DNA of 64,000 nt, from NCBI RefSeq assembly GCF_008974285.1, contig NZ_BKZV01000002.1, positions 248,001 through 312,000 on the forward strand, in the 5' to 3' direction. The translations under genes were made by a program, and so were the position numbers. Below the pieces are notes generated by a model. The model did no database searches. It had not been told where the DNA came from and was given only the letters and a program-made list of their open reading frames with translations. Source of the DNA: Thermogemmatispora aurantia (GTDB lineage Bacteria; Chloroflexota; Ktedonobacteria; Ktedonobacterales; Ktedonobacteraceae). Below, piece after piece: positions 1 through 64,000 of the stretch. The stretch's first letter is position 1. Each line of letters starts with the position of its first letter.

Positions 1-892
1 GGCCACCCTCATTCCCTCGGCGCGCCCCCTGCCGAATCCCCTGGGTACGGCGCCCGGCTGGTGGGTTGAGAAAGAGGGCCGCATCATCGTTGCCATGCCA
101 GGGGTGCCACGCGAGATGTATCGCATGTGGGAGGCCGAAGTAATTCCGCGTCTCAGCCCTTATACAGGAGGCCTGATCTTCACGCGCATCCTCCGAGTAA
201 CCGGTCTGGGGGAGTCGACGGTTGAGCAGCGGCTGGAAGCCTTCATTCATGCCAGCAATCCGACGGTAGCCACCTATGCCAAGAGCGATGCTGTGGATGT
301 GCGCGTAACCGCCAAGGCGTCCAGTCGTGAGGAGGCCGAGCGTTTGGTTAGCGAAACTGAGGCACGCATTCGCGAGGTGCTGGGCGACTACATTTTTGGG
401 GTCGACAAGGAGACGCTCCCGAGCGTGGTCGGTACCATGCTGGCCCAACGCGGTCAGACCCTGGCGGTCATGGAGAGCTTTACAGGGGGACTGCTCTCCA
501 GCCTGATTACCGATGTACCTGGCAGCTCGCGCTACTTCCGCGGCGGTCTGGTAGCCTACAGCCGCGCTGTCGCTCTGGAGATGGGTCTCCCCACCGAGCT
601 AGTCGAAGAGGCCGGCCTGGTCAGCGAGGAGACGGCGCGTGTCATGGCCCAGCTCGCCCGGCAGCGTCTGGGAGCCGACTACGGCATCGGGATTACCGGC
701 GTAGCAGGTCCTGAGCCGTTCGAGCAGAAACCTGCTGGCACCCTGGCCCTGGCCATCGCTGGACCTGCAGGTCTGGTGACTTCCAGCGGCAGCGGCTGGC
801 GCGGCAGCCGCGAGGACCAGAAGTACCGCTCGGCCCTCGCCGCCCTGAATCTGCTCCGCCTTCACCTGCTGGGCATTAAGAAGGCGCAATAG
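1..892 (+). CDS. cinA: CinA-like protein / NMN amidohydrolase, 5'-truncated by window edge
   Basis: The reading frame is open from base 2, upstream of the first ATG at 95, so the gene enters from outside the window. The visible N-terminal part (PNPLGTAPGW, then MPGVPREM) matches the end of the MoCF-like domain of CinA. The last ~160 residues are the PncC domain, which in this family deamidates nicotinamide mononucleotide to recycle pyridine nucleotides. The motif usually read as ESCTGG is ESFTGG here; the serine is kept but cysteine becomes phenylalanine. GITGVAGP is the typical late motif. It ends with TAG at 890-892 and is followed by a hairpin at 936-959. The family assignment is secure; activity is inferred. 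Confidence 0.93.
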   Translation, partial: ATLIPSARPLPNPLGTAPGWWVEKEGRIIVAMPGVPREMYRMWEAEVIPRLSPYTGGLIFTRILRVTGLGESTVEQRLEAFIHASNPTVATYAKSDAVDVRVTAKASSREEAERLVSETEARIREVLGDYIFGVDKETLPSVVGTMLAQRGQTLAVMESFTGGLLSSLITDVPGSSRYFRGGLVAYSRAVALEMGLPTELVEEAGLVSEETARVMAQLARQRLGADYGIGITGVAGPEPFEQKPAGTLALAIAGPAGLVTSSGSGWRGSREDQKYRSALAALNLLRLHLLGIKKAQ

Positions 893-935
893 CAGCGCCT
901 GGCTGGGAGGCTGGCCACCTTCGTCATCCCCAGTC

Positions 936-959
936 GGCAGCCTGCTTTTGCTGGCTGCC
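936..959 (+). terminator. Hairpin after cinA, no U-tract
   Basis: GGCAGCC (936-942) pairs with GGCTGCC (953-959) around a T-rich loop, 44 bases after the cinA stop. No T-run follows, so it is a weak terminator candidate. The rest of 893-1142 shows no gene. Confidence 0.35.
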
Positions 960-1142
960 CCTTGCCAGAAGACCAGCCTGAGTGCTATCATTACCACGCC
1001 CTGCAAGCGCACTCAAATAGTAGGCCCGCGCCAGCCTGTAGAGGGCGCAAGCGATCGCAGGTGACACGACACATCGACGACTCCCTCCGGCTTGAGGCCA
1101 AGACGGATGGCACCTTGCTAGCTGAATTGATGCTGGTGCGCT

Positions 1143-2477
1143 ATGGAGAGATCTGGCCAGAAGACAACGGAGCTGCAGAGAAAGGACCGCGCCACCCGCA
1201 GGAAACCGGCGCGGTCCCGTTTTCCTTTTCGTCTGAGCCGCTCATCGCCTCTGATCCGGCTGCTGGCGGTCCTCGGCCCAGGGTTGATTGCGGCCAACGC
1301 GGGCAATGACGCTGGGGGTATCGCAACCTACTCGTCTGCTGGGGCCAACTATGGCTATAGCCTGCTGTGGGCCCTCTTCATCAGCAGCTTTTTTGTGGCC
1401 GTGATTCAGGAAATGTGCGCCCGCATGGGAGCGGTCACTGGCAAGGGGCTGGCCGATCTGATCCGCGAGGAGTTCGGAGTACGTTGGACGGCGCTCGCTA
1501 TGCTGGCGCTCCTGATCGCCAACACCGGCATCACAATTTCAGAGTTCCTGGGCATCGGCGCCAGCGTGCAGGTGCTGGCGCAGGATGTGCATACCCCCTG
1601 GCTCTATGTGACTGTCCCTGTCTGCGGCCTGTTACTCTGGTGGCTGGTGATCAAAGGGTCCTACCGGCGTGTCGAGAAGGTCTTTATTGCCATGTCCCTC
1701 GGCTTCCTCTCCTACATTCCCGCCGCTTTCGTCGCGCATCCTGACTGGGGAGCAATTGCCCATCAGAGCGTCCTCCCCAACTGGAGCTGGGATAGTGGCT
1801 ATCTGCTGATGGCAGCGGCCCTGGTGGGGACAACCATCAGCCCCTATATGCTCTTCTATGTGCAGTCCGCTGTTGCTGACAAGGGCATCCATGCTGGAGA
1901 GTATATCTATGAGCAGATCGACGTCTATAGCGGGACGCTCTTCTCGACGATCATTTCTTTCTTCATCGTTGTGGCCACGGGGGCGACGCTCTTCGTCTCC
2001 CATCACCCGGTGAGCACGGCTCTGGATGCGGCTTTCGCCCTGCGCAACCTGGCCGGCCCCTATGCCTCGCTCCTCTTCGGCATCGGCCTCTTTGGCGCTT
2101 CGCTGCTGGCGGCGGCAGTCTTGCCCCTCTCGACGGCTTACGCTATCTGTGAAGCTTTCGGGTTTGAGCGCAGCCTCTCGCGCAGCTTCCGCGAGGCACC
2201 AGTCTTCCAGGGTCTTTTTACGGCGCTGATCGCGCTTGGTGTCCTGGTAACCTTGATCCCCGGCTTGCCCATCTTCCAGGTGCTGATCGTACTCCAGGAT
2301 ATTAATACGGCTATGCTGCCGATTATCCTGGTCTTTATTATTCTCCTGGTCAATAATCGCCGCTTGATGGGTAAGCACAGGAATTCGCTGCTGTTCAATA
2401 TCTTCGGTTGGGCAACCGTCCTGTTCGTCTCCGTTCTGACCCTGATCTTGCTGATCGTCAACCTCCTGCCTCACTGA
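1143..2477 (+). CDS. Nramp-family divalent metal transporter, variant metal site
   Basis: A 444-residue polytopic membrane protein of the Nramp (SLC11) fold with about 11 hydrophobic segments after a ~35-residue basic N-terminus. The TM1 signature is GPGLIAANAGNDAGG, where classical Mn/Fe transporters have DPGN; the aspartate remains but the asparagine position is glycine. The TM6 segment is TISPYMLFYVQS, where classical Nramps have MPHN, so the metal-binding methionine is replaced by serine. The protein is therefore a divergent Nramp-related transporter whose substrate cannot be assumed to be manganese or iron. The start is uncertain because no clear SD precedes 1143; the N-terminal tail could be shorter. 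Confidence 0.88.
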   Translation: MERSGQKTTELQRKDRATRRKPARSRFPFRLSRSSPLIRLLAVLGPGLIAANAGNDAGGIATYSSAGANYGYSLLWALFISSFFVAVIQEMCARMGAVTGKGLADLIREEFGVRWTALAMLALLIANTGITISEFLGIGASVQVLAQDVHTPWLYVTVPVCGLLLWWLVIKGSYRRVEKVFIAMSLGFLSYIPAAFVAHPDWGAIAHQSVLPNWSWDSGYLLMAAALVGTTISPYMLFYVQSAVADKGIHAGEYIYEQIDVYSGTLFSTIISFFIVVATGATLFVSHHPVSTALDAAFALRNLAGPYASLLFGIGLFGASLLAAAVLPLSTAYAICEAFGFERSLSRSFREAPVFQGLFTALIALGVLVTLIPGLPIFQVLIVLQDINTAMLPIILVFIILLVNNRRLMGKHRNSLLFNIFGWATVLFVSVLTLILLIVNLLPH

Positions 2478-2628
2478 CTGAGGTCCGGGCTGGGAAGCAA
2501 GGCAGGGTCCTCTCTCCATTGCCCCATCACCAGCTCCCTCACGCGTTCGATCTGACCCGCCACAGGCTCTCTCCATGATCTCGAAAATCGATCTCCCCTC
2601 AGGCAAACAAGCTTTTTTGGCTGACGTG

Positions 2629-2637
2629 TGCTAGAAT
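2629..2637 (+). promoter_or_regulatory. Extended -10 promoter for the M50 protease
   Basis: TG-C-TAGAAT is a TGn extended -10 about 47 bases upstream of the ATG at 2684. No good -35 is seen, as is usual for extended -10 promoters. Confidence 0.5.
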
Positions 2638-2683
2638 AGTATTACATTAGTACAGCAAGAAAAGGAGGAGAGAGGCCAGCAGC

Positions 2684-3742
2684 ATGGAGCGAGATCCAGG
2701 CCAGGCCTACAGCTACGCAGCCCAGGGTGATCCCAATGAGCCGACTGCCTCGCTCGAAGGGACCTTTGACTATACCCATCCCGACTTTTACCGCCTCTCG
2801 CCTGGCTGGCACCCTAGCCCGGCCCCTGCAGCAACAGCAGGTCAGGCCGAGCTGCAGCCTTATCGTAGCCCGGCGGATGTGGTGCACTATACCTCCGACG
2901 AGGCACAAGGTCAGGTTGAGAGCACTCTAGCAGGGACGGCGGCAAAAGGTCCATCTACTACGGGGATCAAAGGGAAGAAAGGACTGGCTGGCCTGGGCGG
3001 CAGCCTCGCAGCATTGCTGGCTCTGCTCCTGAAGTTCCAATGGCTCGGCTGGCTGCTGAAATTTGGCTGGGCCGGCATCTCAGCGCTGATCTCACTGGCT
3101 TTCTACGCGATGATCTTCGGCTGGGCCTTCGGTCTGGGGATTGTGGTGCTGCTCTTCGTGCACGAGCTGGGGCACGCCATTGTCATTAAGGCCAAAGGTA
3201 TCCCCCTCGGAGGCATGATCTTCATTCCTCTGCTGGGGGCCGCAGTGCTGATGAAACGCCATCCCCAGAATGCCCGCGACGATGCAGAGATCGGTATTGC
3301 CGGACCAGTGGCCGGAGCGCTAGGCTCCGCCGTTTGTCTGCTGCTGGCCTGGTTCCACCCGGCGGGCGTCTGGGCACCTCTCGCCTACTTTGGCTTCTTT
3401 ATCAACCTGTTGAATTTGATCCCTGCCCCGATGCTCGATGGCGGGCGCATTATAGGAGCAATCGATCGCCGCCTCTGCCTGGTCGGTCTGTTGCTCTTGC
3501 TGGCTTACCAGATCTGGCTCTGGATCAATGGCGACTTCTCTCCCTGGCTGTTCTTCTTGCTGGCCATCGGCGCCGCCGCCCTCTGGACACAGCGTACCGA
3601 AGATGCCTTTCGCCCGCGCCACTACTACGATGTCCCCCTGCGCTTCCGCATTGTCATAGCTGTGGCCTACTTCGGGCTGATTATCTTACTCTCCCTCGCT
3701 ATGACGCTCGCACGCGGCCTGATCATCCCCTATAGCCTCTAA
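2684..3742 (+). CDS. Site-2-protease-like M50 membrane metalloprotease
   Basis: A 352-residue integral membrane protein. A ~95-residue hydrophilic, Pro/Ala-rich N-terminus precedes about six hydrophobic segments. The zinc motif HELGH is at residues 160-164, followed by GIAGPVAGALGS and the third-ligand region NLIPAPMLDGGRI. This pattern is of the M50 family, which cleaves substrates within or near the membrane, often anti-sigma factors. The start is set by AAGGAGGAGAG upstream of the ATG. No sigma or anti-sigma gene is adjacent, so the substrate is unknown. Confidence 0.9.
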   Translation: MERDPGQAYSYAAQGDPNEPTASLEGTFDYTHPDFYRLSPGWHPSPAPAATAGQAELQPYRSPADVVHYTSDEAQGQVESTLAGTAAKGPSTTGIKGKKGLAGLGGSLAALLALLLKFQWLGWLLKFGWAGISALISLAFYAMIFGWAFGLGIVVLLFVHELGHAIVIKAKGIPLGGMIFIPLLGAAVLMKRHPQNARDDAEIGIAGPVAGALGSAVCLLLAWFHPAGVWAPLAYFGFFINLLNLIPAPMLDGGRIIGAIDRRLCLVGLLLLLAYQIWLWINGDFSPWLFFLLAIGAAALWTQRTEDAFRPRHYYDVPLRFRIVIAVAYFGLIILLSLAMTLARGLIIPYSL

Positions 3743-3801
3743 CTAACCTCCTTACCCAACCAACCATCATCCAGACCCTTTCTTCCCAAAAGCGGCGCTC
3801 T

Positions 3802-4014
3802 CTAGCGCTTCGAAGAACGCGGTGGCAGGGGCCGCGGGATCTTTGGCCCCGTGGGGACAGAAATGTCAGCGGCACCCAGGCTGGTAACAAGGGAGAAGGA
3901 AGGAGACAGGCAGGCATCGCCGCTGCGGCGTGCCTTAGATTGCTGCTCTTTCTTAAGCCGGCGCTCCAGCGCTACGATCCTCTCGCTGGCCTGTTCGTGA
4001 GAAAGCTGTTCCAT
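3802..4014 (-). CDS. Small hypothetical protein with N-terminal coiled coil
   Basis: A 70-residue ORF begins at the ATG complementary to 4012-4014, preceded by AAAAGGAGG eight bases upstream, a near-perfect SD. The first ~30 residues are rich in E, R, K and Q in a heptad-like pattern (ERIVALERRLKKEQQ), followed by a Ser/Pro-rich basic tail. No family is recognised. The SD and codon pattern make it a plausible gene rather than a chance frame. The flanking intervals 3743-3801 and 4015-4240 show no other gene. Confidence 0.55.
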   Translation of the reverse strand: MEQLSHEQASERIVALERRLKKEQQSKARRSGDACLSPSFSLVTSLGAADISVPTGPKIPRPLPPRSSKR

Positions 4015-4240
4015 CGTGATTCCTCCTTTTCGATCTTGCCCGGCCATCGTGCCTGCGCCCGGCTCCCCCCAGAACTGAGAGCAGATCGCGATGGAACAGG
4101 CTGCGGCAATAAATTATCTTTCAAGCGATGCGCCTACGACTTCTTTCCAGGTCGACTATAAGTCTGACCTGCTGGCCGTCCGTCGTGCCGGGTGAGGGTA
4201 ATCCGCGCTCGACCTGGACGGCTTGGCACCCATTACTTTT

Positions 4241-5170
4241 TTATTTGGCTTGCTCCTGGTTGAGAACTGCGCGGCTGCGCACCGCAACGCCGGCCAGGCG
4301 CTCTAAGACCTTGAGCAAAGCGGTATAGTCTTCGCGGCCATAGCCCTGAGCACGGGCCATCTCATAGAGCTGGCGCGTCAGCCCCGTCAATGGCAGAGGC
4401 GTCTGATACTGCGCCCCCAGTTCAAGCGCAAGGTTGAGATCCTTCTGCAAGAGATCGGTCATGAAACCGGGCTGGAAGCTACCAGTAAAGGCGCGCATGG
4501 GGAATTGATTGGCTAGCTGCCAGTTGGCTCCAGTGCTGACACTGATAATGCTCGCCATCAGTTCCACATCGGCGCCAGCCTTGACTCCTAGCACGAGGGC
4601 CTCAGCGGTGGCCGCAGCAATCACTCCGGCCAGCATATTGTTGACCAGCTTGACAACCTCTCCTGCTCCCGAGGGACCCACATAGAAGATGCGCTCGGCT
4701 TTGCCCATCGCTTCTAGCAAGGGACGGACCCGTTCGAAGATGTCGCGCTCTCCGCCGACCATAATGGCCAGCGTGCCCGCGATCGCTCCCTGCGAGCCGC
4801 CGCTCACCGGCGCATCCAGAAAATAGACTCCACGCTCACTGGCGAGCTGTGCCAGGCGTCGGCTCGTTGCCGGTGCGATGGTGCTCATATCGATGATGAT
4901 CAGCCCCTGCCGCGCCCCTTCCAGAATGCCATCGGGACCAGTGACCAGTTGCTCAACATCCTGCGAGGTGGGGACCATCGTGATGACGACCTCGACTCCA
5001 GCGGCCAGCTCGCGCGGCGAAGGGGCTAGCCTGGCCCCCGCCCCGAGCACTTCCTGAACACCGGGTTTCTCAGGATGACGAGCATATACCGCGACTTCAT
5101 GCCCGGCCTTGAGCAGATTGAGCGTCATCGGACGCCCCATTGTCCCGATCCCAATGAAGCCGACCTTCAT
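4241..5170 (-). CDS. 3-hydroxyisobutyrate dehydrogenase-family NAD(P) oxidoreductase
   Basis: A 309-residue beta-hydroxyacid dehydrogenase. The Rossmann motif GFIGIGTMG is at residues 4-12, the substrate-binding [11 protein letters not shown] near 119, and the catalytic lysine K174 in [14 protein letters not shown]. The start MKVGFIG is preceded by AAAGGACG; an in-frame extension upstream has no family resemblance. It lies downstream of methylcrotonyl-CoA carboxylase alpha on the same strand with a 138-base gap, so a role in branched-chain amino acid (valine) catabolism is reasonable. Tartronate semialdehyde reductase or a related hydroxyacid activity cannot be excluded. Confidence 0.88.
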
Positions 5171-5308
5171 TGTAACTATCACGTCCTTTCTTCGCCAATC
5201 GATACAGCTCTGGCTGCGCTCCCTGGCATTCTCTCCCGACCCACCCCGCTCGACCCACATCGCGCCATTCGCTGCCCCGAGGCCTTCCTTTCCTTCCTTC
5301 TCTTCGCC

Positions 5309-7336
5309 TCATTCTTCCGAGGTCGTCGCCAGGCTCGCCTCTCCCTGGCCCATCTCGACCTCGACAACGACAGCCCCACCCTGGACAACATCGCCCTCAC
5401 GATAATAGATGCGCCGTACGACGCCATCGTAGGGAGCAGCGATGACGTGCTCCATCTTCATAGCGCTCAGAATGACCAGCACCTGGCGCTGCCTGACAGG
5501 CTCGCCCTCGCTGACCTGCACTTTGACAATGGTCCCCGCCATTGGAGCCGTCAGGCTCTGACCTCCGCGCTGGCCGCGTCCGCGCAGGCTGCTCTCAATA
5601 GCCGGCGGCTGAGGCCGTAGCAGGCGATAGAGCCTTCCCCGCAGCATGACCTGCGTCTCACCAGACAGGCGGAAAAACTGGACACGCTCACGCCGCGCCC
5701 CACGCTGCAGGCAGAGCGCCCCATCCGGCGCCAGCTGCGGCAGCACTTCCTCTGGCTCGCCCCCGTCAATCTCGATCCTCCAGCTTCCACCGCTGCCGGG
5801 CAGGCGCTCGAGACAAACCTGATGCTCTTCTCCCTCATAGAGGTAGCGCAGCAGCTGCCCATGCCCCCCCAAACGCCAGGGGCCAAGCCGCCGCCAGGGA
5901 TTGCGCTCACCTCGCCTCTCATTTAGCACGTCGGCCAGGGCCGCCGCTCCTAACACCGAGGGCAGCGCCTCCTGCTCCCGTAAGGCCCCCAGATCAAGCA
6001 GCCCCTGCTCTTCCAAAAAGCTGGTGAAGGTCAGGCCCTCACGAAAGGCCGCGTTCTCAGTAATGGCGTGCAGCAAGGCGCTGTTCGTCTTGACGCCGAA
6101 GACCGCCAGCTCTTCCAGTAAGGTTCGCATGCGCGCGACGCTGGCGGCGCGATCTTCACCATAGGTGATCAGCTTGGCCAGCATCGGATCGTAGAACTGA
6201 CTGACTTCAGAGCCGCTTTCCACGCCGCTATCAATGCGCACACCAGGCCGCAGCGGGGCGAAAAAACGGCATACTCTGCCGGTGGAGGGGAGAAACTGCT
6301 GCTCGGGATCTTCAGCATAGAGGCGCATTTCAAGGGCATGGCCACGCGCTACCAGCTCCTCTTGACGCAGACGCAACGGCTCGCCAGCGGCGATGAGAAT
6401 CTGCTGGCGCACCAGATCGAGGCCCATCACTAGCTCAGTGATCGGGTGCTCAACCTGCAAGCGCGTGTTCATTTCCAGAAAATAAAAGTGCTGATCGCGG
6501 TCAAGCAAAAACTCAAGCGTGCCAGCATTGACATAGCCTGCAGCGCGGGCAATACGTACGGCAGCCTCACCCATGCGGGCGCGCAGGGCCGGTGTCAGGG
6601 CTGGCGACGGGCTTTCCTCGACAATTTTCTGATGGCGGCGCTGGATCGAACATTCGCGCTCACCCAGATGGACAACCTGACCGTAGGCGTCGGCCAGTAT
6701 CTGGAACTCAATGTGACGAGGCCGCTCTAGCAAGCGCTCTAGAAAGACCGTGCCATCGCCAAAGGCCGCCAGGGCCTCGCGCTGCGCCCCCTCCAGCTGA
6801 GCCGGGAAGTCTTCCAGCGAGCGCACCACGCGCATCCCCTTGCCCCCACCTCCAGCCGCCGCCTTGATCAAGAGCGGCACCCCGATGCGCTCCGCTTCCT
6901 GCAGCAAACGCTGCGGGTCCTGTTGAGGGCCATCATACCCCGGGACAGTCGGTACACCTACTTGCTGCGCCACCTGGCGCGCGGCAATTTTCGACCCCAT
7001 GAGGCGCATAGCCGAGGCAGGGGGACCGATGAAGACCAGGCCGGCCTCCTGGCAGGCTTCGGCAAAGGCCGGGTTCTCTGAGAGAAAGCCATAGCCGGGA
7101 TGGATTGCTTCCGCACCGGCCTGGCGAGCCGCCGCAATGATGGCCTCAATGCGCAGGTAGCTCTCGCTGGCAGGCGCAGGACCGATCGGATAGGCTTCAT
7201 CAGCCTCGTAGACATGTGGAGCCTGACAATCAGCCTCTGAGTAGACGGCGACGGTACGAATGCCCATTTCCCGGCAGGTAGCCATGATGCGGCGCGCAAT
7301 CTCTCCTCGATTGGCGATCAAAATCTTCTTGAACAT
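5309..7336 (-). CDS. liuD: Methylcrotonyl-CoA carboxylase alpha (biotin carboxylase + BCCP)
   Basis: A 675-residue biotin-dependent carboxylase subunit. The N-terminal ~450 residues form the ATP-grasp biotin carboxylase (MFKKILIANRGEIA start, Gly-rich GGGGKGMRVV, EMNTRLQVEHPITE). The C-terminal biotinyl domain has AMKM with biotinyl lysine K627. The ATG lies one base after the stop of the hydratase (TAA-G-ATG), indicating translational coupling. Sequence alone cannot separate acetyl-, propionyl- and methylcrotonyl-CoA carboxylase alpha subunits. The neighbouring LiuC- and MCC-beta-type genes decide for methylcrotonyl-CoA, the ATP- and biotin-dependent step of leucine degradation. Confidence 0.9.
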   Translation of the reverse strand: MFKKILIANRGEIARRIMATCREMGIRTVAVYSEADCQAPHVYEADEAYPIGPAPASESYLRIEAIIAAARQAGAEAIHPGYGFLSENPAFAEACQEAGLVFIGPPASAMRLMGSKIAARQVAQQVGVPTVPGYDGPQQDPQRLLQEAERIGVPLLIKAAAGGGGKGMRVVRSLEDFPAQLEGAQREALAAFGDGTVFLERLLERPRHIEFQILADAYGQVVHLGERECSIQRRHQKIVEESPSPALTPALRARMGEAAVRIARAAGYVNAGTLEFLLDRDQHFYFLEMNTRLQVEHPITELVMGLDLVRQQILIAAGEPLRLRQEELVARGHALEMRLYAEDPEQQFLPSTGRVCRFFAPLRPGVRIDSGVESGSEVSQFYDPMLAKLITYGEDRAASVARMRTLLEELAVFGVKTNSALLHAITENAAFREGLTFTSFLEEQGLLDLGALREQEALPSVLGAAALADVLNERRGERNPWRRLGPWRLGGHGQLLRYLYEGEEHQVCLERLPGSGGSWRIEIDGGEPEEVLPQLAPDGALCLQRGARRERVQFFRLSGETQVMLRGRLYRLLRPQPPAIESSLRGRGQRGGQSLTAPMAGTIVKVQVSEGEPVRQRQVLVILSAMKMEHVIAAPYDGVVRRIYYREGDVVQGGAVVVEVEMGQGEASLATTSEE

Positions 7337-7337
7337 C

Positions 7338-8129
7338 TTAGCTGACCACCCAGCTGGCTTTGCGCTTCTCCAGGAAGGCCCGCAAGCCCTCCTGCCCTTC
7401 GGGACTGGCCCGCAAGTCGGCAATCAGGCTGGCAGTATAGTCACGCGCCGCCTCGCGGCTCAGCGCACCGATCTGCAGAGCCAACGCTTTGCAGGCCCGT
7501 AAGGCCCGTGGCCCACCGCGCAGCAGGTTGTGCAGCGCCTGCTCCACTGCCGTATCCAGTTCCTGAGCAGCCACTACTACATGCACCAGCCCCAGCTCGC
7601 GTGCTCGCTCCGCTGTAAACTGTTCCCCCGTCACAAAGAGCGCCCGCGCCTGACCCTCGCCGATCTTGCGCACCACGTAGGGGGCAATTACCGCCGGAGC
7701 GATGCCTAGACGCACCTCGCTAAAAGCAAAGCGCGCCGTCTCGACCGCAATCACCAGATCGCAGGCCGCAATCAGCCCTAAACCGCCGCCCATCGCCGTC
7801 CCATTGACGCGGGCCACCACCGGACAGGGGAACGTATTGATCGCCTCAAAGAGGTCAGCTAACCGCAAAGCCTCGGCCACATTCTCCTCGCGACTCACAT
7901 TCACCGCCTGCTGCATCATCTTGATATCAGCTCCAGCGCTAAAAGAGGCACCCGCGCCGGTCAGGACGACAGCGTGTAGCCGCTCATCGTCACCCAAAGC
8001 GGTGAAGGCCGTCCGTAGTTCCTCGATCAACTGTGCATTAAAAGCATTGTGGACTTCGGGGCGCCGCAGCGTCACCGTCGCGACCCGATTCTGAAAGCTG
8101 CGTTCAACACTGAGTAGGGTGTACTCCAT
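7338..8129 (-). CDS. liuC: Methylglutaconyl-CoA hydratase (enoyl-CoA hydratase family)
   Basis: A 263-residue crotonase-fold protein with oxyanion-hole segments GASFSAGADIKMM and GTAMGGGLGL. The segment SEVRLGIAPAVIAPYV resembles LiuC-type methylglutaconyl-CoA hydratases more than general short-chain enoyl-CoA hydratases. The ATG is chosen because AGGGA stands eight bases upstream; a TTG six codons earlier lacks this support. It is coupled to liuD (one-base gap). In the pathway it hydrates 3-methylglutaconyl-CoA to HMG-CoA. The substrate is inferred from context plus the motif. Confidence 0.87.
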   Translation of the reverse strand: MEYTLLSVERSFQNRVATVTLRRPEVHNAFNAQLIEELRTAFTALGDDERLHAVVLTGAGASFSAGADIKMMQQAVNVSREENVAEALRLADLFEAINTFPCPVVARVNGTAMGGGLGLIAACDLVIAVETARFAFSEVRLGIAPAVIAPYVVRKIGEGQARALFVTGEQFTAERARELGLVHVVVAAQELDTAVEQALHNLLRGGPRALRACKALALQIGALSREAARDYTASLIADLRASPEGQEGLRAFLEKRKASWVVS

Positions 8130-8260
8130 TGTGACTATCCCTGACAAAGGCTCAGCTGCACATCAGGCGAAACCGCTCAGGCGGCCGCCTGCCAGCACCC
8201 GGCCCCCCAAGAGCAGGGAGCCTAGAGCCGCCGCAGCTTCTCATTTGCTCATTGCTTTTT

Positions 8261-8269
8261 ATTATACCA
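8261..8269 (-). promoter_or_regulatory. Extended -10 promoter for liuC-liuD
   Basis: On the minus strand TG-G-TATAAT gives a strong extended -10. The predicted leader is about 125 bases and includes a GC-rich hairpin (GGCCG...CGGCC). Confidence 0.6.
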
Positions 8270-8327
8270 TCCTCTTGCCAACGTACAGCCTGGATTTCTC
8301 GTGTTGAGCAGCCCCGCACCCCTCGCC

Positions 8328-9305
8328 CTAGAGCCAGCGCAGGCGACGGAAGATCAGCAGCAGGAGCAGTGAGATCGCGGCCATCACAGTCAGAGCCACC
8401 ACATAGCCATAGGTCCAATGCAACTCGGGCATATACTCGAAGTTCATGCCCCAGATACCCGCCAACAAGGCGTCGACCATCAAAACAATCGAGGCCGCCG
8501 TCAGCGTGCGCATCGTCTTATTGAGGTCATTGGAGACGATCGAGAGGTTCGCATCCATCGTCGAACTCAGCTGATCGCGGTAGAGATCAACGGTATCGGC
8601 GACGCGCATAATGTGATCGTAGACATCGCGGAAATAGAGCAAGGCATGCTCGTTGAAGAGAGGGTTATCGCGATTCGTGAGCACATTGAGCACATCGCGC
8701 TCAGGGCCAGCGATGCGGCGCAGCGTCAGAAAGCGCTTCTTGAGGGCCAGCAGGTCCTGAGTAAAGGAGCGCTGACGCAGCTCACCGCTGAAGAGACGAT
8801 CCTCCAGGGCCTCGGCCTGCTCGACCATCGCATCCAGCACCGGGAAATACTGATCGACGATCGTGTCGAGGAGGGAATAGAGCAGGACAATCACCCTGCC
8901 CTCAAGCTGGCGCACATTGCGCGTCCAGCGCTGCTCGGTCTCCTCCAGCTCGGGAACAGGCTCACTATGCACCGTGATCAAATAGCGCTCCCCCAGAAAG
9001 ATCGACAACTCACAGACTCGCAGGCGATCTGTGGATGGCTCGGCCTGCACCGTATAAAAGACGAGCAGGTAGAAGCTATCATACTCCTCGATTTTGGGAC
9101 GCTGATGCTTATGACCGGCATCCTCGACGGCCAGCGGATGCAAATGGAAGGCCGCCCCAACATCCTGCAGCTCCTCCTGACTCGGATTGAAAAGATCGAG
9201 CCAGAGAATGGCCTGCGGTTCGGCCAGGGCCTGCTGGGCCTCGGCCAGCGAGGTGACGCGCTGAAAGCAATGCTCCAGGGAATTGCAACGCAGCGCTTTC
9301 AACAT
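8328..9305 (-). CDS. corA: CorA-family magnesium/cobalt transporter
   Basis: A 325-residue protein with a long acidic/helical cytoplasmic domain and two C-terminal transmembrane segments. The signature GMN is in IWGMNFEYMPEL just after TM1, and the protein ends in a short basic tail (FRRLRWL). The ATG at 9305 is chosen because AAGGAAAGG stands nine bases before it; an in-frame GTG eight codons upstream overlaps that SD. It sits between the two halves of the leucine-degradation block, where its link to that pathway, if any, is unknown. Confidence 0.93.
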   Translation of the reverse strand: MLKALRCNSLEHCFQRVTSLAEAQQALAEPQAILWLDLFNPSQEELQDVGAAFHLHPLAVEDAGHKHQRPKIEEYDSFYLLVFYTVQAEPSTDRLRVCELSIFLGERYLITVHSEPVPELEETEQRWTRNVRQLEGRVIVLLYSLLDTIVDQYFPVLDAMVEQAEALEDRLFSGELRQRSFTQDLLALKKRFLTLRRIAGPERDVLNVLTNRDNPLFNEHALLYFRDVYDHIMRVADTVDLYRDQLSSTMDANLSIVSNDLNKTMRTLTAASIVLMVDALLAGIWGMNFEYMPELHWTYGYVVALTVMAAISLLLLLIFRRLRWL

Positions 9306-9429
9306 AAGCGTGGGCCTTTCCTTATTCACTCAGGAGCTGCCAGCCAGCGCGTCGCCTGCTCTGTTGCCTGCTCCTTCCGCGAGCCATATCTCGCTCTGCC
9401 AGCGCCAGCGGCCGCTCTCCATACTCATG

Positions 9430-11037
9430 CTACATGCGGAAGACCCCGAAAGGCGTCTCAGGCATGGGCGCATTGAGCGAGGCAGCGATCCCCAGGGCCA
9501 GCACTGTACGCGTCTCACAGGGGTCGATGATCCCATCGTCCCACAGGCGAGCCGTACTGTAGTAGGGGTTGCCTTCGCGTTCATATTTCTCCAGAATTGG
9601 CTGCTTAAAGGCTGCTTCCTCTTCCTCGGTCATCGTCCCTCCGCGCGCCGCCAGGTTCTCCTTGCGGATCGTTGCCAGAACGCTGGCCGCCTGTTCACCT
9701 CCCATTACCGAGATGCGGGCATTGGGCCACATCCAGAGCTGACGCGGCGAGTAGGCGCGCCCGCACATCGCATAATTGCCCGCTCCGAAGGAGCCGCCGA
9801 TGATCACCGTAAAGCGAGGGACCGGTGCGTTGGCCACCGCCATCACCATCTTTGCCCCATCCTTGGCAATGCCGCCGCTCTCGTACTGACGTCCCACCAT
9901 AAAGCCGGTAATATTCTGCAGAAAGACCAGCGGGATCTGGCGCTGGGCGCACAGTTCAATAAAATGGGTCGCCTTGAGGGCGCTTTCCGAGAAGAGCACC
10001 CCATTATTGGCAATAATGCCCACAGGATAGCCCATCAGGCGGGCAAAACCGCAGACAATCGTCGTCCCGTACAGCTCCTTGAACTCATGGAAGCGGCTGC
10101 CATCGACCAGGCGAGCAATCACCTCGCGCACATCGTAGCTCTTGCGATAGTCGCGCGGCACAATGCCATAGATCTCCTCGGGATCGTAGCGCGGCGGCTC
10201 CGGTTCAGTGATCTCCCAGGGGATGTACTTGCGCCGCTGCAGATTGGCCACGATGCTGCGGCAGATAGCAAGGGCATGCTCATCATTGAGGGCATAGTGA
10301 TCAGCCACTCCCGAGATGCGACAGTGGACATCAGCCCCACCCAGCTCCTCGGCGCTCACCTCTTCGCCGGTCGCCGCCTTCACCAGCGGCGGCCCGCCGA
10401 GAAAAATCGTCCCCGTGCCGCGTACAATGATAGTCTCATCGCTCATCGCCGGCACGTAGGCACCGCCCGCAGTGCACGAACCCATCACTACGGCAATCTG
10501 CGGAATACGCTGGCTCGACATCCGCGCCTGATTATAGAAGATGCGTCCAAAGTGATCGCGGTCAGGAAAGACCTCGGCCTGCAGCGGCAAAAAGGCCCCG
10601 CCCGAGTCGACAAGATAGATACAGGGGAGACGGTTCTGTTCAGCAATCTCCTGGGCGCGCAAATGCTTCTTCACCGTCATCGGGTAGTAGGTCCCGCCCT
10701 TGACGGTGGCATCGTTTGCAATAATCATGCACTCCTGGCCCTCTACCACCCCAATACCGGTCACGATGCCCGCCGAGGGAGCCTCGTTCTCGTACATATC
10801 CCAGGCAGCCAGCGGACTCAGCTCCAAAAACGGGGTGTCGGGATCACAGAGTAAACGAATGCGCTCGCGCGCAAGCAGCTTGTTGCGCTTCCGATGGCGA
10901 GCCACGGCTTCGGCGCCTCCGCCCTGCTGCACCTGCTGCAGACGCTCCTTCAGCTCAGCCACAAGCTGACGGAAATAATGCGCATTTTCCTGAAATTCAG
11001 GACTGCTGCGGTCAACATGCGTTTCAAGGACTCGCAT
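9430..11037 (-). CDS. liuB: Methylcrotonyl-CoA carboxylase beta (carboxyltransferase)
   Basis: A 535-residue carboxyltransferase, full length for MCC-beta. Diagnostic stretches include [54 protein letters not shown] and the C-terminal [10 protein letters not shown]. These match the methylcrotonyl-CoA rather than the propionyl-CoA branch of the family. It transfers the carboxyl group from biotin to 3-methylcrotonyl-CoA with the LiuD partner. ATG at 11037 follows a purine-rich stretch (GAGAGGAAGAG). A three-helix RNA element lies 40 bases upstream. The alpha subunit is two genes away, with corA and liuC in between. Confidence 0.95.
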
Positions 11038-11077
11038 GGGCGTTTCTTCTCTTCCTCTCTGAAGAAATCACTGCCAT

Positions 11078-11164
11078 TGTGGCATGAGGCGCTCCTCTTC
11101 GTCAAGATGTTTCTCCTTGACGAAGACCGCTCTCTACACAAGCAGAGAGACACCTCATGCCATA
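11078..11164 (-). promoter_or_regulatory. Three-way-junction RNA element in the leader of liuB
   Basis: Three uninterrupted helices nest in 87 bases. The closing stem pairs 11078-11089 with 11153-11164 (12 bp, one GU). Inside it, TCTTCGTCAAG (11096-11106) pairs with CTTGACGAAGA (11116-11126), 11 bp with a 9-nt loop. CTCTCT (11130-11135) pairs with AGAGAG (11144-11149), 6 bp with an 8-nt loop. The element lies between the thioredoxin stop and the liuB start on the shared strand, so it would be in the intercistronic or leader RNA of liuB. It matches no riboswitch class I recognise. Confidence 0.6.
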
Positions 11165-11195
11165 GAAAGGCCAACTGAGGAGGAAGAGAAGTAAC

Positions 11196-11669
11196 TCAGG
11201 CCAGAGGCGCTGCTCGCTCAATTTGTTGCTGCGCCAGTACGTCATCGATCTGGGCCAGCAGTCGCCCGGCGGGAGCAAAGCCATAGTTGACCGCCTGGGC
11301 TTTGCCCTGGCCATCAAGTACAACCGTCGTCGGAAGGGTCAGAACGCGATAGCGAGCTGTCAAGTGGGGCTCAGTCGGCGCGTCTACCTCGATCACCCTG
11401 ACGAGATCGCCGCGGGCCGCCTGCACCTGGCGCAGCGCCGGCTTCTGCAAACGATGGCACTGCTGACACTCGGCGCTGCTGAAGAGCAAAATGCGTACCG
11501 GCGGGTTGGAAGCCCCCGAGCCACCCTGGAGACCGGTAACCAGAGCCGGCGCCGCCAGGGCCGCCCGACGTTGCCGTTCGACAAAGCGCCGTCCGAGCAC
11601 AATGAAACCCCAGAGGAGAGCGGCCAGTAGGATCAGCAAGGCCGCCCGCCAGAGCATCACGTTTAGCAT
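11196..11669 (-). CDS. Membrane-anchored thioredoxin-like protein
   Basis: A 157-residue protein: one N-terminal transmembrane anchor (residues ~8-27), a linker, then a thioredoxin fold with the active site CQQC (SSAECQQCHR) and the cis-proline region LPTTVVLDGQG. It probably reduces or exchanges disulfides on the outer face of the membrane. It lies directly downstream of the DUF4395 gene (31-base gap), a pairing that suggests electron relay through that membrane protein's own cysteine pair. Its specific partner is unknown. Confidence 0.85.
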   Translation of the reverse strand: MLNVMLWRAALLILLAALLWGFIVLGRRFVERQRRAALAAPALVTGLQGGSGASNPPVRILLFSSAECQQCHRLQKPALRQVQAARGDLVRVIEVDAPTEPHLTARYRVLTLPTTVVLDGQGKAQAVNYGFAPAGRLLAQIDDVLAQQQIERAAPLA

Positions 11670-11700
11670 CTCTCAGCTCTCTCCGTCTGCCAGCATTCTC

Positions 11701-12186
11701 CTACCTCACGCCGCGCCAGTGGAAGCCCCCTTCATAGCGCACTCGCGGGACGAGGCCGAGCTTCCCCAGATAGTAGTAGACCAGACAGCCAGCGCAGAAG
11801 CCAACCGTGAGATTAACAAAGGAGAGCACAAACACAAGCAGGTCCAGGACCCAGCCGACCATTGTCGCCGCTGTCAACAGGAGCACCAGCCCGGCCACCA
11901 GCAACAAGGTAGCACCTACACCCTGGGCGAAACGATGCGGGGCTGGATCATCCTCGACCAGGCGTGGCTTCAACAGACCGCTCGGTACGAGCACATGCCG
12001 ATAGAGCAAGGTAAACGGACCAACCGTCGGCCAGAGAGCACTCCAGGCCAGGAGCAGCCCGGTGATCAGCACGAGCGGCGGCCAACTCAACAGAAAGGCC
12101 AGGGCCGTCAGCACAACCACACTGCCCTGCGAAAACTTCGCCAGGTGCGTATCGACGCGCAAATCAGTTGCAGAAGCGGCTTCCAC
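11701..12186 (-). CDS. DUF4395 membrane protein with CxxC
   Basis: A 161-residue protein with about four transmembrane helices and a CAGC pair in the last one (VGFCAGCLVYYY), typical of DUF4395. The start is GTG with GGAGG seven bases upstream. It is the first gene of a two-gene unit with the thioredoxin-like protein. The membrane CxxC near a thioredoxin gene suggests a thiol redox relay, by analogy with DsbD/CcdA-type logic; this is inference. Confidence 0.85.
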   Translation of the reverse strand: MEAASATDLRVDTHLAKFSQGSVVVLTALAFLLSWPPLVLITGLLLAWSALWPTVGPFTLLYRHVLVPSGLLKPRLVEDDPAPHRFAQGVGATLLLVAGLVLLLTAATMVGWVLDLLVFVLSFVNLTVGFCAGCLVYYYLGKLGLVPRVRYEGGFHWRGVR

Positions 12187-12283
12187 AGCAGTTCCTCCTC
12201 CAGTTCAGATCAGGCTGAGGGACGAGCGCCCACCTCAATCCGAGGAGATGAGCACCTCTTGAGCCGAGCCTTCAACAGGGTGA

Positions 12284-12312
12284 ATGATAACATAGTGTAT
12301 CTATTAAGTAAA
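12284..12312 (-). promoter_or_regulatory. Promoter for DUF4395-thioredoxin unit
   Basis: On the minus strand TTTACT - 17 bases - TATCAT, with the start about 90 bases upstream of the GTG. Confidence 0.5.
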
Positions 12313-12385
12313 CAACCATTTCACGGTCTGCCGTATTCCCCGCCGCACAGGAGACCCCAACGACAGTCAGCTCTGCCATCCCCCC

Positions 12386-12414
12386 TTGACAGGGCTGGCA
12401 AGAAAAGGTATCCT
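12386..12414 (+). promoter_or_regulatory. Strong promoter upstream of tRNA-Gln
   Basis: TTGACA - 17 bases - TATCCT. The predicted start near 12421 would give a ~150-base 5' leader to be removed from the tRNA precursor. The interval 12187-12573 holds no gene. Confidence 0.65.
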
Positions 12415-12573
12415 GTTTTCGGACAGCTACAGACAAGGTGTCGCGTCTCGGCTTTGCACTATCGCCAGAGCGTGCAACAGCGGCCAGGCAGGCAGAAGGC
12501 CAGCTAGCTGCCTGGAGCCGGAGAGGACGAGCCAGGCAAGACGTGACCGGGCCGGCTGAGCGTGTCATCACTT

Positions 12574-12647
12574 TCGGGTGTGGCCAAGCGGTAAGGCAGC
12601 GGACTTTGGATCCGCGATCCCAGGTTCGAATCCTGGCACCCGAACCA
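12574..12647 (+). tRNA. tRNA-Gln (TTG anticodon), CCA encoded
   Basis: The acceptor TCGGGTG pairs with CACCCGA, followed by discriminator A and an encoded CCA. The anticodon loop CTTTGGA gives anticodon TTG for CAA codons. The T arm is CCAGG-TTCGAAT-CCTGG. The encoded CCA contrasts with the split tRNA at 51338-52080, which lacks it. A hairpin (CTGCTCTC...GAGAGCAG) follows directly. Confidence 0.96.
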
Positions 12648-12875
12648 TCTGGCTTCTGCTCTCCGCCGGAGAGAGCAGGGGCTGGTCCTTTGTGACCAGG
12701 TTTAAAGGTTGATCGATATGCTCTATCGTGCTTGCACAGGCAGCAAGCAAGAAAAAGGGGGACCTTCTTTCTTTCTCACGCCCGAGCAGCAGGGTGATCA
12801 ACTCCCCTGTCTGGCTTAGCGCAGCGTAGCCCGGCGATTCGTGGCGCAGGGGCACGAACCGCTGAGGAGACAGCA

Positions 12876-12896
12876 ATGAAACAAGAGGTTTTGTGA
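12876..12896 (+). promoter_or_regulatory. Six-codon mini-ORF overlapping the glmU start
   Basis: ATG-AAA-CAA-GAG-GTT-TTG-TGA encodes MKQEVL and has its own SD (GAGGAG) five to six bases upstream. Its TGA overlaps the GTG start of glmU in a GTGA arrangement. The mini-ORF also contains the AAGAGG that serves glmU. This could couple glmU translation to the leader. Confidence 0.45.
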
Positions 12897-14359
12897 ATTC
12901 AACAATGAAGACCTATGCGACCGTGGTCCTTGCAGCGGGCAAGGGCACGCGGATGCGTTCTGCCATTCCCAAGGTGCTCCATCCGCTGGCCGGGCTGCCG
13001 ATGTTAGGCCATGTGCTCAATGCCGTGGAAACGATCCCTCTCACCTCTGCTTTTGCTCCACTGGCAGCCACCATTACCGCTCACCGCCCCATTGTTGTCG
13101 TCGGCTGCGAGGCCGCCCAGGTCCAGGCCGCCTTCGGTGAGCGCTGCTACTACGCCCTGCAGGCCGAGCAATTGGGCACCGGCCACGCTGTCCTGGCCGC
13201 CCGCGAGGCCGTCGAGGCCCTGACTCCTCCTCCTGAGACGGTGCTCGTCTGCTACGGCGATACTCCGCTCATCAGCGCCGAGATGCTGGCCCGCGTCCTT
13301 GTTCAGCACCTGGAGAGCCAGGCCACCATCACTTTCTTGACCGCCATCACCGAACAGCCCTCCGACTTCGGGCGCGTGATCCGCGATAGCTCAGGCGCTG
13401 TGGTGGAGATCATCGAGGTCAAGCGCGCTACCGAAGAGCAGAAGCGCATTAAAGAGGTGAATTCGGGTGTCTACTGCTTCGAGCGTCGCTGGCTCTGGGA
13501 GACCTTGCCCAGCCTAGCGCGCAATCCTTTCAGTGGCGAGTACTATCTCACCGATCTGGTGGCTATCGCGCGTTCGCAAGGGCGTACTGTTGCGACGGTA
13601 ACGGGTGCTCTAGAGGAGACTGTGGGTGTCAACGATCGCGTGCAGTTGGCGGCGGCGGAGCAGATCCTGCGGCGCCGCATCCTGGAGCGCCACATGTACG
13701 CGGGTGTGACGATCGTTGACCCCGCGGCGACTTACATCGACGCCGAGGTCTCCATCGGACCCGACACGGTTATCCTGCCCGGCACTATGATCACTGGCCG
13801 AACGCAAATCGGCTCCGGCTGCCGGATCGGCCCTGGAACTACCATCGAGTCGTCGATTATTGGGAATCGCTGTATCATTCGAAATTCAGCTCTTGAAGAG
13901 GCTATTCTCGAAGATGATGTACGGATCGGCCCCTTCAGCCACTGTCGCCCCGGCGCCCATCTGGCTCGTGGCGTGCGCATGGGCAACTTTGGCGAGGTGA
14001 AGAACTCGTATATCGGTGCGGAAACAGACATGCATCACTTTAGCTATATCGGTGATGCCACTGTCGGGGCACATGTCAACATTGGTGCGGGTACAGTAAC
14101 TTCCAACTATAACGGGATCACACGCCAGAAGTACCGTACGGTCATCGAGGACGGGGCCTTCATCGGCTGCGATACGATCATCGTACCGCCCGTGACCATC
14201 GGTGAGGGAGCCATGACGGGCGCCAACGCAGTGGTGAACCGTGATGTGCCTCCCCATGCGCTGGTCGTTGGTGTGCCCGCCCGTCTGCTGCGTATGCTCG
14301 ATCCCGCGGCAGCAGCAGAACAGGCCTCCTCAGAAGCGGAAGGAGGCAAAAAGGAGTAA
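12893..14359 (+). CDS. glmU: GlmU: N-acetylglucosamine-1-P uridyltransferase / GlcN-1-P acetyltransferase
   Basis: A 488-residue bifunctional enzyme making UDP-GlcNAc for cell-wall synthesis. The N-terminal nucleotidyltransferase has LAAGKGTRMRSAIPKVLHP. The C-terminal half is a left-handed beta-helix acyltransferase of hexapeptide repeats with NFGEVKNSYIG, GAGTVTSNYNG and IEDGAFIGCDT. A short Ala/Glu tail follows. The GTG at 12893 has AGAGG at close spacing; the ATG at 12905 is the alternative. Its stop overlaps the SD of the next gene. Confidence 0.96.
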   Translation: MNSTMKTYATVVLAAGKGTRMRSAIPKVLHPLAGLPMLGHVLNAVETIPLTSAFAPLAATITAHRPIVVVGCEAAQVQAAFGERCYYALQAEQLGTGHAVLAAREAVEALTPPPETVLVCYGDTPLISAEMLARVLVQHLESQATITFLTAITEQPSDFGRVIRDSSGAVVEIIEVKRATEEQKRIKEVNSGVYCFERRWLWETLPSLARNPFSGEYYLTDLVAIARSQGRTVATVTGALEETVGVNDRVQLAAAEQILRRRILERHMYAGVTIVDPAATYIDAEVSIGPDTVILPGTMITGRTQIGSGCRIGPGTTIESSIIGNRCIIRNSALEEAILEDDVRIGPFSHCRPGAHLARGVRMGNFGEVKNSYIGAETDMHHFSYIGDATVGAHVNIGAGTVTSNYNGITRQKYRTVIEDGAFIGCDTIIVPPVTIGEGAMTGANAVVNRDVPPHALVVGVPARLLRMLDPAAAAEQASSEAEGGKKE

Positions 14360-14367
14360 CTACAACT

Positions 14368-15858
14368 ATGGACGCCGATGGCATACCCCTTGTCAGGATC
14401 GCCGCCGCTCTCAGCCTCTCTCTCCCCCAGTTCGACGGCGTGGCCTGGCTGCAGCTGATCATCTTGGTCATTGCGCTGATTCTGTGCGCCACAGCCTCCG
14501 CCGCCGAAACCGCGCTGACTTCGGTCAGCCGCATCAAGCTGAAAAACCTCGTCGAGGAGGGCGATCCACAGGCCGCTGAGCTGGAGCGCCTGCTGGCTCA
14601 CCCGAATACGTTCCTCTCGACGATCCTGGTGGTCAATAGCATCGCCGTCATCGTGGCCTCCAGCATGGCCACGGTCCTGGCCCTGCGTTTCTCGGCCACC
14701 TGGGGCGAGCTGATCGCCACTGTGCTCATCTCGCTGATCGTGCTGATCTTCTGTGAGATCACGCCGAAAACTGCCGCTGTGCAGAACCCCCTGCGCTGGG
14801 CGCGCGCCCTCAGCGGTTTCGTACGCTTTGCCGCCTGGCTGTTGCGACCGCTGGTCTGGTTGCTCGGGGTAGTCACCTCTTCCCTGGCGAGCTTGCTCGG
14901 CGGCGAGCTAAAGCATGCCGGCCCCTTCGTAACAGAGGAGGAGCTGCGCCTGCTGGTCTCGGTCGGCGAGCAAGAGGGCGTACTTGAAGAAGAAGAGAAG
15001 GAGATGATCCATAGCATCTTCGAGTTCGCCGATACGCCGGTGCGCGAGGTGATGGTGCCACGCATCGACATGATTACGCTGGAGGCCGATACTACCGTCG
15101 ATCAGGCTGTCGATGTGGCCTTGCAGGGCGGCCTCTCCCGTATCCCTGTCTACGAGGAGTCTCTAGATAATATTCTGGGCATCCTCTATACCAAGGATCT
15201 GCTCAGAGAGCTGCGCCAGGGTCATCATACGCGCCTGGTGCGCGAGTTGGTGCGTCCGGCCTACTTTGTGCCAGAAACGAAGAAGCTCGACGATTTGTTG
15301 CGCGAGATCCGTCAGCGGCGCACACATATGGCCATCGTGGTCGATGAGTATGGCTCGGTCGCCGGCCTGGTGACTATCGAGGACTTGATGGAAGAGATCG
15401 TCGGCGATATTAAGGATGAGTATGATCGTGAGGAGAATCTCTACGAGCGCATTAGCAATACGGAGTATATCGTCGATGCCAAGATGAATATCGACGACTT
15501 CAACGAGCTGATGGGAACGAAGCTTGATAACGAGGACTACGAGACGCTCGGCGGCTTCCTCTATGCTCAGCTCGACAAGATCCCGGTGGCTGGTGATACG
15601 ATTACCTACGGGGATTTGAATCTGACGGTGCTGGCAACACGCGGGCGACGCATCACGAAGGTGCGAGTGCTACGCCTGAGCAACCCCGGTGTCGAGGAGT
15701 CGTCGGCGGCCCCCGCCGAGCGTCTCAGGCTGCCGGCCCCACCGCCTTCGACGTCAACGTCCGCGTTGGATAGCCCCGAGAAGCAACGGGCGCCCGCTCC
15801 AGCCCGGCAGGCAATGGCTCAGTCCCCCCTGATGAGAGAGGCGACTAACCTCTCCTGA
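14368..15858 (+). CDS. CNNM/CorC-type membrane protein with CBS pair
   Basis: A 496-residue hemolysin-C/CNNM family protein. The N-terminal DUF21 has four transmembrane segments and ends in the family motif EITPKTAAVQNP. A CBS pair follows (VMVPRIDMITLE, then MAIVVDEYGSVAGLVTIEDL), then a CorC/HlyC transporter-associated domain (NTEYIVDAKMNIDDFNELMG). The last ~60 residues are a Pro/Ala/Ser tail. The family is tied to Mg2+ export and homeostasis; the role here is inferred. The SD (AAGGAG) overlaps the end of glmU, giving a likely glmU operon. Confidence 0.9.
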   Translation: MDADGIPLVRIAAALSLSLPQFDGVAWLQLIILVIALILCATASAAETALTSVSRIKLKNLVEEGDPQAAELERLLAHPNTFLSTILVVNSIAVIVASSMATVLALRFSATWGELIATVLISLIVLIFCEITPKTAAVQNPLRWARALSGFVRFAAWLLRPLVWLLGVVTSSLASLLGGELKHAGPFVTEEELRLLVSVGEQEGVLEEEEKEMIHSIFEFADTPVREVMVPRIDMITLEADTTVDQAVDVALQGGLSRIPVYEESLDNILGILYTKDLLRELRQGHHTRLVRELVRPAYFVPETKKLDDLLREIRQRRTHMAIVVDEYGSVAGLVTIEDLMEEIVGDIKDEYDREENLYERISNTEYIVDAKMNIDDFNELMGTKLDNEDYETLGGFLYAQLDKIPVAGDTITYGDLNLTVLATRGRRITKVRVLRLSNPGVEESSAAPAERLRLPAPPPSTSTSALDSPEKQRAPAPARQAMAQSPLMREATNLS

Positions 15859-15882
15859 TGCAGTCAGCAGAACACAGAGCTT

Positions 15883-15913
15883 GGGCGACCTGGCATACAC
15901 ACACAGGTCGCCC
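15883..15913 (+). terminator. Perfect 10-bp hairpin after the CNNM gene
   Basis: GGGCGACCTG (15883-15892) pairs exactly with CAGGTCGCCC (15904-15913) around an 11-nt loop, 25 bases after the stop. No U-tract follows on either strand. Confidence 0.5.
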
Positions 15914-16063
15914 GCTACCCATACCATACTTTGGCCAGCTGAGTCTAGACTCCCCATTGGAGAAAGGAGCGAGCGGCTGCAGTTCCGAGCCGCCCCACCC
16001 CCCAGCCAGCAGCAACGCTGTCGGGTCACCGGCGGCCCGGGTCAGATTGGGCCGCAGAGAGCG

Positions 16064-17005
16064 ATGAAGCTTGATCTCTCTACTTTACCGCGCCAGGTGC
16101 GCGTGGTCGAGGTCGGACCGCGCGATGGTCTTCAGAACGAGAAAGTGCGCGTTCCCACGGAGCAGAAGATCCATTTCATTCGTCTGCTCGCCGAGGCAGG
16201 CTACTCTGAGATTGAGGTGACCTCTTTTGTCAGTCCGCGGGCTATCCCCCAGCTGAGCGACGCCAGCGAGGTTATGACGGGCCTGCGCGACCTGCCAGCG
16301 GCACTGCGCCTGACGGCCCTGGTACCGAATCTCAAGGGCATGGAGCGGGCTTTAGCGGCGGGGCTGCGCTCAGTAGCCGTCTTTACGGCGGCCAGCGATA
16401 GCTTCACGCGCCACAATATCAATGCCACGGTGGCCGAAAGCCTGGCCCAGTTCCGCCCTGTGCTGGCTCTGGCTCAGCGCGAAGGAGTGCGTGTGCGGGG
16501 CTATATCTCGACGGTCTTCGGCTGCCCCTACGAGGGGCGAGTCGATCCCCGGCGTGTGCTGGCAGTAGCCCTGGAACTGCTGGAGATGGGCGTCGCTGAG
16601 CTATCGCTGGGCGACACCATTGGTGTGGCCACTCCCAATCAGGTGGTTGAGGTTCTGGATTTGCTGTTGAACGAAGGGGGTATTCCTCTTGAGCGGCTGG
16701 CTGTGCACTTCCACGACACGCGCGGCACGGCTCTGGCCAATGTGCTGGCCGCCCTCCAGATGGGCGTGAGCTGCGTGGATTCCTCCGCCGGTGGTCTGGG
16801 TGGCTGCCCTTACGCTCCCGGGGCCAGCGGCAATCTGGCCACCGAGGACTTGCTCTATCTGCTCCACGGCATGGGGATCGAGACCGGAGTCTCGCTGGAG
16901 CAGGTGGTCAGGGCCACACGCTTCATCGCCACGGTACTCGATCATCCTCCGACGAGCAAATATTACCTTGCTGCTACTGCTCAGACTCCGTGCAGCGAGA
17001 GCTAG
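16064..17005 (+). CDS. liuE: Hydroxymethylglutaryl-CoA lyase
   Basis: A 313-residue TIM-barrel lyase that cleaves HMG-CoA to acetyl-CoA and acetoacetate. It opens with VEVGPRDGLQNE (metal-binding Asp, catalytic Arg) and carries the family signature GLGGCPYAPGASGN with the catalytic cysteine. The start MKLDLSTLPRQVRVVEVG fits the family length; a long in-frame upstream extension is rejected. It completes the leucine route begun by liuB/C/D but lies 5 kb away on the opposite strand, so it is separately transcribed. The SD is weak. Confidence 0.94.
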   Translation: MKLDLSTLPRQVRVVEVGPRDGLQNEKVRVPTEQKIHFIRLLAEAGYSEIEVTSFVSPRAIPQLSDASEVMTGLRDLPAALRLTALVPNLKGMERALAAGLRSVAVFTAASDSFTRHNINATVAESLAQFRPVLALAQREGVRVRGYISTVFGCPYEGRVDPRRVLAVALELLEMGVAELSLGDTIGVATPNQVVEVLDLLLNEGGIPLERLAVHFHDTRGTALANVLAALQMGVSCVDSSAGGLGGCPYAPGASGNLATEDLLYLLHGMGIETGVSLEQVVRATRFIATVLDHPPTSKYYLAATAQTPCSES

Positions 17006-17065
17006 TTGACTGCTCCTTCCTCACTTTCTAAAATAGACACCTGTATCGATGGCTGATCCCATCGA
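17006..17065 (+). promoter_or_regulatory. Promoter with hairpin at the mRNA 5' end
   Basis: TTGACT (17006-17011) - 17 bases - TAAAAT (17029-17034). The predicted start is near 17041. TCGATGG (17046-17052) and CCATCGA (17059-17065) form a perfect 7-bp hairpin almost at the transcript 5' end. Confidence 0.65.
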
Positions 17066-17100
17066 CCGGTTGTTGTCTTGTTTTGAGGAAGGAGAAGTTG

Positions 17101-17628
17101 ATGATCCGATTGTTCTACTGGCTCGACCGCTTTCTATCCAAGAGGGAGAAGCCGCTGTTGCAGCTTCTCGTGGGAGTCCTCTTGATTCCTGTGGGGGCTG
17201 TGGTCGCTTATGCTGCCTGTAGCGGTGAATATATCTATCCCTATTGGGTGATTCTGGGGGGTGGCCTGGCCTTTTTCGGCCTTGTTCTGCTTCTCAAAGG
17301 GCTGATCCTCCTGTTAAACCGGAAGCGAAGTTCGGCAGCAGCTGCTGCCTCGTCAGCCGCGCGCGAGCCGGTCGCTGGGCAAGATGCCGAGGCGAGCCAG
17401 GCAGGTCAAGCCTTCTCCACGGCTCTCTCGCCCTCGGCTCGATCAGGAGGACCTCGTCAGATGCCAGCAGGGTCGGCAGCTACGGTTGTTCCTGCGGTAA
17501 TGGCCAGGGCCGGACAGTCGCCTGTGGCTCCCCCCCCACAGTTGTCCTGGTGGGGAGGCACCCCCTGGCCAGCGGAACCGATGGACTATCCAGGCCACCA
17601 GCCGCCGTCTCCACCTCAGCGGCGCTGA
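17101..17628 (+). CDS. Hypothetical small membrane protein
   Basis: 175 residues. Two hydrophobic helices (about residues 20-43 and 54-73) follow a short basic start (MIRLFYWLDRFLSKREK) and precede a long Ala/Ser/Pro/Gly-rich, probably disordered tail ending in a basic residue pair. The ATG has AAGGAG at good spacing; a TTG six codons upstream overlaps that SD. No family is recognised and no function can be given. Confidence 0.75.
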   Translation: MIRLFYWLDRFLSKREKPLLQLLVGVLLIPVGAVVAYAACSGEYIYPYWVILGGGLAFFGLVLLLKGLILLLNRKRSSAAAAASSAAREPVAGQDAEASQAGQAFSTALSPSARSGGPRQMPAGSAATVVPAVMARAGQSPVAPPPQLSWWGGTPWPAEPMDYPGHQPPSPPQRR

Positions 17629-18252
17629 TTACCAAAGGTCCTCTTGTGCCCGGCGGAGGAGCGACCTGGCCTATCGAGCACACTCCCCGTAATTCGGACA
17701 ACAGGGTCGTCGCCTCTGGATTGCTCTAGCGATCTGTTTGCCGCCTGATCAAGTAGGTTCAGATCGGCCTGCCGCTCTCTAGCAGGATGCGAGAACGAAC
17801 GGCGTGCAAAGGGTGTCTGGCTGTTCACTGCTCCGCCGCCAGAAGTTGCAGCACTTTCCTTTCGATCTGGCGCTGGTTCTGGCGTAGGAAGCGCTAGCCA
17901 TCGCCAAGGCGGCCCTATAAGATAGTGGCCACCCGAGAGGAGGCTGCCAGCCAGGACAAGGCCGTCTTCGCCTGGCCATCCCGCTCCGCCCTTGCTCGCT
18001 GGCAACCCTGGCTTCTGCCTCAACTATCTCGCCTCTCTGTCCTCCGCCGACTCCCTTGGCTTGGCAGCGGACCAGGCTAACCTGGACTATCGCCCACCTG
18101 GCTTCAGCTTGCCTCTCTCTCAGCGCGCTAGCCGCGCTTTAGTTGCCTGCTGGATCGTCTCTACCGTTATTCTACACTGTTGTTCCACACTCTGCTATTC
18201 TGAATGAACGGATCTGGAGCGCGCTGGCAGTCTCCGGCTGAGGACACGTCTT
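17629..18252. other. 624-base interval without recognisable gene
   Basis: It lies between convergent genes. Short open frames on both strands lack SD sequences and resemblance to known proteins. No strong terminator, tRNA or repeat was found. Confidence 0.6.
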
Positions 18253-19659
18253 CTAGTGCTGACCCTGTAGATACTGGAGCGCGCGAATCAGCTGACTATC
18301 GCCACTTTGCAGAATCTGCTGATAGGTCATGTGGTCGCGATTCTCTGTCGCTGGCGTTAGGGGACTTTGCCCCGCCTTCAGAGAGACCACAATATTGGGC
18401 TGGATGCCATTCTGGCGAATAAAGTGGCCATCGGGCGTCAGCCACTCAGCCGTGCCGAGCAACAATTCGGAGCCATCGGAGAGCGGAAATTGCTCCAGCA
18501 CCGTCCCTGTACCATAGGTGCGCGTTCCGATAATTACCGCCCGATGGTTGTCTTGAAAAGCTCCCGAGACGATCTCGGCAGCGCTGGCTGTTCCGTTATC
18601 GACGAGCACCACCAGAGGGATCTTCCCATCGACCACGTGCCCTGTCACCTGATACGGTGTACGCCTCCCCGAACTATCTTGCTCCAGAAAGACGGTGCCG
18701 CTGGCCTGGAACTCGCTGACTGTGTTGATGGCCTCCTCGACCAGGCCACCAGGATTGCCGCGGAGATCAAGCACAATGGCCCTGGCCCCCAGCTTTTTGG
18801 CCTGCTCGATGCTGCTGCGGAGCTGATCGCTGACCCCATCGGCAAACTGAACGATCTGAATATGGGCGATATGGACCTCGGGGATATAATGCAAAATGAC
18901 ATTCGGAACAGTAATCTTGGCCCGCTTCAGGTGGAAAGTCAGAGTCTGATTCGTGCTGGGGCGACGCACCGTCACCGAGACCGAGGTTCCCTCTGGCCCC
19001 CGCAGGAGCGAGCTGATCGTATCCAGATCCTTGCCTTGCACACTCTGACCATTGACCGAGAGGAGAATGTCACCAGGCTTCAGACCAGCCTTCTCCGCCG
19101 GGGCCCCCGGTACGGTGTCGCTGATGATTACCTGCTTCGTAGTCGGATCTTGCTGGATGTAGACGCCGATGCCAACCAGGGTCGGGCTGAGCGACTGGTT
19201 AAAAGCCTGGACCTGGTCGGGCGTGAGGAAGCGCGTGTGACCCTTGTCGCCGAGGGTGTCGAGCATGGCCTGAATGGCGCTGTAGGCCATCTTCTGATAG
19301 TTGATCGCCTTGCGATCAACATATTTCTGATCCACTAACGTCCAGGCCTGTTGGAACAACTGGGCATATTTTTGCGACTGGCTACTGGCAGGGAAGGAGC
19401 CAGAAGAGAAAAACTGGTGGCTGAACCAGCCGGCGATGAAAGCCAGGATGAGCAGCGCAGTCACTGTGACAGCACGGCGGACAGCAATGCGGCAACCAGG
19501 GGGCGCGGGCTGATCAGCTGGAGCATTTGGAGCGTCGAGTGGAGGTGAGGCAGCAGCTTGCGGAGCAGAGCCGGAGTCGGAGATGCTCTCGGTTGAAAAC
19601 GACCTCCAACTGTGCCGCTCACCGTCTTCATACCAGCGCGGGTCATAGTAGTTGCTCAC
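18253..19659 (-). CDS. S41 C-terminal-processing peptidase homologue, catalytic Lys replaced by Thr
   Basis: A 468-residue CtpA/Prc-like protein: cytoplasmic N-terminus, one transmembrane helix (~residues 65-87), a helical region, PDZ domain (VGIGVYIQQDP ... AGLKPGDILLSVNG) and S41 protease domain (VLDLRGNPGG). The nucleophile serine is present at S359 (NGTASAAEIVSGA). The general-base lysine, expected 25 residues later as in E. coli Prc (S430/K455) within GKG, is T384 (TYGTGTVLEQF). The domain is otherwise intact. It may be a pseudoprotease, or another residue may serve. GTG start with GGAGG six to seven bases upstream. Confidence 0.9.
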   Translation of the reverse strand: MSNYYDPRWYEDGERHSWRSFSTESISDSGSAPQAAASPPLDAPNAPADQPAPPGCRIAVRRAVTVTALLILAFIAGWFSHQFFSSGSFPASSQSQKYAQLFQQAWTLVDQKYVDRKAINYQKMAYSAIQAMLDTLGDKGHTRFLTPDQVQAFNQSLSPTLVGIGVYIQQDPTTKQVIISDTVPGAPAEKAGLKPGDILLSVNGQSVQGKDLDTISSLLRGPEGTSVSVTVRRPSTNQTLTFHLKRAKITVPNVILHYIPEVHIAHIQIVQFADGVSDQLRSSIEQAKKLGARAIVLDLRGNPGGLVEEAINTVSEFQASGTVFLEQDSSGRRTPYQVTGHVVDGKIPLVVLVDNGTASAAEIVSGAFQDNHRAVIIGTRTYGTGTVLEQFPLSDGSELLLGTAEWLTPDGHFIRQNGIQPNIVVSLKAGQSPLTPATENRDHMTYQQILQSGDSQLIRALQYLQGQH

Positions 19660-19818
19660 CAGATTCCTCCCAAGAATGCGTCTCTAGCTAGCTAGCAACC
19701 GACCGAATTCGACAGTCAGAAAGAAACAGACAGCAGGCAGAGGCAAGCACAGGGCAGGCAGGGTAAGCCAGGCCAGGCGGGGCAACTCCGGCGGGACCAC
19801 CAGGTCAGTCCTTCTCGT

Positions 19819-19847
19819 ATGGTAGTCGCCTCGCCAGGAAAAGTCAA
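19819..19847 (-). promoter_or_regulatory. Promoter for the S41 peptidase homologue
   Basis: On the minus strand TTGACT - 17 bases - TACCAT, about 150 bases upstream of the GTG. Confidence 0.6.
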
Positions 19848-19869
19848 CCGCTCATGCGAATGAGGAAGA

Positions 19870-19903
19870 AAAAGGACGTAGTTGCTGAGAACTACGTCCT
19901 TTT
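19870..19903 (-). terminator. Intrinsic terminator downstream of infC
   Basis: AAAAGGACGTAGTT (19870-19883) pairs with AACTACGTCCTTTT (19890-19903), a 14-bp stem with a 6-nt loop. A-run and T-run arms let it end transcription in either direction. The interval to the infC stop (19904-20236) has no gene. Confidence 0.8.
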
Positions 19904-20236
19904 GCCTGCAGTGATAGCTATTCCAATATTCTACAACAGGAGAAGGGCATCCGCTCCTGATAGCCTAGGAAGGCGACAGTACCGCTTTCCAACACTGTCC
20001 TGTGTAGGACAGGTCCAAACCAAACGGCGGTCGGTTCGCTTCCTCCAGAGCAGTTTCGCTGTCAGAAGCGAGAAGGATCAACTCCTGACAACCAGCATTC
20101 CCCTGTCCCTGTCCACAGGCGTGACTACCTGGGAAGCTCCTGGTACCCGTAGCCCTCTCCTCTCTCTTGCTCTGGGCATGTTTCCTGGCAGAGGAGGTTC
20201 AGGAGGAGTTTTTACCTCACGGGGCTACGCTTGTCA

Positions 20237-20926
20237 CTATTGCTGACGATCAGTGGCGTCCCCCACCTCTTGGCTCCCAGCAGCAGGAGCGGATGGGGAG
20301 GTTGGTGCCTGACTGCCAGCCACGGCGCCCGCCGTGGCCACCTGGCGTTTACCGGAGGGGGTAGGTGCCTGCTTCTTTGGCGGTTCCCACCCCGGCGCGC
20401 GCGAGACAATCATCGACATCACCCGGCCCTCCATTACAGGCGGGCGCTCGATGACAGCCGTCCCCTTCAGGGTCTCGGCGATGTTATCCAGCAGCCTACG
20501 GCCAATCTCTGGGTGGCGCAAGTCCGGTCCGCGGAACTGGACGCTGACCCGCACCTTATCGCCATCAGCTAAGAACTCCTGAATCTTGCGAGTTTTGACA
20601 CCGATATCGTGTTCATCGGTACGAGGGCGCAGGCGAATCTCCTTCAGGGTAATCGTCTTCTGATGCTTGCGCGCCTCGCTCTCCTTCTTGGCCTGCTCGT
20701 ACTTGTACCGTCCATAGTCCATCAACTTGCAGACCGGTGGTACAGCATTGGGCTGCACTTCGACTAAATCCAGATCCCTCTCACGGGCAATCTCAAGAGC
20801 GCGGGGCGTCGGCATCACGCCGATCATCTCGCCATTCTCATCAATGAGGCGTACTTCTCGTGCCCGAATGCGCTCGTTGACCCGTGTTTCGCGCGTCCGG
20901 TCATTCCCCCGAGGATCTCTGTTAAT
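20237..20926 (-). CDS. infC: Translation initiation factor IF-3, ATT start
   Basis: 229 residues. The reading frame extends 33 codons upstream of the first ATG through RVNERIRAREVRLIDENGE, the conserved IF-3 N-terminal domain, so the ATG cannot be the start. The only fitting start is ATT at 20926, eight bases after AGGGAGG. A rare AUU start is the known self-regulatory feature of infC, because IF-3 discriminates against non-canonical starts. The C-domain (RGPDLRHPEIGRRLL) is normal, and a ~45-residue Pro/Ala/Gln tail is extra. The usual partners rpmI and rplT do not follow; a terminator does. Confidence 0.95.
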   Translation of the reverse strand: MNRDPRGNDRTRETRVNERIRAREVRLIDENGEMIGVMPTPRALEIARERDLDLVEVQPNAVPPVCKLMDYGRYKYEQAKKESEARKHQKTITLKEIRLRPRTDEHDIGVKTRKIQEFLADGDKVRVSVQFRGPDLRHPEIGRRLLDNIAETLKGTAVIERPPVMEGRVMSMIVSRAPGWEPPKKQAPTPSGKRQVATAGAVAGSQAPTSPSAPAAGSQEVGDATDRQQ

Positions 20927-20993
20927 AGGCCAAACCTCCCTTTTCCTTTCCTGACTTGTGACAACCTGCTTACCTGTTTATCCCAGGACCGGT

Positions 20994-21046
20994 GTCTATC
21001 CCTGGATAGACGGATTAAGTGTAGCATAAGGGGTGGGAGAAGTCAA
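20994..21046 (-). promoter_or_regulatory. infC promoter with hairpin at +1
   Basis: On the minus strand TTGACT (21041-21046) - 17 bases - TACACT (21018-21023). The predicted start is near 21011. GTCTATCC (20994-21001) and GGATAGAC (21004-21011) form an 8-bp inverted repeat at exactly that position. Confidence 0.7.
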
Positions 21047-21207
21047 TTGATTTTACGCATGTGTGCCGCCCCCGCGAGGTCTGCTGGCACCTTCCTCTCT
21101 CTGCGCTTCAACGCTACCCACGACATGCCTTTAGCCCCGCCCCGTCCCCTTGCACCGCCTGTAACTTCTCACCAGCCAGCATGCCGCGACAGACTGACCC
21201 TTTCGTA

Positions 21208-21216
21208 TGTTATACT
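21208..21216 (+). promoter_or_regulatory. Extended -10 upstream of the small ORFs
   Basis: TG-T-TATACT on the plus strand, with a start near 21223. It could drive 21376-21522 and 21683-21991. Confidence 0.5.
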
Positions 21217-21375
21217 TATTGAGGTAATGCGTTTGTTCGCCCTATCCTCTATGTGTTCAGCAGACGCAGAAGATCTCTGACTGCGTCCTTCTATGCGCAT
21301 TGTCTGTGCTTCAGATGCTGCTTCCGCGTCGCTCTCCGCAACCTGCGGCAGCGGAAACTGCAAAGGAGGACCATT

Positions 21376-21522
21376 ATGAGCGGTTGCCTGGCAGCTGTCT
21401 CCATCTTCCCCGCCCCCACACTGGCACCTCCAGCGATAGCGCCTAGGAGCAGCCGGCTAGCCCGGCAGCTGCGCCTGTCGCTCTCACAGGCCGCCTGCAG
21501 GCTTACGCAGGCTTACCTGTAG
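21376..21522 (+). CDS. Possible 48-residue small protein
   Basis: The ATG is preceded by AAAGGAGG with six-base spacing, as good an SD as any here. The product is hydrophobic-then-basic (MSGCLAAVSIFPAPTLA...), Ala/Leu/Arg-rich, with no recognised family. Support is the SD and an upstream extended -10 only. Confidence 0.4.
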   Translation: MSGCLAAVSIFPAPTLAPPAIAPRSSRLARQLRLSLSQAACRLTQAYL

Positions 21523-21682
21523 ACGCCTGGGCCAGCTTCTTCCACCGCTCTCACTCTCGGTACAGGTTCATTAGCGTCTACTGCCTACAGCGACCACCCC
21601 CCGGGTGCTGCTCGCAGTGGCGCTGGCTCTCAGGGTCCCTTGTGCATGGCCTGCACACGACCCCGGTAAAAGAGGCAAGCCC

Positions 21683-21991
21683 ATGCGAACGCTCTACACT
21701 GGTCACATCACCATCGGAAGACGCACCGTCCACTCATTTATCTACGCGGAGACGCTCTACGAAGCCGAAGAGCAACTGGCCGATATCCTGCAGCGCTATA
21801 TCAGAGATCGCTATCGGCTGGCGGCCTCCCTCGTCCTTCCCCGGATCAACGTGGTTTCGCGCCCTTACGGCTGGCATCTGCCCGGCGGGCAATTCCTCCC
21901 CGGAACAAGCAGCCAGTATTTCCAGCGCTACCCGGCCCAGCCACGTCCCGATGGTCTCGTCTATGAGAGTGAGGCCGCCAGCGCTCCGTGA
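21683..21991 (+). CDS. Hypothetical protein, 102 residues
   Basis: The ATG has AAGAGG about eight bases upstream. The protein is soluble and mixed alpha/beta in appearance (MRTLYTGHITIGRRTVHS, then an Ala/Glu-rich helix EAEEQLADILQRYI), and ends in a Pro/Gly/Tyr-rich segment. It is not recognised. It lies downstream of the small ORF at 21376 on the same strand and convergent with the methionine gene at 22233. The interval 21992-22232 holds nothing evident. Confidence 0.6.
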   Translation: MRTLYTGHITIGRRTVHSFIYAETLYEAEEQLADILQRYIRDRYRLAASLVLPRINVVSRPYGWHLPGGQFLPGTSSQYFQRYPAQPRPDGLVYESEAASAP

Positions 21992-22232
21992 GCACGGCGA
22001 GGAGAACGCGCGAGACCAGCGGGGCCTTCCCCAGGCGCCAGGCCCGATCTTCTTCCTCTTCCGTTCTGCCGCGTACCCGATCGGCCTGCACCTGAGCGAA
22101 CGGCTCTCGCTGCCGCCGTGCTCTTTCCCTTGTGCAGTCGTTCTACTGCTGCGGCGCCTGCCCCCACCTGGCTAGCGTTCTGCCATGCCATGTTCTTCTG
22201 TATATGGAAGAGGTGGACAACAGAGCATAAAC

Positions 22233-24245
22233 TCAGGCATTGGCAGGCGCTTCGCGCAGCAAGCGGGTGAGGCGTCCAACAATATCGTAGCGTCGATAGG
22301 AAGGGAGCAGATAGACTCCCTGGACGAGGTCGCGCGCTTCCATCAGCAGCTCCTGAGCCAGTCGCAGGCCCTCCTCCGTGCCCTGGTCGCCCGCCGCGCG
22401 CATACGCTCGCGTACTCGCTCGGGGATGGTGACGCCGGCTACTTCGTTGTGGAGAAACTCGGCATGGCGCCAGCTATGGAGGGGAATGCAACCAAGAATC
22501 ACGGGCACCGGCGGCTTGCCAACTCGCTTGAGGAAGCGCTCTAAGGGGGCCAGTTCATAGATCGGCTGGGTCATGATAAAGTGGGCCCCGGCCTCCAGCT
22601 TGCGATAGTATTTCTCGATCTCGCGCTCGGCCTCCTCTTCACTGACATTGAGGTTAAGGGCGGCCCCTATATGGAAAGAGGCTTTGGCGCCGATGGAGCC
22701 ACCTGCCGCATCATGCCCCTCATTCATCCCACGCAGAATACGGATGAGTCCAACCGAATCGACATCCCAGACACCGGTGGTGTTGGGATAGTCACCAACG
22801 CGCAGGGGATCGCCTGTCAAGGCCAGAATATTGCGCAGTCCCAGAGCGTGGGCCCCCAGTAGCTCGGCCTGAAGCGCCATCAGATTGCGGTCACGGGTTG
22901 TAAAGTGGATGATGGTCTCCATGCCCAGGTGATCCTGGATCAGGCGGGCCAGAGCGATGCAGCTCATGCGCACGCGGGCCAGCGGGCTATCGGCGATGTT
23001 GATGCAGTCGACGCCATCGCGCTGGAGCTGGGCGGCCCCAGCCAGAATCTTGGAGGGGTTGAGACCCATCGGAGGATCTAATTCAACGCTGATGACGAAT
23101 TCGCCAGCCTCTAGCTTCTGCTGCAGGCGTGTCTTGCTCCCCTCTTGGGGGAGAATTACCTCTTCCTCAGGTAGCGTGCCAATCACAGGACGGTGCCCGC
23201 CACGCCCCGGCACCACCACCGAAGCTGTGCGGCTGCCTTCCTGCCCCTGGGCAGACGCCGATAGCCCATTCTGCTGCCCGGCCTCTTCCTTCTCCTTCTG
23301 GCCCGCGGCTCCAACTCCACGCCCATAGTGGGCGTCGAGCGCCTTGCGCATGGCTTCGATGTGGCGCGGCGTGGTGCCACAGCAGCCGCCAATGAGACGT
23401 ACCCCGGCCTGGGCGAAGCGCAGGGCATAGTCGGCAAAGTAATCGGGTGTCGAAACATAGAAGAAGCGGTTACCGAGGCGCGTCGGCAGGCCGGCATTGG
23501 GCTGAGCCGAAAAGAGCGGGGGACGCTTTCCCTGCTGGGCGGCGGCCTGTATCTCTTCGTCAAGGGCGCCAATCATTCCTTGCAGGGCCTCCAGAGTCAT
23601 GGCCGGCCCAACACAGCAGTTGGCCCCCATGACATCAACTCCCAGCTCATATAACTCTCGCGCTACACTGGCCGCCGACTGACCGGAGAGCGTGCGTCCA
23701 TCCTCGTAGAAGCTGACCTGGGCCACGATCGGTAGCCCACCGACCTCCTGAGCCGCCAGAATGGCCTGGCGCAGCTCGGCCAGACTGGTAAAGGTCTCTA
23801 AAATCAGCAGCTCGGCCCCCCCTTCCTGGAGAGCCTCGATCTGCTCTCGAAAGGCCGCTCGTACCTCGCTGAGCCGCCCACTCTCGGGCGCCTGAAGCGG
23901 CTGGCCGCTCGGTCCGACTGCACCCGCGATAAAGACCGGCAGACCGACAATTTCGCGCGCCTCTATCGCTCGCCGCACACCCTGAAAATTGATCTCGCGA
24001 ACCCGATCCTCCAGGTTATAGGCAGCCAGACGCAGACGATTGGCGCCAAAGGTGTTCGTCTCGATAATCTGGGCCCCGGCGCTGATGTACTCGCGATGGA
24101 TACCCTGAATCAACTCCGGCCGCGTTACGTTGAGCAGATCGAAACATTGCTCGTAGGGAATGCCACGCGCGTAGAGCAGAGTTCCCATCGCTCCGTCACA
24201 CAGCAACGGACCCTGCCGCAATCGCTCCAACAATACGTGTTCCAT
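22233..24245 (-). CDS. Homocysteine S-methyltransferase / methylenetetrahydrofolate reductase fusion
   Basis: 670 residues in two modules. Residues ~1-300 are a MetH-like homocysteine methyltransferase barrel with the zinc cysteines in GANCCVG and GGCCGTTP. Residues ~370-670 are a MetF-type reductase (VISVELDPPMGLNPSKI, ITQPIYE). A ~60-residue polar linker (KEKEEAGQQNG...) joins them. The architecture matches the YitJ-type bifunctional protein, coupling methyl-folate production to methionine synthesis, though no cobalamin domain is present. The ATG at 24245 starts the barrel and has GGAGTGG upstream. No SAM riboswitch is seen. Confidence 0.92.
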   Translation of the reverse strand: MEHVLLERLRQGPLLCDGAMGTLLYARGIPYEQCFDLLNVTRPELIQGIHREYISAGAQIIETNTFGANRLRLAAYNLEDRVREINFQGVRRAIEAREIVGLPVFIAGAVGPSGQPLQAPESGRLSEVRAAFREQIEALQEGGAELLILETFTSLAELRQAILAAQEVGGLPIVAQVSFYEDGRTLSGQSAASVARELYELGVDVMGANCCVGPAMTLEALQGMIGALDEEIQAAAQQGKRPPLFSAQPNAGLPTRLGNRFFYVSTPDYFADYALRFAQAGVRLIGGCCGTTPRHIEAMRKALDAHYGRGVGAAGQKEKEEAGQQNGLSASAQGQEGSRTASVVVPGRGGHRPVIGTLPEEEVILPQEGSKTRLQQKLEAGEFVISVELDPPMGLNPSKILAGAAQLQRDGVDCINIADSPLARVRMSCIALARLIQDHLGMETIIHFTTRDRNLMALQAELLGAHALGLRNILALTGDPLRVGDYPNTTGVWDVDSVGLIRILRGMNEGHDAAGGSIGAKASFHIGAALNLNVSEEEAEREIEKYYRKLEAGAHFIMTQPIYELAPLERFLKRVGKPPVPVILGCIPLHSWRHAEFLHNEVAGVTIPERVRERMRAAGDQGTEEGLRLAQELLMEARDLVQGVYLLPSYRRYDIVGRLTRLLREAPANA

Positions 24246-24302
24246 AATAACAGACCACTCCACCGGCAATACTGACAATTGAGTTCGCTTCGTTGTCCTT
24301 CT

Positions 24303-24308
24303 ATTGTA
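24303..24308 (-). promoter_or_regulatory. -10 element for the methyltransferase/MTHFR gene
   Basis: TACAAT on the minus strand about 58 bases upstream of the ATG; the -35 is poor. Confidence 0.4.
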
Positions 24309-24380
24309 CTCCCTCTCTGGCCTCTTCTTCCAGAGTGATGCGCCTGGGAAGGGCAGGCTGGCCGCGAGATAGGCGAGATA

Positions 24381-24421
24381 TGCTATACTTTTAACCAGCG
24401 AACCCTTGGGAAAGGTTCGCT
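24381..24421 (+). promoter_or_regulatory. Extended -10 with hairpin at +1, phosphoribulokinase gene
   Basis: TG-C-TATACT (24381-24389) predicts a start at about 24396. AGCGAACC (24397-24404) and GGTTCGCT (24414-24421) form a perfect 8-bp hairpin beginning at that base. Confidence 0.65.
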
Positions 24422-24520
24422 TCCGGCGAGGTGGAACGGATGGTGTTCAGAGCACGCAGATGCCAGGCAGCAGTACCCCGACTCTTCTTGCCTGCTTGTC
24501 TGCTAATCAGTGGCTAACTC

Positions 24521-25576
24521 ATGGAGAGACAGAAGACAGCTCACAAGCCTCTCATTGTCGCGGTCTGCGGCGATAGCGGCTCAGGGAAGAGCACTCTGAC
24601 CGATGGAATGGTCCAGCTTTTCGGCCAGGATTCCGTGACGCATATTTGCCTCGATGACTATCACACCTTGGATCGCGCGGCACGCATGCGCGCCGGCATC
24701 ACCGCCCTTCACCCGTGCGCCAATAATTTTCCGCTGATGACAGAGCACCTGCAGCGCCTGGCGCGCGGTGAGACGATCCTGAAGCCGGTCTACGATCACC
24801 GCACAGGCACCTTTGGCCCGCCCGAGGAGGTGAAGCCGGCGGAGATTATTTTCGTCCACGGCCTCCATGCGCTCTTTACGCCCGAGCTGCGCCGCCTCGC
24901 TCATGTGCGTATTTATCTCGACCCCGAGGCCGCCCTCCAGCAACAGTGGAAGATTATGCGTGATAGCACTTCTCGCGGCTACACCGTTGAGCAGGTGCGG
25001 GAGCAGATCGCGCTGCGCCGCCGCGATAGTCGCCTCTATATTCAGCCGCAAAAGCGCTTCGCCGATATCATTGTTCGTTTCTACCGTGGAAGCCTGTATT
25101 ACCGTACACGCGATCTGGCCCATCTCGACGTGCGCCTGATCGAGGCGAAGCATGCCCCCAAGATCGATCTCTCAGATGTGCTGGAGGCTTCCCACAATGG
25201 ACGTAAGCCCGCCTTGCGCCTGGTGGAGGAGGTCTACGACGGGGTGCTGCGCGATGTACTGGAGATCGACGGCGACATCAGCCATCAGAAGGCCTGTGAG
25301 CTGGAAAATTGTATCTGGGCCCATATGCAGGAGATCAACCACCTGCGACCAGAGCGCCTGAGTATGCTCGGGCGCTTCTACGTGGGGAATGTGCTGCGCC
25401 AGAGCGACCCGCTGGCGCTGACACAGCTCATTATTCTTTACCACATTATTCATGCGCGAAATCGCCTGCGGCAGAGCGCTGAGGAAGAGGAAGTGAGCGG
25501 GAGGGAACCCCCCGCCTCGGGGGAGGCCGTGGAGGGCCGCGGTGGCCGCGAACGCGAGCCAGAGCAACGATCATAG
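24521..25576 (+). CDS. prk: Phosphoribulokinase / uridine kinase family protein
   Basis: 351 residues. The Walker A motif GDSGSGKST is at 17-25, followed by CLDDYHTLDR and YDHRTGTFGPPEE, with FVHGLHALFTPELR as in plant/cyanobacterial (class II) phosphoribulokinases. The family phosphorylates ribulose-5-phosphate to ribulose-1,5-bisphosphate. No Rubisco or other Calvin-cycle gene is in the window, so the physiological substrate is open; a related sugar or nucleoside kinase role is possible. The C-terminal ~30 residues are a charged Glu/Arg/Gly-rich tail. Confidence 0.8.
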   Translation: MERQKTAHKPLIVAVCGDSGSGKSTLTDGMVQLFGQDSVTHICLDDYHTLDRAARMRAGITALHPCANNFPLMTEHLQRLARGETILKPVYDHRTGTFGPPEEVKPAEIIFVHGLHALFTPELRRLAHVRIYLDPEAALQQQWKIMRDSTSRGYTVEQVREQIALRRRDSRLYIQPQKRFADIIVRFYRGSLYYRTRDLAHLDVRLIEAKHAPKIDLSDVLEASHNGRKPALRLVEEVYDGVLRDVLEIDGDISHQKACELENCIWAHMQEINHLRPERLSMLGRFYVGNVLRQSDPLALTQLIILYHIIHARNRLRQSAEEEEVSGREPPASGEAVEGRGGREREPEQRS

Positions 25577-25798
25577 GCCAGGCCGGCTTGATGCTCGCCA
25601 GTCGCGCCTACCCCCGCGGCTTGGAGAATATCAGGAGGGAGCGGTACGGCCAGACCTGGGCAGATCTGGCAGGCCAGGCCAGACCACAAGGCTGGCCCGC
25701 TCCTTTGGAGGCTCTCATCCCCAGTTGAAACTCACAGCATGGCCAGGGACGGAGCTAGCGGGCCAGCCTCGCAGTGTCGCCGCTTCCTTCGTCCCGCT

Positions 25799-26230
25799 TT
25801 AGCGGGTGTTGACTTTGACGGTGCGCGTGCGGGCCTGCTCGGCCTTGGGCAGGCGCAGGGTTAGGATGCCGTTCTGATAGTGGGCCTCGGCTCGATCGGG
25901 ATTGATCGGCGCAGGCAGCGTGAACGATTGCTGATACTGCCCCTCACCGAAGTTGCGCCAGTGGACCGTCGCGTTCTCCGGCGCTACCGGCTTTGTCTCC
26001 CACTTGACAGAGATTGTGTCTTGCTGCGCGGTGATCTCCACTTCCTCCGGCTTGACACCCGGCATGGGAATCTGCAGGATGAAGTCATCTTTTGTCTCGT
26101 AGAGGTTCGAGGCAACACCCCGGCTCAAGAGGTTGCGCGGCGAAATGAAGCTCTCCTCAAAGAGGCGATCCATCGCTTCGCGCAGCGAAATCATCTCCTG
26201 GAAGGGGTTGTAGCGGGTCAGATCTGGCAT
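25799..26230 (-). CDS. Hsp20/alpha-crystallin small heat-shock protein
   Basis: 143 residues, the usual length. The alpha-crystallin domain runs from about residue 40, with IQIPMPGVKPEEVEIT and the late motif YQNGILTLRLPKAE. It acts as an ATP-independent holdase. The start has AAGGAGGTG upstream and a TATAAT at 26256-26261 (minus). No CIRCE element is seen. Confidence 0.94.
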   Translation of the reverse strand: MPDLTRYNPFQEMISLREAMDRLFEESFISPRNLLSRGVASNLYETKDDFILQIPMPGVKPEEVEITAQQDTISVKWETKPVAPENATVHWRNFGEGQYQQSFTLPAPINPDRAEAHYQNGILTLRLPKAEQARTRTVKVNTR

Positions 26231-26526
26231 AGAACTACCAACACCTCCTTCATTAATTATACTTCTTGCATTAACTTTGCTGTCTTACCAGCTAACAGAT
26301 CACACAATGCTTCTGTCTCCGAGAACTTGCGGCCTCTCTCGCTCACATCATCTTCGTCCGTCGCTGCTGACAGGCCCATTCCTTCGGCCATCAGGCTGGG
26401 CCTGTCTCTCGCCTTAGAGTATAGCGTGCCTTGTATTAGAGCAACGTTTGCAATCTATAAGAATTCTGTTAGAAAAGTTGATAATGATCCTATCAAGCTC
26501 AACCTCTCGACGCCACCCTCGCTTTC

Positions 26527-26535
26527 TGTTACAAT
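26527..26535 (+). promoter_or_regulatory. Extended -10 promoter for tyrS
   Basis: TG-T-TACAAT, with the start about 57 bases before the GTG. No T-box (TGGNACCGCG) is present in 26231-26598. Confidence 0.5.
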
Positions 26536-26598
26536 GCAGGCAATACGCAAGCCATCTCATCTCACCAAATCAGTCAGAAGAGGAAGGGTGCAGAAGAC

Positions 26599-27858
26599 GT
26601 GACGGTGAAGCACTCACCAGAGCCAGCTGAGATCGAGCGGGTGCTGAAGCGCGGGGTGGTGCTGGTGGAGAAAGAGGAAGAGCTACGGCGCCTGCTGCTG
26701 GAAGGCAACCGCGGGGAGCCACTGCGGGTCAAACTTGGCGTTGATCCCAGTCACTATGAGTTGACCATCGGTCATGCGGTGGTCTTCCGCAAGTTACGCC
26801 AGTTTCAGCGCCTGGGCCACAAGGCCGTGGTGGTGATCGGCGACTGGACAGCCCGCCTGGGCGATCCGAGCGGACGAGAGAACGCGCGTAAGCCACTGAG
26901 CGCCGAGCAGGTCAAGGCCAATGCCGCTACTTATCTCGACCAGTTCTACCGCATCGTTGATCGCGAGCAGACCGAGGTACGCTGGCAGAGCGAATGGTTC
27001 GATCAGTTCACCCTGGCCGATGTCATGCGCCTGCTCAGCTACAAGACGGTGGCGCAGATGCTGGCCCGCGACGATTTTGCCAAGCGTTTCCACAGCGGCA
27101 TCGAGATCTATCTGTCAGAATTGATGTATCCACTCTTGCAGGGCTACGATTCAGTGGCGCTGCGTGCCGATGTGGAGATCGGCGGTACCGATCAGACCTT
27201 TAATTTGCTGGTGGGGCGTGAGCTGCAGCCAATCTTTGGCCAGCCACCGCAGCAGATTCTCACGGTGCAACTGATCGTGGGGCTGGATGGCCAGCTGAAG
27301 ATGGGCAAATCGCTGAATAACTATATTGCCCTGACGGCCCCACCCAACGATATGTACGGCAAGCTGATGTCGCTGCCCGATCACGCGATGAGGAGCTACT
27401 TTGAGACGCTGACCGATGTCCCCGACGAGGAGTTGGAAGAGATGAGCCGCAAGATGGCCGAGGGGACACTTAATCCAATGGTGGTCAAGCGCCGCATGGC
27501 TCGTGAAATCGTGAGCGAGTTCCACGGTCCCGAGGCCGCTCAGGCAGCGGAGGAAGCTTTTATTCGCCAGTTCTCCCAGCGGCAGCTACCGGAAGAGATG
27601 CCTCTCTATCCGCTGACGGAGCCGGTCAATATTGTCACCCTCCTGGTGGAGGCCAGGCTCGTTCCCAGCCGCAACGAGGCCCGTCGCCTGATCCAGCAGG
27701 GAGGCGTGAGCTTCTTCCCCCACGGCGCTACCAGCGAGGTCCAAAAGATCGAGACGCCCGATTTCATGGTGCCTCCCAGTGAGGGCGCCGTACTCAAAGT
27801 TGGCAAGCTGCGCTATCTGCGCATTACTTCGCCTTCTTCTTCTTCAGTCCAGTCTTGA
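26599..27858 (+). CDS. tyrS: Tyrosyl-tRNA synthetase
   Basis: 419 residues. Class I motifs are YELTIGHAVV (HIGH variant) and KMGKSLNN (KMSKS variant). Tyrosine-site segments YPLLQGYDSV and GGTDQTFNLLVGRE are present. A C-terminal S4 RNA-binding domain (LVPSRNEARRLIQQGGVSF) completes it. This is the TyrZ-like group. GTG start at 26599 with GAGGAAGG upstream; a GTG two codons later is the alternative. Confidence 0.95.
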   Translation: MTVKHSPEPAEIERVLKRGVVLVEKEEELRRLLLEGNRGEPLRVKLGVDPSHYELTIGHAVVFRKLRQFQRLGHKAVVVIGDWTARLGDPSGRENARKPLSAEQVKANAATYLDQFYRIVDREQTEVRWQSEWFDQFTLADVMRLLSYKTVAQMLARDDFAKRFHSGIEIYLSELMYPLLQGYDSVALRADVEIGGTDQTFNLLVGRELQPIFGQPPQQILTVQLIVGLDGQLKMGKSLNNYIALTAPPNDMYGKLMSLPDHAMRSYFETLTDVPDEELEEMSRKMAEGTLNPMVVKRRMAREIVSEFHGPEAAQAAEEAFIRQFSQRQLPEEMPLYPLTEPVNIVTLLVEARLVPSRNEARRLIQQGGVSFFPHGATSEVQKIETPDFMVPPSEGAVLKVGKLRYLRITSPSSSSVQS

Positions 27859-27873
27859 GAATGCTCGAAGCAG

Positions 27874-27915
27874 GTGGGCCTCGCAGCACAGCCTTGGCAG
27901 CGCTGCGAGGCCCAC
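27874..27915 (+). terminator. Perfect 14-bp hairpin between tyrS and mtnP
   Basis: GTGGGCCTCGCAGC (27874-27887) pairs exactly with GCTGCGAGGCCCAC (27902-27915), loop 14 nt. It has no U-tract, so it may be a factor-assisted terminator or an mRNA-processing/stability element. Confidence 0.55.
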
Positions 27916-27959
27916 ACCCGACTTGATGATTTCTGCCAGCAAGGAGGAATGCGATCGCT

Positions 27960-28832
27960 ATGCCACAGGCAACCATTGGGGTGATTGGCGGCAGCGGGCT
28001 GTACCGCATGGAGGGGATGACTGATCTGGAGGAGGTGGCGGTAGAGACACCCTTTGGCGCCCCCAGCGATGTGATTACCATCGGCAAACTGGAAGGGGTG
28101 CCAGTGGCCTTCCTGCCGCGCCACGGACGGGGTCACCGCCTCAGCCCTACCGAGATTCCGGTCCGCGCTAATATCTGGGCCTTGAAGAGCCTGGGCGTGC
28201 AATGGGTGATCTCGGTGAGCGCCGTCGGCAGCTTGCGCGAGCACATTGCCCCCCGTGATCTGGTCGTTCCCAACCAGCTCTTCGATCGCACGAAGAGCCG
28301 TGTGAACTCCTTCTTCGAGGGCGGCCTGGTAGTTCATTGCACCTTCGCTGAGCCGTTCTGTCCCACCCTGAGCCGGCTCCTGCTGGAGACCGCCCGCGAA
28401 CTCGGCGATGTGCGCGTACACGAGGGTGGGACCTATGTCTGCATCGAGGGACCGCTCTTCTCAACGAAGGCGGAGTCTCTGGCTTACCGCAGCTGGGGCA
28501 TGGACATTATCGGCATGACAGCCCTGCCCGAGGCCAAGCTGGCCCGCGAGGCCGAGCTGTGCTATGCGACCCTGGCCTGTGTGACCGACTACGATTGCTG
28601 GCATGAGAGTGAAGAGTCGGTCTCGGTGGAGCTGGTGGTGCAGAATTTGAACGCTAATGTGACGAATGCGCAGCGCATTTTGCGCCGCCTGGTCAGCAAG
28701 ATCCCTGCCGACCGCAGCATGGTGAGCTGCGATTGCTCCCAGGCGCTGGCTTCGGCTATCATTACCGACCGCACCGTGATCCCCGAGGCGGTGCGCGAAA
28801 AATACCGCCTGCTGATCGAGAAGTATCTCTAA
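27960..28832 (+). CDS. mtnP: S-methyl-5'-thioadenosine phosphorylase
   Basis: 290 residues of the PNP/MTAP family 2. Diagnostic segments are IGVIGGSGLY, FLPRHGRGHRLSPTEI and the methionine/nucleoside site GPLFSTKAESLAYR. It phosphorolyses MTA to adenine and MTR-1-phosphate in methionine salvage, matching the nearby methionine synthase/MTHFR fusion. AAGGAGG is 12 bases before the ATG, rather long. Confidence 0.93.
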   Translation: MPQATIGVIGGSGLYRMEGMTDLEEVAVETPFGAPSDVITIGKLEGVPVAFLPRHGRGHRLSPTEIPVRANIWALKSLGVQWVISVSAVGSLREHIAPRDLVVPNQLFDRTKSRVNSFFEGGLVVHCTFAEPFCPTLSRLLLETARELGDVRVHEGGTYVCIEGPLFSTKAESLAYRSWGMDIIGMTALPEAKLAREAELCYATLACVTDYDCWHESEESVSVELVVQNLNANVTNAQRILRRLVSKIPADRSMVSCDCSQALASAIITDRTVIPEAVREKYRLLIEKYL

Positions 28833-28956
28833 TTCTGAGGCTACGCGGAGCACCTGCCCCCTGTCGACCCGACCGGCTGCAGTCCGGGGAGAAGGCAGGC
28901 CGCGCTCCGCCCGCCTCCGATTCGGGCCCCTCTCCCATCTATGGCAGCCCGGCCCT

Positions 28957-30423
28957 CTAGCCTAGCAGGGCGTGGAGCTGCTGCCCCAATTGGGTAATAG
29001 CCTCGGCAGGGTGACGCTCTCCCAGCAAGGCGCTGTAGACTGCCGCCTGAACGGCGCTGGAAAATTGCGCGTACTGCGCCAGGCGCGGACGTAACTGTCC
29101 CCTCTCTTCAATCATCTGCCACAGGCCGCTGTAGAAGGGAACATTAGCTTGCAGCCCCGGATCATTATAGATCTCCTTCAGGACCGGCAGGTAGTTCTGG
29201 CTGCCGGCCAGGGCTTTTTGGGCGGAATCGCACAGTAGCCAGCGAGCAAAGGTCAGGGCGGCAGCTCGCTCTCGCGGCGAGGCATGAGCATTGATAGCGA
29301 CCTGCCAGCCGCCGATACAGGGACGGGTTGCCCCTGGTAGGGGATAGACAGCTACCCGCTGGGTATGAGCCTGCGATCCCAGCCCACGGATATCGAGCTG
29401 GTTGTAGGCATAAGGCCAGTTGCGCATGAAGGCCGCAATCCCTTGATTGAAGTGGGCGATCGTCAACGGCTCATCCAGCCCCCACATGCCCCCAGTGCTC
29501 TCCAGGGACTGCAGCGGGGTAATGGCGCCCGGACCCTGGACCCATGAGACCATGTCCCCCAAGGCTTGCTCTAATTGATCTCGATAGTGCTCAACAATCA
29601 CCTGATAGGTTGGCCGCTTGTCTTGCTGGCCACTGTCCTCAGCGAGCAGTTGAGCACCGTAGCCTGAAAAGACTTCCAGAGCATTGCAGACCAGCCCTTC
29701 ATAGCGGGCGTCCTGCCAAAGATAACCCCAGCCTGGTAGAACGCCAGTGACTGACTGTTTGGCTTGCGCCTCGCGCGCCATCGCGCTGAGCTGTTTCCAG
29801 GATGAGGGCGGCAGGCTTTCGCCCGCAGCATAGGGAATATCGCTGCGGCAGAAGAGCAGGCCCACATCGCTATGAAGAGGCAAGGCCCACAGCCGCCCCT
29901 CGCTGGTAGGATAGCTGGCAGCGGTGAGAGCCGTCTGCAGGTACTGCTCGCTATCGCTCTGGCAAAGCAGCTCATCGAGAGAAACGAGCCAGTGCTGCTC
30001 TGCAAATTCGGCAGTATAGATGATATCGAGCGAGAAGATCTGCGGAGTCTCTCGACCCGCTTTGAGCTGCTGACGCAGCCACTGGTGATAGGCGTCGGTG
30101 CTGCTTCCTTGAGCCGCTAAGGTGACCTGCACGCCGAAGCCTAACGCGTTGAAAGTGTCTACCAGCGTTTTAAAGATCCCTTTCGGGTCCGGTTCGGCAT
30201 ACCAGAAGATCTGCGTGGGTGAGGAGGAGCCGACTACGCTCGTCGGCGAGCAGAGGGCCATCTGGGAGACGCAGGTGTCCATGATCGGCTGAGAAACGTT
30301 GCTGGAGATGCACGAGGAGAGCAGGGACCACGTTCCCCCAGCTAGCATGGCCAAAACCTGGCGTCGACTCCAGCCTTGCTCTAGCTTAGCGCCCAGACCC
30401 GGCAGCGGCGGCAATTGTCTCAT
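28957..30423 (-). CDS. Extracellular solute-binding lipoprotein, family 1
   Basis: A 488-residue periplasmic/solute-binding type-2 fold protein. The N-terminus carries a twin-arginine-like signal with a lipobox (RRQVLAMLAGG, then LLSSC), indicating membrane anchoring after export. The body resembles sugar-binding ABC components. No permease or ATPase gene is adjacent. Its ATG lies 19 bases after the TIR-receptor stop with AGGAG upstream, so the two are co-transcribed. A role in sensing with the receptor is possible but unproven. Confidence 0.82.
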   Translation of the reverse strand: MRQLPPLPGLGAKLEQGWSRRQVLAMLAGGTWSLLSSCISSNVSQPIMDTCVSQMALCSPTSVVGSSSPTQIFWYAEPDPKGIFKTLVDTFNALGFGVQVTLAAQGSSTDAYHQWLRQQLKAGRETPQIFSLDIIYTAEFAEQHWLVSLDELLCQSDSEQYLQTALTAASYPTSEGRLWALPLHSDVGLLFCRSDIPYAAGESLPPSSWKQLSAMAREAQAKQSVTGVLPGWGYLWQDARYEGLVCNALEVFSGYGAQLLAEDSGQQDKRPTYQVIVEHYRDQLEQALGDMVSWVQGPGAITPLQSLESTGGMWGLDEPLTIAHFNQGIAAFMRNWPYAYNQLDIRGLGSQAHTQRVAVYPLPGATRPCIGGWQVAINAHASPRERAAALTFARWLLCDSAQKALAGSQNYLPVLKEIYNDPGLQANVPFYSGLWQMIEERGQLRPRLAQYAQFSSAVQAAVYSALLGERHPAEAITQLGQQLHALLG

Positions 30424-30442
30424 GGCTTAGCTCCTGGAAGGA

Positions 30443-32716
30443 TCAGCTATAGCGCCCACTGATGAGCATTTCCTGCTCGGTATAGGGGCCGGGCTGAGCG
30501 GGAGACGATCCAGGGACAATTTTGAGCACGAGCACAGCTTTATCGATGGGATAGCCATCGGGGCCGAAGGCGATCTGACCACTGATTCCCTGCACCGGCT
30601 GAGCCGGGGCGATGCTCTCCAGCCCTTGCAGGAGTGTGGCCCCGGGCCTGGCCCTCTGAAAGGCGGTGAAGACAACGGTGAATGCATCATAGGCCAGGAT
30701 CACCTCGCTCTCCTCGCGACTTTTGCCATAGGTGATCGGTCCTTCGCTCTGTCCCGGCGGGCTGAATTCACTGAGATAGTCTGCAAAGAAAGCCGGCGGC
30801 GGCTTGTCCGGCAGGAAGTAACCATATTCATCGGGGTAGGCAAAGCTCAGAAAATGCAGTCCGACCAGGGCTGCGCGATCCGTAGACGAGAGGAGATCAA
30901 CATAATGATAGAGGATGTCTGTCCCCAGGACGACCAGATGAGAATACCGCTGAGAGGCAAGGGCTTTCTGCAAAATGACAGCGCTGGGGGCCGCACCGAT
31001 AAAGATAAGGGCATCGTTCATTCGCGTGATGAACTTCAGGCTGTCTTGTATCCCCGTGGCAGAGTCACCGGTGTACGCCTGGGAAGGATAGACTTGCTGC
31101 TGACGATTGGTGAAGCTCTGCAGATCATGCGCCAGGGCCTGGGCAGAAGGCAGATTTTCATCATAGATGACATCAGGATTACGTGCTCCAATATGCTGCA
31201 TATAGGCCACGATAGCGGCGGCTTCGCTTTGGAGCGAGGGCACAACACTGAAGAAGTTAGGGAGCAGGCCGCTCAGATCCGTCGGAACCGAAGCGACGAT
31301 GGGAACCGGCATATTCGACAGCAGCTTCTGTAGATCGCTGCTCATACCCTCCTGCACCACATCATCCCCTGCCAGTCCGAATGGCCAGCCAATCAACGCC
31401 AGAGCATTCAGTCCTTGCGCCTGGAGGCACTTCTGAGTCAGCCTGGCAGCTTCCAGAGCTGTCTCAGTGCTATAGCCAGTATTATCGATGAGGAGGACCA
31501 GCTTCATTCGATGCTCTTGATCTCTGTTATACTCCTTTTGATAGACGAACGCCCCCTGTAGAATAGCTCGACTTTGAAGCGCATCTTGCTGCGCGTAGAG
31601 ATCCCCTCGATGCGAGAAATGAACTCCCACCAGCAGGGAGAGGTGCGGCTGAGAGAAGTAGAGCAGGTCCTCATCATAGATACCGGCTTCGGCATCCGTG
31701 GGATCAGTCCTGCGAGCCAGTTGAAAGTAGGTCCGAGCCTGGCTGATACGGCCTGCCCTGAGCAGGGCCGCCGCCTGCAGCTTGGCGCTGATTGTCAGAC
31801 CATTTCCCTGGTCGAAGATCGATTGTCCGACGCTGATTCCGACACAATCGCCAGCTACCAGCTCTGTAGTCAGCCCCACTGCGCCAGGCATACCTGCCTG
31901 GCTGCAGGCTGCAATCGTCGTAGCAGTGTGGCCCGTGCGGATCTCAGTTGCCGGACTAGAGGTACGCAGAGCCAGATAGCCGATGCCGATAGAGACGCAG
32001 AGAACGCAGAAGAAGAGAGCTAACAGAGTCACTACCTTCCAGGTGGCGAACTGCCTCCAGCGCTTCTTTCTCTCCACAGGCAGGGCTGGTTGTATCCCAG
32101 CTATAGCCCCAGATCTGCCTTCTGCGGCAACCGTCTGCTCGTGAGGCAAGACAGGCACCGGTGCCGATTTTTCTTCACGAGCAACCTCCGATACCCCATC
32201 TTGGAGCGACTGACGCGCTGGCCCGCGCTTGATCAGCATCTCGATCTCATCGGAGGTTTTCTTGATCTCATTGGAGATTTCTTTGAGCACCTTATCACGC
32301 TGAGACGCTTCCAGAGAGGCCAGCGCCTTCTCAGAGCGTGGCAAGAGCTGGCAACGTTCGAGCAGCGGTATGCCTTGACGAGGAACTTCTCTGGCCAGTA
32401 TGGGGATAAATCTCCAGTCGTTCGCCGGCAAGCGCTCCTCGATCAGCTGCAGTTCAAAGCGATGATCTTGCAGAAAGTCGGGACCGACCAAGACAATGAC
32501 GAGGTTCGCCTCCCCGATGCGCCGCTGCAACTCAGCTTGCCGGTCATGGCCAGCCGGCAACTCTTTAGGGAGATCGCTCACGCTGATCTGGTTCGCCGAG
32601 AGGTGCTTGATCAACCGGCTGGCGAACTTCTTATCTTCCTGAGCATAGCAGAGGACAGAGCGAAGTGAAAGGGCAGAGGTAGACGACCCGCAGGATACGC
32701 TTCCCTGATCTCCCAT
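30443..32716 (-). CDS. TIR domain - transmembrane - PBP1 sensor fusion
   Basis: 757 residues. Residues ~18-155 are a TIR fold (LRSVLCYAQEDKKFASRL, LVIVLVGPDFL, FIPILARE). A charged linker leads to one transmembrane helix (227-250). Residues ~290-330 look TPR-like (LRAGRISQARTYFQLARRTDP). From ~400 the protein is a Leu/Ile/Val-type periplasmic-binding protein (KLVLLIDNTG, FSVVPSLQSEA, AYDAFTVVFTAF, GISGQIAFGPDG). This predicts an outside ligand sensor and an inside TIR effector. The TIR catalytic glutamate is not certain: E88 and E93 are near the expected place but the register is shifted. GGAGG seven bases upstream supports the start. Domain assignments are by eye. Confidence 0.8.
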   Translation of the reverse strand: MGDQGSVSCGSSTSALSLRSVLCYAQEDKKFASRLIKHLSANQISVSDLPKELPAGHDRQAELQRRIGEANLVIVLVGPDFLQDHRFELQLIEERLPANDWRFIPILAREVPRQGIPLLERCQLLPRSEKALASLEASQRDKVLKEISNEIKKTSDEIEMLIKRGPARQSLQDGVSEVAREEKSAPVPVLPHEQTVAAEGRSGAIAGIQPALPVERKKRWRQFATWKVVTLLALFFCVLCVSIGIGYLALRTSSPATEIRTGHTATTIAACSQAGMPGAVGLTTELVAGDCVGISVGQSIFDQGNGLTISAKLQAAALLRAGRISQARTYFQLARRTDPTDAEAGIYDEDLLYFSQPHLSLLVGVHFSHRGDLYAQQDALQSRAILQGAFVYQKEYNRDQEHRMKLVLLIDNTGYSTETALEAARLTQKCLQAQGLNALALIGWPFGLAGDDVVQEGMSSDLQKLLSNMPVPIVASVPTDLSGLLPNFFSVVPSLQSEAAAIVAYMQHIGARNPDVIYDENLPSAQALAHDLQSFTNRQQQVYPSQAYTGDSATGIQDSLKFITRMNDALIFIGAAPSAVILQKALASQRYSHLVVLGTDILYHYVDLLSSTDRAALVGLHFLSFAYPDEYGYFLPDKPPPAFFADYLSEFSPPGQSEGPITYGKSREESEVILAYDAFTVVFTAFQRARPGATLLQGLESIAPAQPVQGISGQIAFGPDGYPIDKAVLVLKIVPGSSPAQPGPYTEQEMLISGRYS

Positions 32717-33003
32717 AGTAGGACCTCCGCAGCCTCGCAGCAGTACGCAGCAGCAGGCTGGCCCGGCAGCGGGTCAGCGCAGACGAGACATCCTTGATTC
32801 CAATATCTTTCATTGTACAAGAAGATCGTCTTATTTTCCATAGAGTCATGGTGAAGTTACGCTGTAAGATCAGTCAGCTCGCGCCTGGACTGAACAGCAA
32901 GCAAGCCGACACAGACACAGGGCAACCAGCGCTCACAGGGAGAATCATCTCACGAGCGGCAAGAGTTACGCCTCCTATGTCGTGACGTAACCCACCATCA
33001 ATC

Positions 33004-33033
33004 TTGACAAGAGACCTGGGACAGGTGTACAAT
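33004..33033 (+). promoter_or_regulatory. Promoter for SRP RNA (and perhaps dnaX)
   Basis: TTGACA - 18 bases - TACAAT. The start near 33040 leaves an ~80-base leader before the folded SRP core. Confidence 0.7.
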
Positions 33034-33120
33034 AAGCCCTGGTCCGCGAAGGCAGATCCTGTAAGAGAGAACGAGCGGAACAGACCGGTTTTCTCCCCGC
33101 CCTGTCGCTCGGCGCAATTG

Positions 33121-33230
33121 GGTCCTGCGCGGCAGATGTCTGTGAACCCCGCCAGGTCCGTGAGGAAGCAACGGTAAATGGACCTCTCTGGGCGTCGCAG
33201 GGTTGCCTGATTGCGCTGAGCGGCAGGGCC
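33121..33230 (+). ncRNA. ffs: Small signal recognition particle RNA (4.5S-like)
   Basis: The closing stem GGTCCTG (33121-33127) pairs with CAGGGCC (33224-33230). The core holds the conserved apical hairpin with CCAGGTCCGTGAGGAAGCAA: GTGA (GNRA) tetraloop and the AGGAAGCA SRP-binding internal loop. Flanking GAACCCCGC and GCAGGGTTGCC pair. It lies upstream of dnaX, as scr does in Bacillus. It binds Ffh for membrane-protein targeting. No Alu domain was recognised, so it is the small type; the exact processed ends are estimates. Confidence 0.9.
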
Positions 33231-33247
33231 GGGCGAAAGCCGGTTTT
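33229..33247 (+). terminator. Terminator of the SRP RNA
   Basis: CCGG(G)C-GAAA-GCCGG hairpin followed by TTTTCTATCT. After it, 33248-33542 holds only low-complexity GC-rich sequence with short GCGAT/ACGAC repeats. Confidence 0.7.
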
Positions 33248-33542
33248 CTATCTGTCCAGCGCCTCTGTCTGCCTCACACGCGCATCCGTTCTGTCCCACG
33301 CCCGGCGGCATAGCAGGCACCGCTCCGCGGCACGCTGCCCCTGCCGGCGCGATGCGATGCGACACGACACGACAGGATAGGCAGGCCACCCGGCTGAGCA
33401 GGCTGGCCCTCTGACGAGAAACAGCGCCAGCGCCACCAGCCCCAGGCAAGCGGCAGACCGGTTCCTGCCCTGCTTCCCGCCTGTCCGTCTGTCCCGTCCG
33501 TCCATGCGCCAGCAGTCAGCCAGGAGAGAAGAGTGCATCCCT

Positions 33543-35762
33543 ATGAGTTCACAGGCTCTTTATCGCAAGTGGCGTTCGCAGACCTTCGAGCAGATGGTTG
33601 GCCAGGAGGCCGTTGTCGAGACGCTCAAGCACGCGCTCAGCAGCGGCAAGCTGGCCCATGCCTATCTGTTTACCGGCCCGCGCGGCACTGGCAAAACAAC
33701 AACCGCCCGTCTGCTCGCGAAAACGATCAATTGCCAGCAGCCCCGCAACGGCGAGCCTTGCAATGAGTGCCAGCAGTGCCGCGAGATTACCGCCGGTACT
33801 TCCTTCGATGTGATTGAGATCGATGCCGCCTCGAATCGCGGCATCGATAATATCCGCGAGCTGCGCGAGAAGGTGATGGTGCGTCCCACCTCCGGCAGGT
33901 ATAAGGTCTATGTCCTCGACGAGGCCCATATGCTGACAACGGAGGCCTTCAATGCCCTGCTGAAGACGCTGGAGGAGCCGCCAGAGCATGCGATCTTTGT
34001 GCTGGCGACTACTGATATGCATAAGATGCCAGCCACGGTGATCTCGCGCTGCCAGTGCTTCTATTTCAAGCGCTTTACGACCCGACAGATTGTAGACCAT
34101 CTGCACTATATCGCCAGCCAGGAAGGGGTAACGCTGGAAAAAGGAGCCGCTGAGCTGATCGCCCGTGCCGCTTCCGGGGGCATGCGCGACGCCCTGAGCC
34201 TGCTGGATCAGGCGATCGCTTACTCAGGGGAGCGGGTAAGCCTGGCCCAGGTTCAGGCCATGCTAGGCGTAGCCGATCCGCAGGCTATCGAGAAGCTGGT
34301 ACAGGCTGTGGCGGCAGGGGAGAGCGCGACGGGCCTGCACTTGATCCATCAGCTGGCTGAGGATGGGGCCGATCTGCGTCAGGTCAACACCCAGCTGGTA
34401 GAGTACTGGCGCGCTCTCATGCTGGCTCGCGCCGGAGCCTCCTTACCTGAGATTCTGGATCGCAGCGATGAGGAGATCCGCCAGATCCAGGAGCTGGCAG
34501 GCCATTTCTCGCTGGAGGAATTGACGGGTTTTGCCCGGATTTGTGCCCAGAATGAGCTGCTTCAGAAGGGCGTGGGAACACCTCAGCTGGCTCTGGAACT
34601 GGCTTTTCTGGAGTGCCTGGAGCTGCGCCGCCGGACCCAGTCAGGTGAGATTCCCCTGCCAGCCACCGGCCCCTCCTGGCAAAGTGCGACACCCGCCACT
34701 ACTTCCCCCGCTGCGCGCCCGGCACCACCAGCTCCCGCTTCAGGACGCAGCGGAGAGGAGCGCGACGAGACCGTTCCTTTGCGGCCTTTCCTACCGCCCC
34801 TCCGCCCGGCGCCGACCAGTGGAGGACGCCCCCGCTCCGAGGCTGGCCCGTCTACTCCACCTGCTTCCAGTACTATAGGAACAGCCACTCCAGCGGGAGC
34901 GGCGACGCCCGTCTCCACCCCAGCCTCAGCCACCACGGCCAGCCGCCCAGGCTCCGGCGCCCGCCCGCCTTCTGGTGCCTCCTCAGCCGCAACCCCAACC
35001 AGCGGAGGAACGCTGACGCTGCAGCAGGTGCAACAGGCCTGGGAAACGATTCGGCGCCGCGTGAGCCAGAAAAATCACAAAGCCGCCTCCTGTCTCCAGG
35101 ACTTCCACGTGGTGGATGTCGAGCAGCATGGCGGCCCGCCTGTGGTAGTCATCCAGGCCGAGCACCAACCGCACTTTGATTTTCTGAACCAGGGCAACCG
35201 TCATAAGCCGGTAGAGCAGGCCCTGGAGCTGCAATTTGGCATCAAATGCCTGGTGCGTCTCTTGCCTCCAGGCCAGCCCACCGGCTCGTCCCTCTTTGGA
35301 CGAGCCGTACTGCGCCGTGATCCCTCGACCTCCGCCATCGCCAACCCTGGCCCTGACAGCACCCTGCAGGCGGCAGAGGCCGCCGAAGCTGGAACCGAGG
35401 AGCCTTTACCTACGGCCAGCGGCGCTGAGGCTCCTGCCCCCTCCTCCCCCCTTGCCAGAAATGGCATAGTGACAGAAAATGATAGAGGTGGCAGGCCCGA
35501 GGCTGAGGAACTGCCTGTTGAGCAGAAGGGGCCATCGACCCAGCAATCCGAGCCTCCTGCTTCCAGCTGGTCTTCAGCCAGTGCCGAGAACCAACCTCAG
35601 CACGCCGCCCCAGCGACCAGCAAGCCTCGGCCCCAGAGCAATGGCTCTGCGCCACCGCCGGCTGTATTGCGCGAGAAGGCAAGCAGCGATCCGCGAGTGC
35701 AGGAGGTCATCAAAACCTTCAACGCAGAGATCGTCGACATTGATCTTGAAAAAAGCGAGTGA
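33543..35762 (+). CDS. dnaX: DNA polymerase III subunit gamma/tau
   Basis: 739 residues. The clamp-loader ATPase has Walker A GPRGTGKTTTA, the zinc-binding four-cysteine cluster (CQQP...CNECQQC), Walker B VLDEAHML and sensor I ATTDMHK. Domain III ends near residue 370. A ~125-residue Pro/Ala/Thr/Ser-rich linker, a tau-like domain (LQQVQQAWETIRRRVSQKNH) and a second disordered stretch follow. The ATG is chosen for MSSQALYRKWR, the standard opening. No convincing programmed frameshift for gamma is visible in the linker. It overlaps the SD of ybaB. Confidence 0.96.
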   Translation: MSSQALYRKWRSQTFEQMVGQEAVVETLKHALSSGKLAHAYLFTGPRGTGKTTTARLLAKTINCQQPRNGEPCNECQQCREITAGTSFDVIEIDAASNRGIDNIRELREKVMVRPTSGRYKVYVLDEAHMLTTEAFNALLKTLEEPPEHAIFVLATTDMHKMPATVISRCQCFYFKRFTTRQIVDHLHYIASQEGVTLEKGAAELIARAASGGMRDALSLLDQAIAYSGERVSLAQVQAMLGVADPQAIEKLVQAVAAGESATGLHLIHQLAEDGADLRQVNTQLVEYWRALMLARAGASLPEILDRSDEEIRQIQELAGHFSLEELTGFARICAQNELLQKGVGTPQLALELAFLECLELRRRTQSGEIPLPATGPSWQSATPATTSPAARPAPPAPASGRSGEERDETVPLRPFLPPLRPAPTSGGRPRSEAGPSTPPASSTIGTATPAGAATPVSTPASATTASRPGSGARPPSGASSAATPTSGGTLTLQQVQQAWETIRRRVSQKNHKAASCLQDFHVVDVEQHGGPPVVVIQAEHQPHFDFLNQGNRHKPVEQALELQFGIKCLVRLLPPGQPTGSSLFGRAVLRRDPSTSAIANPGPDSTLQAAEAAEAGTEEPLPTASGAEAPAPSSPLARNGIVTENDRGGRPEAEELPVEQKGPSTQQSEPPASSWSSASAENQPQHAAPATSKPRPQSNGSAPPPAVLREKASSDPRVQEVIKTFNAEIVDIDLEKSE

Positions 35763-35774
35763 GGAGCTTCTCTT

Positions 35775-36071
35775 ATGAACATGCGAGAGATCATGAAGGC
35801 TCAGCAGCGCCTTCAGAAATTGCAGGAGGAACTGGAGCAGAGTCAGTTTAGCGGGAGCGCAGGAGGCGGCGCAGTGACAATCACGATGAAGGGCAACTAC
35901 GAGATTACCGCCATCAAAATCGATCCCGAGGCGGTCAATCCTGAAGACATCGGTGAGCTGGAAACGATGCTGCTGGCAGCAGCCAAGGATGCTTTCAGCA
36001 AAGTGGCCGAGGCTCAACAAAAGATGTTCACCACGATCACAGGCGGCATCAAGATTCCAGGGTTGTTCTAG
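35775..36071 (+). CDS. ybaB: YbaB/EbfC nucleoid-associated protein
   Basis: 98 residues, standard length. An N-terminal helix (MNMREIMKAQQRLQKLQEE) precedes a beta-rich core (VTITMKGNYEITAIKID) and a C-terminal helix. It is a small DNA-binding dimer. It lies in the conserved dnaX-ybaB-recR order, 12 bases after dnaX and 3 before recR. Confidence 0.95.
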   Translation: MNMREIMKAQQRLQKLQEELEQSQFSGSAGGGAVTITMKGNYEITAIKIDPEAVNPEDIGELETMLLAAAKDAFSKVAEAQQKMFTTITGGIKIPGLF

Positions 36072-36074
36072 GCT

Positions 36075-36701
36075 ATGAGCGAGCTGGCTCCCCCTGTTGC
36101 GGCCCTCATCGAAGAGTTCTCGAAGCTACCGGGCATCGGCATCAAAACCGCGCAGCGTCTGACCTTTTATGTGCTGCGCAGCCCCGCCGATCAGGCGCGC
36201 CGACTGGCCGAGGCCATTTTGCGTGTCAAGGAGAGCATCATTTATTGCTCGCGCTGCTTCAATATCACGGAGCACGATCCATGCAGCATCTGCCAGGACC
36301 CCCAGCGCGATCGCCAGCTGGTCTGCGTGGTCGAAGAGCCGCTGGATGTGCTGGCACTGGAACGCACCGGCGCCTACAAAGGCCTCTACCATGTGCTGCA
36401 TGGCGCGCTCTCTCCTCTGGAAGGTATCGGGCCTGATAACCTGCGCATCAAAGAGTTGCTCGAACGCGTCAGACACGAGGAGATTCACGAGATCGTACTG
36501 GCCACTAACCCCAATTTCGAAGGCGAGTACACGGCTAATTACCTTGTCTCTCGCCTCAGAGAGCTGAAGTCAGAGCTGGCCCCGCGCCAATTGAAGATCA
36601 CGAGCCTGGCCCGTGGCCTGCCCATCGGGGGCGACCTGGAATACGCCGATGAGGGCACCCTGCGCCGCTCAATTGAGGGACGCCTCGATCTCGGCGCCTG
36701 A
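36075..36701 (+). CDS. recR: Recombination mediator RecR
   Basis: 208 residues. A helix-hairpin-helix (KLPGIGIKTAQRLTFYVL) is followed by a four-cysteine zinc finger (YCSRCF...CSICQD) and a Toprim domain (VVEEPLDVLALE, TNPNFEGEYTANYL). With RecF/RecO it loads RecA on gapped DNA. Nearly contiguous with ybaB. Confidence 0.96.
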   Translation: MSELAPPVAALIEEFSKLPGIGIKTAQRLTFYVLRSPADQARRLAEAILRVKESIIYCSRCFNITEHDPCSICQDPQRDRQLVCVVEEPLDVLALERTGAYKGLYHVLHGALSPLEGIGPDNLRIKELLERVRHEEIHEIVLATNPNFEGEYTANYLVSRLRELKSELAPRQLKITSLARGLPIGGDLEYADEGTLRRSIEGRLDLGA

Positions 36702-36733
36702 AGCACATTAACACCTTCCGTTCCGCTCGCTTG

Positions 36734-36762
36734 TTGACTTTCTTTGACAGATGTTCTACACT
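36734..36762 (+). promoter_or_regulatory. recA promoter
   Basis: TTGACT - 17 bases - TACACT. The leader to the ATG is about 275 bases, with no gene. No complete LexA-type palindrome (CGAAC-N4-GTTCG) was found. Confidence 0.65.
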
Positions 36763-37043
36763 CATGCTGACCTTGCTCCTCCTAGCTCGCCAGAACCTGG
36801 AACCAGCCAGAGCCAGCAAACGAAGCCAGGGACCAGTGAACGAGCACACGAGCAACGCAGCAAGAGAGATTGCTCAGATCGCCGAGGGAAGGAAGCCGCC
36901 TCTTCCGCTTTCTGACCCTCACGAGGGAAGATATTCTGTGAGAGCGAGAACAGCAGGAGGTCATCCGATGCTGCCCGCGATTACCTCTCACATGGCAGGG
37001 GCATCGGTCCGCTGTGGTTGGATATAGCACGAAAGGTGGCACT

Positions 37044-38159
37044 ATGATGACCAGGAAAGAGAAGATAAATATCGCTTCGGGCACGAATAGTAGCGCCCCG
37101 GCCAGTGAGCGGGAGCGTGCGCTTGAGCAGGCTGTCCAGCAGATCGAGCGCCGCTTTGGGAAAGGGGCCATCATGCGCCTGGGCGAGGCGGCCAACGCTC
37201 AGGTGGAGGCGATCCCAACAGGGTCCATTGCCCTCGACCTGGCGATCGGCGTGGGCGGCGTGCCTCGCGGTCGCATTACAGAGATCTACGGCCCGGAGTC
37301 CTCGGGGAAAACGACGCTCTGTTTGCACATCATCGCTAACGCTCAGCGCGCCGGAGGCTATGCGGCTTTTATCGATGCGGAGCATTCGCTCGACCCCGCC
37401 TACGCCGCTCGCTGCGGAGTGGATATCGCTAATCTGTTGATCTCCCAGCCGGATTCGGGCGAGCAGGCCCTGGAGATTCTCGATGCCCTGGTACGCAGTG
37501 GGGCCGTGGACGTGGTGGTGGTGGATTCAGTGGCCGCTCTGACCCCCCGCGCCGAGATCGAGGGCGAGATGGGCGATTCTCATGTCGGCCTCCAGGCCCG
37601 CCTGATGAGCCAGGCCATGCGCAAGCTGACGTCGGCGATTACGAATTCAAACGCCGCGATCATCTTTACGAACCAGCTGCGCGAGAAGGTGGGAGTGATG
37701 TTCGGCAACCCAGAAACAACCTCCGGTGGCCGCGCACTGAAATTCTATGCCTCGGTCCGCCTGGATATCCGCTCAACGGATACCATCAAGGTGGGCCAGG
37801 AGGTGGTCGGGCGCCGTACACGCGTGCGCGTGGTGAAGAATAAGGTGGCTCCTCCCTTTAAGGTGGCTGAATTCGATATTATGTATAGCGAGGGTATTTC
37901 TCGCGAGGGCGGCCTGCTCGACCTGGGCCTGGAGATGGGCCTGGTGAAAAAGAGCGGCGCCTGGTTCACTGTGGGCGATATCCGCCTCGGTCAGGGTCGC
38001 GAGAATGCGAAGGAGTTCCTTCGCCAGAATACGGATGTGGCCCAGGCTCTGGAGGAGCAGATTCGCAGTAATATGCTGTCGTTCCGCGGCGGCGAGGCCG
38101 AGCCGCTGGAGGATGGCCACGCCGATGAGCCTCCCACGGAGGCCCTGGAGGAGCTGTGA
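37044..38159 (+). CDS. recA: Recombinase RecA
   Basis: 371 residues. Walker A GPESSGKT at 83-90, Walker [11 protein letters not shown], the DNA-binding loops and the KNKVAPPF motif are intact. An acidic C-terminal tail is present as usual. Two tandem ATGs (37044, 37047) follow AAAGGTGG; either may be used. It catalyses strand exchange and LexA cleavage. Confidence 0.97.
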
Positions 38160-38542
38160 GCCTCTCCCAGCCAGGCGTAAGGCGGGCATGAGGAAGGAAA
38201 GGGAAAGAGAGGAGCAGCTTGATCGGCCAGCTGGCCTGATTCACTTGCTCTCTGCGCTGACCCAGAGTGGCAGGCGCGGGCGGCGAAAGCAGATCGGGCC
38301 GTCCGCGCTTTGCTGTTCCTGACAGACTATATGCTCGGCTATCGCCTGTCCTCCACTTTCTGCACCGGTCGATAGCATGCTTCCCTGACTGGCCCGTCCC
38401 GCTCAACTGGCCCTGTTCTCTCTGGCTGATTGGCTGGCTGGCTGGCTCGCTCGCTTCCTGCCGACAGCCCCGCCTGGCTGCAGACAAGCAGATGGACAAG
38501 CCAGCAAGTCAGCACGAAGTTCTCACGACGAGGAGGCTCTCT
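38160..38542. other. 383-base intergenic region after recA
   Basis: No gene is seen. It contains a short GGCT/CGCT tandem run near 38424-38460 and ends in the SD of the SDR gene. Confidence 0.5.
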
Positions 38543-39304
38543 ATGGGACAGGTTCGCTTCGACTTCAGCGGTGAGGTGGCGCTGATTACCGGCGGATCTC
38601 GTGGCCTCGGCCTCGAGATCGCCGAGGCCTTTGGCCAGGCCGGCGCAACAGTGATCATAACGGCTCGCCGCGAGCAGTGGCTCGCGGAGGCAGAGCGCCA
38701 CTTGAAGGAACAGGGGATCACCGTCTCTGCTCACCTCTGCAATGTAGCTGAGGCCGAGGCAGTCGAGACTCTGGTCCGCCAAAGTCTGGCCCTCTATGGG
38801 AAGATCGATGTGCTGGTCAACAACGCCGGCCAAACCTGGGGTGCGCCCGCCGAAGAGATGCCCCTGGAACGCTGGCGCCAGGTGCTGGAGACTAATGTGA
38901 CAGGGACGTTCTTGATGTCTCAGGCGGTTGGGCGCCATATGCTGGAGCGCCACAAAGGTTCGATCATTAATGTGGCTTCGATCGCCGGTCTGAGTGGCGA
39001 GCAGCTGCGGACAGTGGGCTATAACGCCAGCAAGGCCGCGGTGATCAATCTGACACGCTCGCTGGCGGTGGAGTGGAGCGGACGCGGAGTGCGCGTCAAC
39101 GCGGTGGCCCCCGGCATGTTCCGCACACGAATGACGGAGGCGGTGCTGGAGCAAGCCGAGAGCTATATCGCAAGCACGACCCCCATGGGCCGTATTGGAC
39201 GCCCGGGTGAGCTGGCTCCGGTCGTGCTCTTCCTGGCTTCCGAGGCGGCGAGCTATATCACCGGTCAGGTGCTGGCCGTGGATGGAGGACGCAGCGCTCA
39301 GTGA
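38543..39304 (+). CDS. Short-chain dehydrogenase/reductase
   Basis: 253 residues. Classical SDR: cofactor motif TGGSRGLG, NNAG, catalytic Ser in VASIAG and YNASK (Tyr/Lys), and a C-terminal ITGQVLAVDGG. The family includes 3-oxoacyl-ACP reductases and gluconate 5-dehydrogenases; the substrate cannot be set. Start from GAGGAGG six bases upstream; a long in-frame extension is rejected. Confidence 0.92.
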   Translation: MGQVRFDFSGEVALITGGSRGLGLEIAEAFGQAGATVIITARREQWLAEAERHLKEQGITVSAHLCNVAEAEAVETLVRQSLALYGKIDVLVNNAGQTWGAPAEEMPLERWRQVLETNVTGTFLMSQAVGRHMLERHKGSIINVASIAGLSGEQLRTVGYNASKAAVINLTRSLAVEWSGRGVRVNAVAPGMFRTRMTEAVLEQAESYIASTTPMGRIGRPGELAPVVLFLASEAASYITGQVLAVDGGRSAQ

Positions 39305-39699
39305 GCGAGGAGCTGATTCTCCCAACGCTGCGCTGGCTGCCGGAAGCGAATCGCTGGCAACCTCTCCGCGGCCTTCAGCCTTGCGACTGGCCACCCGAGG
39401 TGGAGCCGCACCGCCTCCCTCGCCCGACCTACACAGTCGGAACTCGCGTCTATTTCGAGTACGTCGGTCCCCGTCCCTGGGAGGGGATCATTCAACTGAT
39501 TGAGCTGCCAGGCGGTCGCTACCAGCCTTGGGAGGATGTCTACGAGCTGATCGCCCGCCGCTACTATCGGCCCGAGGCAATCGTCTATCTGATCCAGGCC
39601 CGCGGCCATTTACGCCTGGTACGAGCCCCACGCGTTGTCGGCCTTTCAACAGGGAGCGAGCTGCGGCCTTTGCTGGAACATGGCTATGAGGAGTTTTGA
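39301..39699 (+). CDS. Hypothetical protein coupled to the SDR
   Basis: 132 residues, GTG start overlapping the SDR stop (GTGA). Rich in aromatic, proline and arginine residues, with short beta-like stretches (GTRVYFEYVG, IIQLIELPGG). No transmembrane segment and no recognised family. The overlap implies translational coupling and perhaps a shared function. Confidence 0.7.
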   Translation: MSEELILPTLRWLPEANRWQPLRGLQPCDWPPEVEPHRLPRPTYTVGTRVYFEYVGPRPWEGIIQLIELPGGRYQPWEDVYELIARRYYRPEAIVYLIQARGHLRLVRAPRVVGLSTGSELRPLLEHGYEEF

Positions 39700-39766
39700 G
39701 CAAGACAGGAGCAGCCTGCCGCTGGCCTCAAGAGGCCTTGCTCTTCCCCCCTCAGCCTGAGCCGCA

Positions 39767-39802
39767 GCGGGCAGCCAGTCTTTTTCCCTTCTGGCTGCCC
39801 GC
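39767..39802 (+). terminator. Perfect 12-bp hairpin
   Basis: GCGGGCAGCCAG (39767-39778) pairs with CTGGCTGCCCGC (39791-39802); the 12-nt loop contains TTTTT. It lies 67 bases after the coupled gene. No downstream U-tract. Confidence 0.5.
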
Positions 39803-39885
39803 TCGCTGTCCCCCGGGACAGATCTCCCTCGCAGGCTTTGGCAGGCTATTGAGCAACCGGCAGCCTGGCTGGTGAGGAGATAGCT

Positions 39886-40059
39886 TCAGCTCTCGTGCTC
39901 GCCCAGTAATCGGCGCACGATGAGGAAGGTGATCAGGGCACTGATGACCGTGACCGCCAGGACCAGGATGACGGTCAGTCGCTGGTCCTGCTGCTCCTCC
40001 TCTGGCTGATCGACGATTTCGATGGGACGGCTGCTCGCCTCACCGGTTGTCTGTGTCAT
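39886..40059 (-). CDS. Single-pass small membrane protein, 57 residues
   Basis: Starts at the ATG complementary to 40057-40059 with GGGAG upstream. An acidic N-terminal half (EIVDQPEEEQQDQR) is followed by one hydrophobic helix (LTVILVLAVTVISALITFLI) and a basic stop (VRRLLGEHES). It reads as an N-out or N-in anchored micro-protein. No family is recognised. Confidence 0.6.
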   Translation of the reverse strand: MTQTTGEASSRPIEIVDQPEEEQQDQRLTVILVLAVTVISALITFLIVRRLLGEHES

Positions 40060-40166
40060 GACACTGCTCCCTTCTGCTCTGCTTTCTTACCTTCTCCTGG
40101 GGCAGGTGAGAATCTCATCTACCTCCTTACTTCCCCCGCTCGCGCTGGTGTCCCTCGCGCTCTTGC

Positions 40167-41198
40167 TCAGTCGTTGGGCAGAATGATGAGTTTGCCAAAC
40201 TGCTGGCGCTCTTCCATGAGACGCTGGGCCTCGGCGATGGCGCTCAGGGGATAGGTGCCATGAACCACTGGTTTGAGCTGTCCTCGGGCCACCAGCTTGA
40301 GCACTTCGGCCAGGTCGTGGCGTGTGCCTCCATAGGAGCCAATGAGAGCGATCTCTTTGATGAAAAGCAGCCAGACATTCGTTTCGGCCACATCGCCGCT
40401 GGTCGAGCCGCAGGTCACCAGGCGCCCTTTGCGGGCGAGGCAGGCAATAGATTGCCCCCAGGTATCCTTGCCGATGTGATCAACAACAACATCAACGCCC
40501 CGCTTATTGGTCAGGCGTCGAACCTCCTGTACCAGGTCAGTCGTCCGATAGTTGATAACCTCGTCGGCTCCTAAGGCGCGCGCCCGCTCTAGCTTTTCGT
40601 CAGAGCCAGCAGTGGCGATGACCCGCGCCCCGCAAAGCTTGGCGATCTGAATAGCTGCGCTGCCAACACCACTGCCAGCGGCCTGGACGAGCACATCTTG
40701 GCCCGGCAGGAGCGGGGCCCGGACGGTAAGCATATGCCAGGCAGTGATGGTTGAAAGGGTCACCGCCGCCGCCGAGACGAAGTCGAGACCCTCCGGCAAA
40801 GGAATGACGCTGGAGGCAGGCACACGCACATACTCGGCAAAGCCTCCTTGACTGGCCAGACCAATGATGTCACCGTTGAGACAGAGCACTTCCTCGCCCG
40901 AGCGGCAATACTCGCAGCGGCCACAGAAGAGGTATGGCGCCACTGCCACCCGCTGACCTACGCTCAGCCCGCTGACGGCGTCCCCCAGGGCATCAATCTC
41001 GCCAGCGATCTCTGAACCACAAATATGCGGCATGGGGGCTACCCTGGTCCTCCCACGGCGCGAATGCAAGTCAAGATGATTTACCCCACAGGCCCGAACT
41101 TTGACAATGACGTCCTGGGGACCAGGCACCGGGTAGGGTACCTCTTCGATTTGTAAGACCTCCAGGCCACCGGTTTGGTGAAAGACTGCGGCTTTCAT
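40167..41198 (-). CDS. Zinc-containing MDR alcohol dehydrogenase / quinone reductase-like
   Basis: 343 residues. GroES-like N-domain with the four structural-zinc cysteines (GRCEYCRSGEEVLC) and a catalytic-site Cys in ACGVNHLDLH. The Rossmann motif is AAGSGVGSAAIQIAKLCGA. Medium-chain family, NAD(P)H-dependent; substrate unknown. Start MKAAVFHQTG with GGGAGG upstream. A TACAAT at 41253-41258 (minus) is a candidate -10. Confidence 0.9.
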   Translation of the reverse strand: MKAAVFHQTGGLEVLQIEEVPYPVPGPQDVIVKVRACGVNHLDLHSRRGRTRVAPMPHICGSEIAGEIDALGDAVSGLSVGQRVAVAPYLFCGRCEYCRSGEEVLCLNGDIIGLASQGGFAEYVRVPASSVIPLPEGLDFVSAAAVTLSTITAWHMLTVRAPLLPGQDVLVQAAGSGVGSAAIQIAKLCGARVIATAGSDEKLERARALGADEVINYRTTDLVQEVRRLTNKRGVDVVVDHIGKDTWGQSIACLARKGRLVTCGSTSGDVAETNVWLLFIKEIALIGSYGGTRHDLAEVLKLVARGQLKPVVHGTYPLSAIAEAQRLMEERQQFGKLIILPND

Positions 41199-41617
41199 GC
41201 TGCCTCCCGTTGGCAAGAGTGGGATATCTGCTACGTATGCAAGCTATGATGTATTGTACCTCATTCTCTTGCTTTCGCCCAGATTGTGCGCATCTGGTAA
41301 TGCCCGCTTTGCCAATCTCAGCGGCAGCGCTCAGCCGCCAGCCTGGATGAAGACCAGCAGCAAGCCAGCCTGTTTGTCAGGTCCATCCGCGGTCAACAGG
41401 GTCGATGAGTGAGGGGGAGACTGCCCTACAGGAGAAGAGGCTCAGTCAGGAAAGACGCGAGCACCGACAGACCAGCATCAAGGGAGGCGCTGTCGCTCCT
41501 CCGGCTTCATGACCTCGCCCACAGCGAGGCCGGAGAGCAAGCCCGCCTCCCTCCTTTCCCTGGGTCCTCTACGTCATGTCCGCGGCAGGCCAGGGCCGTT
41601 GTTCGCTCTGTCCGCCT
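41199..41617. other. 419-base interval between two minus-strand genes
   Basis: Carries a possible -10 for the MDR gene. No coding signal was found; two short plus-strand frames lack SD and homology. Confidence 0.5.
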
Positions 41618-42448
41618 TTAGATCAGTTTCAAACCTGAGACCGCCAGAACGACGGCCAGCACTGGGTTGAGCACTTGATCGGGGATGAATTTACTGAGCT
41701 TACTGCCAATGTAGACGCCGGGCAGCGAGCCAAGCAGGAGCAGGCCGACGATTTCCCAGTTGATGGAACCGGAGCTGAGATAGCCAACCATACCGGCCAG
41801 CAAGAGGAGAAAGGCCTGGAAGATGTCGGTGCCAACGAGCTTCTTTGGTCCCAATTCGGGATAGAGGAAGGCCAGAGTCACGATAATCAGGGTCCCGCTG
41901 CCGACGGAGGTGAGACCTACCAGGAAGCCGACAAAGGCCCCAGCCAGAATCAGCAGCAGCCGCCGGTACCAGGAAGGATTCCCTTCCTTCCCTTCACCTG
42001 GATTGTCACTCTCACCCGTTTCCAGGGCCGCCTTCTTGCGTTTACTCGCCAACCGCTCAGCATAGCGCAAGAGATAGGGTCGCGCCAGCAAAAGGACGGC
42101 CACCAGCACCAGGGTGTAACCAATGGCATGGAGCAGAATGGTATTAATCAGATGACCATAGTGGGCGCGTACGTATTGTACAAGAAAGACACTCACGAGA
42201 ATGGCCGGCACGCTTCCACAGGCAAGACAGAGCGCGGCGCGGAAGTTGATCTGATGCTGACGCGCATGGATGATGGTGCCAAAGCCCTTGGTGATGGCCG
42301 AGTAGGTCACATCCGAGGTCACAGCCCATAACGGGGGAACACGGAAGAGCAGAATCATGATGGGGGCTAGCAGCGAGCCTCCCCCCATGCCGGTGAGGCC
42401 AATGAGAAAACCGACCATCAGCCCTGCAAGCGATATACGAAAATCCAT
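41618..42448 (-). CDS. TauE/SafE-family sulfite/sulfur-anion exporter
   Basis: 276 residues, about eight hydrophobic segments in two repeats, each opening with a glycine-rich turn (GLTGMGGGSLLAP and GLTSVGSGTLII). Typical TauE/SafE architecture; members move sulfite, sulfate, sulfoacetate or similar anions. It lies downstream of sat on the same strand, which supports a sulfur-anion role. The ATG has GGGAGG seven bases upstream. Confidence 0.9.
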   Translation of the reverse strand: MDFRISLAGLMVGFLIGLTGMGGGSLLAPIMILLFRVPPLWAVTSDVTYSAITKGFGTIIHARQHQINFRAALCLACGSVPAILVSVFLVQYVRAHYGHLINTILLHAIGYTLVLVAVLLLARPYLLRYAERLASKRKKAALETGESDNPGEGKEGNPSWYRRLLLILAGAFVGFLVGLTSVGSGTLIIVTLAFLYPELGPKKLVGTDIFQAFLLLLAGMVGYLSSGSINWEIVGLLLLGSLPGVYIGSKLSKFIPDQVLNPVLAVVLAVSGLKLI

Positions 42449-42566
42449 CAATATACCTCCCACACAGGTAACTCAACCAACGCTCGATACCACGGCTACC
42501 TGAGACTATGCCGGCTGGCGGCCCTGCTCTGATAGGCAGACAGACAGGCACGCTGCTTCTTTCCCA

Positions 42567-43067
42567 TCAGCAAGATCCAGCGCCTGGCGCTCCAGGGACC
42601 TCTTGTAGGGTTGTCGCTTTGTCTCCTCTACCGATCAACCTGGCGGCAGGCCGAGCGGCCCTTCGCCTCTCCTCGCGAGAGATCAGCAAGGGCATCGCCA
42701 GAGGAAGCAGCGAGAGAAGGGCGAGCAGCAGCAACGCCTGCTGGCCTCCTGGTTGCTCCAGCGTGGCCCGGCCTCTCCACCGGCGTTGAGCCACAATCAG
42801 GAGAGCATGGACCAGCAGCGCCAGTTCATTCAGAGCCACCCCCAGAAAAAAGCTTCCGCTGCCCAAGGCTACATCGTGGGAAAGAGTCGGACGCAGCTCC
42901 GCCGCTCGCCCGAGAAACCAGAGGCCAGCCAGAGCGTAGCCGCCGCTGGCCAGCGCCAGCTCAGCCAGAATCAGGCGAGCGCCGTGAACGGCGATCTCCA
43001 GCGTCAGAAAGCGCCGCAGCGATGGCAGCTTGCTGTGTGCATCCGTGTCAGATCTCGCTGCTAACAT
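42567..43067 (-). CDS. Four-helix membrane protein of unknown function in the sat operon
   Basis: 166 residues with four hydrophobic stretches, the last ending at ISREERRRAARP. No family recognised. The start at MLAARSDTD is chosen from GGAGAAGAGAG upstream; a longer frame adds a basic segment without support. Its position between sat and tauE suggests a part in sulfur-anion transport or membrane anchoring. Confidence 0.6.
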   Translation of the reverse strand: MLAARSDTDAHSKLPSLRRFLTLEIAVHGARLILAELALASGGYALAGLWFLGRAAELRPTLSHDVALGSGSFFLGVALNELALLVHALLIVAQRRWRGRATLEQPGGQQALLLLALLSLLPLAMPLLISREERRRAARPAARLIGRGDKATTLQEVPGAPGAGSC

Positions 43068-43253
43068 CTCTCTTCTCCATCTTCTTGTACCTGAGCGCAT
43101 CCCTGTGCGATCATTTCGCCCAGCTAGCGACCTGCTGGCCCAGCGACCGGTCAGATGGCGATCAACGCGATGCCCCACTCTCGCCTGATCAACCCGGGTT
43201 CAGGCGGGTCCAGACCAGCGAGGCAACCAGGAAGCACGGCGCCGACTTGCGCC

Positions 43254-44438
43254 CTAGCGGCTTGCGCTTTCCCCGTTGCGCTCGCGCATAGCCTCGATGA
43301 GAATGCGCGCCACTTCGGGGCGCGTGAATTCGTGTGGCGGCATCTCGCCAGCGCGCAGCATCTGGCGCACTTTGGTGCCGCTGAGAATGACATGCTGGCT
43401 GCTGTCATGGGGACAGGTCTTTGTCGAGGCCATGCCCTCACAGGCACGGCAATAGAAGGTATGGTCGAAGAACAGCGGCGTGATTCCGAGCAGCTTTGCA
43501 TCAAATTCGGCAAAGATATGGTGGGCGTCGTAGGTTCCATAGTAATTGCCGACGCCGGCATGATCACGCCCTACAATGAAATGAGAACAGCCGTAGTTCT
43601 TGCGCAAGATTGCGTGAAAGACCGCCTCGCGTGGACCAGCGTAGCGCATGGCCGCAGGCAACACTCCGAGAATCACACGGTCGGCAGGATAATAGTGCTC
43701 TAGCAGCACTTCATAGCAGCGCATGCGCACAGTGGCGGGAATGTCATCATCTTTGGTGACGCCGACCAGCGGATGCAGATAGAGGCCATCGACGATTTCG
43801 AGGGCACATTTCTGAATATATTCATGGGCTCGATGGACGGGATTGCGCGTCTGGAAACCGACCACGCGTCGCCAACCACGCTCCTGGAAGAGGCGTCGCG
43901 CCTGCAGCGGAGTGTAGCGATAGGCGGCGAAGGTCTGTTCTGGCAAGGTCAGGACACGCACGCGTCCTCCAAGGAGAACGTCGCCCTGCTGGTAGAGAGC
44001 TTTGACGCCGGGGTGCGCCTCGTCATCGGTGCGGTAGACGCGCCGTGCCTCGTGCTGCCTGTCATAGCGATACTTTTCTTCGAGGGTCAGAACAGCCTGC
44101 GGTACACCCCGTCCGTCAACGAGTGCCACCTCGCTACCTTCTTTGAGGGTGGCCGCCCGTTCCTGATCAGTAGCCAGGGTAATGGGAATGGTCCAGGGGA
44201 GGCCGTTGCTGAGATGCATCTCCTCGACGACGCTCTCATAGTCGGCCCGCGTCATGAAACCGCACAGGGGACTGTAGGCTCCTACAGCGAGCATCTCCAG
44301 GTCTGCCAGCTCGCGTACCCCAACCGGTACCTGCGGCAACTGGCGCACGCGCTCGCTCAGCTCCTGACCCTCACGCTCGTCCGCAAGATTTATGACCAAC
44401 TTGCCCCCATGAGGGGCAATCAATCCATCCTCTGACAT
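43254..44438 (-). CDS. sat: Sulfate adenylyltransferase (ATP sulfurylase)
   Basis: 394 residues of the single-chain (non-CysDN) type. A PUA-like N-domain precedes the catalytic core with [13 protein letters not shown] and [14 protein letters not shown]. Near the end it has the cysteines of a zinc-like motif ([16 protein letters not shown]). It makes APS from sulfate and ATP and passes it to CysC just upstream. Confidence 0.95.
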
Positions 44439-44607
44439 CTGCTGTCTCTCCTACTACTCCTTTTTCTCTACTTTTACTTTCTTGCCAGATCGCCATCCTC
44501 TTCTCTACCTGCCAGCGCGGCCCGGCGCCCATCGCTCCTGACGTGCGCCCTCCGGGGGAGCAGGCCGGGCCAGTCGCAGGGTGCTGCGCTGCACTGCTTT
44601 CTGAGGG

Positions 44608-45204
44608 TCAGGAGGCCAGGCTCTCGCCAGAGCGCCCCGCCGGGACTGCCTCCTCTACAAACTCTGACTCCAGATAGCCCAGCTCGACCAGGCGAGCAAA
44701 GATGCGCGCCACGCTCTCCTCCAGCGTTTCGCGGTCCGTTTCGATGACTAGCTCGGGTTGCTCCGGCTCCTCATAGGGGTCATCCACCCCGGTGAAGTTT
44801 TTGATCTTGCCCTCGTCGACGAGGCGATAGAGACCCTTGACGTCGCGCGCACGACAGACCTCCAGCGGACACTTGACATAGATTTCCACAAAGCGCCCAA
44901 TCTCACGCCGCGCCCACTCGCGCGCCTCGCGATAGGGCGAAATGGCCGCCGAAATACAGATCACGCCGTTACGCGTCAACAGCTTGCAGACAAAGGCAAT
45001 GCGCTTAATGTTGGTATCGCGGTCCTCGCGACTGAAACCCAGGCCCTTGCTCAGATGGGTACGTACCTCATCGCCATCCAGTACCTCGACATTGCGCCCT
45101 CGCGCCCGTAAGCGCTGCTCAACTGCACGGGCCAGGGTGCTCTTGCCAGCTCCAGAGAGACCGGTAAACCAGAGTGTAAAGCCGCTATTGCCATTCTTTT
45201 CCAT
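44608..45204 (-). CDS. cysC: Adenylylsulfate kinase
   Basis: 198 residues. Walker [10 protein letters not shown] near residue 15, DGDEVR, and the family segment [13 protein letters not shown]...RDVKGLY. It phosphorylates APS to PAPS. It precedes sat by 169 bases. No PAPS reductase is in the window, so the PAPS may serve assimilation elsewhere or sulfotransfer. Confidence 0.95.
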
Positions 45205-45324
45205 TATATTCTGCTATCTCCTTCTTTTCCCTTCTTCTTACTTTCTATGAACAGATGCCTACGTTGGCGAATCGGGAAGACCACCGCTATCACCAGAGCA
45301 GGGCTGCGGCACCAGCACAGGGCC

Positions 45325-46323
45325 TCACGATTGCGCCCTGACCCCCATGAGCGATGGCTGAGACTCGCGCGCGACCTCTTGTAGTATCAGGGCCTCGTAG
45401 AGGCGCCACTCAGGATCGAATTGGATCGTGGTCAGCTCGGCGGTACCGCTGCTGCCCGCACGCAGGACCACACGCGAGGTTTTCCCATCGACCAGCACCC
45501 AGGTCTGAGAGCGCGGCTCATAGCTGCAGTCCTGCAGCCAGTCGGTGCCGGCCTCGACCACAGTCTCGATGGTAGCCCTGCCACCCGGATGGGTGAGCCG
45601 GGCCAGCAGTGCCCGCCCGCCAACGGTATCGGCCACAGTGAAGTGCTCGTCATCGAGGATGCGCACAGAGTGAGGATGATCCAGCCCTTCGAGCACTGGC
45701 TGCCATTCGCCGCTCTGGCGATCGATGGCAATCACCATCCCTTGATGGAAGAGCGAGGCCAGCACAGTTCCTGTGGGATGCTCGGCAACGGCGTTGACAT
45801 GGGTCGTCTGACTGAGCGTGCCGTACTTCTCCTGACGATGGTCACGCGTTTTGTCAAGCTGCCGCAGGGTTCCAGTTGGAGTATGGGTGAAGCCATGATC
45901 GGTGGCCCACCATTGCCATAGGACCTCACCCTTGCGGCTGACCTCCACCACCAGGTCAAGACCTGTGCTGGCAAGCAAATAGCCACGCGCGCTGCGAGAG
46001 ATGGAATGCAGCGCATTGAAGAGGGGCAGCGAGATCACATCACGGCGTAGCTCACGCAGCTGCGGATCAACCTCGTGAATGCTGGTGGCGGTGGTCACCA
46101 GGATGCCCTCGTCGGCGGGAACCATACCCGCCGCCATACTGAGCGGCAACGTGCGCTCAATTCTTCCATCGACAACCAGACAGAGGAGTCCGCCCAGGTC
46201 TTCGTTGGGCTTCTGCAAGCTGCCCCGCACTGTCAATGGGCAAGTGAGCTGCTGGCCGGTATCGGCCCAATGCTTTTTGAGAGTCGAGTGCTTGGTTGAG
46301 ATACAGCTGACGAGAAGGTCCAT
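45325..46323 (-). CDS. Beta-propeller-like protein heading the sulfate-activation operon
   Basis: 332 residues built of repeated short beta segments with recurrent G-x-(L/V)-(L/V) patterns (GYLLASTGLDLVVEVSRKGE; GTVLASLFHQG; HPHSVRILDDEH). It resembles arylsulfotransferase-like or NHL-type propellers but carries no signal peptide. As the first gene before cysC and sat, a role in using or sensing activated sulfate is conceivable. No catalytic motif could be assigned. Confidence 0.6.
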   Translation of the reverse strand: MDLLVSCISTKHSTLKKHWADTGQQLTCPLTVRGSLQKPNEDLGGLLCLVVDGRIERTLPLSMAAGMVPADEGILVTTATSIHEVDPQLRELRRDVISLPLFNALHSISRSARGYLLASTGLDLVVEVSRKGEVLWQWWATDHGFTHTPTGTLRQLDKTRDHRQEKYGTLSQTTHVNAVAEHPTGTVLASLFHQGMVIAIDRQSGEWQPVLEGLDHPHSVRILDDEHFTVADTVGGRALLARLTHPGGRATIETVVEAGTDWLQDCSYEPRSQTWVLVDGKTSRVVLRAGSSGTAELTTIQFDPEWRLYEALILQEVARESQPSLMGVRAQS

Positions 46324-46461
46324 CTTTATGTTTCTCCACCTTTCTGGCCCTGCTCAGCCGAGTCTCTCGTGGGCATGGGCTACAGTGAACATGATGTCAT
46401 GACGACCGGTCATAACAAGTCAGGACTGGGCTGTCTGCGGTCAGCGCCTCCGACGTGGGCA

Positions 46462-46515
46462 CAGAGGGGACCGAACCAACGCCTGGCCAAGCCCGGCTCG
46501 GTCCGGTCCCCTCTG
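46462..46515. repeat. Perfect 12-bp inverted repeat in a divergent intergenic region
   Basis: CAGAGGGGACCG (46462-46473) and CGGTCCCCTCTG (46504-46515), 30 bases apart. It lies between the diverging propeller operon and the gene at 46811, so it is not an obvious terminator for either. No gene is present in 46324-46810. Confidence 0.5.
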
Positions 46516-46572
46516 GCACCATCGCCGCATGCACGCTTTGTTCTTCCGCTTCCACCTTTTACGCTGCCCGCT

Positions 46573-46623
46573 TTGTTGATTTTGTCTATCAACAATGTCG
46601 AGTACATCCGTTGTTACTATACT
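46573..46623 (+). promoter_or_regulatory. Palindromic operator candidate plus -10
   Basis: TTGTTGAT (46573-46580) and ATCAACAA (46588-46595) form an 8-bp palindrome with 7-nt spacing. TATACT (46618-46623) follows as -10; the -35 is poor. The palindrome centre is ~46 bases upstream of the predicted start, a position typical for an activator. Confidence 0.45.
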
Positions 46624-46810
46624 ACTGTAGAGGATCGCACCTTGTCAACCCTGGGGCCGCTAGAGCAGAGCGGGCCAGGCGAGCAAGGCCCCAGCCCTTG
46701 ACGCAAAGCCAGTCACGCGCTATCATCGGAGAGGCTACCAGGCAGGTATGAGGAAAGTATCAACAGAGCATCAAAAGATTGCAAAAGATCGGTAGGCGTA
46801 GGGACGGAAT

Positions 46811-47056
46811 ATGTTGAACAAGCTACGGGGTCGCAATCTCGCCCATCCCGGTTGCTTAGTGGGGACAACTCTCGGGCTAACGATCGGCCTGATTCTCGCG
46901 GCGGTGTTGGCGACCAGCTTTAACGTGAATATCAATCTGGATCTGGTGATCTGGTTCGGCCTAACGGTCGTACTGGGGGGAGTGGGCTGGATTATCGGCG
47001 ATCGCCTTTCTTCGCGCTTCCCAGCGCTTGAAGAGGAGCAGCCACCGCAGACCTGA
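46811..47056 (+). CDS. Small two-helix membrane protein
   Basis: 81 residues: a short basic start (MLNKLRGRN), two transmembrane helices separated by NVNINLDL, and an acidic C-terminus. AGGGACGG upstream of the ATG. Not recognised. Confidence 0.7.
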   Translation: MLNKLRGRNLAHPGCLVGTTLGLTIGLILAAVLATSFNVNINLDLVIWFGLTVVLGGVGWIIGDRLSSRFPALEEEQPPQT

Positions 47057-47686
47057 TCAGGCCTCTTGCTATCCCTTAGCTGCTCATCCGCTTGCTCCTG
47101 CCTCCCGCTTCTGCCCTGCCCTCATCGCGAAGCGTGGAACTGCCCCCGGTCAATCGTCATCCAGGCTCTGCTATGGTGGGTGGGCAAGAAGGCCGCAGGT
47201 CAGTCGTCTACCTCCAGGCAGGCGATGGGGCTGGCACGAGGCTAGCAAGGAGACTAGCGTCCGGCGACAATTTGTGGTATAGTTGTTTCTAACTACAAGG
47301 ATCTCTCGGCTCCACTGCGCCCACCAGACAGAGGTGAGACGCCAGGCAGTGGACCGTCTTCCTTGCCAGCAAGCTGAGCAAAGCCGCTCCAGCGCTCGGG
47401 CAATGACGCACAGTGCGTATCGTCGTTGACCGGCTCCGTATCACTGTGGTACCGATTGATCGCTGTGGTATTCCTGGTACCGTGGTGGCCTCCGCGGCGG
47501 CTCCTCTGATGCCTACCCTGGCGGCTTCCCCGGCTCCATTCGCCACATGCTGTTGACCACCGATACGGGTCCGTCCCTTTTGTTTCGGTTCAGCAATCTA
47601 CTGCTTCTTGTCAATCTTTCCCCTTCATGCAAGGAACGATGCGTAGCAGTGACGTGTCTGCCCGACACGGTCCAGGAGGACAAGCG
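47057..47686. other. 630-base interval, extended -10 but no clear gene
   Basis: TG-G-TATAGT (47275-47283, plus strand) could begin a transcript with a ~400-base leader to the zinc-ribbon gene, or an unannotated RNA. The stretch 47420-47490 repeats TGTGGTA-like words. No convincing ORF. Confidence 0.4.
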
Positions 47687-47908
47687 ATGTCAAAGAATGA
47701 GTTCCATCAGCCTGTTTCTGTGGATTCTGCCCCCAGGGGCAGCCGCTGTGAATGGTGCGGTGAGCCGGCGGAGCGGCAGCTCACGGCCATTGGCGGCCTC
47801 TACCACAACGATGGCGGCCTCTTCTGTCGCCCCTGTGGCGAGAAGTTCATCCAGGCAGTGCTTAACTCGCTGCAGTTTCCCGGTCAGTTTGGCCTGAGCG
47901 CCCGCTAG
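47687..47908 (+). CDS. Small zinc-ribbon protein
   Basis: 73 residues with CEWC ... H ... CRPC (CEWCGEP, YHNDGGLFCRPCGEKF), a four- to five-ligand zinc knuckle. CAGGAGG upstream of the ATG supports the start. Function unknown; such small ribbons are often nucleic-acid or protein binding. Confidence 0.7.
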   Translation: MSKNEFHQPVSVDSAPRGSRCEWCGEPAERQLTAIGGLYHNDGGLFCRPCGEKFIQAVLNSLQFPGQFGLSAR

Positions 47909-48059
47909 CGAACGAGCCGTTCAGACCATCTCAAGCGCCCCTAGCCTGCTCACCCATCAGCTGCACCCCAGCTAGCAGTTCGCAGGCAGGGAAGACGACC
48001 TCTTCACAGGGTTTTTATTATCTTCTTGCTCTCCCCCTTTCCAGGAGTCCCCTAACAAA

Positions 48060-48097
48060 GAGGACGCGCGCGGCAGGAATCGAGCCGGCGCGTCCTC
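48060..48097 (-). terminator. Terminator of the korAB operon
   Basis: GAGGACGCGC (48060-48069) pairs with GCGCGTCCTC (48088-48097), with an inner GGC/GCC. On the minus strand it is followed by TTTGTT. The rest of 47909-48252 has no gene. Confidence 0.65.
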
Positions 48098-48252
48098 GTG
48101 CCATCTTTCTCCGCTCGGCCCCTCGTCCGTTGGGGTAACTAGTACCCAGGCTAGCCTGGCCGACCGTCGACGGCCCCTGGCACCGCTCCCCACGAGAAGA
48201 GACCTTACCTCGTCAATCCCCTCGGCGTTGGCGATGCAGGTGGGAGAGGGGA

Positions 48253-49098
48253 CTAGGCATAGCGCTGAATGTATTCGTCGATGCGGAACTCGCGAGGCTC
48301 AACGACCTCACGGGTCACGCGCTCCATTGTTGGCCGCTCCTCGCGGTAAAAGAGGCCGATATACTGCTTCTCGCTGTCGAGAGCATACTCCAGGGCCTTG
48401 AGCCGGCTGCTCGGGTCATGATCCTCTGGCAGCGGCGTTACCGCGGCATCCCAGGCATCGAAGGTATTGTAGAAGGTTGGGCAGGGACTGAGCACATGCA
48501 CAAAGGAGAAGCCCCGATGCAGAGTAGCCTGCTCGATCAGGGCCGCCAGCTCTTTGGGGCGAGCGGAGTAACCGCGGGCCACAAAGCTCACGTTCAGCGA
48601 GAGAGCGGTCGCGACCGGATTGAATTGCGAGGCTAGCAGGCCATAGGGCGATGACTTCGTCTTGTGGCCATGCGGCGAGGTAGGCGAGGTCTGTCCCTTG
48701 GTCAGGCCATAGGTCTCGTTATCCATTACGATGGCCGTAATATCGATATTGCGCAGAGCGGCGTGCACCAGGTGGCCGACGCCGATGCTGAAGAAGTCGC
48801 CATCCCCCCCCACGGCGATCACCGTCAGGTCAGGGCGGGCCATCTTCAGGCCCTGGGCGACCGGGAGAGCGCGCCCATGCACGCTATGGAAGCCGAAGGT
48901 GCGAATAAAGTGGGGGAAGCGGCTGGAGCAGCCAATACCCGAGACAACCACCGTCTGATCGACTGGCAGCTTGAGGGCGGCCATGCTGCGCAGCGTCGCG
49001 TTGAGCACGCCAAAATCGCCGCAACCCGGACACCAGGTCGGCTTGACCTCGCTCTTGTAGTCTTTGAGCGTGAGCGTTGGAGTGGTTGACTGAACCAC
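48253..49098 (-). CDS. korB: 2-oxoacid:ferredoxin oxidoreductase, beta subunit
   Basis: 281 residues. The [4Fe-4S]/TPP-binding motifs are CPGCGDFG and GGDGDFFSIG. Likely acts on 2-oxoglutarate or a related oxoacid with the alpha subunit upstream, passing electrons to ferredoxin. GTG at 49098 lies two bases after the korA stop with GGAGG ten bases upstream; a TTG three codons earlier is the alternative. The exact oxoacid is inferred. Confidence 0.92.
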   Translation of the reverse strand: MVQSTTPTLTLKDYKSEVKPTWCPGCGDFGVLNATLRSMAALKLPVDQTVVVSGIGCSSRFPHFIRTFGFHSVHGRALPVAQGLKMARPDLTVIAVGGDGDFFSIGVGHLVHAALRNIDITAIVMDNETYGLTKGQTSPTSPHGHKTKSSPYGLLASQFNPVATALSLNVSFVARGYSARPKELAALIEQATLHRGFSFVHVLSPCPTFYNTFDAWDAAVTPLPEDHDPSSRLKALEYALDSEKQYIGLFYREERPTMERVTREVVEPREFRIDEYIQRYA

Positions 49099-49100
49099 GG

Positions 49101-50888
49101 CTAACAAACCTCCTCAATGGCCCGCAGGATCTCCCCCGCGGTGAAGGGAATGCCCCCGAATTTATTGACACGAATCGGCTGCAGACCATACCTGGCCCCG
49201 AGCAGGTTGGCCAGCTGACCCGAGTAATTGCACTCGGGAACGATGATCGTCTTGACGGAGCTGATGAAATTGCGAAGAGCACGATCGGGCAGCGGCGAGA
49301 GAATGCGCAGGTGCAGGGAGGCTACCTTGTAGCCCTTGGCGCGTGCGCGATCAACCGCCTCTTGAATGGCTCCCTCTGTCGACCCCCAGCCGATCAGTCC
49401 GATCTCGGCGTCGCTGTCCCCGTACGGCTCCGGCTGTGGCAGCTCCTGGGCCGCCGTCTCCAGCTTGCGAAAGCGCTTCTGCATCATGGCCGTGTGGTCT
49501 TCCGGCTCGTAGTCTGGATGGCCATGCTCGTTGTGCTCCAGGCCGGTGGCAGAGTAAGGAAGGGCACCAGGTCCGGGGATAGTCATGGGAGAAATGCCGC
49601 TGGCTGTATAGGCGTAGCGCGCGAAGCTGGCCGCCAGAGCCGTCGCCGCCTCGTGCTTGCTCCCGTTGCCGCTGGCCCCATTGGCGCCGTTGGCGCCATT
49701 GCTGCCCACCTTGCCATACTCAAGGCGCCCCTCGATGGTGAAGGGCTGAAAGACGCTGCGATCGACGCTCTCAACGCGAGCCGTCAGCGACTGGTCGGTG
49801 AGGAAGATGACTGGCATCTGGTAGCGGTCAGCCATGTTGAAGGCCAAACCCATCAGGCTGTAGCAGTCGGCGACATTGGCCGGCGCCACGATCAGACGCG
49901 GCGTATCGCCGTGGCCACCGTAGAGGGCAAAGCTGAGGTCAGCCTGCTCCATCTTGGTGGGCATGCCCGTGCTTGGACCAGCACGCTGGGCATCGACAAT
50001 GACCGCCGGTAGCTCGGCCATCGAGGCCAGCCCGATCAGCTCGGTCATCAGGGAGAAGCCCGGGCCGGAGGTCGCCGTCATGGCCCGCACACCGCCGAAG
50101 GAGGCTCCCAAAACCGCCGCCAGGGCGGCCATCTCATCTTCCGCCTGCAAGAAGGTCCCCCCTACCTGCGGCAGCTCCTTAGCCATCGCCTCCATGATAT
50201 CACTGGCCGGCGTAATCGGATAGCCCGCGAAGAAGCCACAGCCTGCCGCCAGGGCGCCCGCTACAACCGCCTGGTTGCCATTGAGCACCACGCGATCGGC
50301 CTTTTCTACAGGACCAAGCTGGTAGGGATCTCGCTTTTCGATCTTCTCACGTACATAGCGATAGGCGATGTCTAGCGCCAGGCGGTTCTTCTCCATCAAG
50401 ACGGGATTGGCCTTGCGGGATTTGGAGAGGCGGGACTCGACTACCTGCAGCAGGGCCTCCAGAGGTGGCCCGAAGAGGCCAGCTATGGCCCCCAGCATGA
50501 CCATGTTCTTGGTCTGAAAAAGCTGCACTTCCTTGCGCGCTAGCTCGTTGAAGGGCACGGCATAGGTGATGAAGTCGTCGCTCTCGGGCGTGAAATCACC
50601 AGGATCGTAGACCAGGACCCCCCCCCGGCGCAGGTCGCGAATATTGCGGTCGTAAGCCTCTTTGTTGAGACAGATCAGGACGTCCGCATAGTCTCCCATC
50701 GATTTCACAGGGCGATCGCTGATGCGCACCTGGAACATACAGGGACCGCCCAGGATCTCCGCCGGGAAGGTGCGGAAGGTAAAGACATGATACCCCCAGC
50801 GCGCGGAGGCGAGCGCCAGGATGTCACCACCCGAGATGGTCCCTTCGCCCGACTCGCCACCAATCCGAATCGTCACTTCATTCTCCAT
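49101..50888 (-). CDS. korA: 2-oxoacid:ferredoxin oxidoreductase, fused gamma-alpha subunit
   Basis: 595 residues. The N-terminal ~190 residues are the gamma domain (RIGGESGEGTISGG, PAEILGGPCMFQ). The rest is the pyrimidine-binding alpha domain (GNQAVVAGALAAGCGFFAGY, ATSGPGFSLMTE). A glycine/asparagine/alanine repeat linker (NGANGANGASGNGS) interrupts the alpha part near residue 400. ATG with AGGGGG upstream. Coupled to korB. Confidence 0.93.
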   Translation of the reverse strand: MENEVTIRIGGESGEGTISGGDILALASARWGYHVFTFRTFPAEILGGPCMFQVRISDRPVKSMGDYADVLICLNKEAYDRNIRDLRRGGVLVYDPGDFTPESDDFITYAVPFNELARKEVQLFQTKNMVMLGAIAGLFGPPLEALLQVVESRLSKSRKANPVLMEKNRLALDIAYRYVREKIEKRDPYQLGPVEKADRVVLNGNQAVVAGALAAGCGFFAGYPITPASDIMEAMAKELPQVGGTFLQAEDEMAALAAVLGASFGGVRAMTATSGPGFSLMTELIGLASMAELPAVIVDAQRAGPSTGMPTKMEQADLSFALYGGHGDTPRLIVAPANVADCYSLMGLAFNMADRYQMPVIFLTDQSLTARVESVDRSVFQPFTIEGRLEYGKVGSNGANGANGASGNGSKHEAATALAASFARYAYTASGISPMTIPGPGALPYSATGLEHNEHGHPDYEPEDHTAMMQKRFRKLETAAQELPQPEPYGDSDAEIGLIGWGSTEGAIQEAVDRARAKGYKVASLHLRILSPLPDRALRNFISSVKTIIVPECNYSGQLANLLGARYGLQPIRVNKFGGIPFTAGEILRAIEEVC

Positions 50889-51203
50889 TGAATGCCCCCT
50901 CTAAAAATTCAACCGCGCCCTGTGCACAGAAATGGCGCGGCCCTTAAAAAGCGCTCCCGGGATTCCACAGAGTGCCCGCGACTAACAGCGGTCGCTCTCT
51001 GCTCTTGTTCCGGTCTGCGTCTGCTCGACTGCCTTGCACTCAAAACAGGGTGCTTTGCCGATGGCACGGCTCCTGTGTTCACAATGCTGCTGCTGACTGT
51101 AGAATCCGCCAATACGCTCGTCGTTGACTGGCTTGCCCCCTCCTCTTTCCTCTCAGGAACAGCAACGGGAAGCCAGCCAGGTGCTGTGCTCTACACTTCC
51201 GAT

Positions 51204-51212
51204 ATTATAGCA
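51204..51212 (-). promoter_or_regulatory. Extended -10 promoter of korAB
   Basis: On the minus strand TG-C-TATAAT, a full consensus extended -10. The predicted mRNA has a ~305-base leader with hairpins and a TTTTT run at 50945-50950 region. Confidence 0.65.
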
Positions 51213-51317
51213 CAATGTGGACCGCACGATGTATCGATCTATTGGCATGCTGAACCAAATGTCGCGGGACTTCGTTGACTCTTCTGGCCTCTCCCTCTTC
51301 CCAGCGCATCGCGAGTG

Positions 51318-51326
51318 TGTTACAAT
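51318..51326 (+). promoter_or_regulatory. Extended -10 promoter of the interrupted tRNA gene
   Basis: TG-T-TACAAT, with predicted start about five bases before the tRNA 5' end. Confidence 0.6.
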
Positions 51327-51629
51327 AGTGGTCGCAAGGGCCCATAGCTCAGCGGTTAGAGCAGCCGGCTCATAAGTGCGCCGCTGTGCTCTACCTGTCT
51401 CTGCTGCGCAGTGCAGCACCACTGGGACCGTTGTGGTTAAAGCCTGGTCTGACCTGATCCCGAAAGGGTTAGGGGACAGTAGCATGACCAGAAAAGTGCG
51501 GCTCGGGGGAAACTGCTTACCCCGCTCCGTGCAGCGAGGCCGTATATGGTGAGGAGGAACTTCCGAACCCGAGATGTGCCCGCTCAACCACCCGTGCGAT
51601 GGCAGGATTGCGCACGTTGCCCGATTTGA

Positions 51630-51650
51630 CGACCGTGGTTATGAGGGTCG
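51630..51650 (+). other. EBS1 hairpin of the group II intron
   Basis: Stem CGACC (51630-51634)/GGTCG (51646-51650) presents an 11-nt loop holding TTATGAG (51639-51645). This is the exact complement of the seven bases before the 5' splice site (CTCATAA, 51369-51375), the IBS1. The intron thus recognises the tRNA anticodon loop itself. Confidence 0.9.
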
Positions 51651-51908
51651 CCAATGGTCCCATCGGGCTGGCGGCTGGTAGCCCGGCACATCCTAAGGGC
51701 ACCTACGTACGGACCGAGGCAGGTAGGGAACTGCGGGATCACCTTCCAGGATACGGGTCGCCTCTCCGGCACTAATTCGGCCACTGGCCTCGCCCGTGTC
51801 CTCTGGTGACGGAGTGCCCATAGTACTCAAACGATCGGGGTAATGCCCGATACACGGGGAAGGGGCACAGGGCGCTGCTTCCAGCCCTCTGGCTCGACAG
51901 CGCCTGGA

Positions 51909-51942
51909 GAGCCGTGTGCGTCGAAAGGCGCACGCACGGTTC
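51909..51942 (+). other. Group II intron domain V
   Basis: 34 nt: lower stem GAGCCGT/ACGGTTC (7 bp with the AGC catalytic triad and G-U), two-nt bulge GC, upper stem GTGCGTC/GGCGCAC (7 bp), GAAA tetraloop. Lengths 7-7-4-7-2-7 are the canonical ones. Confidence 0.95.
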
Positions 51943-52080
51943 GGGAAGAGATGACCTCGCTCAGCACCTGCGCCTTCCGGCAATCAGTGCTTGCCCGCCT
52001 GATCGCTTCCAGGCCAGGCATAGGCTGGGCAGTCGTCGGCTTCACCCGGTTGGTCCCTGGTTCGAATCCAGGTGGGCCCA

Positions 52081-52445
52081 CTTTCGCCCTTACTCGCTTA
52101 CTAGCTCGCTCACTTCCCTGGTCCACCCGGCAGCCGGTTGCTGTTCCCTTGTCAGCCAGCTGCGCGCTCCCTCTACTCCTGGCTGACCCTCCCCGCTCCG
52201 AGCGTGAGGAGGGCCTCCCTCTTTGATCGGTCCCTCCCTCCCTTGCCGCGCGCTCTCAGGTCCTGACCTTGCTCTCTGCGCTCCAGTATAGAGGAGGCAG
52301 TGCACGGCCAAGAACGGGCCAAGGTCACAAGAGGGAGGAGAGAGAGGCAACTGCAGACCACAGAAGCAGGGAGAGGGTGAGCAAGCTGGAAGGGCAGACA
52401 GACAGGCAGGCCCGGTCCCCGGGGTCCGATAGAGAAAACAAACCA
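52081..52445. other. Intergenic region after the split tRNA
   Basis: GC-rich, no gene. A hairpin CCCTCC...GGAGGG at about 52188-52216 may end the tRNA transcript. Confidence 0.45.
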
Positions 52446-52479
52446 AAAAGAGGGGAGTGGTCCGGGCGACCGCTCCCCT
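52446..52479 (-). terminator. Intrinsic terminator of the aminotransferase gene
   Basis: AGGGGAGTGGTC (52451-52462) pairs with GACCGCTCCCCT (52468-52479), one G-U. On the minus strand it is followed by CTTTTTGG and more T-rich sequence. The hairpin overlaps the stop codon. Confidence 0.85.
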
Positions 52480-53650
52480 ACTGGTGACGCCTCAGGAAGC
52501 GCTCGATACGCCGTAAGGCTTCCTCCAGTTGCTCATAAGAGGTGCAATAAGCACAGCGCACATAGCCAGCACCGCAGGCACCAAATGAGCTACCGGGCAC
52601 AACAGCTACGCGCTCTTCCAGCAGCAACTTTTCGGCAAACTCCTCATCGCTCATGCCAGTCTGGGCCACACAGGGGAAGGCATAGAAAGCCCCTCGCGGC
52701 TCGCAGGTTGGCAGGCCAATGCGGTTGAGCCCATCAACAAACATCCGCCGCCGCCGCGCATACTCGGCATGCATAGCGCATACGTCTTCCTCGCCGTGAC
52801 GCAGGGCCTCCAGAGCTGCAACCTGGGCCACAGTGCCAGCGCACATAATGGCGTATTGATGCACTTTCAGCATGGCCTCTAGCAGGGTGGCTGGAGCCGC
52901 TACGTAGCCGACGCGCCAGCCTGTCATCGCATAGGCTTTGGAAAAGCCATCGAGCAGAATGGTACGCTCGCGCATGCCCGGCAGCGCTGCCATACAGACA
53001 TGCTCAGTCTCGTAGACCAGGCGACTGTAGACTTCATCGACCACCAGGTAAAGATCATGCTCCAGGACCAGACGCGCAATCCCTTCTAGCTCGGCCCGCG
53101 GAATGACGGCCCCCGTCGGATTGTTAGGGTTGCCAAGGAGAATGACTTTGGTACGCGGCGTGATCAGGGGCGCGATCTCCGCAGCGCGTACAGCAAAGTT
53201 ATAGCGCGCATAGGTCGGAACCGGTACGACCACGCCGCCGGCAAAGAGAATATCTGCTTCGTAGGCAACGTAGCCGGGGTCAAGCGAGATCACCTCATCG
53301 CCCGGATCAACTAAGGCGCGCATTGCCAGATCGACCCCTTCGCTGACGCCGACGGTGACCAGGATCTCTTTCTGCGGATCATACAGCAGGCCGTAGCGAC
53401 GCTGCAACATTGCAGCGATCTCTTCGCGCAATTCGAGGATTCCATAGTTCGACGTGTAGTGCGTCTCTCCACGTCTGAGGGCTTCGATGCCCGCCTGGCG
53501 AATATGCTCCGGCGTCACAAAATCAGGCTCGCCTACTCCAAGCGAGATGACGTCCGGCATGCTGTTGATGATGTCGAAGAATTTGCGAATGCCGGAGGGT
53601 TTGACGGCCCGCACTCGCTGTGAGAGCGCTTCGCGTTTGAGTGTGTCCAT
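52478..53650 (-). CDS. PLP-dependent class I/II aminotransferase
   Basis: 390 residues of the aspartate-aminotransferase fold I group. Motifs are GVGEPDFVTP, NPNNPTGAVI, the PLP lysine in DGFSKAYAMTGWRVGY and a C-terminal arginine in YVRCAYC. It resembles aspartate/aromatic or MalY/PatA-like aminotransferases; the amino donor is unknown. The start MDTLKREALSQRV is chosen over a longer frame. Confidence 0.9.
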   Translation of the reverse strand: MDTLKREALSQRVRAVKPSGIRKFFDIINSMPDVISLGVGEPDFVTPEHIRQAGIEALRRGETHYTSNYGILELREEIAAMLQRRYGLLYDPQKEILVTVGVSEGVDLAMRALVDPGDEVISLDPGYVAYEADILFAGGVVVPVPTYARYNFAVRAAEIAPLITPRTKVILLGNPNNPTGAVIPRAELEGIARLVLEHDLYLVVDEVYSRLVYETEHVCMAALPGMRERTILLDGFSKAYAMTGWRVGYVAAPATLLEAMLKVHQYAIMCAGTVAQVAALEALRHGEEDVCAMHAEYARRRRMFVDGLNRIGLPTCEPRGAFYAFPCVAQTGMSDEEFAEKLLLEERVAVVPGSSFGACGAGYVRCAYCTSYEQLEEALRRIERFLRRHQ

Positions 53651-53804
53651 AATCAGCTGCCTATCCCTTCTTGTGCACACATGGAGGCCAGGAGCGGCAA
53701 GCAACGCCCGCGGTTGCCTGTCCTTTCTCTGCCAGGATCATCTGCCAGGCGGATGATCCCGCAGGTGCCTTCCTTGTTAGTATCCTGTTGCCTCTGCTGT
53801 TTCC

Positions 53805-53833
53805 ACTGTAGCACAAACGGGCCGAGGAGACAA
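53805..53833 (-). promoter_or_regulatory. Promoter of the aminotransferase gene
   Basis: On the minus strand TTGTCT - 17 bases - TACAGT, with TG before the -10. The ~150-base leader contains a perfect 8-bp hairpin (GGATCATC 53735-53742 / GATGATCC 53752-53759). Confidence 0.65.
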
Positions 53834-54001
53834 CGCCTGGCCACAGAACCCGCCCCAGATAGTCATAGGTCAGCAGGCCTGCATACTCCAAGATTGGCGC
53901 ACTCATCCACGGCCAGGCTGATCCTTCCTTCCTGCCGGCGGTCCGCCCGCTGCCCTGCTCTTGTCTTGCACGAGCCACCTGAGCCAGCGGTCCGCCCATA
54001 C

Positions 54002-55156
54002 TCAGGTGGCCAGACTGCGCAGCTTCTCAACGATGCCCGGCAGGACGGAGAGAACGGTGTCGACGTCTTCTTCGCTGTTGTCTTTGCCAAGGGTCAGGCG
54101 CAGACTACCGCGCGCCCACTCGGGCGGCAGGCCGAGCGCAACGAGGACATGCGAGGGTTCAACCGAGCCAGAGGTGCAGGCCGAGCCGGTCGAGGCGGCA
54201 ATGTTGAGCAGATCAAGGTTGAGTAGGATCGATTCACCCTCGACCCCCTCGAAGCAGAAGCTAGCGTTGTTGGCCAGGCGTCGCGTCGGATGGCCGGTCA
54301 GGCGGCTGCGCGGGACACGGCTCAGGATGCCTTCGATCAGGCGATCACGCATGGTTCGCAGCCGCGGCTGAACCTGCTCCAGCTCCTCGTAGGCCAGGCG
54401 CAGGGCCGTGGCCGCTCCTACAATGCCGGCCACGTTCTCGGTCCCAGCTCGCCGCCCGCGTTCCTGCGAGCCTCCTTGCTGCTGCGGCAGGAGTCGGACG
54501 CCCTGGCGCACGTAGAGAATGCCAACGCCCTTCGGCCCATAGAATTTGTGAGCCGAGAGCGAGAGCAGGTCGGCGTTGAGCGCCTTGACGTCGAGTGGTA
54601 AAGCCCCACCCGCCTGGACGGCATCAATGTGGAAGGGAACCTTGCGCTGCCGACAGATGCGCCCAATCTCTTCAACCGGCTCGATGGTCCCAATCTCATT
54701 ATTGGCATACATGATGGAGACGAGGACGGTCTCAGCAGTGATGGCTCGCTCAACAGCCTCGGGATCAACCAGTCCGTGCTCGTCCACCGGTAGGTAGGTG
54801 ACGTTGAAACCGAAACGCTCCAGATAGTGACAGGTGTGCAGGACAGCATGATGCTCGATGGACGAAGTGATAATGTGCTGGCCTTTGTTGCGCGCGGCCA
54901 GAGCGACACCCTTGATGGCCAGGTTGTCGCTCTCGGAGCCACAGCCGGTAAATACGATTTCGGTGGGCCGGCAGTTGAGAATGGCGGCGATCTCTTCACG
55001 CGCCCTGTCAATGGCTTGCATGGCTCGCCGCCCAAGGGTGTAGATACTGCTGGCATTGCCATAGTCGCTGGTAAGATAGGGCAACATGGCCTCCAGCACC
55101 CGCGGATCAAGGGCGGTCGTGGCCGCATGGTCAAGATAAATGAGTCGCTCTGGCAT
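54002..55156 (-). CDS. Cysteine desulfurase (NifS/IscS-like)
   Basis: 384 residues. [12 protein letters not shown] opening, [12 protein letters not shown] lysine in [22 protein letters not shown], and the catalytic cysteine in [10 protein letters not shown]. It mobilises sulfur from cysteine for Fe-S clusters or thio-modified tRNAs. No iscU or mnmA is adjacent. Weak SD. Confidence 0.94.
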
Positions 55157-55430
55157 GGTTATGCTCTTAACATCAAATTACTACTTTTATCGACTTCTTC
55201 CTCTACTACTGTTTAGATATTTAAAGTTAACAGTTGTTCTCCGGTCGTTCGCGCCCTGCGACGGAAGAGCGCTTGTTTGACGGCTGACTCCATTGTATCA
55301 TAGAATGCGTGCCGCTTTCTGCCTCGCTGTACTGCGAGAGCCTCTCGTTTCATTTTCACAACTATAGCACGTCAAGTACAACTTTCTTTCTCTTTATACA
55401 TAGTTAATCTTAAAAGAAAGGAATACTCTC
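55157..55430. promoter_or_regulatory. AT-rich divergent promoter region
   Basis: For the plus strand, TTGACG (55277-55282) - 18 - TAGAAT (55301-55306). For the minus strand, TG-A-TACAAT (55292-55300) and TG-C-TATAGT (55361-55369). The two directions overlap, so transcription of the desulfurase and GNAT genes may interfere. Confidence 0.6.
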
Positions 55431-56024
55431 ATGGGGGAGGAGCTTTTCCTTAGCCTGATGCCCGATTTTGAAGAGCTGGCGGGTCAGCGCGTCATCGTGC
55501 GACCTTATCGCGAGGAGGACGCTCCTGCGCTTTTCGAGGCGATCCAGGAATCGCGCGCCCATCTGCGTCCCTGGATGCCCTGGGCAGACCAGCACCAGCG
55601 CATCGAGGAGACGCGCGATTGGATCAATCGTCAGCGCGCAGCGTGGTTGCTGCGCGACATCTATAACTGCGCGGTGATCAGTCTGGCCGATGGGCAACTC
55701 CTGGGAGGGATCAGTTTGAAGCCCCACGACTGGCAGGCGCGTGTCTTCGAGATCGGCTACTGGCTGCGCGCCACGGCCACTGGTCGGGGATATATCACAG
55801 AAGCAACGCAATTGCTGACCAGCTTTGCCTTGAGGCAGCTCGGAGCCAACCGCATTTTCATCCGCTGTGACGAGCGCAACGAACGCAGCGCTGCCATTCC
55901 ACGCCGTCTCGGCTTCGTCTTTGAGGGTTGCCTGCGTAACGAGGCCCTGGCTCCCGATGGCCGGCTGCGCAATACGCTGGTCTTTGCGCTGACGCCTGCG
56001 GACCACTGGCAGGCCGATCAGTAA
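55431..56024 (+). CDS. GNAT acetyltransferase (RimJ/RimL-like)
   Basis: 197 residues. Acetyl-CoA-binding GNAT fold: IGYWLRATATGRGYITEA (motif A, Q/RxxGxG/A type) and RNERSAAIPRRLGFVFEG. The subgroup acetylates protein N-termini or small amines; target unknown. SD AAAGGAA eight bases upstream. Confidence 0.9.
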   Translation: MGEELFLSLMPDFEELAGQRVIVRPYREEDAPALFEAIQESRAHLRPWMPWADQHQRIEETRDWINRQRAAWLLRDIYNCAVISLADGQLLGGISLKPHDWQARVFEIGYWLRATATGRGYITEATQLLTSFALRQLGANRIFIRCDERNERSAAIPRRLGFVFEGCLRNEALAPDGRLRNTLVFALTPADHWQADQ

Positions 56025-56033
56025 ATCAGGAAG

Positions 56034-56075
56034 GAGGCTGGCACTGGGTACCGTCCTTGCTGCGCTGCCAGCCTC
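56034..56075. terminator. Convergent hairpin after GNAT
   Basis: GAGGCTGGCA (56034-56043) pairs exactly with TGCCAGCCTC (56066-56075), shared by the convergent GNAT and His-rich genes. Confidence 0.55.
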
Positions 56076-56133
56076 TCTCCTTCAGGACCCCTCAGCAGAG
56101 CTGAGGAATGCCGCGCGAGATTGTTGCCTGCCT

Positions 56134-56901
56134 CTAGAGGCTGCCCCAATTGTAGACAACGTCGGGTTGCACGTGCGGACTGTTATAGGCCAGGGTGATG
56201 AGTTCATGAGCCTGTAGCTGGAGGTTGCGGAAGTCGCCTTGATAGGGCTTGCCATCGACGTAGACACTCCAGCCGCTGGTCTGGTCAAGCTGGCTGGGGA
56301 AGCCGTTGCCCAGGTCGGCGAACTGGTTTTTCCAGATATCGAAGAACTGGCCCAGGGTGAAGCGTGTGTTCTGCGGCGCCTCAATATGGATAACACCAGT
56401 CGTGTCGTGGGTATGGAGCCAGTAGATGCAGTCGCTGGCAATGCCGGTGTTGGCAGGGATCTGCACGGCTTGACCGTTGATGTAGATCGAGAGATGGGCG
56501 TGATAGTGCACTGCCACCTGCTCGCTGGCATCACAGTAGACCTGATCAACTGGCGGATAGGCCGCGTCGACGATCGGATGGTTCTGGCTCTGAACCTGGC
56601 TTTGCTGGCCTTGAGCCTGACCCTGGGAGCCGGTCCGAATGAGGAAGTAGCCCCCGCCTCCCAGGAGCAGGAGAAAAATGCCGACGACGCCGATAGAGAG
56701 GAGCAGCTTGCGGAGCTGGGCTTGCTGATGCGCTCGCTCGCGCCGCTGTTGCTCTCGCCGCCTGCGCTCCTCTCGCGCTTGCTTAATCGTTAGTTCCTGC
56801 TTCCGCTCTCCCACCTGTGACCCTCCCTGTGGGCTGCCCGGACCGGTCCCCGCCGTGCGCCTCACAATGCCACTAGCCTGCTGAGCCTTCCTTTTGCTCA
56901 T
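56134..56901 (-). CDS. Membrane-anchored His-rich extracytoplasmic protein
   Basis: 255 residues. A highly charged cytoplasmic N-terminus with a possible coiled coil (KQARERRRREQQRRE-like) precedes one transmembrane helix (~residues 68-90), then an outside domain with clustered histidines (VAVHYHAHLSIYING, CIYWLHTHDTTGVIHIE) and two cysteines. The spacing suggests a metal site, copper being a guess. Start ATG 56901 with AGGAG upstream overlaps the last 29 bases of larE. Confidence 0.72.
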   Translation of the reverse strand: MSKRKAQQASGIVRRTAGTGPGSPQGGSQVGERKQELTIKQAREERRRREQQRRERAHQQAQLRKLLLSIGVVGIFLLLLGGGGYFLIRTGSQGQAQGQQSQVQSQNHPIVDAAYPPVDQVYCDASEQVAVHYHAHLSIYINGQAVQIPANTGIASDCIYWLHTHDTTGVIHIEAPQNTRFTLGQFFDIWKNQFADLGNGFPSQLDQTSGWSVYVDGKPYQGDFRNLQLQAHELITLAYNSPHVQPDVVYNWGSL

Positions 56902-57802
56902 CGTTCTTCTCCTGATGACCCTCCATCGCCGGCCTCTTCTTCTTGAAGAAGCCCTCGTTCAGGCTGCCGCTGCGAAAGCCGAGAAGATCGAGGGTGACAT
57001 AGAGATAGCCGAGACGGCGCAGGCCTTCCGTGACCTGGCGACTCGTCTCCTCTTCGATCAGGCGCGGCATGTCCTGCCGCTCGACTTCGATGCGAGCTAC
57101 GGCCCCATGATGGCGCACACGGACCTGACGCAAACCAAGCTCGCGCAGGAGCTTCTCCGCCTGATAGATCTTCTGCAATGTCTCGATGTCGATGCGTGTC
57201 CCATAGGGAATGCGCGAGGAAAAGCAGGCGAGCGCAGGCTTATCCCAGACAGGCAAACCCAGCCAGCGGGCCAGGGCCCGGATCTCGCTTTTGTGCAGCC
57301 CCGCCTCCAGTAAGGGACCACGCACGCCGAACTCGCGGGCCGCGCGCTGCCCTGGACGAAAATCGCCTTCGTCGTCTTTGTTGACTCCATAGGCGACATA
57401 GCGCAGGCCGTGCTGCTGAGCCAGGGCCGTCAGATGAGTGAATAGCTCCGTCTTACAAAAATAGCAGCGATTGGGCTGGTTGGTGAGATAGCGCTCATCC
57501 TCAAGCTCATGAGTCTCAACAGTCAGCACCCGAATGCCCAGGTCGCGTGCCAGCTGCAGCGCGGCCTCGCCCTCTTCAGGCGCATAGGCGGGTGAGAGCG
57601 CCAATGCACCAAGCGCTCGCTCGCCGAGTTCGTCGTGGGCTACCTTCAAGAGCAAGGTGCTATCGACGCCGCCGGAGTAGGCCACCAGAACCGACTCCAT
57701 CTCTTTCAGAATGGCCTGCAGGCGGCGATACTTCTCCAGTGTCGCGGCCCCACCCTCTAGGGCCGTTACACGTTCATCCTTCGCCGAGGGAGTCGTGAGC
57801 AT
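56873..57802 (-). CDS. larE: LarE-like ATP-dependent sulfur transferase
   Basis: 309 residues from the ATG at 57802. PP-loop motif VAYSGGVDSTLLL, then RCYFCK and PALACFSSRIPYGTRI with the cysteine used as sacrificial sulfur donor in the LarE family, which builds the nickel-pincer cofactor of lactate racemase. larB and larC are not in the window. A longer start at 57862 has its SD directly abutting the ATG and is less likely. Overlaps the His-rich gene downstream. Confidence 0.85.
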   Translation of the reverse strand: MLTTPSAKDERVTALEGGAATLEKYRRLQAILKEMESVLVAYSGGVDSTLLLKVAHDELGERALGALALSPAYAPEEGEAALQLARDLGIRVLTVETHELEDERYLTNQPNRCYFCKTELFTHLTALAQQHGLRYVAYGVNKDDEGDFRPGQRAAREFGVRGPLLEAGLHKSEIRALARWLGLPVWDKPALACFSSRIPYGTRIDIETLQKIYQAEKLLRELGLRQVRVRHHGAVARIEVERQDMPRLIEEETSRQVTEGLRRLGYLYVTLDLLGFRSGSLNEGFFKKKRPAMEGHQEKNDEQKEGSAG

Positions 57803-57912
57803 AGAACTGCCGTCGTGCCTTTCTTGGATCTCCCACCCAGGGGGGAACGCCGCGCTGGCCATCCTCCTGTCAATTGCGACGGGGTCAGCCGCGTTCCTCG
57901 CCGAGCTGATGA

Positions 57913-57921
57913 TGATATACT
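57913..57921 (+). promoter_or_regulatory. Extended -10 promoter of the MocA-like gene
   Basis: TG-A-TATACT on the plus strand; start near 57928. Confidence 0.55.
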
Positions 57922-58025
57922 ATAGAGCAGTATTGCATTGAAGATCTCGGCTGCGCGCGGTCAAGTGCTATTATAGCATGGCCGACAAGCCTGAGACGAA
58001 CACCAAACACAGCGAGGAAGCCATC

Positions 58026-58691
58026 GTGAGTGGAGAGCCAGGATGCGCCGCCATTCTGCTGGCTGCGGGCACCTCTAGCCGCATGGGAGCAGGTCGCCAT
58101 AAGCTGCTTCTGCCGCTGGCCGGGCGCCCGCTGGTGCAACATAGCGTGGAGGCCATTCTGCGGTCGCAGGCCCGCCCCCTGGTGATCGTTCTGGGTCATC
58201 GGGCTGAGGAAGTGCGCGCGGCCCTGGGGGACTACGCCGCCGATCCAGCGGTCGAGCTGGTGATCAACTCTGACTATGCTCAGGGCATGAGCACCTCGCT
58301 GCGCTGCGGCCTCCAGACCCTGCTGGCCCACGCCGCTCGCTTAGGCCAGCCGCCACCCGCTGCTGCCCTGATCTTTCTAGGCGATCAGCCTTTCATCCCG
58401 CCTCACCTGATCGATCGGCTGATCGCCGCCTGGCGCAGCTCTGGTCGACGGATCGTGGCCCCCAGCTATGAGGGACGGCGTGGGAATCCTGTGCTCTTCG
58501 CCTCAGCTCTCTTCCCAGAGTTGGAGGGTGTCACCGGCGATGAGGGTGGACGCCGCGTGATTGAGCGCCACCGCGCGGAGATAGCACTCGTCGAGGTGGA
58601 GGAAGCCCTGGCTTCCCATGATGTTGACACATGGGAAGCCTATCAGACGGCCCTGCGCGCTCAGTCAGGTGAGAGCGACCCTCAGCAATAA
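58026..58691 (+). CDS. MocA-like molybdenum cofactor cytidylyltransferase
   Basis: 221 residues. The nucleotidyltransferase signature LLAAGTSSRMGAGRHKLLLPL is split here as LLAAGTSSRMG plus KLLLPL; GDQPF and the RRGNPVLFA segment match the MocA/MobA group that nucleotidylates molybdopterin for xanthine- or CO-dehydrogenase-type enzymes. GTG 58026 is preferred because GAGGAAG is six bases upstream. ATG 57978 lies only four bases after a TATTAT and has no SD. Confidence 0.82.
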   Translation: MSGEPGCAAILLAAGTSSRMGAGRHKLLLPLAGRPLVQHSVEAILRSQARPLVIVLGHRAEEVRAALGDYAADPAVELVINSDYAQGMSTSLRCGLQTLLAHAARLGQPPPAAALIFLGDQPFIPPHLIDRLIAAWRSSGRRIVAPSYEGRRGNPVLFASALFPELEGVTGDEGGRRVIERHRAEIALVEVEEALASHDVDTWEAYQTALRAQSGESDPQQ

Positions 58692-58745
58692 GCAACGAGG
58701 GGTCGTGGCCAGCTCACGTAGCGCGTGTGAGCGAGGAGGTAGTAG

Positions 58746-59165
58746 ATGTCTAAGGAGCCTGACGAGCATTCACCATCCCAGGCTTCAGCACATGATCAGG
58801 CAGCTTTCTGGCTGAATTATGCGCGCGAGCTGTGGGGAGCGATTCGCTATCCCGAGGCGCTCGCCGCCGTCGAGCGAGCTTTAGCCCTGGCGCCCGAAGA
58901 TCCCGCTGCCTGGTATCTGCGCGGAGCCTGCCTTTGCCTGCTGGCGCGCCATGAGGAGGCTTTAGAGTCCTTTGAGGAGGCCTTGCGTCGGGATAGACAG
59001 TATGTTCCCGCCTGGGACGGCAAGGCCTGGGCTTTAGGGGTGCTCGGACGTCGCGCCGAGGCCCTGGCCGCCGTCGAAGAGGCGCTACGCCTCGATCCTC
59101 ACTATCTGCAAGCCCATCTACGCAAGGCCCGCCTGCAGGCCACTGCTGAAGTTGACGCTGACTGA
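58746..59165 (+). CDS. TPR-repeat protein
   Basis: 139 residues with three tetratricopeptide repeats (YPEALAAVERALALAPEDP; HEEALESFEEALRRDRQY; RAEALAAVEEALRLDPHY), soluble, protein-binding. GGAGG eight bases upstream. 59166-59428 has no gene. Confidence 0.88.
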   Translation: MSKEPDEHSPSQASAHDQAAFWLNYARELWGAIRYPEALAAVERALALAPEDPAAWYLRGACLCLLARHEEALESFEEALRRDRQYVPAWDGKAWALGVLGRRAEALAAVEEALRLDPHYLQAHLRKARLQATAEVDAD

Positions 59166-59428
59166 GCGAGCGGAGTGGGGAGTGCATCGTGCCCGGATGC
59201 GGTTGATCTCGCTCGGGTAAGAGTGGGGCCGTAAGAGAGTGGGCAAGCAGCCAACAACGTGGTAGGATAGTGGCGTGGTGGCTGATGGCCGGGCTAAGCC
59301 ACGCCCGCCTGCGCCCTGTGCGAGTCAGCCAAGGAGGCTGAGCCACCGCTAGGCCTGCTGCTGACAGGCCAGACGGCCTGGCGTAGCAAGCTAGCTACCC
59401 GACCACGAGCGAACGGAGAAGTGTCTGC

Positions 59429-60469
59429 ATGTCCTCATCATTGCTTGAGCAAGAGATCCGCAGCCAGCCCGAGGTCCTCGCCCGCCTGCTCGAACGGGAG
59501 CGCCCCCACGTAGAGGAGATTGTCACCTCCCTGCCACCGTTCACCCATGTGCTGATCGCAGCTCGGGGATCATCGGACCACGCCGCACTCTACGCGAAAT
59601 ACGTCTGGGCGGCCCTGGCCGGCCATACCATCGCGCTGGCCACGCCCTCGCTTTATACTCTCTATGGTCGGCCCCCCCGTCTGGATGGGGCTCTTGTCGT
59701 TGGCATTTCGCAGTCGGGTCAGTCACCCGATATTGTCGCTGTGCTCGAAGAGGGCCGCCGCCAGGGCCGTCCGACGCTGGCCATCACCAACGATGCCAGC
59801 TCTCCCCTGGCGCGGGCCGCCGACCATGTGGTCGCCCTGCACGCCGGAGCTGAGCGCAGCGTCGCCGCTACCAAGACCTATACTGCCCAGCTAACAGTCC
59901 TCGCCCTCTTCGCCGCTGCCTGGAGTCCTGAGTCGGCCAGCCATCTGACGGCCTTAGAGGCCCTGCCCTCCGCCGTTGCCCAGGTGCTGGCCCAATCGAC
60001 AGACATCGCCCGCCTGGCCGAGCGCTATCGCTATATGGATCGCTGTGTGGTGATCGGGCGTGGCTTCAACTATGCTACGGCTTTTGAGCTGACGCTCAAG
60101 CTCAAGGAGCTGACCTACGTCATGGCCAATGCCTATTCTTCGGCGGACTTCCGTCACGGCCCCATCGCCACGGTCGACGTCGGCCTGCCGGCTATCCTGA
60201 TTATGCCGCGCGATGCGACCTACAGCGATATGCGTGAGCTGGCCGAGGAGCTGCAGCGCCGCGGCGCAGAGCTACTGGTGATCTCGGAGGAAGCCGAGGC
60301 CCTGGCTCTGGCCCGCACACCTCTACCCCTGGTGAGCGGCGTCCCGGACTGGCTGAGTCCTGTGACGGCCATTCTCCCCGGCCAGATGCTGGCCCTCCAT
60401 CTGGCGCTGACCCGCGGCTACAATCCTGATGTGCCGCGCGGCCTCCAGAAGGTCACGCTGACGCTCTAA
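59429..60469 (+). CDS. SIS-domain sugar isomerase (GlmS/AgaS-like, no glutaminase)
   Basis: 346 residues with two SIS domains (VLIAARGSSDHAALYAKY; VVGISQSGQSPDIVAVLE; VIGRGFNYATAFELTLKLKE; SSADFRHGPIATVD). Resembles the isomerase half of GlmS, and amino-sugar deaminases. It is convergent with nagA, so it likely converts GlcN-6-P or GalN-6-P to ketohexose phosphate and ammonia. GGAGAAG upstream of the ATG. Confidence 0.88.
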   Translation: MSSSLLEQEIRSQPEVLARLLERERPHVEEIVTSLPPFTHVLIAARGSSDHAALYAKYVWAALAGHTIALATPSLYTLYGRPPRLDGALVVGISQSGQSPDIVAVLEEGRRQGRPTLAITNDASSPLARAADHVVALHAGAERSVAATKTYTAQLTVLALFAAAWSPESASHLTALEALPSAVAQVLAQSTDIARLAERYRYMDRCVVIGRGFNYATAFELTLKLKELTYVMANAYSSADFRHGPIATVDVGLPAILIMPRDATYSDMRELAEELQRRGAELLVISEEAEALALARTPLPLVSGVPDWLSPVTAILPGQMLALHLALTRGYNPDVPRGLQKVTLTL

Positions 60470-60521
60470 GCCAGCGCTCCCAGCCCTGGCATCTGTCTTT
60501 CCGTCTGCTTGCTTCACCTGA

Positions 60522-60569
60522 CAAGACAAAGCAATGCCCCGGTGCTTGTCCGGGGCATCCTTTGTCTTG
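60522..60569. terminator. Bidirectional terminator between SIS gene and nagA
   Basis: CAAGACAAAG (60522-60531)/CTTTGTCTTG (60560-60569) and ATGCCCCGG/CCGGGGCAT inside, 19 bp total with a small internal loop. Confidence 0.8.
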
Positions 60570-60573
60570 CCGT

Positions 60574-61770
60574 TTATTCTAGCAGGCGAGCCAGTCGCTC
60601 ACGCCAGGATGCACTGACGAAGGCCAGCCGCCCCCGACAAAGGACCGCCTGCAGCGCGAGAGTCCGATCGAAGATGAGGAGGTCAGCATCGTAGCCAGGC
60701 TGGAGCCGGCCCTTGCGCTCGCCGACGCCGGCAGCCAGGGCAGGATTGTAGGCCAGCATACGGGCAGCATCGCGCAAGGAGAAACCGAGCATCTGCACGA
60801 CGTTGCGTAAGGCCTGCTCCATCGTCAACACACTCCCCGTGATCGTGCCATCCGGCAGGCGCGCCGCGCCATCGATGACGGTAGCACGCTGGCCCCCAAA
60901 CTCAAAGGAGCGCTCCGGGCTGCCCGCGCCACAGAGGGCATCGGTAATGACCACGGTGCGCTCAGGCCCCAGGGCTTTGACCAGCGCCTTCATGGCCGCT
61001 GGATGAACATGCACCCCATCGGCGATCAGCTCGCCGCGTACATGTCCCGCTTCGACCAAGGCTCCCAGCGGTCCCGGCTCCCGATGATGGAGAGGACGCA
61101 TGGCGTTAAAGCAGTGCGTGACGTGGCTCACCCCCAGAGCAAAGGCCCGCCGCGCCTGCTCGTATGAAGCATCAGAATGCCCCAGGCTGACAGTGACTCC
61201 CGCCTCCAGGAAGCGGCGGATCATGGCCTCAGCCCCGGGTAGCTCGGGCGCCAGGGTCACCAGCCGGAGATGGCCACGGGTCAGTTCCAGAATGCGCTCG
61301 GCCTCCGCCTCGCTGGGCTGGCGCAGCCACTCGGGCAGGTGCGCCCCCCTGCGCGCAATATTAAGATAGGGACCCTCCAGATGAATGCCCAGCGGCTCAG
61401 CCAACGGCTCCTGACTGGCCTCACAGCGCTCAATGGCCTCTACTGCCGCCCTCAGCTGCTCTTCCGGCAAGGTATACGGGACCCCAATGACCCCAATAAG
61501 AAAGGCCGTGGTCCCGCTGCCAGGCGCCCAACGGGCATAGGCACAGATCTCGCTGGCGTCCTCCGTACTAAGATTGAACCCCCCTCCACCATGAGTATGC
61601 ACATCAATGAAGCCCGGCAGCACGATGGCATCCTCAGCCTCGATGACTAAGCCCGGCTGCTCTCCTCCGCTCGCCGGCTCAATATGCCCATCGGCAACAG
61701 TAATACTGCTGTCAGACAACTCGGCCAGTGCATCGACGAGATGCGCTCCTTGAAAGGTGAATCTGCCCAA
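60574..61770 (-). CDS. nagA: N-acetylglucosamine-6-phosphate deacetylase
   Basis: 398 residues of the amidohydrolase barrel. Metal and substrate residues are in PGFIDVHTHG, GIHLEGPYLN, VSLGHSDASY, THCFNAM and VITDAL (catalytic Asp). It deacetylates GlcNAc-6-P. The start is TTG with AAGGAG seven bases upstream. A palindrome is 13 bases before the start codon. Confidence 0.94.
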   Translation of the reverse strand: MGRFTFQGAHLVDALAELSDSSITVADGHIEPASGGEQPGLVIEAEDAIVLPGFIDVHTHGGGGFNLSTEDASEICAYARWAPGSGTTAFLIGVIGVPYTLPEEQLRAAVEAIERCEASQEPLAEPLGIHLEGPYLNIARRGAHLPEWLRQPSEAEAERILELTRGHLRLVTLAPELPGAEAMIRRFLEAGVTVSLGHSDASYEQARRAFALGVSHVTHCFNAMRPLHHREPGPLGALVEAGHVRGELIADGVHVHPAAMKALVKALGPERTVVITDALCGAGSPERSFEFGGQRATVIDGAARLPDGTITGSVLTMEQALRNVVQMLGFSLRDAARMLAYNPALAAGVGERKGRLQPGYDADLLIFDRTLALQAVLCRGRLAFVSASWRERLARLLE

Positions 61771-61782
61771 ATACGTACTCCT

Positions 61783-61797
61783 TCACTGGTTCAGTGA
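61783..61797. promoter_or_regulatory. Palindrome next to the nagA ribosome-binding site
   Basis: TCACTG-GTT-CAGTGA, a perfect 6-bp inverted repeat abutting the SD. It may be a repressor operator for an amino-sugar regulator, or an RNA hairpin affecting ribosome access. Confidence 0.45.
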
Positions 61798-61867
61798 TTT
61801 GACAGCTGGTATCTCACACTGTGGAGTATTCCCAGGAGAAGAGAACTTTTCTACCTGCGACCACAGT

Positions 61868-61898
61868 ATTATATAAAACGCGGCCACGCCTGTAACAA
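61868..61898 (-). promoter_or_regulatory. nagA promoter
   Basis: On the minus strand TATAAT (61868-61873), with TTGTTA 19 bases upstream or TTACAG 16 bases upstream as -35. Leader about 90 bases. The rest of 61899-62330 shows no supported gene. Confidence 0.5.
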
Positions 61899-62330
61899 AA
61901 GGCATGTGTACGCGCTTGTACGCTCATGCCACCTACCGCCCCATCGCCCGACGGCAACTTGCGGCTAAGTGGCTATGTGATCTATACAACTATTCATTTG
62001 TACCTCTAGGCACAAGAGTACCAGGAGATGAGCAACTTGGCAAGCCCATTCACCTGCTCTGGCTTCTGAAGAGAGCGCGGAGCGCACCTCAAGCATTACG
62101 GCGACGCGGGAGGCAGAGATCGAGGAAAGCCGGAGGCTGGCGCATTGCGATTAAAAGCCCATAAAGAGCAGAGAGATCAGATGGAGGCAACAGATCAGCA
62201 AATCGGGCAGGCGAGGCGTCTGGCTCATCACTGCCATTGGAGAGACAACACGTGCCCGCCCGCCCGACGTCCTCACTTCAGTGAGGAATGCGCTCCTCTG
62301 CGGAGGCGAGAAGAGGCCTACCGCGCTGCA

Positions 62331-63575
62331 TCAGCGGCTCACCGCGGAGGCCACCTGTTCGCCGGCGCGCTCGCCCAGCACCATACCGGGTAGCATGCCC
62401 AGAGCCCCCAGCCCCTCGACAGCCAGAGCAGGAGCCACCGCCCCCACAGGATGCAGCTCGGGGACCATCTGCGGTGTGACCTCCAGGTCCACAGCCCAGG
62501 TGTAGGCCGGTTCCTGCTCTGCCAGCTCGGGCAGCCAGTGATAGGTCAGCTCCTTGAGCCGGCAATGGTAATGGGCATCATTGCGCGTGACCCCGGCGCG
62601 ACCGTAGCGACCACCAGTCACTGTGAGCCGTCCCTCGCCCGCCCTGAAATCCGCGTAAGTGTAGGGCAGGGCATCCCCAAAGACGGGGAAATCGGGCGGC
62701 AGCTCGGCGCGGAAGGCCAGCGCATACAGACGTGCATTGGGGCGAGCGCCCGGGCCTACGGCCAGGATCAACCCTCGTGTCAGTAGCGTGCAGCCGTTGG
62801 CCAGATGCAGGCGCCAGCCACTTGCCCCGCCAGGCAGAGGTACCTCCTCGTAGGAGATCACTGGAGCGTTGCCGCGCAGTTCAACGCCAGCACGACGGGC
62901 GCGTCGCGCCAGGTGCGCCAGCAGGGTCAGCGGGTGGACGCGCGCCTCATCCGGCAGCCAGAGGGCCGCATAGACAGTGCGCACATTGAGTCGGCCTCCG
63001 GTAGCCTCTGCCACCTGGGCTGGGGTCCACAGCTCCGCGCGCAACCCCATGCGCAGCCGCAGATGTACCTCACGCGCCAGGTTACGCGCTCCGCTGATGG
63101 TCTCGGCCAGGCTTAGCGAGCCAGTTAGATGCAGGGAGAGCAGCGAATCGGGGAGAGCCGCCTCCCTCACCAGTGAGAAGAGAACTTCGGTCGTGGCAGG
63201 CCAGAGGGCAAGCGCTGGATGCCCTGCGGGCAGGGTCGTCAGGTCGGCATTAATGCCAACGCTTAAGATGCCGGCATTGCGCCCACTCGTACCACATCCA
63301 ATGAGCGCATTGCGCTCCAACACCAGGACACGCGCCCCCGTACGGCGGGCGCTCAGAGCCGCGCTTAAGCCAGCAACGCCGGCCCCAATCACTACAACAT
63401 CCAGCGGTTGGGCGGGAGGGCCTTCATCAGCGATGTCCGGAAGGTGCAATTCCGCTCGGACAACAGGATCAAGGTCATCCCACCAGGGGATAACAGATCG
63501 AGGAACAGGAGTGGTTGGCGGGACTACAGTCGTGCGTCGATCAGGATCGGCTTCAGTCTGCGTTTCAACTCGCAT
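62331..63575 (-). CDS. FAD-dependent DAO-family oxidoreductase
   Basis: 414 residues. After a ~50-residue lead, the FAD-binding GAGVAGLSAALSARRTGARV with an acidic end (LVLERN), and GCGTSGRNAGIL. The C-terminal segment (PELHPVGAVAPALAVEGLGALGML-like, in parts) is the second dinucleotide region. Substrate amine or amino acid unknown. ATG with AAAGGAG upstream; longer frames lack support. Confidence 0.85.
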   Translation of the reverse strand: MRVETQTEADPDRRTTVVPPTTPVPRSVIPWWDDLDPVVRAELHLPDIADEGPPAQPLDVVVIGAGVAGLSAALSARRTGARVLVLERNALIGCGTSGRNAGILSVGINADLTTLPAGHPALALWPATTEVLFSLVREAALPDSLLSLHLTGSLSLAETISGARNLAREVHLRLRMGLRAELWTPAQVAEATGGRLNVRTVYAALWLPDEARVHPLTLLAHLARRARRAGVELRGNAPVISYEEVPLPGGASGWRLHLANGCTLLTRGLILAVGPGARPNARLYALAFRAELPPDFPVFGDALPYTYADFRAGEGRLTVTGGRYGRAGVTRNDAHYHCRLKELTYHWLPELAEQEPAYTWAVDLEVTPQMVPELHPVGAVAPALAVEGLGALGMLPGMVLGERAGEQVASAVSR

Positions 63576-64000
63576 AAAGCTCCTTTTCACAAGGGCAGTA
63601 GCGCGGCAGTACGTGACGAGATGCGCATCACCCACCGTCCTCCCAAGGGCGTGGCAGCCCAAGCGAGACAACGACGGCGGCACGCTAAGCATGCCCTCTG
63701 GGGAGCAATGCGTCAGGAGCAACCAGGCTCATCCCGCAAGGGAGCCGGCTAGCGGAGGAGAAAAGCCGCGCGGCTCCTGGGCGATGGCGGTCCTGCACAT
63801 CCCGGGCAGGCCACGCTACCACCTGACAACCATCCTATCTATGATTGATGATAAGAAGCTCTCCCCCGCTCTGTCAAGCCGACATGAGTAGCACAGCTCC
63901 CTGCCCAGACCTTCTTTACTCGTTACACTGCTTTTCACCTGCCTTATCTAGCTATCTCGCTTTAGGAAACAGCCCATTCCTGCAGCCGATCCGGCTCGTC
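63576..64000. other. 425-base end region without recognisable gene
   Basis: Upstream region of the oxidoreductase. No SD-backed frame, tRNA or strong hairpin was found. Confidence 0.45.

What the first reader, a model, noticed from the sequence alone, without database searches (positions are those of the whole stretch)
51338..52080. A bacterial tRNA gene (CAU anticodon, Ile2-like) split by an ORF-less group II intron
Seen: exon joining gives a perfect 73-nt cloverleaf; the 670-nt insert starts GTGCG and ends AC; it contains a canonical 34-nt domain V; and a hairpin loop carries TTATGAG, the exact 7-nt complement of the anticodon loop CTCATAA preceding the 5' splice site. Known: group II introns in tRNA genes are common in plastids, while bacterial ones sit mostly in intergenic or mobile DNA. 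Inferred: if this is the only tRNA-Ile2 gene, AUA decoding depends on splicing, so the intron is essential and domesticated. The anticodon loop serves both as splice-site guide and as decoding element.
Basis: partly seen in the sequence, partly recalled or inferred. Interest (0 to 1): 0.95.

Follow-up and report, generated by a model that had tools for sequence, protein, structure and literature searches.

The report
Ribozyme introns splitting bacterial tRNA genes
In this bacterium the only copies found of three transfer RNA genes, including the only one for tryptophan, are each split in the anticodon arm by a group II intron whose guide sequence is complementary to that tRNA's own anticodon loop, so making these tRNAs, and hence proteins, would depend on a likely self-splicing RNA cutting itself out.

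Summary
Confirmed and extended. Window 51338-52080 is a tRNA-Ile2(CAU) gene split by a 670-nt group II intron between nucleotides 38 and 39. The host is a Thermogemmatispora species (Ktedonobacteria), inferred from same-genus contigs. Its three domain V hits all lie in split tRNA genes (Ile2-CAU, Lys-CUU, Trp-CCA), each the only copy found. Six of six Thermogemmatispora genomes share all three, with no reverse transcriptase (RT) found. The guide EBS1 matches the anticodon loop and changes with it: 24 of 24 anticodon bases pair over eight anticodons, and of 40320 permutations only the true assignment scores as well. Thermogemmatispora Ile2 and Lys introns lack the branch-point A, so hydrolytic splicing is predicted. 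Nine long relatives, eight with an RT seen, split tRNA-Arg, -Val, -Leu or -Ile2 genes at the same site in Chloroflexota and Pseudomonadota; five of the eight whose far end was seen hold an intact same-anticodon tRNA gene inside. Their RT lineage also has members outside tRNA genes. Splicing itself is untested. Ten library searches listed no such report.

The parts
51298..51326 (+). promoter-like site (TTCCCA, 17 nt, TACAAT, with TG before the second hexamer), ending 11 nt before the tRNA
   Evidence: 1 found, 0.3 expected in shuffles; a consensus match only
51338..51375 (+). 5' exon of tRNA-Ile2(CAU), nucleotides 1-38
51369..51375 (+). anticodon loop CTCATAA (nucleotides 32-38), predicted IBS1
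51376..52045 (+). ORF-less group II intron, 670 nt, GTGCG...AC
   Evidence: longest + strand stop-to-stop frame 95 aa
51639..51645 (+). EBS1 TTATGAG, complement of the anticodon loop
51909..51942 (+). domain V, 34 nt
51943..52045 (+). domain VI region and intron 3' end; G, not A, at -7 (52039)
52046..52080 (+). 3' exon of tRNA-Ile2(CAU), nucleotides 39-73 and discriminator A

Best explanation
This is a tRNA-Ile2(CAU) gene, the only copy found, split by a group II intron that lacks a maturase gene, likely splices itself out, and is predicted to use the tRNA's own anticodon loop as its 5' exon guide. Shown: the gene structure; the same architecture in the only tRNA-Trp and tRNA-Lys(CUU) genes found; its presence in six of six Thermogemmatispora genomes; no RT found in them; co-variation of EBS1 with the anticodon. 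Inferred: the transcript folds into the ribozyme; EBS1 pairs with nucleotides 32-38 at the end of the 5' exon; because the branch A is missing, water rather than a 2'-OH starts the first step; exon ligation closes the anticodon arm into its 7-nt loop, which takes IBS1 away from EBS1 and makes the reaction hard to reverse; TilS then modifies C34. Inferred history: these are relics of mobile, RT-bearing introns that insert after nucleotide 38 and reach other tRNAs by changing the EBS1 bases opposite the anticodon; in Thermogemmatispora the enzyme has been lost and the host now depends on the RNA.
For: Three RF00029 hits in the genome, all in split tRNA genes (introns 670, 642, 609 nt), all after nt 38. 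Inventory: 46 intact plus 3 split genes; Trp, Lys-CUU and Ile2 only as split. Trp only as halves in six of six Thermogemmatispora genomes, one of them a single contig; no intact Ile2 among the matches of the 12 genomes with a split one. RVT_1: 0 matches in six of six. Ile2 and Lys exons identical in all six genomes while introns are 83-97% identical; Trp exons identical in four of five extracted. EBS1: 30 of 33 introns pair all seven loop bases at aligned columns, 1 pairs six, 2 misalign and pair seven and six when searched. Eight anticodons: 24 of 24 anticodon bases paired; only the true assignment among 40320 permutations reaches the score; with every guide moved to another tRNA, mean 12.1, highest 19. 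Promoter-like site. TilS.
Against: No RNA data: no spliced tRNA was seen. The branch A is replaced by G here and no EBS2 pairing was found for this intron, so it departs from the textbook ribozyme and may need an unknown host factor. RVT_1 could miss a very divergent maturase. The genome is 94.7% complete in 17 contigs, and one search scored 150 of 251 first-look candidates for domain V. ATA codons are rare, so the Ile2 gene taken alone could be less than essential; Lys-CUU could be covered by the intact Lys-UUU.
Confidence: 0.87

Rival explanations
1. The introns are spliced, but not alone and not by hydrolysis: a host RNA-binding protein or chaperone is needed, and the first step branches from another nucleotide (the G at -7, or the A at -8 in Trp).
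For: The branch A is gone in this lineage and EBS2 was not found, changes that usually cost activity; Trp keeps an A at -8 (five of five). Organellar ORF-less introns use host splicing factors (PMC4424553 passages).
Against: C.te.I1, also without a protein gene in its genome, self-splices robustly in vitro (PMC4424553 passages). No candidate factor was sought here.
Confidence: 0.3
2. The split genes are dead and intact copies or other tRNAs serve the cell; the intron is ordinary debris.
For: 5% of the genome may be missing; ATA is rare.
Against: Ile2 and Lys exons identical in six of six genomes; Trp only as halves in six of six, including a single-contig genome; the cloverleaf is complete; guide and loop still match in each case. 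A genome without any tRNA-Trp is not expected.
Confidence: 0.04
3. Splicing is a regulatory gate, for example temperature- or magnesium-dependent, that sets the supply of these three tRNAs.
For: The introns have been kept in three tRNA genes across the genus, with conserved place.
Against: No regulatory element was found or sought; maintenance by simple dependence explains the same facts.
Confidence: 0.1

Closest known systems
Group II introns in plastid tRNA genes (for example trnK with matK)
   Same: Group II ribozyme in an essential tRNA gene, often without its own protein. [quoted passage not shown] PMC8393795 passages say group II introns are frequent in plastid tRNA genes.
   Different: Here a bacterium, no RT found in the genome, one site (38/39) shared by different tRNAs, and EBS1 spelling the anticodon loop. 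That the plastid trnV intron lacks a branch A and splices hydrolytically is recalled, from no call.
C.te.I1 of Clostridium tetani, and fungal rRNA introns with altered 5' splice sites
   Same: PMC4424553 passages: C.te.I1 is given as the sole known bacterial ORF-less intron without an IEP-related gene in its genome, and splices 8 nt upstream of GUGYG; the fungal introns splice 1-33 nt upstream and lost the EBS2 and branch motifs. Here the branch A is lost, EBS2 was not found, and six of nine ORF-less introns extracted from other genera have altered or extra nucleotides before the GUGYG-like start.
   Different: They are not described there as tRNA introns. Here tRNA genes without another copy are interrupted, by three related introns in one genome.
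Group I introns in bacterial tRNA genes
   Same: Self-splicing ribozymes in the anticodon arm of bacterial tRNA genes; PMC4033280 passages place most at 37/38.
   Different: Different ribozyme class and chemistry; the site here is 38/39. That review says bacterial tRNA introns are group I introns. [quoted passage not shown]
Mobile group II introns of Ktedonobacteria and other bacteria
   Same: Same ribozyme family; their proteins carry RVT_1, a maturase domain and an HNH domain.
   Different: Most of those examined are not in tRNA genes. PMC4424553 says most bacterial introns lie outside housekeeping genes, though some lineages, in cyanobacteria especially, reside in them.

Membership tests
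Group II intron | Domain V catalytic hairpin | tested here: met
   RF00029 51.6 bits, gathering 40
Group II intron | 5' GUGYG and 3' AY boundaries | tested here: met
   GTGCG...AC at 51376-52045
Group II intron | EBS1-IBS1 pairing with the 5' exon | tested here: met
   7 of 7 pairs here; co-variation over eight anticodons
Group II intron | Domain VI with bulged branch-point A | tested here: not met
   G at -7 in six of six Ile2 and six of six Lys introns of the genus; A at -7 in 8 of 10 introns from other genera. Introns filed as group II with this loss are known (PMC4424553 passages), so it stays filed here.
Group II intron | EBS2-IBS2 pairing | tested here: inconclusive
   possible pairing to GAGCAG in several relatives; 3 of 6 pairs in this intron
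Group II intron | Excision and exon ligation by RNA catalysis | not testable with these tools
   needs RNA
Mobile group II intron (retroelement form) | Intron-encoded reverse transcriptase/maturase | tested here: not met
   no + strand frame over 95 aa in the intron; no RVT_1 in the genome. Not filed as a mobile intron, only as an ORF-less one.
tRNA-Ile2(CAU) | Cloverleaf with CAU, closest to tRNA-Ile | tested here: met
tRNA-Ile2(CAU) | TilS encoded, for lysidine at C34 | tested here: met
   TIGR02432 184.9 bits, cut-off 93.6
tRNA-Ile2(CAU) | Lysidine present and isoleucine charged | not testable with these tools
   needs the mature tRNA

The most novel reading that the evidence does not exclude
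Members of one lineage of group II retroelements use the tRNA anticodon loop as their genomic address: they insert after nucleotide 38, retarget from one tRNA to another by respelling the EBS1 bases opposite the anticodon, and often carry an intact tRNA gene with the same anticodon as a built-in replacement for the gene they break. In Thermogemmatispora the element has lost both enzyme and replacement tRNA, and three tRNAs without another copy now depend on branchless, maturase-free RNA splicing.
Probability: 0.6. Interest if true: 0.94.

Novelty: new variant of a known kind. Interest (0 to 1): 0.9.

Why it matters
Bacterial group II introns are described as mostly mobile elements outside housekeeping genes, and ORF-less ones as rare and nearly always accompanied by a related protein gene (PMC4424553, passages). 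Here three introns without any RT found in the genome sit in tRNA genes that have no other copy found, one being the only tRNA-Trp, in six of six genomes of a genus. If they splice as predicted, this is an organelle-like dependence on ribozymes in a bacterium, and two of the species are named strains (T. tikiterensis T81, T. carboxidivorans PM5), so it can be tested. It bears on how retroelements become host dependencies, on whether hydrolytic splicing can support an essential gene, and on whether carrying a replacement tRNA is a tolerance device of a mobile intron. In practice, ARAGORN run without introns misses the gene.

Tried and rejected
A tRNA-dedicated RT clade: a first tree of 26 RTs put all 6 tRNA-inserted ones in one clade at 100/100. 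That was a sampling effect. A wider search found relatives of 60-64% identity for which no tRNA exon was recognised: L329, L343, L330, L344, L355, L331, L356 (for some of them the 5' junction is not certain). In a tree with five of these added, and ten distant RTs left out, 8 tRNA-inserted RTs of 30 rows fall in one 15-row lineage (100/100) together with 7 rows not in a tRNA gene or unresolved; the label needs 4 changes, as low in 4 of 500 shuffles. A middle tree of 35 rows, with P. silesiensis not yet labelled, also needed 4.

EBS2: a pairing of GAGCAG with TTGCTT appears in several relatives but not in the Thermogemmatispora Ile2 and Lys introns; left inconclusive.

With 10 viral ones, 93 of 128 loci look like intact tRNAs whose 3' anticodon stem reads GTGYG, false positives; of the other 35 I followed only some. 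One more split Ile2 gene (Marinobacter, L284) was first miscounted as intact there and recognised. Spread outside Chloroflexota is thus a lower bound. In the phylum scan of 400 genomes the loci matched outside Ktedonobacteria (L131-L139) hold no tRNA by ARAGORN; that pattern misses introns with altered 5' ends.

Left out of counts: Microvirga splendida L192 (5' half at a contig end) and M. lotononidis L321 (a CAU tRNA near an RT frame, split gene not found).

MatK link: Pfam MatK_N above cut-off in one RT (42.1 against 31.4), below it in two, absent in four others; no MatK sequence was compared.

G009 'Thr-CGT' pattern hit: no intron found; dropped. L241 likewise.

Ribozyme profile: the ORF-less profile scores highest on three Ktedonobacteria tRNA-site RT introns (239, 214, 206 bits summed; 239 counts a duplicated 3' end), then 177 on a non-tRNA one. 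Consistent with descent, no proof.

Papers: ten searches. I saw no group II intron in a bacterial tRNA gene in their listings; the library lacks most subscription journals. Passages only were read from PMC3236041, PMC4424553, PMC4390854, PMC8393795, PMC3073962, PMC8919778 and PMC4033280.

Full report
What is in the window. The tRNA 5' half (51338-51375) ends exactly after anticodon-loop nucleotide 38; a 670-nt insert (51376-52045) follows; the 3' half (52046-52080) begins at nucleotide 39. The joined 73 nt form a complete cloverleaf with anticodon CAU; the ten E. coli matches listed are all annotated tRNA-Ile, the best 83.6% over the full length. The insert begins GTGCG, ends AC, and its last 139 nt match Rfam Intron_gpII at 51.6 bits (gathering 40). 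Its longest + strand stop-to-stop frame is 95 aa. A promoter-like site ends 11 nt upstream.

Not alone. The genome (G000, 5.6 Mb, 17 contigs, 94.7% complete) gives three Intron_gpII hits (150 of 251 first-look candidates scored; again three). With introns allowed, ARAGORN places all three in tRNA genes split after nucleotide 38: Ile2-CAU (670 nt), Lys-CUU (642 nt), Trp-CCA (609 nt). The inventory is 46 intact plus 3 split genes: three further CAU genes (by sequence two initiators and one elongator Met, a reading from recalled features) and an intact Lys-UUU, but no other Trp, Ile2 or Lys-CUU. The joined Trp exons find only halves in six of six same-genus genomes, while full-length copies are found in many other relatives. 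The joined Ile2 exons find only halves in 12 genomes (those six, plus G007, G011, G013, G015, G020, G023); the best other matches there are 82-84% over at most 68 nt, or 76% full length, taken for other tRNAs and not followed up. G016 has split Arg-CCU and Trp genes and G013 a split Lys-UUU besides its Ile2.

Who the host is. The class is Ktedonobacteria: G026 shares the 3,837,106-bp contig reported for K. racemifer. That the genus is thermophilic is recalled.

No protein partner found. RVT_1 finds nothing in six of six Thermogemmatispora genomes, including the single-contig G004; it matches in 19 of the 31 genomes searched (own). The review PMC4424553 (passages) calls ORF-less bacterial introns rare and nearly always accompanied by related introns with a protein, with C. 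tetani C.te.I1 as the sole known exception.

The guide spells the anticodon. In the 26 ORF-less introns extracted and 7 further introns, EBS1 lies at one aligned place. All seven loop bases pair in 30 of 33; one (Burkholderia) pairs six; two misalign but pair seven (G016 Trp) and six (G016 Arg) when searched. For G006 the loop of its intact tRNA-Val was used; with its own degenerate 5' half seven still pair, two as G-U. With two Leu cases there are eight anticodons: CAU, CUU, UUU, CCA, CCU, CAC, UAA, UAG. All 24 anticodon bases pair; of 40320 permutations of guides over loops only the true one reaches its score, and with every guide moved the mean is 12.1 and the highest 19. The Lys-CUU guide pairs seven of seven with the Arg-CCU and Lys-UUU loops too, which suggests how an intron could step between tRNAs through G-U pairs (inference).

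Selection. Across the six genomes the Ile2 and Lys exons are identical while their introns are 83-97% identical at aligned positions, with length changes; Trp exons are identical in four of the five extracted. The three introns of this genome are pairwise 60-69% identical, so they are old. This is what purifying selection on a functional product would give.

Likely chemistry. Of 10 introns from other genera, 8 have A at -7; G015 and G016 Trp do not. In Thermogemmatispora it is G in six of six Ile2 and six of six Lys introns; Trp (five examined) has A at -8 and G at -7. G015 lacks the A and has four extra A before GTGCG. Six of the nine ORF-less introns extracted from other genera have altered or extra nucleotides before the GUGYG-like start. 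The review reports splicing upstream of GUGYG with loss of EBS2 and branch motifs in fungal rRNA introns, and analogous deviations in C.te.I1. I therefore predict hydrolytic first-step splicing. Against a simple link, four introns with altered 5' starts keep the A (G007, G013 Ile2, G013 Lys, G020). Untested.

Mobile relatives. The same 38/39 site is occupied by long introns in nine cases: Dictyobacter vulcani (G022, named through P0001; Arg-CCU, 2639 nt, RT 620 aa), G009 and G006 (Val-CAC), Pseudomonas fragi, Marinobacter maroccanus and Psychrobacter sp. FME6 (Ile2), Burkholderia sp. Bp8963 (Ile2; its contig ends before any RT or 3' exon), and plasmids of Pseudomonas sp. FeN3W (Leu-UAA) and P. 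silesiensis (Leu-UAG). An RT frame was seen in eight. Of the eight whose far end was seen, five hold an intact tRNA gene of the same anticodon inside (D. vulcani, G009, P. fragi, FeN3W, P. silesiensis), two hold none (Marinobacter, Psychrobacter), and in G006 the split gene is degenerate and an intact one lies directly downstream. Burkholderia has an intact CAU tRNA after its 5' junction too. Except in Burkholderia, the carried tRNA is not a close copy of the interrupted one as far as I compared by eye. No tRNA was reported inside the ORF-less introns. That the carried tRNA lets the host survive the insertion is my inference.

Limits on that story. The RT lineage is not dedicated to tRNA genes: for seven close relatives in K. 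racemifer, G012 and G021 no tRNA exon was recognised, and a tree of 30 RTs needs four changes of the tRNA label. A Cupriavidus member has a perfect EBS1 match to a non-tRNA exon that can form a hairpin. Descent of the ORF-less introns from such elements is supported by ribozyme similarity only.

Verdict. These are ORF-less group II introns, a known kind, in a new setting: tRNA genes without another copy in a bacterium, anticodon loop as guide target, no maturase found, branch A lost. RNA evidence is missing and decisive.

Noticed in passing
L148 c2265-2338; L256 c5479-5554; L320 2812-2896; L322 4904-4987; L333 4112-4184; also L286 3433-3509: Intact tRNA genes with the same anticodon as the interrupted gene lie inside long tRNA-inserted group II introns (five of the eight whose far end was seen; L286 ends too early to tell).
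   Followed up: partly
L333 (G009): The outer split tRNA-Val has stem CTTCG/CGAAG where the inner intact copy has CTTGC/GCAAG, a paired change, and the element carries two intron 3' ends.
   Followed up: partly
L319, around 2471 and 4935: Cupriavidus necator plasmid: a related RT intron sits in a non-tRNA hairpin (GTTGGGATGCTTCA|CTTAGTCCCAAC) with a perfect EBS1 match; perhaps hairpin loops in general are targets.
   Followed up: no
L148 ORF 320-2182: The D. vulcani intron RT matches Pfam MatK_N above its cut-off, and many of the 120 relatives listed carry that domain. A link to the plastid trnK maturase MatK could be tested.
   Followed up: no
L183, L204, L213, L275, L280: tRNA-Arg(CCT)-like 5' halves in Firmicutes/Clostridia bins followed by GTGYG with no T arm recognised nearby; nature unknown.
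   Followed up: no
L233: A bin labelled Acidobacteria (13_1_20CM_3_53_8) holds a split Ile2 gene with an ORF-less intron like those of Ktedonobacteria; the label may be wrong.
   Followed up: no
window 33116-33215 and 12574-12647: Small SRP RNA and an intact tRNA-Gln(TTG).
   Followed up: no
window 48253-50888: Two adjacent genes with 2-oxoacid:ferredoxin oxidoreductase domains on the - strand, beside the split tRNA gene.
   Followed up: no
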